Shown one piece after another: positions 1-35,332 of a stretch of 35,332 bases of DNA. The translations under genes and the position numbers were made by a program. This DNA is from Clostridiaceae bacterium. GTDB taxonomy: Bacteria; Bacillota; Clostridia; Saccharofermentanales; DTU023. The notes under the pieces are model-generated. The model was not told the DNA's origin, did no database searches, and was given only the letters and a program-made list of their open reading frames with translations. The stretch spans positions 1-35,332 of the forward strand of contig DUPE01000017.1 in NCBI GenBank assembly GCA_012838475.1, read 5' to 3'. Within the stretch, counting starts at the first letter, position 1; the number at the start of each line of letters is the position of its first letter.

Positions 1-603
1 AAGAAAACACCTGGGTTGGATCATCCAAACGAACGGGAGACGAATGTCGAACAAGCAGAAGAGCTTGAGGACGGCACTGTAGAAACCGACGATGATGTTA
101 CAACTCCAACATACGATTCTGATTTGACAACTGATGACGCTGGCGGGGATCCGCTTGTCCAAACGGAGAAATATCAACAACTGGAAGACAAGTTTTTGCG
201 TGTATGCGCTGAGTATGACAATTTCCGCAGGCGCACGCGTAAGGAAAAAGACGCTCTATATTCCGATTCTTTGACAGATGTTATCTGTAAATTTTTGCCT
301 GTAGCGGATAATATAGATCGGGCTTTAGAACAGGCTGAGAATAGCATCACGGATGAGACTAAACCGTATTACGAAGGCGTTACCTTGATACGCAAGCAGT
401 TTGATGAAGTGTTATCCAGTCTGGGAGTTGAAGAAATTACTGCTCTGGGAAACACCTTTGATCCCAATCTCCATCACGCCGTATCTGTCATAGTTGATGA
501 CGAATTTGGAGAAAATGTGATTACTGAGGTTTTTCAGCGCGGCTATAAGCGAGGCGATAACGTGCTTCGCCATACGGTAGTGCAAGTTGCAAATTCACGA
601 TAA
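1..603 (+). CDS. grpE: Nucleotide exchange factor GrpE; frame is open to the window edge, so the 5' end may be truncated (TTG at 16 is the first in-window start)
   Basis: Translation has the GrpE coiled-coil 'DNFRRRTRKEKD' and C-terminal 'GVEEITALGNTFDPNLHHAV'; directly upstream of dnaK. Confidence 0.95.
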   Translation, partial: KKTPGLDHPNERETNVEQAEELEDGTVETDDDVTTPTYDSDLTTDDAGGDPLVQTEKYQQLEDKFLRVCAEYDNFRRRTRKEKDALYSDSLTDVICKFLPVADNIDRALEQAENSITDETKPYYEGVTLIRKQFDEVLSSLGVEEITALGNTFDPNLHHAVSVIVDDEFGENVITEVFQRGYKRGDNVLRHTVVQVANSR

Positions 604-628
604 CCTCACTAGAGATATCTTGATATAA

Positions 629-2521
<1,893 letters not shown>

Positions 2522-2642
2522 TAGTAAAATTGTTATGACCGGAACCTGCTCACTATACTGGATATAGGCGGTAACGGCTGCATGCATTCCGGGAAATTGA
2601 TCTACGGTAATTATTTTTGAACTATGGTATTATTTTGAAAAA

Positions 2643-2672
2643 GATACCCGTCCGCATTGTGCGGCGGGTATC
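2643..2672 (+). promoter_or_regulatory. Strong hairpin in the dnaK-dnaJ intergenic region / dnaJ leader
   Basis: GATACCCG-t-CCGCA ttg TGCGG-CGGGTATC: 13 bp stem, one bulge, 3-nt loop; no U-run follows. Confidence 0.7.
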
Positions 2673-2695
2673 AGCTCGTCAGGCGGGAGGCTCAG

Positions 2696-3853
2696 GTGGC
2701 AGAGAAGCGCGATTATTATGAGGTACTAGGCGTTGACAGGTCAGCGGATGAAAACCAAATCAAAAAGGCCTATTGGAAACTGGCTAAAAAATATCATCCG
2801 GACGTCAATCCGGATAACAAAGAAGCAGAAGAAAAATTTAAGGAAGCCAATGATGCATATCAGGTTCTGAGCGACAAGGACAAACGCAGCCGCTATGATC
2901 AATTCGGTCATGCCGGCGTTGACACTAATGGTTTTGCCGGGCAGGGATTTGGCGGCTTTGATCTCAATGATATTTTCAGTACAATTTTTGGCGGATTCAG
3001 CGGGTTTGGCGATTTGGGCGGTTTTGGCAGAACTTCGGCTGCCGGAAGCCGCGGGCCGCGCCGGGGAGCTAACCTGCGCTACCGCATGAATTTAGATTTT
3101 ATGGAAGCTGCCTTCGGGGTTGAACGCGAGATTTCCATCAACAAGGATGACAGATGTACCACTTGTGAGGGCAATAAGACCAGCGATGGCTCCAAGCCAA
3201 AGACTTGCCCCACTTGTCAGGGAAGCGGCCAGGTACAGATGGTCAGAGATACAATGTTCGGGCAAATGATGACCAGCAGTACATGCGAAACGTGCATGGG
3301 CAGCGGTGAGACCATTGATAACCCTTGTCCGGACTGCAGGGGCAGAGGAGTCAAAAGTACCAACAAACGCCTTCTGGTTACTATTCCCGCGGGCATCAAT
3401 GAGGGGGAAATGCTGACACTTAGAGGGGAGGGCGAACCGGGTGAGAGGGGCGGACCATACGGAGATCTTTATATTGAAATCAGGATCAGACCTCATCCGG
3501 TATTTAGACGTGAAGGCTTTAACACCTTCTGTGAGGTCCCTATCACTTTCACTCAGGCTGCTATCGGTGCCGAGATTGAGATCCCAACAATAGACGGCAC
3601 TGTTAATTATCGTCTAAATGAAGGCACACAGCCTGGAGACACTTACACGATGAAAGGGAAAGGGATAACTGCGATTAATCGACCCGGGCAAAGAGGAGAT
3701 CACATATTCCGGGTAGTAATCGAAGTTCCACGTAATCTTGATAATAATCAAAAGGATATGCTTAATGCTTTTGAGCAAAGCTTGAGTGAAGAGAACTATC
3801 GGGAGAGAAAGTCCTTTTTTGACAAGGTTAAACACGTTTTTAATAAAAATTGA
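2696..3853 (+). CDS. dnaJ: Chaperone DnaJ (probable GTG start at 2696, not the TTG at 2657)
   Basis: J domain '[36 protein letters not shown]', G/F region, CxxCxG zinc-finger repeats; SD-like GGGAGG just upstream of GTG 2696. Confidence 0.97.
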
Positions 3854-4491
3854 CGGATATGAATTATATTGTATTTGATCTTGAATGGAATATTGTAGGC
3901 AAGAAGAATAAGGTAAGCCAGGCTGAGCAAGAGAAGCTGCCCTTCGAGATAATCGAAATCGGAGCTGTGAAGCTGGACAGTGAGATGCAGCTCGTAAGCT
4001 CTTTTAGCGCTTTTGTTCAGCCAAAGTTGTATCCCGTTATCTCGCACTATGTAGCCCGGGTAACAAAAAGAAATCAGGAAAGTCTAAAGCTTGGCAGACC
4101 TTTTCCCGAGGTGGCCAGAGATTTTCATGCTTTTTCTCAAAACGGGAAACCTGTTTTTTGCAGTTGGTCCAAATCTGATCCTCAGGTGATTATCGATAAT
4201 CTTAATTATTATGATATTGATCTGATAAATCCACTTTATTGCCTGGATGTTCAAACCCTGTTCGCTGTGGTAGGTGAAAAAGCAAGCAGCACTACACAAC
4301 GGTCGATTGAGTATGCCCTTGAGTATTTAAACGTAAAGCAGGATAAGCCTTTGCACACTGCACTAAATGACGCCTACTATACCGCTAGAATCCTGCAGGC
4401 GATCTGGCTGGAGCTGGGAGATCATAGTATCAGTCAATCTGAAACTATAAAGGAATATTTGTATCAGCCCTCAATAAAGAAAAGACGGTAA
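3850..4491 (+). CDS. DEDDh 3'-5' exonuclease family protein (start TTG 3850 or ATG 3859)
   Basis: 'YIVFDLEWN' (DxE) and '[14 protein letters not shown]' (HxxxxD) motifs. Confidence 0.8.
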
Positions 4492-5690
4492 TAACGTTTT
4501 TTACCTTTGCGGATAATGACTGCGTTGTCAATGATATCGCCTTCATTTAACACATAATCAAAATCTTCTAACACCTTATCATTAAGAGAAATGCCCTTTT
4601 GCTGAATCAGGCGTCTGCCTTCACTGCGAGAGGGTATTATTTTGGCCTCTGTGAGCAGATCAAGTAGTGGTCTTTCTTTTTCGGAAGCCGGAAATTTGAT
4701 CTCCGGCATGTTGGCAGCGGCGCCACTGCCGGAAAATATTTCTTTGGCAGCTTGCTCTACTTCGTTCGCAATTTCCTCACCGTGAACGATCTTGGTCACT
4801 TCATAAGCGAGCCTTTGTTTGGCAAGATTAAGCTCTTGACCTTCCAGCCCGGAGTAGTCTGAAATTTCTTCCAAAGACATGAAAGTGAGAAGCTTCAAGC
4901 AGTTAATAACATCGGCATCGTCAATATTGCGCCAGTATTGATAAAAATCGTAGGGTTTTAGTTTCTCGGGGTCGAGCCAAACTGCACCACCCACTGTTTT
5001 GCCCATTTTTTCGCCGGTCGAAGTGGTAAGGAGGGTCAAGGTCATTCCATAAGCGTGTCCTTTCTCTTTGCGGCGAATCAGATCAGTGCCTGCTAGAATA
5101 TTAGACCATTGGTCATCGCCTCCCAGCTGCAAACGGCATTCATAACGCCTGTACAGTTCGAGAAAATCATAAGCCTGCAGGAGCATATAGTTGAACTCCA
5201 GGAAAGTTAAGCCGTGTTCCATGCGTTGCTTATACGCCTCTGCCGTCAGCATGCGGTTTACTGTAAACTGAGAGCCTATCTCCCGGATAAATTCAATATA
5301 ATTCAGGGGCAGCAGCCATTCTGCATTATCCAGCATGATAGCTTTGTCATCGGAGAAGTCAATCACGATCTCCATCTGCTTCTTGAATCTCTCGACATTG
5401 TGACGAATCGTCTCTATTGTCATCACCTTTCTGAGATCCGTGCGACCTGAGGGGTCACCGATCATACCGGTTCCGCCGCCTAACAAAGCAATCGGACGAT
5501 GGCCGGCTCGCTGCATATGAGCCATGGCCATCAATTGAACAAAGTGGCCGACATGTAAGCTGTCTGCAGTAGGATCGAAGCCAATATAAAAAGTAGCACC
5601 AGGTTTACTCAAATATTCCTGTACTTCTTCTTCATGCGATATCTGAGCGATGAAGCCACGTTCCTGTAAAACCTCGAATACTGATTTCAT
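4464..5690 (-). CDS. tyrS: Tyrosyl-tRNA synthetase
   Basis: '[20 protein letters not shown]', '[12 protein letters not shown]', 'GEKMGKT' class I signature, C-terminal S4-like domain. Confidence 0.97.
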
Positions 5691-5777
5691 AAGGCACCCC
5701 TTTATACAAAATACTCAAAACAATTATACTGTTTATAGTTCAAACCTTTGTTATTCTAGCTTTTGACCTCGACTTCG

Positions 5778-7073
5778 TCAAAGCTGCACCGGCTTTTGCA
5801 GATAATACTCGTTAATGTTGCCACCTGTTTCTTTGTACCAGAGAGCAGCAGCTGTCAGGGATATATCCTTTTGTCTGATTGCTGCATGGCTCAAGAGACC
5901 ATCGTAATCGGAGGCTAGATTAATCAAGGGCAAAGTCGATTTTTCCCGCATCAAACGCAAAAGATATCTGCCGTCTTTATTAAATCCAGATATTTTAAGA
6001 AATCGGGGCGCTGCTAACTCTTCCAGGTCTGCACTCTTCAGATTCAGAAGGAGAGAAATCAAGGCTCGTCGTACTCGTGAGGCGGGATGAGTTCTGGTGG
6101 CAGCAACCTTCACAAAGTCGGAAAGACTGCCGCACAGATGCCCTTTCCGACTGGCCAGATTAATAAGCCTTTCGCCCAAGCCCTGTTGCATATGAGCTAT
6201 TTGCGAAATTTGAGCAGAATTTTGCTGACTTATGGAAAAAAAGATATCTTTGCGAAAATGATCTAAGAGCAAAGGACCTTTTTGCTCTTGATATGAATAC
6301 AAAATAGGCGCCAGGGAATAGGAAGGCATCAAGGTTTCCAGATTACGGACTAATTCCAGCTCAGATGAGAAACCTGTCGTGACGGTTTGTGTATTTATGC
6401 CGTCAGCATTCAAATCTATATTTTTATCTTTGTTACAATCAGCAGGTATAACAGCCGCCCGGATTATCTCCCTGATATCGCTGGCAGATGAAGCGGCTAT
6501 ACGTGGATACAAGGTCAGCTCGATATTTTTATTGTCATAAGTTGTCAGAGCCTTCAGATATTCAATTGCCAGAATATTATTGGGTTTGTTGAGGAGGGCA
6601 GCCAGCTTCGCATCCCCAGCTTCTGCCGCAACAGCTTTTTCTCTGGCGGCGGCGAAGCCTAACCCTTCCTTAATGCCGGCTTTGAGGTTTTCCTTGTATC
6701 GATAGCTTTCGTTTGATAACAGGTCACTGATAAGCTTCAATTTGTCGTAATCGGGGTCCTCTGCTCCGCAGGCTATCTCCTGAGTAATACCGGTCGCAAG
6801 TATGCTCCTGACGGCTCCTGCTGCAAAGCCCTCCGCACTGGACAAGGCGTATATGTCAGGCAAAGACAACACCAGATCTGCGCCGGCAGCTAAAGTTACT
6901 TTGCTACGCTGGGAGGGTGAAATAAGTGCCGGCACACCTCTTTGGCTGAAAAATTCCGGCATGATTACAATAATTTTGCTGCGTGGAGGCGAATTAAGTC
7001 GGATTTGCCTCAACAAATGAGCGTGCCCACAGTGCAGGGGGTTAAATTCAGCTATTACTGCAATAACTCTCAC
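5778..7073 (-). CDS. tmcAL: tRNA(Met) cytidine acetate ligase (TmcAL / YlbM family)
   Basis: 'VIAEFNPLHCGHAHLL' HxGH nucleotidyltransferase motif, 'GADLVLSLPDIYALSSAEGFAAGAV'. Confidence 0.85.
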   Translation of the reverse strand: MRVIAVIAEFNPLHCGHAHLLRQIRLNSPPRSKIIVIMPEFFSQRGVPALISPSQRSKVTLAAGADLVLSLPDIYALSSAEGFAAGAVRSILATGITQEIACGAEDPDYDKLKLISDLLSNESYRYKENLKAGIKEGLGFAAAREKAVAAEAGDAKLAALLNKPNNILAIEYLKALTTYDNKNIELTLYPRIAASSASDIREIIRAAVIPADCNKDKNIDLNADGINTQTVTTGFSSELELVRNLETLMPSYSLAPILYSYQEQKGPLLLDHFRKDIFFSISQQNSAQISQIAHMQQGLGERLINLASRKGHLCGSLSDFVKVAATRTHPASRVRRALISLLLNLKSADLEELAAPRFLKISGFNKDGRYLLRLMREKSTLPLINLASDYDGLLSHAAIRQKDISLTAAALWYKETGGNINEYYLQKPVQL

Positions 7074-7153
7074 AAAAACATGCTCCTCTTCTGGGATAAT
7101 TCTATCAGACCTACCGGATAATAATAGTCTCAGATAAAATATCTTTAATATAT

Positions 7154-7318
7154 GGGATCTGCATAAAAATGAACAGGGAATAAGTGCTGGACGTGTTTGT
7201 AACCCGTCATAACCAGGAGTACGGGATCTGTGGCAACGTAAGTTCTAGGACGGACGATGCCAGGAGTTCGGGATCTGTGGCAAAGTGAGTTTGTGGCCGT
7301 CAGCAAAAATGAATTCGG
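7154..7318. repeat. Degenerate direct repeat; two clear ~47-bp units and one diverged unit, each beginning GGGATCTG
   Basis: GGGATCTG at 7154, 7223 and 7270; CCAGGAGT(A/T)CGGGATCTGTGGCAA(C/A)GT(A/G)AGTT at 7213 and 7260. Confidence 0.75.
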
Positions 7319-7368
7319 CTAATTACAATAATTTGTTAATATCGGCTAATTTAGATTAGAATGCTTTT

Positions 7369-8667
7369 ATGAAGTTGAGTGGTAAATATCGTTATATTCT
7401 GCCTTTGCTCGCACTGCTTATCGCAGGTGCGATACTGCTGTATTTTATTTTAAGCAACAGAGAACTTCCTCAGCTTCCTTTAGACTACCTCCCCGGTCTT
7501 GCCAATGACAGGTCAGAGTATGACTCGGATATCCTGGCTCCCGGCGTACTGCGACAGATTGAAGATCAATTGATGATTGATTTGGAAACCAAGTCAAATG
7601 CAATAGGAGGTGAGGTTACAGTCACCAGCGCAGAAGATCTGGTCTCCGCCTGGCGCAAACTGCCCAATATCGATCTTGGTGACAATATAGATGAGATTAT
7701 GATGGCTGAGCAGGTACTAGCCAGAGATCAGCTCTATCTTGGACAAATACTAGCGGAGACGGGCAATAAACGACAAATAAACTCCTGGCGGGATAACTTT
7801 GCTAAGGCTTTCTATGATGACTCTTCCGGCCTGTATGCGAGCTCTCTAGATCTTGATCAGGATGGTCTTTACCGGAAAACTAATCCTAACTGGATGACAA
7901 CTCTTGGATACACTCGTGTTCTTTTGCTAACCTATATGCTCAATCCTTCGCACGATTTACTAAACAAACTGGAGGAGCTGTCTGCAACCTTGTTTCCTTT
8001 GTTTCAGTCCGGACCTCCTGCGTCCCTGACAGGACTGGGGCCAAATTTGAACCATCCTTTATTCTCAAAAGCTGTAGAAGATGAGCTCACTGAACAAGTT
8101 GCAGTGCCTCTAATATCTTTAGAAAGCATAGATTTCTGGGCCCTATATCAGCTGGCAGGTATTGACAGCAACTGGGAGAATATCGCTCAACAATGGATTG
8201 ATCATGTGATTGAATATATGTCCGATGAAGTTATGCCTTTTCCGCCGGAAGGCTGGAACTTATCACAAGGGACTGCCATGCCTCTTATCTCTTCGGATTA
8301 TCAGGCTGAAACATGGCGTATTGTAAAAACTTCACTAAATTTAGCTGAAGTAGGAATTAATAATCCTGAGCTGGAAGGATTTCTCTTAGAAGAACTGGAA
8401 AGCGGTGGCTTAGCGTCTTCGTATCATCTTATAAGTGGCAACAGCGGAGCGAGCAGCTCAAACTTGGCTCTAACTGCCTGGACAGCCAGACTAGCCCGGG
8501 CAGTGGACAATAAAACCTTGTATTCCGCTGCCATAGGACAAATGCGCAGAAGCTATGTATCCAATCAGTCCAGTTCATTTTTTGGCGCTTTCGCGCAAAC
8601 AGATGAAGAAGGCAGATTGCAGATTAACGCCCTGGATCAGATGCTGGTTCTTCTGGCTTTACAGTAA
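7369..8667 (+). CDS. Membrane-anchored/exported protein of unknown function (possible helical six-hairpin-like fold)
   Basis: N-terminal TM helix 'YILPLLALLIAGAILLYFIL' followed by a ~400 aa extracytoplasmic helix-rich domain; no motif I can assign firmly. Confidence 0.6.
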   Translation: MKLSGKYRYILPLLALLIAGAILLYFILSNRELPQLPLDYLPGLANDRSEYDSDILAPGVLRQIEDQLMIDLETKSNAIGGEVTVTSAEDLVSAWRKLPNIDLGDNIDEIMMAEQVLARDQLYLGQILAETGNKRQINSWRDNFAKAFYDDSSGLYASSLDLDQDGLYRKTNPNWMTTLGYTRVLLLTYMLNPSHDLLNKLEELSATLFPLFQSGPPASLTGLGPNLNHPLFSKAVEDELTEQVAVPLISLESIDFWALYQLAGIDSNWENIAQQWIDHVIEYMSDEVMPFPPEGWNLSQGTAMPLISSDYQAETWRIVKTSLNLAEVGINNPELEGFLLEELESGGLASSYHLISGNSGASSSNLALTAWTARLARAVDNKTLYSAAIGQMRRSYVSNQSSSFFGAFAQTDEEGRLQINALDQMLVLLALQ

Positions 8668-8687
8668 ATTTTTTGAGTTTTTCATAA

Positions 8688-8716
8688 TTGAATCTAATCT
8701 TTATATAATCTATACT
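8688..8716 (+). promoter_or_regulatory. Candidate sigma-A-type promoter for pta
   Basis: TTGAAT - 17 nt - TATACT. Confidence 0.5.
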
Positions 8717-8763
8717 AAGCGATGGTTAGCATAAAAAGTTAAAAATATATGACGGAGGAGAAT

Positions 8764-9759
8764 ATGAGTTTTTTAGACAATGTCAAAACTGCGGCACGCA
8801 AAGTTAAGAAGACTATTGTGTTGCCCGAGAGCATGGACCCACGGGTAGTCGAAGCTGCAGCAAAAATTCTTGAGGAACAACTGGCAGAGGTTATTTTACT
8901 GGGTAAGAAAGAAGAAATACAGGCCCAAGCACCGGAATGGGATGTCTCCCGAGCGACCTTCATTGATCCGGCCTATTATGAGGGACTGGATGATTTTGTA
9001 GAAACATACTATGAGATGCGTAAACAGAAGGGTATGACTCCTGAGCAAGCCAGAGAAACCATGCTGCAAGCAACTCCCTTCGGTATCATGATGGTCAAAA
9101 AAGATCTGGCCGACGGGCTCGTGGCTGGCGCGGTAGGCAGCACTGCAGATACCTTAAGACCGGCACTGCAAATTTTGCGGACTAAACCGGGAACTAAAAT
9201 GATCTCAACCTTCTTCATGATGGTTGTTCCTGAATGCGAGTATGGCGAGAACGGCACTTTCCTTTTTTCAGATTGTGGCTTAGTGGAAAATCCTGACGCA
9301 GACCAATTGTCTGAAATAGCTGTATCCTCTGCAACATCATTCAAGGCTCTGACCGGGGTTGAACCCAAAGTGGCTATGTTGTCTTATTCCAGCTTTGGTT
9401 CCGCCAAGAGCGAATTGACTGAAAAAGTTGTGGAAGCTACCCGATTGGCCAAAGAAAAAGCACCTCAGTTCGTTATTGACGGTGAACTGCAGGCTGATGC
9501 GGCTATCGTGCCCGCGATTGGCAAGTCGAAGGCGCCAAACAGCAAAATCCAGGGCGATGCCAACTGTCTGATTTTCCCTGATTTGAATGCCGGCAACATA
9601 GGTTACAAATTAGTTGAGCGTTTAGCTAAAGCAGAGGCCTATGGCCCTATGTTGCAAGGAATTGCTAAGCCGGTAAATGATCTCTCACGTGGTTGTTCCG
9701 CAGACGACATCGTCGGCGTTACTGCCTTAACCGTTCTGCAGTGCGCTGCAAACGACTAA
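8764..9759 (+). CDS. pta: Phosphate acetyltransferase (start probably ATG 8764, after GGAGGA)
   Basis: 'TIVLPESMDPRVVEAA', 'VAGAVGSTADTLRPALQI', 'AMLSYSSFGSAKSE'. Confidence 0.96.
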   Translation: MSFLDNVKTAARKVKKTIVLPESMDPRVVEAAAKILEEQLAEVILLGKKEEIQAQAPEWDVSRATFIDPAYYEGLDDFVETYYEMRKQKGMTPEQARETMLQATPFGIMMVKKDLADGLVAGAVGSTADTLRPALQILRTKPGTKMISTFFMMVVPECEYGENGTFLFSDCGLVENPDADQLSEIAVSSATSFKALTGVEPKVAMLSYSSFGSAKSELTEKVVEATRLAKEKAPQFVIDGELQADAAIVPAIGKSKAPNSKIQGDANCLIFPDLNAGNIGYKLVERLAKAEAYGPMLQGIAKPVNDLSRGCSADDIVGVTALTVLQCAAND

Positions 9760-9818
9760 TATTCTTTTACTGGCTGAGCCAGACAAAATAAATAATATTA
9801 AATAATAAGGATGTACAT

Positions 9819-11024
9819 ATGAAAATTCTAATTATCAACTCAGGCAGCTCGTCGCTAAAATACCAAGTCATTAATTATGAGGGAAGTGAAGTATTATGCG
9901 TAGGTCTGTGTGAACGCATCGGTATTAAAGATCCGCAAATGACACATACTCTAATTAGCGGGGAAAAGATAAGGGCAGGCAAAGATTTTAAAAACCATAA
10001 AGATGCTGTTCTAGCTATGGTAGAAATGCTTACCTCAAAAGAATATGGCGTTATTTCAGACCTTTCTGAAATACAAGCTATTGGGCATCGCGTATTGCAT
10101 GGCGGCGAAGAATTCACCGCCCCGGTACAGATAACGGAAGCTGTTAAAGCTGCAATACGTACATGTTGTGTCTGGGGTCCTTTGCATAACCCAGCAAACT
10201 TGACCGGCATCGAAGTGTGTGAAGAAATAATGCCGGGAATTCCTCAAGTAGCTGTTTTTGATACTGCATTCCATCAGACCATGCCTCCAGAGGCTTATAT
10301 TTATGCTTTGCCATATCGTTATTATGAAGATATGGGCATCCGCCGCTACGGCTTTCACGGCACCTCACATATGTTTGTTTCACAACAAGCTGTCCAATTG
10401 TTGGGTGGCAAGGCTGAGGGCACAAAGATAATCACTGCTCATCTTGGCAATGGATCTTCTTTTGCGGCTGTGAAAGACGGTAAATGTGTTGACACATCTA
10501 TGGGACTTACTCCGCTGGCAGGAATCCCCATGGGAACTCGCTGCGGCGACATTGATCCTGCAATCGTTCCTTATATAATGGAAAAAGAGGATCTAAAGCC
10601 CAATGAGATTGACCATATCATGAATAAAGAATCCGGCGTGCTTGGTGTATCCGGCGTAAGTTCAGATTTCCGTGACTTGGCAACAAAAGCAAAAGCCGGT
10701 AACGAGCGAGCAGGGCTTGCTCTGGATATCTTCGTCTATCAAGGGAAAAAGATCATCTCCAGTTATGCGGGCGCACTTGGCGGGGCAGACGCAATCGTAT
10801 TTACCGCAGGAATCGGTGAGAATGACTACGTGACTCGTGCAAGAATGCTTGCGGGTCTGGAATTCATGGGCGTTAAAATTGACGACGAGAAGAATAGCAA
10901 CTTTAATGGACAAGCCGGGCTGATTTCCTCTGACGACTCAAAGGTCAAAGTCTTTGTTATTCCCACGAATGAGGAATTGTCGATCGCACTTCAGACTGTT
11001 GATGTGCTGGGTCTGGCTAATTAG
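9819..11024 (+). CDS. ackA: Acetate kinase
   Basis: 'ILIINSGSSSLKYQV', 'RRYGFHGTSHMFV', 'GMRCGDIDPAI'-like 'GTRCGDIDPAIV', 'VFTAGIGEN'. Confidence 0.98.
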   Translation: MKILIINSGSSSLKYQVINYEGSEVLCVGLCERIGIKDPQMTHTLISGEKIRAGKDFKNHKDAVLAMVEMLTSKEYGVISDLSEIQAIGHRVLHGGEEFTAPVQITEAVKAAIRTCCVWGPLHNPANLTGIEVCEEIMPGIPQVAVFDTAFHQTMPPEAYIYALPYRYYEDMGIRRYGFHGTSHMFVSQQAVQLLGGKAEGTKIITAHLGNGSSFAAVKDGKCVDTSMGLTPLAGIPMGTRCGDIDPAIVPYIMEKEDLKPNEIDHIMNKESGVLGVSGVSSDFRDLATKAKAGNERAGLALDIFVYQGKKIISSYAGALGGADAIVFTAGIGENDYVTRARMLAGLEFMGVKIDDEKNSNFNGQAGLISSDDSKVKVFVIPTNEELSIALQTVDVLGLAN

Positions 11025-11120
11025 AACAGAACAAAAGCCGTCAAGTTAGCCGCAACTAAAGATTATCGAATGTTGCAGCAATAGATTCCAGGAGCACTAT
11101 AAGCCTTTGAACTATGATTC

Positions 11121-11149
11121 TTGACAGAAACATTCAGTTAAGTGATAAT
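11121..11149 (+). promoter_or_regulatory. Candidate promoter for rpmF
   Basis: TTGACA - 17 nt - GATAAT. Confidence 0.65.
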
Positions 11150-11241
11150 ACTCTTTGCGTCTCAACGGGAGTACCGTTTAACTCTAACGGCTCAGAGGCA
11201 CAAGTGTCCGCAAGGACAGATAAGAGATGGAGGTGTGACAA

Positions 11242-11424
11242 ATGGCAGTCCCGAAACGCAAATGGTCAAAAGCTAGAAGCCGCAGAGCACGTTCTAACTG
11301 GAAGATCAGTGCGCCCAATCTGGTAGAATGTCCGCAATGCAAATCATTAGCAGCTGCACACAGGGTATGCAAAAACTGTGGATATTATAAAGGCCGTGAA
11401 GTTATCTCAGTAGAAGATAAATAA
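11242..11424 (+). CDS. rpmF: 50S ribosomal protein L32 (zinc-ribbon type)
   Basis: 'MAVPKRKWSKARSRRARSNWKISAPNLVECPQCK...CKNCGYYKGREV'. Confidence 0.97.
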   Translation: MAVPKRKWSKARSRRARSNWKISAPNLVECPQCKSLAAAHRVCKNCGYYKGREVISVEDK

Positions 11425-11446
11425 ACGGATCGCAAAGTAATGATTG

Positions 11447-11486
11447 AAAGCAACGGGCCTCTCATAGATCCGTTGCTTTTGTTTTT
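11447..11486 (+). terminator. Rho-independent terminator after rpmF
   Basis: AAAGCAACGG ... CCGTTGCTTT followed by TGTTTTT. Confidence 0.8.
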
Positions 11487-11506
11487 AGTCTAGAAGGAGA
11501 AACTCG

Positions 11507-12838
11507 ATGAGCAAGCCTAGTGTGGCCATAGTCGGCAGGCCTAATGTCGGAAAATCGTCTTTATTTAATATGTTGGCGGGTATGCGAATCTCAATTGTTG
11601 CTCCGACACCGGGAGTTACACGCGATCGCGTTTTTGCTGAATCAGAATGGCAGGGCAGACAATTTGACTTAATTGATACTGGAGGTATCGAACCCACTTC
11701 TTCTGATGATTTATTAACAAAAATGCGTCTTCAGGCAGACGTCGCGATTGAAGCCGCTGATATCATCCTGTTTATGACTGACATTCAAAGCGGGCTGACC
11801 GCTGCAGATCAGGACATAGCCAGACAACTGCACCGCAGCAAAAAACCTGTTCTCGTAGTTGTGAATAAAATTGATCAGCCCGGCAATCCACCGGCAGGAT
11901 TTTACGAATTTTACCAACTGGGCTTCTCCGAAGTTTTCCCTGTCTCCGCCAGTCATAAGCTCGGCTTGGGAGAGCTCCTTGACGCCATGATTGCTCATTT
12001 ACCAGAGCAAACTGAAGACGATTATCCGCCGGACACGATCAGAATTGCCGTAATAGGCAAGCCAAATGCCGGCAAATCTTCTCTCGTTAACCAATTATTG
12101 GGTGAAGAGAGGGTAATCGTGTCTGAGGTTGCCGGCACCACACGTGATGCTGTCGATTCCTATTTAGCCAATGAGTATGGAAATTTTGTTCTCGTAGATA
12201 CCGCGGGACTCAGACGCAGAGGAAAAGTATCTGAAAAAATCGAAAAATACAGTGTTTTGCGCGCAAACAAGGCAATTGAGAGAGCTGATCTTTGTCTGAT
12301 CATGATCGATGCGATTGACGGTGTGACGGAACAAGACACCAAAATTGCCGGTCTAGCTTGGAATATGGGCAAGACATGCATTTTTGCAGTCAATAAATTT
12401 GATGCTGTATTGGACAAAAGCGAGAGCAGAAAAGAGCTAACCCAGCAGATTGCAACCAGATTTCATTTTATGTCTCATGCCCCGATTATTTTCGTTTCCG
12501 CAAAAACCGGCCTGAATTGTGACAAATTATGGCCCTTAATACGTGAGACCTACGACAATGGCGGTTATAGAATTTCTACAGCTCAAATGAATGAGTTTAT
12601 TTCTGACGCACTCATCTTGCATCCTCCGCCTCAAGACAAGGGTAAACATCTTAAGATCTTCTATGGCACTCAAATAGGTAATTATCCTGTTCGCATTGTT
12701 TTCTTTATCAATGATCCCAAACTGACGCATTTTTCTTATGACCGCTATCTGGAAAACAGATTACGAGAAATATATGGATTTGAAGGCAGCCCTATTCAGA
12801 TCATCTGGCGCAGTCGCAAGAGGAAGGACATGATATAA
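11507..12838 (+). CDS. der: Ribosome-associated GTPase Der (EngA)
   Basis: Two G domains: 'GRPNVGKSSLFN' and 'GKPNAGKSSLVNQ', plus KH-like C-terminus. Confidence 0.98.
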   Translation: MSKPSVAIVGRPNVGKSSLFNMLAGMRISIVAPTPGVTRDRVFAESEWQGRQFDLIDTGGIEPTSSDDLLTKMRLQADVAIEAADIILFMTDIQSGLTAADQDIARQLHRSKKPVLVVVNKIDQPGNPPAGFYEFYQLGFSEVFPVSASHKLGLGELLDAMIAHLPEQTEDDYPPDTIRIAVIGKPNAGKSSLVNQLLGEERVIVSEVAGTTRDAVDSYLANEYGNFVLVDTAGLRRRGKVSEKIEKYSVLRANKAIERADLCLIMIDAIDGVTEQDTKIAGLAWNMGKTCIFAVNKFDAVLDKSESRKELTQQIATRFHFMSHAPIIFVSAKTGLNCDKLWPLIRETYDNGGYRISTAQMNEFISDALILHPPPQDKGKHLKIFYGTQIGNYPVRIVFFINDPKLTHFSYDRYLENRLREIYGFEGSPIQIIWRSRKRKDMI

Positions 12839-12868
12839 TTGTGGCAATTCTAAATAAGGAGATCTAAT

Positions 12869-14014
12869 TTGTCTAAAAAGATCGTAAGGACACTATTCAT
12901 ACTGAGTCTCACTCTTCTTTTGGTGGCTGTAGGTATTTTTGGTTACTACTCCGGGTATAACTATGTGACTGCACAAAATGAGCGTTTAAACAGCCTAAGT
13001 CGTCAAATTGAGCTTGAAGGCAAATCTCCTATTACTGAAGGCACCCGGGATTCAATAGAGATCTATATCCCCAGAAATTCTGATATGGATGACATTACCG
13101 ATATTCTCTCGGAGGCGGGTTTGGTCAACAATAAGATCGCCTTTAAGATCCTGTCAAAAATCAATGGTTTTGATGGTAATTTTCGTTCAGGAACTCACTA
13201 TCTGCTTGACAATATGAGCTATGACGAAATGATGCTGATTCTGACTTCCAAACCTGACCCCATTACGATTACTTTTCCTGAGGGCTTAAGCTATTCACAG
13301 GTAAAGGAGAGAATGAAGAAAGCCGGTATGCGTTTTGATGAAGATATTTTGGACGAGATGATGAAGCGTCCCAATCTGTTTATAGACTACGATTTTATGC
13401 AAGAGATCCCCTTTTATCCGGAGCGCGATTGGATGATGCAAGGTTATCTATGGCCGGATACATATCAATTTGATGTCAATGAGTCAGAAGAAAATATTTT
13501 GCGCAAATTTTTCGATAATACCGAAAGAAAACTACGCAACGGAAATTATTATGAACGTGCTGAAATAATTGGAATGACTTTAGATCAAGCTGTTACTCCG
13601 GCCTCATTGGTGCAAAAAGAAGGCCCGATGTCAGAGATGCCAAAAATAGGCAGGGTATTCATTAATAGACTGAGGCAGGAAATGCCTCTGCAATCTTGTG
13701 CCACTATAAATTACTTGCGCGAAGCAGATGGTCTGGAGCCTGTCTTGTGGGTCAGAAACAGTGATTTAGAACGCTATCAAGACAACCCATATAATACTTA
13801 CGGTATTGCCGCACTGCCACCGGGGCCTATCAACTCTCCCGGGACTGTAGCTTTGGAAGGTGTGCTCTGGCCGGCAACTGAACGCAGCTGGGCAGGTGCT
13901 AATTCTTATCTGTACTTTGTCGCAAAAGGAGATGGCTATAATGATTTTTCTAAGACTTACGAAGAACATCAGGAAAAAACCGCAAAATACAGTGGTGCTC
14001 AGCAGACAAACTAA
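12869..14014 (+). CDS. mltG: Endolytic murein transglycosylase MltG (YceG-like); TTG start
   Basis: N-terminal TM, 'FPEGLSYSQVKERM', 'ASLVQKEG', 'GRVFINRL', 'YNTYGIAALPPGPINSPG'; SD AAGGAG upstream. Confidence 0.93.
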   Translation: MSKKIVRTLFILSLTLLLVAVGIFGYYSGYNYVTAQNERLNSLSRQIELEGKSPITEGTRDSIEIYIPRNSDMDDITDILSEAGLVNNKIAFKILSKINGFDGNFRSGTHYLLDNMSYDEMMLILTSKPDPITITFPEGLSYSQVKERMKKAGMRFDEDILDEMMKRPNLFIDYDFMQEIPFYPERDWMMQGYLWPDTYQFDVNESEENILRKFFDNTERKLRNGNYYERAEIIGMTLDQAVTPASLVQKEGPMSEMPKIGRVFINRLRQEMPLQSCATINYLREADGLEPVLWVRNSDLERYQDNPYNTYGIAALPPGPINSPGTVALEGVLWPATERSWAGANSYLYFVAKGDGYNDFSKTYEEHQEKTAKYSGAQQTN

Positions 14015-15207
14015 ATAATATCCGTCTTACCAGTATCTTTTTTATTATTGAATACTCCTGCGAAAAATAATCTAATCTTAGCTTCCACTTCGTAGGTGAT
14101 GGATATTTCTCTTAAGATAACAAAGGCCAACGGGCCTAACAAAATACCGCCGATACCGTAAACCATTATTCCAATTATCATGCTCAAAATAGTTACGACA
14201 GGGTGCAGACGCATTGCGCTGCCAAGAATTATCGGTTCAATAAACCTGCGAGCTATGATAATCACAACCATCACTAATAAAATCCCCAGACCTTGCAGGG
14301 GAGAAGACTGAATGAAGTAGTAAATTGAAATGGGAATCAAAGTAGTGGTTATACCAAGAATCGGCAACAAATCAACAAGAGCAACAACAATTGCCCAAAT
14401 AAAGGCGTTAGGCAAGCCAACGATGAGAAAGCCAACCAATGCTTCAACAAAAGTAATGAACATCAGAACAATATATCCACCAATGATTCTAAAAAGCGTT
14501 CCTGTTAATCGACTAGTCGTCAAGAATATTTTTCGCACAAAATCTTTGTTGGGAATGAATCTCAATAAAAACCGATAAAGTCTGCTTGACTGTGTAATGA
14601 AGTAATACCCGGCCATAACAGTAATAATCAAAACCAAAATTGCGCGTGGCATGCCTGAAAACCATTTGCTCAGAGAGGAAAGAATATTTCCCAATATGCC
14701 CGGCAAGGCATCAATAACCGTAGTCACTAGGGAAATAATACTCTCTTCTATCTGAATTACTATAGCCGGATTGAGCTCGAGCCCAAATGGCCCTGACGCA
14801 TTGCGAAAAAAGCTTGAAATTTGATTGATAATGTCTGACTCTCGAACAAAATTCGGGAGTTGCAATGATATATGTCGAATAATAGCGATTAGATAGTAGA
14901 TGATACCGCCCAGCAAGGCAAATACCAGCAAGAGCAAAAGAATATAAATCAATACAGCTATGCGGTTACGTACTTTATTGCGCTCGCCAATTGAGGGATT
15001 GTGCGAATCTTTAATTTTGAATTTCGTCATAATTGCCTGACTGATAGTGACTGATACCTGTGATAAGAATAGAGCAATAAAAATCGGTGCTAATACTACC
15101 AATGCTTCCAGACCGATGTACAAAAAACCGACAATCAGCAGGAACAATAATGCATATTTAATCACTGAAATAATAAAGGCCGCATCATTTTTTGCTCTCT
15201 CGTCCAT
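14011..15207 (-). CDS. AI-2E family transporter (PF01594-like permease); probable start ATG 15207
   Basis: Multiple TM helices, 'GLPNAFIWAIVVALVDLLPILGI', 'ILGSAMRLHPVVTILSMIIG'; AAGGAG 7 nt before ATG at 15207. Confidence 0.9.
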   Translation of the reverse strand: MDERAKNDAAFIISVIKYALLFLLIVGFLYIGLEALVVLAPIFIALFLSQVSVTISQAIMTKFKIKDSHNPSIGERNKVRNRIAVLIYILLLLLVFALLGGIIYYLIAIIRHISLQLPNFVRESDIINQISSFFRNASGPFGLELNPAIVIQIEESIISLVTTVIDALPGILGNILSSLSKWFSGMPRAILVLIITVMAGYYFITQSSRLYRFLLRFIPNKDFVRKIFLTTSRLTGTLFRIIGGYIVLMFITFVEALVGFLIVGLPNAFIWAIVVALVDLLPILGITTTLIPISIYYFIQSSPLQGLGILLVMVVIIIARRFIEPIILGSAMRLHPVVTILSMIIGIMVYGIGGILLGPLAFVILREISITYEVEAKIRLFFAGVFNNKKDTGKTDII

Positions 15208-15218
15208 GCAAGTCTCCT

Positions 15219-16337
15219 TCAAATTACACTTTGCACCAGCAATATCATTGACATCAAAATCGTTGAAAAAACAAAAACGTAGTCAACTTTACGTCTATAG
15301 CCAACAACTTCTCCTTGTTTGGATACGTCGAGCAAAGCCTTTTCCCGTTCTTCAACCTTTCGACGATTTCTGTAATTCGTATAATACACTAGAATTGGCA
15401 AAAATATCATCGCCGACAAGAAAAGCAGTGGTAATTGCAAAGAAATAATCTGCGAGGTAGAAGAGGGCAGTTGGCCCCAAAAAACATCCGCCGTGAACTG
15501 GTAAGCAAGAGGATATGTCAGCCAGCCCAGTCCAAGACCAAGACTTGCCAAAGATGACGTTATCAAGCTATTGCTGTCTAATCTCACTTTGCAGATAAAG
15601 ACAGCGAAGATAAAAAATACCGGTAAAGGACGGAGTTGCATAGGCATCAGTGTCGCAAAAAATGCCGTCATGAGGATTGCCCTGGTATAGTAAGATCCTG
15701 CAGCCAGTCCCGGCAAAATCAACCCGTTTAGCAAAAAACTCAAACCGAGTGCAGGTAATACAGAAGATACTATAATTGTGAGCGCTATTTGCAACCAGGA
15801 AGACTGAAATAACATTACACCCTGATTCATTAAATCCCAACCCGGCAGTTGGAGAAATGTGTTGGTCGTAAAAAAATGAGAAACCAAATGATCTAGAGTC
15901 AAGCCAATAAATGCCAGAGGGAACCCGGACATAAAAGCCAAAAGCGAGGGGGTAAAAGAGGGTCTATCTCCAAAAACAATTGACTTGGCCGGTTTCTCCA
16001 GTAAAACAATCAGAACCGAAGCAAGAACGGGCAATACCCCTGCCACCATAAGCATTTCTAAGGCATAGCCACGGAAGCTGTGTGTGCTCAATAGATCTGC
16101 CAGCGGCTGATACTGCTCTAAAGCTAAAATGTACAAGGACGACAGTATTGTGATGGTCAGGGCAGCTCGTCCGCTGATTCCTGCCAAACGTCTCTCTTCT
16201 TGATGAAAAGCCTGCCTTCTCCGTCTCTCAAGCTCAATTACCTTTATATCAGCAGAGGACCGTAGCGGATCATAAATTCTGGCTGACCTAAATTTATCAG
16301 GTGCTTTGGCTGCACTGGGATCTTTCTTTTTCTGCAC
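15219..16337 (-). CDS. Multi-pass membrane protein, possibly a degenerate CPBP (CAAX protease/bacteriocin-processing) homologue
   Basis: About 8 hydrophobic segments; layout resembles CPBP but without EExxxR/H motifs. Confidence 0.55.
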   Translation of the reverse strand: MQKKKDPSAAKAPDKFRSARIYDPLRSSADIKVIELERRRRQAFHQEERRLAGISGRAALTITILSSLYILALEQYQPLADLLSTHSFRGYALEMLMVAGVLPVLASVLIVLLEKPAKSIVFGDRPSFTPSLLAFMSGFPLAFIGLTLDHLVSHFFTTNTFLQLPGWDLMNQGVMLFQSSWLQIALTIIVSSVLPALGLSFLLNGLILPGLAAGSYYTRAILMTAFFATLMPMQLRPLPVFFIFAVFICKVRLDSNSLITSSLASLGLGLGWLTYPLAYQFTADVFWGQLPSSTSQIISLQLPLLFLSAMIFLPILVYYTNYRNRRKVEEREKALLDVSKQGEVVGYRRKVDYVFVFSTILMSMILLVQSVI

Positions 16338-16445
16338 AAAATGCTCCTTATCAGTTTGACGAAGAGGGTTGAAACAAGTATACCTTAAATGAATTGCTTA
16401 TGTAGAAGCAATCGATTCGCAGCTTACTTCGACTTCCGGTTTGAA

Positions 16446-16474
16446 TTGCCACTTGCCTGAGAGTTATCTATAAT
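16446..16474 (+). promoter_or_regulatory. Candidate promoter for glycogen phosphorylase
   Basis: TTGCCA - 17 nt - TATAAT, 32 nt before ATG 16507. Confidence 0.6.
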
Positions 16475-16506
16475 ACTTAAGAATTAGCAAAAGCCAGGAG
16501 TAAATA

Positions 16507-18885
16507 ATGGAAACTAAAGAATTCACAAATAGAATGCAAGTACTGGCTCAGGCCAACTATGGCACAGACTTAGATTCTTTGAGCAGTAGAGAGTACTGGC
16601 AGGTGTTGTCTAGAGCTCTTATGTCTATCAATGCTGCTGACTGGGAGCAAACCCGAAATGCTTATGAGCAGGGACGCCAAGCACATTATTTTTCTGCTGA
16701 GTTCCTTGTAGGCAGAAGTCTGCTCAATAATCTGATTAATGCAGGCGTTTATGATACCGTTAAAAAAATGGTCTCAGACCATGGTTATGATATCAACGAT
16801 ATTTTGGAGAAAGAGAATGATCCTGGCCTCGGGAATGGGGGATTAGGCAGGCTAGGAGCCTGTTTTCTTGACTCTTCCGCTACCCTGGGGTTGCCTGTCA
16901 CCGGCTATGGCATTCTTTATGATTATGGTTTGTTTCGGCAGGAGATAGAAAATGGCTTTCAAAAAGAGTTCCCTGATGATTGGATTGACGATGATGGTTA
17001 TCCTTTTTTGACAGCACGTCGTGATGAGAAAGTCCTCGTCCATTTCGAGGATCTTAATGTATACGCTATCCCATTTGATTTGCCTGTTATTGGATACGGT
17101 AATAAAAACAAAAACACTATCCGCATCTGGAGCGCCGAGCCGGCAGAAGAATTTGACTTTAACCTCTTTAATTCACAACGTTTTGATGACGCAGTAATCG
17201 AACGCAACCGGGTCCATGATATATGTCGCGTTCTTTACCCTAATGACAGCACATATGATGGCAAGGTTCTGCGCGTACGACAACAGTATTTTTTCATTTC
17301 AGCCTCTTTGCAAAATATAATCAACTCTTTTAAGCGTCTTCATGGCAATGATTTTTCGAAATTCCCCGAGTACAACAGTATTCAGTTGAATGACACACAT
17401 CCGGTTTTAGCCATACCTGAACTCATGCGTATCCTGATTGACGAAAACTGGCAAAGCTGGGATGAGGCCTGGGATATAGTACAAAAAACTTTTGCCTTTA
17501 CCAATCACACAATGATGGAAGAGGCATTAGAGGCCTGGGACATCAATATTTTCCAGTATCTCTTTCCACGTATTCTCGACATCATCACACAGATTGATAC
17601 ACAATTTGAAGAAGAGCTGAAAGATTCGCATATGGCAGAAGATTTGATTCAGCGTTTGTCGCCAATCCACGACGGGAAAGTACATATGGCATTGCTTGCC
17701 TGTTATGCCTGCTATTCTATCAACGGGGTTGCATCGATCCACAGCAATCTTCTTAAGAACACGCTATTTAAACACTTTTATGCTATGTGGCCGGAGAAAT
17801 TCAATAATAAGACCAATGGTGTAACACCGCGGCGCTGGTTAAGGATGTGCAATCCGTCCTTGTCTGAATTACTGACAGAAAAAACAGGCAATGATAACTG
17901 GATAACTGATTTAAATCTCCTAAAACCCTTGGTAAAAGAGAAAGACGATCCCAAACTAATTCGGCAGCTTCTTAAAATCAAACAGGATAACAAGGAAAAA
18001 CTGGCTCTATTCATAAGGGAATATGAAGATATTGAGATCGACAGCAATTTCTTGTTTGATGTGCAAATCAAGCGCTTGCACGAGTATAAACGCCAATTCA
18101 TGAATGGTCTGTTAATCCTGGATCAGTATTTCAGTTTAAAAGACAATCCTCACCAGAATGGCATTACCCCGGTGGCATATATCTTTGGCGCCAAAGCAGC
18201 GCCTGGTTATACCAGAGCCAAAGCGATAATCAAATTCCTTACAGAGCTTGCTGATCTAATCAATGATGACTCGGACGTAAATGATCGTATGAAGGTAGTT
18301 TTTTTACACAATTATAATGTTTCCCTGGCAGAAAAGATTATTCCCGCTACGGATATCTCTGAGCAGATTTCTACCGTCGGCATGGAAGCCTCCGGCACTG
18401 GGAATATGAAGTTTATGCTCAACGGTGCTCTTACATTAGGCACTTATGACGGAGCCAATCTGGAGATTCTGGAGGAGGTAGGCGAGGAAAACAGTTTTAT
18501 GTTCGGACCCGTGATCGCTGATTTCCCTGCCACCATGAATTATTACAATTCTCAATGGCAGTATAAGAACGTAGACGGGCTCAAGAGAGTTGTTGATGCT
18601 CTTGTCGACGGCACTCTGTCAGACAATAGAACCGGTATGTTTCAAGACCTTTATGATTCCTTACTAACCGGGTCTCAATGGCATGCAGGCGATCAGTACT
18701 ATGTGCTGGGTGACTTTGAAGCTTACCGTGAGGCACGCGCTCGCGCACATCGCGCCTATCAGGATCAGATCGGATGGGGACAAAAGTGCTGGATCAACAT
18801 CGTAAATAGTGGCAGATTCAGCTCAGACAGAACTATCAGGCAATACGCTGATGATATTTGGAGAGTTGAGCCCAAGCTGATATAG
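16507..18885 (+). CDS. glgP: Glycogen/starch/alpha-glucan phosphorylase
   Basis: 'LGNGGLGRLGACFLDS', PLP site 'EASGTGNMKFMLNGALTLGTYDGANLEI', 'NDTHPVLAIPELMRI'. Confidence 0.98.
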   Translation: METKEFTNRMQVLAQANYGTDLDSLSSREYWQVLSRALMSINAADWEQTRNAYEQGRQAHYFSAEFLVGRSLLNNLINAGVYDTVKKMVSDHGYDINDILEKENDPGLGNGGLGRLGACFLDSSATLGLPVTGYGILYDYGLFRQEIENGFQKEFPDDWIDDDGYPFLTARRDEKVLVHFEDLNVYAIPFDLPVIGYGNKNKNTIRIWSAEPAEEFDFNLFNSQRFDDAVIERNRVHDICRVLYPNDSTYDGKVLRVRQQYFFISASLQNIINSFKRLHGNDFSKFPEYNSIQLNDTHPVLAIPELMRILIDENWQSWDEAWDIVQKTFAFTNHTMMEEALEAWDINIFQYLFPRILDIITQIDTQFEEELKDSHMAEDLIQRLSPIHDGKVHMALLACYACYSINGVASIHSNLLKNTLFKHFYAMWPEKFNNKTNGVTPRRWLRMCNPSLSELLTEKTGNDNWITDLNLLKPLVKEKDDPKLIRQLLKIKQDNKEKLALFIREYEDIEIDSNFLFDVQIKRLHEYKRQFMNGLLILDQYFSLKDNPHQNGITPVAYIFGAKAAPGYTRAKAIIKFLTELADLINDDSDVNDRMKVVFLHNYNVSLAEKIIPATDISEQISTVGMEASGTGNMKFMLNGALTLGTYDGANLEILEEVGEENSFMFGPVIADFPATMNYYNSQWQYKNVDGLKRVVDALVDGTLSDNRTGMFQDLYDSLLTGSQWHAGDQYYVLGDFEAYREARARAHRAYQDQIGWGQKCWINIVNSGRFSSDRTIRQYADDIWRVEPKLI

Positions 18886-18951
18886 CATTTGACATTTTTC
18901 TGTCCATTTGGCAGAATGCGCCTATGCAATCAATAACCGGAGGATACAAAA

Positions 18952-19191
18952 ATGGCCGAGTTCAAATATGAAATAGTTAAAAACATCGCTGTACTGAGTA
19001 CCAGCAGATCCGGATGGAACCGTGAATTAAATCTGGTTAGTTGGAATGAGGGCAAACCAAAACTTGATTTGCGAGACTGGGCTCCTGAACATGAAAAAAT
19101 GAGTAAAGGAATTACACTTAACCGTGAAGAAGCCGCCATACTGAGGGAAGTTCTTAATGAGCTTTCTCTTGACGAACTGATGCCGGAATAG
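18952..19191 (+). CDS. PC4/Sub1 (YdbC-like) ssDNA-binding transcriptional coactivator family protein
   Basis: 'YEIVKNIAVLSTSRSGWNRELNLVSWNEGKPKLDLRDWAPEHEKMSKGITL'. Confidence 0.85.
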   Translation: MAEFKYEIVKNIAVLSTSRSGWNRELNLVSWNEGKPKLDLRDWAPEHEKMSKGITLNREEAAILREVLNELSLDELMPE

Positions 19192-19219
19192 CTTGTTTTT
19201 AACCTTATATTATAGTTTT

Positions 19220-19252
19220 AAGCCTGATACTTATTATTTTCAGGCTTTTTTT
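19220..19252 (+). terminator. Rho-independent terminator
   Basis: AAGCCTGA ... TCAGGCTT followed by T-run. Confidence 0.9.
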
Positions 19253-19318
19253 AATAAGGAAATTCCGCCGGTATTACATATATGGTTCCAGCTTATCCGG
19301 TTACATCTACATGGAATA

Positions 19319-20050
19319 TCAATTGTCAACGAGGGGAATTATTTCTTTTAATTCGCCGTATACCAATATGCGTAAGTCGCCTCTTTTGTGTTCTCTCGTG
19401 TTTCTGAGAGGAGTACAGCTAACAAGAATTACTCTAGCTTTATCAGTCGACTCCTCCATTTTATCCCACAGTTCAGACGGCTCTACATCAATGCTCTTGA
19501 CCATACTATAGATATAGGCGGCATCTTTTGTGACAATTCTGATTTCGTCACCCAGGTTAATCTTATGTACTTCATTAAAGTATCTCCCTGTCCGATAGCC
19601 TCTATGACCAAACAAGACAGCATTACCGGTCGCACCGATACGTGCAGTAGACTGATGATGTCCTATCGCTATTCGCAAAGAATACAGCGTGGCTTCGTCT
19701 GCCACAGGCATCGAAAAACCGATTGAAGGAATATCTAATCTGGCGTAAGTGTTAACACTGACAATCTCTTCCTTATCAACGGTTAAACCTTCGGGCCGGG
19801 AAAAATCTTCCCAATCTTCGCCGGCGACTACATATTGATCAGCAGAAAAAGAAACCTCTAATTCATTAACCGGACCAATAGAAGAAGTGTCCTCTTCTTC
19901 AGGTATAGCAGTTCCCATTTCCGCTAAGACGTCTTCAATCTTTCCATCCTGCAAATAATTTTGCCAGTACGGTTTTATAAGAAGGTAGAGACCCAAAACC
20001 AGTAAGATAACTGCTACTACAGTCAAAATAGCATTAATTTTATTTTTCAT
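19319..20050 (-). CDS. Sortase family transpeptidase with N-terminal TM anchor
   Basis: 'AVLFGHRGYRTGRYFNEV' (His), 'RVILVSCTP' (Cys), 'GDLRILVYGEL' (Arg). Confidence 0.9.
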   Translation of the reverse strand: MKNKINAILTVVAVILLVLGLYLLIKPYWQNYLQDGKIEDVLAEMGTAIPEEEDTSSIGPVNELEVSFSADQYVVAGEDWEDFSRPEGLTVDKEEIVSVNTYARLDIPSIGFSMPVADEATLYSLRIAIGHHQSTARIGATGNAVLFGHRGYRTGRYFNEVHKINLGDEIRIVTKDAAYIYSMVKSIDVEPSELWDKMEESTDKARVILVSCTPLRNTREHKRGDLRILVYGELKEIIPLVDN

Positions 20051-20240
20051 AGTGTTAACCTGTGTCAGTCGCCAACAGCTTCTGATCTGAGAATATCGGC
20101 GACACTTTCTATTAGAATCTCACGAGCTATATTTTATCACTTTGGCACTAATTCCACGGTCATAAATATTACACTTGCAAAACAGAGGAGAGATTGATAG
20201 TCTTCATAAAATCAGACTTGAAAAATGAAGGGTCAGCCTA

Positions 20241-21104
20241 ATGAACGACACCTATCTAAACAAAGATACCAGCCTGCCGGAAGAAATTATATCTGCGATT
20301 GAGGAGATAGAATCTTTTCTTTGCTCTGGGAAATGGCTTCTGGCCATGGAAAATGCAGCAGAATCTTTAGTATCACATCCTGATACGGTTGAGCTACTAT
20401 GGCTGCATGCACGAGCTGCTGAGATGGGTAATCAAATCGGATCCGCCCTGCGGGATTACGCAAAATTAAGACGGCTGTTACCTGAAGATATGGATTTGCT
20501 TTATGACCAGGCTGATTTACTTTTATCTCTTGGCTACATTGAGGATTCGCTGAGACTTATTGGCAGAGGGGAAGATAGAGAACCCCATGCTGTCGAATGG
20601 AAAGTACTCAAGAGTCTCGCATACAGCAAGACAGGCCGCCTGAATGATTCGCTGAAATTGATGGAAGAGGTTCTGGACATCAGACCTGATGATCCATATT
20701 TACTCACAGAAACCGCTGCTATCTTATATCTGCAAGGTGATACCGCCGGTGCTGCCGCGACAGTTAACCGTGCTCTGGATATTGAGCCAAGGTACTCCGA
20801 TGCTTGGTGCCAGCTGGCTATGATTCAACTGTCCCTTGGTGATATGTACTCAGCGGAAAAATCATTTAAGACAGCTATTCAATACAATAATCAGCTATTA
20901 TCTGCCTGGATCGGATTAGGTCAAATATATCTTTGTCTTGATGAACCGGAAAAGGCAAAGTCATGCTTCAGACAAGTTATTATGATAAATCCGAATGATC
21001 AGGAAGCCTGCCAGGGCATGGCGGCAGTCTATCGATCCCTGGGTGAATCCTCTGCGGAGTCAGATTGGCTGGAGAGGGCCGCGTATTCAGATCAACTAGA
21101 TTAG
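20241..21104 (+). CDS. Tetratricopeptide-repeat protein
   Basis: Repeated TPR helical pairs, e.g. 'YSDAWCQLAMIQLSLGDMYSAEKSFKTAIQYNNQLLSAWIGLGQIYLCLDEPEKAKSCFRQVIMINPN'. Confidence 0.9.
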   Translation: MNDTYLNKDTSLPEEIISAIEEIESFLCSGKWLLAMENAAESLVSHPDTVELLWLHARAAEMGNQIGSALRDYAKLRRLLPEDMDLLYDQADLLLSLGYIEDSLRLIGRGEDREPHAVEWKVLKSLAYSKTGRLNDSLKLMEEVLDIRPDDPYLLTETAAILYLQGDTAGAAATVNRALDIEPRYSDAWCQLAMIQLSLGDMYSAEKSFKTAIQYNNQLLSAWIGLGQIYLCLDEPEKAKSCFRQVIMINPNDQEACQGMAAVYRSLGESSAESDWLERAAYSDQLD

Positions 21105-21131
21105 TTCCAGACATAATGATCCCTGTGCTTT

Positions 21132-21173
21132 ATGTTCGATTTGACTTTTCATAGTCTGACCGAACATTTTTTG
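21132..21173 (+). terminator. Rho-independent terminator after the TPR gene
   Basis: ATGTTCG ... CGAACAT followed by TTTTT. Confidence 0.8.
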
Positions 21174-21253
21174 TTGCTTTTGTTATTATATATTGGTGCG
21201 CAGACGCTGTTGTATTCAGTTAATGTATAACTGTCAGTATAGAAAAGGATTTT

Positions 21254-23131
21254 GTGAAGATGAAAACTAAAAAAGGACAATTGCAGGTAAGTACAGAAAA
21301 TATTTTTCCCATAATCAGACAATGGCTTTATTCAGATCGCGACATTTTCTTAAGAGAGCTGATTTCAAATGCGTCAGATGCCCTGACAAAATTGAGGCAA
21401 ATGGCTAACATTGGTAAGGCAAACTTAACTGGGGATGAATTGCGGATCGAGATACGTTTAGATGAGAAGGAAGGCAAGTTAGTAATTGCCGACAATGGAA
21501 TCGGCATGACAGCCGAAGACCTTGATAAGTATATTAACCAGATTGCCTATTCCGGGATGACTGATTTCGTCACTGAATATCAGGAAAGTGGAAATGAGAG
21601 TGCAGGCTTTATCGGGCATTTTGGCTTGGGCTTTTATTCAGCATTCATGGTTGCAGAACGCGTTGAAATTGACACTTTGTCCTGGCAGCCTGAGGCATCA
21701 CCTGCTCTGTGGCAGAGTAACGAGGGCATTGAGTTTGAGATAAGCGGCGGTACCAGAAACACACATGGATCTACCATCACACTATTTTTAAATGAAGAAG
21801 ACAAAAAATGGCTGACTGACACAAAGGTTAAAGAAATTATCGACAAATATGCTCGTTTTCTCTCTTGGCCTATTTACTATTTCAGTGAAAACAACACTGA
21901 AAGGGATGCCCTCCTTGCTATTGATATGCTGTCAGATGAAATTATTGATGTGGAGCCCGTCAACATCACAAGCCCTCTCTGGCTTAAATCTCCAAGTGAG
22001 ATTACTGACAAAGAGTATATTGATTTTTATTTGGAGACGTTTAACAGTGATACCGAACCACTATTCTGGGTACATCTGAATATGGATTATCCCTTTCGTT
22101 TGAAAGGTATCCTGTATTTCCCCAAGGTTAATGATCATTATCAGACGCTGGACGGCAGAATCTTGATTTTTTACAATCAGGTCTTTGTTGCCGACAATGT
22201 AAAAGAGGTAATCCCTGAATATCTTTTCTTACTGCAAGGAGTACTGGACAGCCCTGATTTGCCTTTGAATGTGTCCAGAAGCTTTCTGCAGTCCAATCCG
22301 AACTTCAAAAGGCTGTCACAGCATATCGTAAAAAAGGTTGCAGACCGTCTGACCAAACTATTTAAAGATGACAGGGAATATTACGATCAAGTCTGGACTG
22401 ATATCAGATTATTTGTGAAATATGGTATTCTCTCTGACCCGAAGTTTTACGACAGTATGAAAAACGTGTTGATCTTTGCTAAAACCGACGGAGCTTATAT
22501 CGCAGATGCTGAATTGCCAGAAGGCACCGTCCTGTATACTCCGGCTGAAGATCAATTGTCTTCATATATAAGATTGGCCGAAAAGCAAGGGAAGTCTGTC
22601 TTGATAATGGATCAAGATATTGATGCACATATCATGTCATTTTTGGAGTACCAGAGTCAAGGAAAACGAAGATATGTTCGTGTTGACGCAGACTTCAAAA
22701 CTGATAACAAACAAGAGCATGATTACAGCAAATTGTTGAATCTGTTTTCCTCAACTGATACTCTTAGAGTCTCAGAACTGAAGGTCACTCCTTTAGGAGA
22801 AGATGCACCCCCGGCCTTGCTGCATGAGGCAGAAGAAATTCGCCGACTACGCAAGCTTTCTGAGCAGATGGGTATTGATGAGAGTACTAAGAGGAGCTTC
22901 CAATCTGAATTGGAGTCAGCCAAAGTAGACTTAATCCTCAATGAAGACTCCAAATTGACTAACAAATTTATGCGTCTGGCGGAACTTGACAGTCAAAAAG
23001 AGGAGGCCCGGGAACTGGCCGGTTATATCCTGGCCCTGTCACAATTGGCGCAGGGATCATTGACCGGTTCTGATTTAGCTGATTTCATTGAAAAATCATC
23101 AGAATATGCTGAGCGGGCGCTTGTTGACTAG
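21254..23131 (+). CDS. htpG: Chaperone HtpG (Hsp90); GTG 21254 or ATG 21260
   Basis: 'LFSDRDIFLRELISNASDAL'-type N-terminus, 'IADNGIGMT', 'GFIGHFGLGFYSAFMVAERV'. Confidence 0.97.
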   Translation: MKMKTKKGQLQVSTENIFPIIRQWLYSDRDIFLRELISNASDALTKLRQMANIGKANLTGDELRIEIRLDEKEGKLVIADNGIGMTAEDLDKYINQIAYSGMTDFVTEYQESGNESAGFIGHFGLGFYSAFMVAERVEIDTLSWQPEASPALWQSNEGIEFEISGGTRNTHGSTITLFLNEEDKKWLTDTKVKEIIDKYARFLSWPIYYFSENNTERDALLAIDMLSDEIIDVEPVNITSPLWLKSPSEITDKEYIDFYLETFNSDTEPLFWVHLNMDYPFRLKGILYFPKVNDHYQTLDGRILIFYNQVFVADNVKEVIPEYLFLLQGVLDSPDLPLNVSRSFLQSNPNFKRLSQHIVKKVADRLTKLFKDDREYYDQVWTDIRLFVKYGILSDPKFYDSMKNVLIFAKTDGAYIADAELPEGTVLYTPAEDQLSSYIRLAEKQGKSVLIMDQDIDAHIMSFLEYQSQGKRRYVRVDADFKTDNKQEHDYSKLLNLFSSTDTLRVSELKVTPLGEDAPPALLHEAEEIRRLRKLSEQMGIDESTKRSFQSELESAKVDLILNEDSKLTNKFMRLAELDSQKEEARELAGYILALSQLAQGSLTGSDLADFIEKSSEYAERALVD

Positions 23132-23258
23132 AGTTCAATACTGATTACTGATGGTCCCACACCTTCCGACTGAACGCCTCTATAGCTAATGATGTTATAA
23201 ATACATGAATAGGATGTTGCGCCCAATATGCGCAAAAACATTATATAAGGAGATTCCA

Positions 23259-26200
23259 ATGAATCAGAGCTCTAATGTTCTCCGCCGTTTCTATTTCCTG
23301 AAGCGCTCCGGAATGGATACCGCAGAATCATTGCTAAAACAAGAAGTCAAGGATTTCCTCAGAGTTGAGGTAGATCAGGTCAAGGCTCTTACACGCTTTG
23401 ATATTGAGTTCATTGCCGCGGAAGAGGAGATGTTGCAAATTCGAGATGTTAATGATGAACATCTGGCTCGCATACTGTCTGATCCGGTTCAGGATATCAG
23501 AATTCCAATGTTGGAGAACGGAGCCCCGGATTTGTCGTCAGCAGATATTAATAGCGGTGACTATGAGTTGATAGTAGAACTGGTGCCTGGACAATATGAT
23601 CAAAGAGCTGACTTGACAGCCCAAAACATTCAGATCTCTTTTGAACTTGACCTGCCTCTGGTAAAGTCAGCCACCCATTATATATTTTATGGAATTTTCA
23701 GCGAAGAGGATAAAGCGAAGATTAAGAAATGGCTAATTAATCCCGTTGAAAGCCGTGAGAGCACGATAGATCTTCCTGAGACACTTATCCCGCAAATAGA
23801 GGAACCGACAAATATCCCAATACATGAAGGCTTCACAAAACTCTCTGGAGAAGTACTGGAGGAGTACATTGCTGACCAGCAATTGGCCATGTCTTTATCA
23901 GATCTCTTCTTTATTCAGTCTTATTTTAGAGATATAAAGCGCGATCCGACAGAGACAGAAATCAAAGTACTGGATACTTACTGGTCTGATCACTGCCGGC
24001 ATACAACTTTTAACACCTCGCTGAACAATGTCTGTTTCCCTCAAAACTTTAATGATAAAAACTTTGAGGAGCACTTAAGTGCCAGTTGGCAAAGATATCT
24101 GGATTGGCACAAAACGTTTGAACTGGAAAATAATAATACTAAACCGATTACTCTAATGGATCTTGCCACGATCAGCACAAAAATACTTAAACGTAATCCG
24201 GGTCTTAATGATCTGGATGAATCTGAAGAGATAAATGCCTGCAGCATAAAGGTTCCGGTAAAGCATCAGGGGAAGGATAGGGAAGTCCTGCTGATGTTTA
24301 AGAACGAGACGCATAATCACCCCACAGAGATTGAACCTTTTGGCGGTGCAGCTACCTGTCTGGGAGGTGCAATCCGCGATCCTCTTTCAGGCCGCGCTTA
24401 CGCTTATCAGGCGATGAGGGTAACCGGCGGGGGAGATCCGCGACAAGCTCATGATAACACCCGGGCAGGCAAACTGCCTCAACGACAAATCGCTAAACTG
24501 GCCAGTCTGGGTTATAGTTCCTATGGCAATCAGATAGGCATTTCCGCGGGGCAGGTTGTAGAGCATTACCATCCCGGTTTTGAAGCCAAGAGGCTGGAAG
24601 CCGGCGCAGTTATGGCCGCTGTTCCCTCAGAGCAGGTTAAACGCAGCCGCCCGCAGGCAGGTGATGTTGTGCTTCTCGTCGGCGGCAAAACCGGTCGTGA
24701 CGGCATTGGCGGAGCTACAGGTTCTTCTGTCACCCATGATAAACAATCGCACGAAAACAGTGCTGCTGAAGTGCAAAAGGGCAATCCACCGCTGGAACGC
24801 AACCTGCAAAGACTATTTCGCAGACCTGAGTTGTCGGTTCTAATCAAGCGTTGTAATGATTTTGGCGCAGGAGGGGTATCGGTTGCCATAGGAGAGCTTG
24901 CTGATGGGGTTGAGATCAACTTGGATGCAGTGCCTGTCAAATACCCGGGTCTGAACGGTACCGAAATAGCACTCTCTGAATCACAAGAGAGAATGGCTGT
25001 TGTTGTCGAGCAAAAGAATGTGGGTAAATTCCGGCAGTTAGCTGCCGAGGAGAATCTTGAGGCTACAGCAGTTGCCATTGTAACTGCCGAAGCAAAGCTT
25101 AAAATCAATTGGCGTGGTCAGACGATCGTGGCTCTGGACAGATCATTTTTGGACACCAACGGAGCTGAGCAGAGTGCTAATGCTGCCTTTACCCCCTCTG
25201 ATGCAGCTGCCTGGTTTGACAGTTCGGCGCCTTCTAATGATTATTTATCGGATACAGATATTGACTCCCCTCTGAAAGCAGAGGATAGCATTGCTTCAGG
25301 TAAAAGTATCCAGAACTCTGTAGCGGCAGATTACAACGACGACTCCGGTTCGGATTTCCGGATCAGACTGCTCAAAAGTCTCGGTGATCTTTCTCAATGC
25401 TCCCGCAAGGGGTTAATTGAACGCTTTGACAGCACAATTGGCTCCGGTAATCTATTGCCGTCTCTGGGAGGTTTTAATCAGCTTACACCTGAGATGGGAA
25501 TGGCATCCCTCATACCTGTAGCACCCGGCGAGCTTTCCGAAACTGCCTCCTTGATGAGCACCGGATATGATCCGCATCTGGCTGAAGCCAGCCCTTATCA
25601 CGGTGCATATTTTGCAGTACTATCATCTCTGAGCAAGATCGCAGCTATGGGTGGTGATCCTTTTACTGCTCGACTCAGTTTTCAGGAATATTTTGGTAAA
25701 ACAAGCGACGAAATAAGCTGGGGCAAACCGCTTACAGCCTTATTGGGAGCTCTGGACGCCTGTTTAGCCTTTCAGACTCCATCGATCGGTGGCAAGGACA
25801 GCATGTCTGGCACCTATGAAGACTTGGATGTACCTCCTTCGCTTATTTCTTTTGCTGTGGCCACTGCTCCTGCCGAAAATGTCGTATCTGCAACCCTTAA
25901 TCGAATTGATGAGAAGGTTTACGCTTTTATTGTGCCGCTTGATCAGGCATATATTCCCCAAGCTCAGCTCTGGTTACGCAGCTTGAGATTTATATCCGGT
26001 CAAACCAAGGCAGGTCGGGTACGGCACGCCTCGGTTGCCGACAGTGGTGGTATCGCTGTTGCAGTAACAAAGTCACTTCTGGGAGAAGCTCTTGGCTTCA
26101 ACTTCAGTCCTGAACTCAGGCTTGATCTCTTCTCTCCTGCGCCGGGAAGCCTATTAGTCAGCTTTGATAATTCTGTCGCTGAAGATGACATCAAGAATGC

Positions 26201-27194
26201 AGGCGGTGTTTTATTAGGAGTGACGACGGAAGAGCAGAAGGTAAATCTTGGCAAAGAAAGCATCGGTCTGGAAGAAATCCTGGAGTGCTGGATTGAACCG
26301 TTAGCTGAAGTCTATCCGTTGTCAAAAACAAAGGTGAAGGCGATAAACTATCTGTCCACTGCGACTGCACCTAAAAATGCTGAGACAGATTATCCACATA
26401 TCAGTCTTGCTGAAAAGAGAAAGCCCCGTGTGTTTATACCAATCTTGCCCGGAACTAACAGTGAGGATGATCTGATTCATCCCTTCCGGGAGGCGGGCAG
26501 CGAGATCGATACTTTGGTCTTTCGCAACTACAATAATACCGCTTTAATCGAAAGCAGGCAGAGCTTAATTGAGCACCTGAATAAAGCACAAATATTGGTA
26601 TTCCCCGGAGCAGCTCACGGTTTAGCTAAGGCAGTTTTCAGCCAACCCATGATCGCGGAGGCTGTTAATCTTTGGCTGGAGATAGGACAGAACCTGATTC
26701 TGGGTACCGGCAATGGCTTTTCGGAACTCTTACAACTAGGTTTGCTGCCAGGAGGTACGATTGTTGATACTGATCCCGGTAACCCTACTCTGGCAACCAA
26801 CATCCGGGGTGGATTTATCGGGAGTACTGTATCTACCAGATATATGAATGCTTCCTCACCTTGGCTTAATCTGCTAATCCCTGACCAAATAGACAGAATA
26901 CCGATCGCTGGAGAGAAGGGAAGGCTTGTTGCTTCAATTGAGACTTTTTCAAATTTAATGGATAACGGCCTTATAGCTTTTTGTTATGCGGATCCAGAAG
27001 GCGAACCAACAAGTAAAGAACATTGGAATCCAACAGGATCAACAATGGGAATTGAGGGGATGATTAACAAGAGTGGCAGGATTCTTGGAAAATTTGGCTT
27101 CAGCGAGAGATATCGACACATAGTTTCCCAAAATTTCTCCCATTTCACGGAACAGCTTATTTGCAAAAGTGCAGTAAAATGGTTAATGACTTAA
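23259..27194 (+). CDS. purL: Single-chain phosphoribosylformylglycinamidine synthase with a C-terminal GATase domain lacking the catalytic Cys and His; start probably ATG 23259
   Basis: 'YWSDHCRHTTF', 'FKNETHNHPTEIEPFGGAATCLGGAIRD', 'IGGKDSMSGTYEDLDVPP', C-terminal 'PGTNSEDD...LGTGNGFSELLQLGLLPGG...GKFGFSERY'; SD AAGGAG before 23259. Confidence 0.96.
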   Translation: MNQSSNVLRRFYFLKRSGMDTAESLLKQEVKDFLRVEVDQVKALTRFDIEFIAAEEEMLQIRDVNDEHLARILSDPVQDIRIPMLENGAPDLSSADINSGDYELIVELVPGQYDQRADLTAQNIQISFELDLPLVKSATHYIFYGIFSEEDKAKIKKWLINPVESRESTIDLPETLIPQIEEPTNIPIHEGFTKLSGEVLEEYIADQQLAMSLSDLFFIQSYFRDIKRDPTETEIKVLDTYWSDHCRHTTFNTSLNNVCFPQNFNDKNFEEHLSASWQRYLDWHKTFELENNNTKPITLMDLATISTKILKRNPGLNDLDESEEINACSIKVPVKHQGKDREVLLMFKNETHNHPTEIEPFGGAATCLGGAIRDPLSGRAYAYQAMRVTGGGDPRQAHDNTRAGKLPQRQIAKLASLGYSSYGNQIGISAGQVVEHYHPGFEAKRLEAGAVMAAVPSEQVKRSRPQAGDVVLLVGGKTGRDGIGGATGSSVTHDKQSHENSAAEVQKGNPPLERNLQRLFRRPELSVLIKRCNDFGAGGVSVAIGELADGVEINLDAVPVKYPGLNGTEIALSESQERMAVVVEQKNVGKFRQLAAEENLEATAVAIVTAEAKLKINWRGQTIVALDRSFLDTNGAEQSANAAFTPSDAAAWFDSSAPSNDYLSDTDIDSPLKAEDSIASGKSIQNSVAADYNDDSGSDFRIRLLKSLGDLSQCSRKGLIERFDSTIGSGNLLPSLGGFNQLTPEMGMASLIPVAPGELSETASLMSTGYDPHLAEASPYHGAYFAVLSSLSKIAAMGGDPFTARLSFQEYFGKTSDEISWGKPLTALLGALDACLAFQTPSIGGKDSMSGTYEDLDVPPSLISFAVATAPAENVVSATLNRIDEKVYAFIVPLDQAYIPQAQLWLRSLRFISGQTKAGRVRHASVADSGGIAVAVTKSLLGEALGFNFSPELRLDLFSPAPGSLLVSFDNSVAEDDIKNAGGVLLGVTTEEQKVNLGKESIGLEEILECWIEPLAEVYPLSKTKVKAINYLSTATAPKNAETDYPHISLAEKRKPRVFIPILPGTNSEDDLIHPFREAGSEIDTLVFRNYNNTALIESRQSLIEHLNKAQILVFPGAAHGLAKAVFSQPMIAEAVNLWLEIGQNLILGTGNGFSELLQLGLLPGGTIVDTDPGNPTLATNIRGGFIGSTVSTRYMNASSPWLNLLIPDQIDRIPIAGEKGRLVASIETFSNLMDNGLIAFCYADPEGEPTSKEHWNPTGSTMGIEGMINKSGRILGKFGFSERYRHIVSQNFSHFTEQLICKSAVKWLMT

Positions 27195-27221
27195 CAAATG
27201 TTCCGTCAAAAAGGGTTAAAT

Positions 27222-27250
27222 TTGACATTCGTTTACTACTTAGATAAAAT
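27222..27250 (+). promoter_or_regulatory. Candidate strong promoter
   Basis: TTGACA - 17 nt - TAAAAT upstream of the SH3b gene. Confidence 0.7.
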
Positions 27251-27328
27251 TAATAAACTCATAAACTAATTCATTGAATAATTATATGCTATTCGATGAA
27301 CTGGCGAGAGGAAAATTATTAATAGATT

Positions 27329-28861
27329 ATGCTAAGAACAAAATTCGATAAACTGCTCTTTGCGGTTGCGGCGGTAATGTGCATAGCTGTAGCAGCGGTG
27401 TTCGTCGTTGATCGTTTAAGACAGCAGAACCCTGTCGGGAATTTTGAGCGACTCTCCAAATCCGTTTCTGATGATGAGGAGCTGTTGTTGAACGCGGAAT
27501 TGCCCGGTAGAAAAGATTCTCCAACTGATCTCGATGCGATGGATGAGGCAACAGAGAGCTCCGATGATGTTGCAGAGCAACTGACTGTTAACTTATCGGC
27601 TTCAACAGATGCCGATAATGTTGGCGATTTAGATTTGCTTGTTGACGGCGCTCAAACTGATGGCACTCCGGAGAATGATGCAACTCTCAGTTCTTCTGAT
27701 TGGGCTAGTTGTGATCTGGATCGCTACACTGTGATGAATACCAGACTCAGATCTGCTGCCAGCACTGATGATGGCGATATTATTGATGTTTTACCTTTAG
27801 GTGAGAAGGTCAATGTAGTTGCTCGCAATGACAGTTGGTCGCAGGTTTTGGATCGTCAGGGGCGAAGTGGCTATATACTGTCAGAACTCCTTTCGAAGGA
27901 TAAACCGGTTGCGACCAACAGCGTCTCTGTCAACCGAACAAGATATGCCAGAACTGATTTAAGATTGCGCAAGGATCCCGGAACGGACGGAGAATATATT
28001 CTGACTATCACTGCCGGAACCAAGCTGACCGAGCTAGTTGTACAGGGCAGCTGGTCACAAGTACAGATGGAAGACGGTCTTAAAGGTTATGTCAGCAATG
28101 AATTCCTTACGGACAAACGACCATCAACTAATCAGACGTCAGCTACAAACCCTCCGAAGACAACTGCCAAGCCCAGCGAGACCCAGAAATCTACCAGTTC
28201 GCCGGGGACGACTAAGCCTTTAGACGATGGTTTCACATCTGACAAAAAGACCTTGTATGCCACTGTCAGTGTGAATGTTCGTTCAGGTCCCGGTACCGGT
28301 TATTCAAAGATCACCTCCGTTTCCAGGGGCACTAAACTTACTCAGTTGTCGCGCAATGACAGGTGGTCAAAAGTAGAGCTTGCCAATGGCAGAGTTGGCT
28401 ATATGGTGTCATCTTATCTCTCTGTCAATGAACCGATACAAGAAACTACACCTCCGGCATCTGAACCAAGTGAGGGATCAGGAGATACCTCCGAACCTAC
28501 GACAGCTGATTTGAAAATCAAGCTCACTCAGGACGAGAGACGTGATGTTGCAGCTTTATTGTATTTAGAGGGCGGAGCAACATCGCGCGCTTGTCAGAAG
28601 ATGATCGTAGAAGTCATTTTCAATCAGTGGAAGTATCGTGGCGGCTCATTAACTGACACTCTTTATGCGCCTAATTTGTTTTCTGTAGCGAATCGTATTA
28701 ATAGTACTACCCCGAGAGCCATCCAATTCGAAGTTGTGGACGATGTGTGCAGAGATGGCGTATCCATTCCTTCAAATGTTCTATACTTCAGATCCAACTA
28801 CTACCACAGTTTTGGCACACCATACATGAGAATTGGCAATATATATTTTAGCAGCAGATGA
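27329..28861 (+). CDS. Exported cell-wall hydrolase: N-terminal TM/signal, three SH3b domains, C-terminal SleB/CwlJ-like (Hydrolase_2) domain
   Basis: 'MNTRLRSAASTDDGDIIDVLPLGEKVNVV', 'LRLRKDPGTDGEYILTI', 'VNVRSGPGTGYSKITSV'; C-terminal 'RRDVAALLYLEGGATSRACQKMIVEVIFNQWKYRGGSLTDTLYAPNLFS'. Confidence 0.87.
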   Translation: MLRTKFDKLLFAVAAVMCIAVAAVFVVDRLRQQNPVGNFERLSKSVSDDEELLLNAELPGRKDSPTDLDAMDEATESSDDVAEQLTVNLSASTDADNVGDLDLLVDGAQTDGTPENDATLSSSDWASCDLDRYTVMNTRLRSAASTDDGDIIDVLPLGEKVNVVARNDSWSQVLDRQGRSGYILSELLSKDKPVATNSVSVNRTRYARTDLRLRKDPGTDGEYILTITAGTKLTELVVQGSWSQVQMEDGLKGYVSNEFLTDKRPSTNQTSATNPPKTTAKPSETQKSTSSPGTTKPLDDGFTSDKKTLYATVSVNVRSGPGTGYSKITSVSRGTKLTQLSRNDRWSKVELANGRVGYMVSSYLSVNEPIQETTPPASEPSEGSGDTSEPTTADLKIKLTQDERRDVAALLYLEGGATSRACQKMIVEVIFNQWKYRGGSLTDTLYAPNLFSVANRINSTTPRAIQFEVVDDVCRDGVSIPSNVLYFRSNYYHSFGTPYMRIGNIYFSSR

Positions 28862-29757
28862 TAAGCCCTGACATGGCTGATCAAAATTTTGAAGAACTGA
28901 TAAACAAGTATAATTTCGTACCTAACCGCGCGCTGGGGCAGAACTTTCTGATTTCCCGACGCGCGGTTTTAAATATTGCCGATGAACTGGAGCTAACCCC
29001 CTCCGATGTTGTCCTGGAGATAGGGGCGGGGACAGGTCAGCTAACCCGTGAATTGGCCAACAGAGCCAGGCTGGTAATAGCTGTTGAACTGGACAGAAGG
29101 CTGGAACCGCTGCTAACTTCGTATTTACGAGATATGCATTCAGTCGATCTAATCTGGGCAGACGTCCTCAGCGTCGATTTGCGGGATTTGTTAGAGAGCA
29201 AAGGATTACAACCCGACACTATCAAAATAGCTGCAAATTTACCCTATTACGCGACAACGGACATTATGTTGAAACTTTTTGCAGATCTTCCAACAGCCAA
29301 GAAGATGATTCTTATGGTACAAAAGGAAGCCGTAGGACGTATTACCGCCAAGCCGGGGAGCAAGCAATATGGTCCCCTGTCGGTATTGACTTCTCTGTAC
29401 GGCGAAATTAGAACCTTCATGAAACTGTCACCTCAGCATTTTTGGCCGCGGCCTGATATAGATTCCTCACTTCTGTCTTTAACGGCCAGGAGAGATCTGA
29501 TAGGCGCAGACGTCGGCTTAGGAACTGAATTTGTCGATTTTTTGATTTATGCTTTTCAGCACAGAAGAAAACAATTCTTGGGCAGATTGCGCAAGGAAGG
29601 TAAGTTTGATCAATTCTTGCTGCTTGAAGATGCAATGTCATGTTTTGTTCTCGATAACAATCTTAATTCAGACTTTCGAATTGAGAATTTATTGCCTGAA
29701 CAGTTGCTAGAGTTATATAAGCGGGCGGTAGCTGCAGAATCGTATTTGTCTTCATAA
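28858..29757 (+). CDS. rsmA: 16S rRNA (adenine1518-N6/adenine1519-N6) dimethyltransferase
   Basis: 'RALGQNFLISRRAV', 'VLEIGAGTGQLTREL', 'IAANLPYYATTDI'. Confidence 0.96.
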   Translation: MISPDMADQNFEELINKYNFVPNRALGQNFLISRRAVLNIADELELTPSDVVLEIGAGTGQLTRELANRARLVIAVELDRRLEPLLTSYLRDMHSVDLIWADVLSVDLRDLLESKGLQPDTIKIAANLPYYATTDIMLKLFADLPTAKKMILMVQKEAVGRITAKPGSKQYGPLSVLTSLYGEIRTFMKLSPQHFWPRPDIDSSLLSLTARRDLIGADVGLGTEFVDFLIYAFQHRRKQFLGRLRKEGKFDQFLLLEDAMSCFVLDNNLNSDFRIENLLPEQLLELYKRAVAAESYLSS

Positions 29758-29816
29758 TCCAATTCGAGAGATTTTTTGTTATACTCTTATATGCATCTTT
29801 ATCAGGGGAGTAGTAT

Positions 29817-30308
29817 ATGCCCAACGGAGAAAAAAAGATTCAGGTAAAAATCGGCAGCATGGTATACCAGCTTTCTGCAGCTGAAGATCCGCAATATATC
29901 AGAGAGACTGCTGCGATCGCTGACGAGCTGATTTCTAAAGTAACAAAGCGATATCCTCATATTAATCCTTCTTCTGCTCAGGTTCTGGCTCTGGTTAACT
30001 CCGTCGACGCTATGCGTCAGGCTCAAAATGAATTAGAAGAGGCTCTAAAAGACAAGGAAACTGCAGTACAAAAGGAAGTAGAGATCAAAGCCGAACTGGC
30101 TCGGCTGAGAGAACAATTTTGGCAGTTGAAGAAAGACCTTCTGTATTATCGGAATCTTTGTGATATTCATGAGCAAAGACTGGCTGAGTTGACTTATAAG
30201 TCTAATAAAGTCCGTCCTGCACAAGTTACAAAAGCTTCTAATGTATTTTCTCTCGATGAACGTCAAACCAGCATTGAAGATTTGGACGTAAAGTCCGAAG
30301 ACAGATGA
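29817..30308 (+). CDS. zapA: Cell division protein ZapA-like
   Basis: 'KKIQVKIGSMVYQLSAAEDPQYIRETAAIADELISKV' plus coiled coil. Confidence 0.85.
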   Translation: MPNGEKKIQVKIGSMVYQLSAAEDPQYIRETAAIADELISKVTKRYPHINPSSAQVLALVNSVDAMRQAQNELEEALKDKETAVQKEVEIKAELARLREQFWQLKKDLLYYRNLCDIHEQRLAELTYKSNKVRPAQVTKASNVFSLDERQTSIEDLDVKSEDR

Positions 30309-30328
30309 TTTAATTGCAGGATAATATT

Positions 30329-30949
30329 ATGCCGCTTGATAAAGTGAAAATTTATATTGAAATAAGCGAGGGGGCTGTCCTCCCGGTGAGAGGCTCAGAT
30401 TTAGCCGCAGGTTATGATCTGTTTGCATCTGTTGCCTGTGAAGTGATCCCCGGGGCGACGAGTTTGGTGTCTACAGGATTAAAAATCGCACTGCCGCCCG
30501 GATATGAAGCTCAAATAAGACCTCGCAGTGGATTATCTCTAAAAAGCAGCATCCGAATCCCAAACAGTCCCGGTACCATCGATGCAGACTACAGAGATGA
30601 GGTTAAGGTCATCATACATAATCAGTTTCACTTTTCAGACCTGCCGGAAATGCTCCTGCAGAAACCGGAGTTAAGCGACCATTTGCGCAACAACTGTTAT
30701 AAAGTCAGCTTCGCAGCTTATCTGCATGAGACCACAGGAAATCAGGCGATTTATAATTTGATTGACGATTTCGATATCTGGCTGGAGAATGACGGTCTGC
30801 CATTTGGCACTATCCGAATAAAAAAAGGCGACCGCATAGCACAAATGGTCTTTGCAAAAGTTTATGAGGCGCAGTTTGGAATCCGTAATGATGTTTCTAT
30901 ATTGGGTACTGACAGAGGCGGCGGCTTTGGCTCAACGGGGCTGAATTAA
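30329..30949 (+). CDS. dut: dUTP diphosphatase with a large insertion between motifs III and IV
   Basis: Motif I 'AAGYDLFA', II 'RPRSGLSLK', III '[12 protein letters not shown]', IV '[10 protein letters not shown]', V 'RGGGFGSTG'. Confidence 0.92.
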
Positions 30950-31938
30950 TGACCAAACCAGCGCTCTAAAAACAAACTCAATTCTTCCTTGTACGACCCC
31001 TGATAGTCCACCCAGCCGTTGATATGACCTGTTCCCGGAGTCTCAAAAATAGTGGAGGTAGCCGGTCTTAGCCTCTCAATCTCGCTGAAAACAACGTCCG
31101 TATTCTCTTTGGGATAAACTGTATCCTCCTGACTTCTAGTCAAAAAAATCGGGAAAGGCGCGTCCAACATGCTGTTTAAAAAGGATATACCGGGTGAGTT
31201 GCCGGCAGAAAGACGCATAGCTAATGGTATTGACCATTGAAAGAACCATTGCGCTGGTAATTCGGTTGCCGCAATATCCGCTACAATACAGTCTTCTGTA
31301 GACATCACAGGCGTATCCATGATGACGGCACTGATGTCAGATCTGGTAAGAGTGATACTTTCTGCATTCTGAGCGTCTTCATCTAAATCAATTTTCGACG
31401 GCAAAGCATCCCAGGCGTGCCAAATTGCACTGTTGCCCGCACCAAAACCCATCAGAATCAAGGGTGCCGAAGTTCTGGTCTTGGCATAACGCAAGGCAGC
31501 AAACACATCTTCGTAGGCATTGTATCCATAAGCGTGCAAGGCGGACGATGATTCTCCGGATCCTCGTTGATCAAAAGCAAGTACATTGAAGCCATGCGAG
31601 GTAAAGTAATCATAAAGTGTGGCAGTGTCAAGACCAAATTGTAACCGGTTTTGGCCTCTGTCGTGAATCAAAACAATGGTACCTTTAGCAAGATCATGAG
31701 TAGATTGCGGCAGCCACCAACCGTAGTGTACAATTTGATCTCCGGAAGAACGGAAGCTGACATTTTGATGATTGCCTATTATATTAGTCGCAAAGGGTTC
31801 AAGAGGCGTAGGCTCAAGATTAAGCATGCGGTCTGCGCGCATGAAGGAGAATATCCCCAAGGCGACAACAGCGATCAGGAATATTGCCAAAATAAACGAC
31901 AGCAATGGCAGCAGCTTGAGTTTTCTTTTCTTTCGCAC
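30946..31938 (-). CDS. Membrane-anchored alpha/beta hydrolase fold protein lacking the nucleophile Ser (GFGAG)
   Basis: N-terminal TM; '[16 protein letters not shown]', '[13 protein letters not shown]', '[14 protein letters not shown]', '[11 protein letters not shown]', 'PGTGHINGW'. Confidence 0.85.
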
Positions 31939-32051
31939 GGATTCAACCTGTAGTTAGAGTTTATTTATTGTACCATTAGAACCGATAAATAAAACCAGAG
32001 AGAGGGCAATCGACGGCTCGTCCTAAAGGCAAATTATGCTAAAATATGCGC

Positions 32052-33125
32052 ATGCCAAAGAACAAACTAATTTGTAACTCTAACCTGCGACGGGGATACA
32101 TCCTGGGAATTGAGACATCCTGTGATGAGACCGCTGCTGCAGTTGTGGAGTCCGGTCGCCACATATTATCTAATGTGATCGCCTCTCAAATTGATGTACA
32201 TAGCCGCTATGGCGGTGTAGTGCCGGAATTGGCTTCTCGCCAACACGTGGAGGCAATTTTGCCTGTTATTGACCAGGCAGTGGCAGACGCAGGAATTACT
32301 TTAGATGAACTTGATGCGGTAGCGGTAACTGCGGGACCCGGCTTGATTGGGGCCTTATTGGTCGGTGTCGCGGCAGCTAAAGCATTGGCCTTTGCTATCG
32401 ACAAAGACCTGGTTCCGGTCCATCACCTTGCCGGCCATGTAGCAGCCAATTATATTTCAGACAGTGAACTGGAACCGCCCTTTCTCTCTCTGATTATCTC
32501 CGGAGCGCACGCACATATTGTTTATGTTGAGGACTATGCCGATTTCAAACTACTGGCGCGCACTCGTGATGACGCGGCGGGTGAAGTATTTGATAAACTG
32601 GCTCGAGCCACGGGACTAGGCTACCCCGGTGGTCCCAAAATAGAGCAAGCAGCTTCCAATGGGAAGGAGAAGGCTTTCCCTTTACCTCATCCACGTTTTG
32701 ATAATAGCCTCGATTTCTCTTTTAGCGGTGTGAAAACAGCTGCTTTAAATGTCTTGAACAAGGCGGATCAACAAGCCAAGACGCAAGGTGTAGAAAGGGA
32801 GTGCATTCTTAGCAATGCCGATTTTGCTGCGACGGTGCAAGAAACGATAGTGAATATCCTTGTAGACCATCTGGAGGAGGCGCAGAAAATGACTCAAGCC
32901 GGCACAATTGCCCTAGCAGGCGGCGTTTCAGCCAATGAGAGGCTGCGCAATAAAGTGCAGGATCTATCCGACAGACTGGGGGCTAGATTAGTGTTGCCTG
33001 AGATCAAGCTATGTACTGATAATGCCGCCATGGTTGCATCTGCAGGTTATTATCTCTGGCAGGACAATAAGCTGGCCGATTGGAGTCTAAATGCAACTGC
33101 TCTTTGGGAAATGACTGAAATATAA
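32052..33125 (+). CDS. tsaD: tRNA N6-adenosine threonylcarbamoyltransferase TsaD (ATG 32046 or 32052)
   Basis: 'GIETSCDETAAAVV', 'VHHLAGHVAANY', 'YPGGPKIEQAA', 'AGGVSANERLR'. Confidence 0.98.
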   Translation: MPKNKLICNSNLRRGYILGIETSCDETAAAVVESGRHILSNVIASQIDVHSRYGGVVPELASRQHVEAILPVIDQAVADAGITLDELDAVAVTAGPGLIGALLVGVAAAKALAFAIDKDLVPVHHLAGHVAANYISDSELEPPFLSLIISGAHAHIVYVEDYADFKLLARTRDDAAGEVFDKLARATGLGYPGGPKIEQAASNGKEKAFPLPHPRFDNSLDFSFSGVKTAALNVLNKADQQAKTQGVERECILSNADFAATVQETIVNILVDHLEEAQKMTQAGTIALAGGVSANERLRNKVQDLSDRLGARLVLPEIKLCTDNAAMVASAGYYLWQDNKLADWSLNATALWEMTEI

Positions 33126-33329
33126 TCGTCATATAACTAACATCGTTTTGACATGGCTAATGTTAATAGTGTGAATAGCCTTGATGAGATACGCACAAAA
33201 AGCTGTAACCAAAGCGACTAAAGACTATATGTGATGATGTGATTATATTAACAAAATGTGGATAGTAACACTTAATTAATATGAATTTTGCTGTCCATTT
33301 GATGAGCATTATTGAAATGGGGATCTGAT

Positions 33330-33800
33330 TTGAGCAAAGAAATCAAGTTAATAGCCAAGAATCGCAGAGCTTTCTATGAGTATGAAATTTTGGATACGGT
33401 TGAAGCAGGTATTGCTTTAACCGGAACCGAGGTTAAGTCTTTGCGCCAAAATAATCTATCTTTTGCTGATTCCTGGGTACAGATAAAAAATAACGAAGCC
33501 TATTTGATCGGTATGCATATACCGCCTTATGATCAAGGCAATCGTTTTAATGTCGATCCTTTACGCGAGAGAAAGCTTTTACTGCATAAAAGTGAGATAA
33601 GAAGGCTAGAGGCTGATATAATGCAAAAGGGATTGACCTTAGTACCAGTCAAGATTTATTTTAAACGAGGCTTGGTTAAACTGGAGGTCGGTATTGCCAG
33701 AGGTAAACAGCTTCATGATAAAAGGCGCAGCCAACAGGAGCGAGAGGCAAAACGCGCGATTGAATCTAAAATGAAAGAGCAACAGAAAGGTTTCGATTAA
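33330..33800 (+). CDS. smpB: SsrA-binding protein SmpB (probable TTG start 33330)
   Basis: 'KNRRAFYEYEILDTVEAGIALTGTEVKSLRQNNLSFADSW', 'HDKRRSQQEREAKRAI'. Confidence 0.97.
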   Translation: MSKEIKLIAKNRRAFYEYEILDTVEAGIALTGTEVKSLRQNNLSFADSWVQIKNNEAYLIGMHIPPYDQGNRFNVDPLRERKLLLHKSEIRRLEADIMQKGLTLVPVKIYFKRGLVKLEVGIARGKQLHDKRRSQQEREAKRAIESKMKEQQKGFD

Positions 33801-33803
33801 TAT

Positions 33804-34949
33804 ATGGCCAAATTATTGATGTTTGGATTAACTGACTCTGGAACATCCAGCAAAGTCAATGAGGATACATTTTCCTGTCAAGGCAGAATTTACCCTGACA
33901 TGATTTCCGGGCACGAAGAAAAAAGTGTCGGATCTACTGACTATTCACAGCTGTATGTTATTACGGAAGGCTTCGGCGGTCCTACTGTCGGAGACTTGTC
34001 CGGACGTGTTGCACAATCACTGGCTCATGAAATGGCTAACAATCTGGATGCCTTTAGAAGTGATACCTTAGATTTCGAAGCTTTTGCACAGGAATTTCTG
34101 ACAGAAGCAGACCACCGAATTAAATTACAGATCAAAAATAAATCTAAGCAGCCTGCGGGGACCTCACTTTGCCTGCTATTGATTGACGGCAACGAAGCGT
34201 ATGTTGTGAACATCGGCAGCACCTCATCTTTTCTTTTTCGTGAGGATGAAGTTTTACGCCTGACTAAGCCCAATCTTGGACAAAACGGAATGCCTGCAAT
34301 CTGGCTTGGACAGGATGGTCCGCTGGAGCAGAAACAACATCAGCCCAGCATCAACCATCTTACTCTCACTCCGGGGGATATAATTCTACTGACGACACAT
34401 AGTGTATACAGTGCCTATTCTTGCGCGGAGTTAAAGCAGGAATTCATCTCTCCTGATGCCTTCACAGGAACCATCCGTTCTATCCATGAGAATAGCGTTA
34501 AAGGACGGGAGCGGACTAACCACACAACTTTGGCAGTTAAGGTGCAAAACCTTGATCTTAATCATGTGACACCACGGCTGGTTAATGCCGGCAAAGCACA
34601 AGATACTATGCCTAATCCCTATAAAAGGCCCAATCAGAATCCCTCTCAGACGCAAGACTATAAAAGCGGATCTTATAGAGAAAAAGAAGCTGCGGAAGAT
34701 CTTTACGACAATGCTCTTAGGGCTGCCAGCAGGGCGGCATCAGCTGCGCAAGAGCACAACTCTCAAGGCAGTCGCAATATGCAGGATGGAAATCATAGAC
34801 AGGGGAGAGAGTATATGGATGATTTTGACGACAACTCTGATCTCAGCAAAGAAGAGAATCCTTTTTCCACCTTTTTCCGCTCTTTATTATTGGGGTTCTT
34901 AATAGGCTTGGTGTTATTGCTTATTGTCTGGATTTTCCTGATAGGGTAG
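33804..34949 (+). CDS. PP2C-like (PPM) pseudophosphatase with a C-terminal TM helix
   Basis: PP2C-like order: 'SSKVNED', 'LYVITEGFGGPTVGDLSG', 'AYVVNIGSTSSFLFRE', 'GDIILLTTHSVYS', 'RTNHTTLAVKV'; then a linker and 'LLLGFLIGLVLLLIVWIFLIG'. Confidence 0.75.
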   Translation: MAKLLMFGLTDSGTSSKVNEDTFSCQGRIYPDMISGHEEKSVGSTDYSQLYVITEGFGGPTVGDLSGRVAQSLAHEMANNLDAFRSDTLDFEAFAQEFLTEADHRIKLQIKNKSKQPAGTSLCLLLIDGNEAYVVNIGSTSSFLFREDEVLRLTKPNLGQNGMPAIWLGQDGPLEQKQHQPSINHLTLTPGDIILLTTHSVYSAYSCAELKQEFISPDAFTGTIRSIHENSVKGRERTNHTTLAVKVQNLDLNHVTPRLVNAGKAQDTMPNPYKRPNQNPSQTQDYKSGSYREKEAAEDLYDNALRAASRAASAAQEHNSQGSRNMQDGNHRQGREYMDDFDDNSDLSKEENPFSTFFRSLLLGFLIGLVLLLIVWIFLIG

Positions 34950-35023
34950 CGACAAACAGTTCACCGGCAAGCTCTGACTCCTGAATCGGCACCAAAACCC
35001 GAGCATCAGGGAGTTAATTGAGC

Positions 35024-35113
35024 TTTGACGGAGCTTGTTGAACAATAAAGCCTGATTTGGCACATAAGCCTGACACCACGGATATTGTTAAATTTTGACG
35101 GGTTTTATTGAAC
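35024..35113 (+). repeat. Two copies of TTTGACGG-N6-TTGAAC, 70 bp apart, upstream of ssrA
   Basis: TTTGACGGAGCTTGTTGAAC at 35024-35043 and TTTGACGGGTTTTATTGAAC at 35094-35113. Confidence 0.7.
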
Positions 35114-35128
35114 CTTATTTGACTTTAT

Positions 35129-35138
35129 ATGCTATAAT
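35129..35138 (+). promoter_or_regulatory. Extended -10 promoter element for ssrA
   Basis: TATGCTATAAT (TGnTATAAT) about 22 nt before the tmRNA 5' region. Confidence 0.6.
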
Positions 35139-35159
35139 TAATATAGTTCAACCTCGAAT

Positions 35160-35332
35160 GGGAGCGTACTGGTTTCGACGGGGTTATTGCAACTTGAGAA
35201 GCGGGTAGAGGATTCTCGTTGGCCTCTTAAAAAAGCGAGAAACTTTTAAATGCCAATAAACCGGCACTCGCCGCAGCATAGTAGCTGTAGCCGTCACCTC
35301 TGAAAATCTGCCAACAGAATCAGTGACGTCAT
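35160..35332 (+). ncRNA. ssrA: Transfer-messenger RNA, 5' portion (3' end outside window); predicted tag ANKPALAAA
   Basis: 5' 'GGGAGCGTACTGGTTTCGACGGGG' tmRNA signature; tag ORF GCC AAT AAA CCG GCA CTC GCC GCA GCA TAG TAG. Confidence 0.95.

Follow-up and report, generated by a model that had tools for sequence, protein, structure and literature searches.

A bacterial tail-anchored PP2C-like protein encoded downstream of smpB is most likely a PPM pseudophosphatase

The window, which is the whole stretch of 35,332 nucleotides that we analyzed, comprises an entire contig (G000:C106) and carries near its end, in order and all on the forward strand, smpB, a gene for a PP2C-like protein and the 5′ part of ssrA. 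smpB occupies positions 33,312 to 33,800 (162 amino acids from a TTG codon at 33,312, with an alternative start at 33,330) and matches PF01668 at 33,351 to 33,779 (E = 5.8e-59). Its stop codon (33,798 to 33,800) is separated by 3 nucleotides from the ATG of the PP2C-like gene, which runs from 33,804 to 34,949, encodes 381 amino acids and is present in 32 of the 38 genomes of its family. A putative Shine-Dalgarno-like sequence, AGAAAGG, lies ahead of this ATG within the 3′ end of smpB (33,786 to 33,792), and its GAAAGG portion is retained among the g1 orthologues. The ssrA (tmRNA) gene at 35,158 to 35,332 is truncated because the contig ends inside it; RF00023 matches 173 bases (35,160 to 35,332; E = 4e-21), and the tag ANKPALAAA is legible at 35,252 to 35,281. 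The coordinates and the RF00023 match thus confirm the gene order proposed by an earlier sequence-only reading of this DNA, which had placed the gene 3 nucleotides past the smpB stop codon and ahead of the tmRNA gene.

Upstream of ssrA we identified an extended −10 element, TGCTATAAT (35,130 to 35,138, forward strand), as its probable own promoter. Shuffled sequence equaled the best sigma-70 score of the window in about 4% of trials (77/2000), and the match is weak by itself; the recurrence of TGCTATAAT at four other family loci (L002, L004, L037 and L053) is the stronger point. Because the element precedes ssrA and recurs in this way, ssrA is probably also transcribed from a promoter of its own.

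Residues 1 to 250 of the protein (33,804 to 34,553, forward strand) form a PP2C/PPM-fold domain, predicted mostly at pLDDT 75 to 95 in an AlphaFold2 model built with 27 family members. In a Foldseek search with this model the best PDB match was tPphA (2j86; E = 1.5e-15; TM-score 0.81 by target), the matches also included PstP, Stp1 and other PP2Cs, and tPphA and PstP ranked above SpoIIE, showing that the PP2C beta-sandwich fold is present. The AlphaFold comparison suggested at the first reading therefore returned a confident PP2C fold, and a g2 orthologue with an intact metal triad has the same predicted fold. Curated sequence models detect the superfamily weakly: the E-values of the window protein were 1.2e-5 with Pfam SpoIIE and 7e-4 with Pfam PP2C, and with the NCBIfam Stp1/PrpC equivalog NF033484 it scored 39.2 bits, under the curated cut-off of 230. 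SpoIIE (PF07228) is its best Pfam model (25.8 against a gathering score of 25, which the relatives tested did not reach), as would be expected of a spore or stress signaling regulator like SpoIIE or RsbU that targets an anti-anti-sigma factor. We consider such a role very unlikely, however, since relatives score better with PP2C or PP2C_2, the fold ranking favors tPphA and PstP, and the protein has an NED motif but lacks the N-terminal transmembrane (TM) domain typical of SpoIIE. SpoIIE is likewise a membrane-bound PP2C-fold protein, and its dimerization is linked to function, but its triad is intact and ten TM segments lie at its N terminus (PMC5468089, PMC12088040), its metal ligands being D628, D746 and D795 (PMC5468089), whereas the window protein has one C-terminal TM segment and no triad.

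The domain is followed by a disordered linker (residues 255 to 350; 34,566 to 34,853, forward strand), with pLDDT below 50 at residues 255 to 301 and 329 to 350, and then by a TM helix (residues 353 to 380; 34,860 to 34,943, forward strand) that ends the protein as a tail anchor, with about one residue past the hydrophobic core. The sequence-only reading had described a Gln/Asn/Ser-rich linker leading to a C-terminal TM segment; the TM segment stands, but the enrichment is only mild (27% of linker residues versus 19% in the PP2C domain), and “disordered” is the better label. The helix, which contains a GxxxG motif (GFLIG), makes the proposed membrane tethering well supported. A C-terminal TM helix with GxxxG and with Lys or Arg ahead of it is found in all g1, g2, g3, g4 and g6 sequences that reach the C terminus, and GxxxG is absent in g5 and g7. 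The Lys and Arg residues suggest that the PP2C domain is cytoplasmic, and GxxxG alone is a weak hint of dimerization.

Three Asp residues that bind the two core metals (M1 and M2) in PP2C enzymes are missing from the window protein. Codon-by-codon inspection placed E55 (GAA; 33,966 to 33,968) at the first, where DGxGG reads EGFGG; H199 (CAT; 34,398 to 34,400) at the second, where SDG reads THS; and T238 (ACT; 34,515 to 34,517) at the third, where DNxT reads TNHT. A fourth loss, overlooked in the sequence-only reading, concerns the third-metal Asp, replaced by S139 (34,218 to 34,220; GDS to GST). Alignment with intact paralogues puts E55, S139, H199 and T238 in the ligand columns, so that the substitutions claimed at first hold, and the alignment puts no Asp at these ligand positions, an outcome that does not refute the first reading. 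The phosphate-binding Arg of motif 1 was also said to be replaced by Ser, and S16 (33,849 to 33,851) is indeed there, but this is no fixed loss: the position varies in the family, with Arg in two g1 orthologues and Lys in g2. E20-D21 of the NED motif (33,861 to 33,866) is retained and is invariant in A1.

Since PPM enzymes require at least two metals, a requirement that accounts for the inactivity of PHLPP2 and TAB1 (PMC12002173), these substitutions give good sequence-level support to the earlier proposal that the protein is noncatalytic. One metal could still be coordinated by E55 together with E20 and the carbonyl of G56, and the protein might yet be an enzyme of narrow specificity with an altered or single-metal site that also involves H199. 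The first ligand position is E or Q in all 18 proteins of the clade formed by g1, g3 and g4, NED is invariant, and one g4 protein (L007) retains SDG, as such an enzyme might require. We nonetheless think it rather unlikely, because the second and third lost Asp sites vary over nine and six different residues within the clade (T, E, A, V, N and P at the third) and thus offer no conserved replacement site, and because of the two-metal requirement of the known enzymes.

A survey of relatives showed that the loss exceeds chance. Within the smpB-linked family the M1/M2 triad is kept in 6/6 g2, 3/3 g5 and 1/2 g6 proteins and in none of the 18 from g1, g3 and g4, whereas every ligand is kept in 15/15 housekeeping PP2C paralogues from related genomes, the triad is kept in 6/6 f4 relatives, and the domain of the ligand-less clade has a dN/dS of 0.04 to 0.11. 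Sequencing error or a frameshift behind the substitutions was ruled out by the 18 proteins and the low dN/dS. That the triad-keeping members are active is an assumption, because the third-metal Asp is missing in nearly all members of the smpB-linked family, theirs included. Homologues in family f3 (L051, L052 and L055 to L060) stand at varying stages of active-site loss, and some bear long Thr/Pro-rich tails beyond the TM segment.

With the ligand columns removed from the alignment, the tree recovered g1, g3 and g4 as one clade with support of 97/87, and the smpB-linked family together with f4 and f3 split from housekeeping PP2C with 100/100; the placement of g7 and of a LysM protein (see below), both on very long branches, is unsure. 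Because the triad state requires at least four changes on this tree, the triad was probably lost more than once, with one protein of g6 and some of f3 among the cases.

The ligand-less proteins of g1, g3 and g4 are under strong purifying selection. The dN/dS range of their domain given above spans all computable pairs, many of which are near dS saturation, and we lean on the close pairs (dS under 1) alone, which gave 0.072 (L003-L005), 0.039 (L015-L017) and 0.042 (L015-L018). Triad-keeping g2 pairs gave higher domain values of 0.12 to 0.15; in the ligand-less clade the linker is mostly at 0.2 to 0.5, compared with 0.11 or less in the domain, and the TM helix is at about 0.03 in close pairs. 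The ligands were thus lost in a lineage with triad-keeping relatives, and the protein was retained afterwards by selection. It is extremely unlikely, then, that the gene is simply decaying, the remnant of a former phosphatase that happens to have survived between useful genes: the active site is lost and the gene is missing from a few g4 genomes, but the low dN/dS of domain and TM helix, the absence of stop codons across 32 family genomes and the retention of the gene after relocation in g3 and g4 all speak against decay. Eighteen positions, including S12, M33, E39, N136, D218, A219 and R225, are invariant in the clade and seldom seen in g2 and g5, those at the extreme N terminus reflecting gaps or uncertain starts. 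Together, the drifting Asp sites and the newly fixed positions would fit a constraint that has shifted from catalysis to binding, with a surface under selection.

Bacterial PP2Cs of known type share the fold of the window protein and differ in other respects. The housekeeping Stp1/PrpC/PstP enzymes (NF033484) include its nearest solved structure PstP, alongside tPphA, but the window protein lacks all the metal Asp residues and does not lie beside a PASTA kinase, and related genomes hold a separate, intact Stp1. Outside families f1 and f3, its nearest relatives are the “DGMGGE” PP2Cs found beside Hanks kinases in Clostridia (L107 to L109 and L114) and the f4 proteins. The f4 proteins share its PP2C-linker-TM layout, and some “DGMGGE” PP2Cs carry a C-terminal TM segment; both groups differ in having intact catalytic residues, kinase or other neighbors and no adjacent smpB. 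At L107 and L108, from other Clostridia, the intact DGMGGE-type PP2C is clustered with a Hanks kinase, and L107 has a second PP2C nearby. We rejected the large f4 proteins as smpB-linked orthologues because they occupy a different genomic place. A search for related loci with the window protein alone found only four close relatives. Orthologues outside the order were likewise rejected: 391 genomes of the class, searched at an E-value bound of 1e-20 with 1.5-kb flanks, gave distant matches (best, 4e-32), and those read were intact PP2Cs without a nearby smpB. A phage origin was discarded because nothing matched among phage records.

The closest known parallels are TAB1 and PHLPP1/2 (PMC12002173), which also retain the PP2C fold, have lost metal ligands and have known active relatives; for PHLPP2, membrane association has been suggested as well (PMC12002173). 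Unlike the window protein, which is bacterial, tail anchored and encoded in an smpB operon, they are eukaryotic and either large multidomain or kinase-bound proteins. The PPM pseudophosphatases in the literature that we searched (TAB1, PHLPP and Cyr1) are all eukaryotic; that literature, whose coverage was incomplete so that absence is not proof, described no bacterial one, and the word “inactive” does not occur in the main text of a survey of bacterial PP2Cs (PMC12088040).

In all 18 gene-holding genomes of g1, g2, g5, g6 and g7, the gene lies next to smpB, downstream of it and in the same orientation, so that the arrangement is not confined to one genome. The gap is 3 to 6 nucleotides in g1 and wider in the other genera, with g2 start codons uncertain. 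This operon geometry supports the coexpression with smpB proposed by the sequence-only reading. ssrA lies directly after the gene in eight genomes (G000, G001, G002, G004, G009, G010, G014 and G020) and three genes further on in G015. Linkage to both genes is not obligatory, however, being broken for ssrA in g2, where it lies on other contigs, and for smpB in g3 and g4, where the gene has been relocated, mostly away from smpB, yet is still conserved. The relocated gene lies a few kilobases from ssrA in G007, G012, G013 and G028, and in G030 it and the smpB locus are on separate long contigs. The vacated smpB-ssrA interval holds an unrelated gene, for an isochorismatase (G030 and G034) or an alpha/beta hydrolase (G022), as at L092, L093 and L094, or nothing. 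We concluded that the smpB locus is ancestral and that smpB linkage is unnecessary for retention of the gene.

These data bear on whether the protein is a partner in ribosome rescue, one that binds SmpB or ribosomes stalled on membrane proteins and so brings trans-translation to the membrane, or that reads SmpB phosphorylation. The constant adjacency to smpB in five genera and the short g1 gaps favor such a partnership, as does the position of the f3 gene between smpB and ssrA (G049 and G179), where other genes intervene; the new neighbor in g3 is another RNA-related protein. That neighbor is an NYN plus OST-HTH/LOTUS gene, with which the gene pairs closely (about 28 nucleotides) at L042:6035-7940 and L043:6047-7943. 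Even so, we judge a rescue partnership unlikely: ssrA is elsewhere in g2 and bears a promoter-like site of its own, the gene is retained in g3 and g4 although it mostly lies apart from smpB there, and searches of titles and abstracts for PP2C with smpB or ssrA, or for SmpB with phospho-signaling, found nothing relevant. The same observations weaken the tie to trans-translation put forward in the sequence-only reading.

Rather, the protein is probably, in our estimate, a tail-anchored PP2C (PPM) pseudophosphatase that acts as a phosphoprotein-binding scaffold or decoy and is cotranscribed with smpB from an inherited locus. Its ancestor would have been a membrane-anchored, metal-dependent Ser/Thr phosphatase, and the triad would have been lost, most simply once, on the branch to g1, g3 and g4, with the protein retained. 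The N-terminal PP2C domain would sit in the cytoplasm, joined to the TM helix by a flexible linker some 100 residues long, and the GxxxG of this helix probably pairs with a second copy. It would work by binding, not catalysis, perhaps holding phosphoproteins or a partner of the Stp1-PASTA kinase pair at the membrane, or itself partnering the kinase or the phosphatase; a scaffold or decoy is a more economical guess than the sensor first proposed. We read the smpB link as shared transcription from the inherited locus and do not claim a direct role in ribosome rescue. Above curated cut-offs, Stp1 is present in 31/38 and a PASTA kinase in 29/38 family genomes, located away from the gene, whose neighbors are smpB and ssrA. 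In its own genome we found no housekeeping PP2C match; the assembly is probably incomplete at that point, given that the genome's PASTA kinase is likewise represented by no more than a fragment.

A second PP2C-like protein, of 665 amino acids, lacks catalytic ligands and carries a TM segment and a LysM domain. Its gene adjoins an ispD-like gene (L096:252-2246; G000:C42:9925-11919, minus strand), it is present in 38/38 family genomes, and a profile comparison (E = 6e-6; probability 85%) relates it to the family linked to smpB. The window protein might also be a membrane adaptor without catalysis that joins Ser/Thr phospho-signaling to ribosome rescue, beside this more degenerate LysM membrane protein, although we regard that as quite unlikely.

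Taken together, these results make the window protein, which comes from a group of uncultured anaerobic Clostridia, most likely a PPM pseudophosphatase of bacterial origin whose relatives are probably active, and they caution against annotating such genes as phosphatases. As one syntenic gene occurs in triad-bearing and triad-less versions, the point at which an enzyme became a pseudoenzyme can be mapped phylogenetically and tested by comparing individual proteins. If the protein is indeed an adaptor, the repeated loss of the active site among neighboring genera would be a natural experiment in pseudoenzyme evolution.
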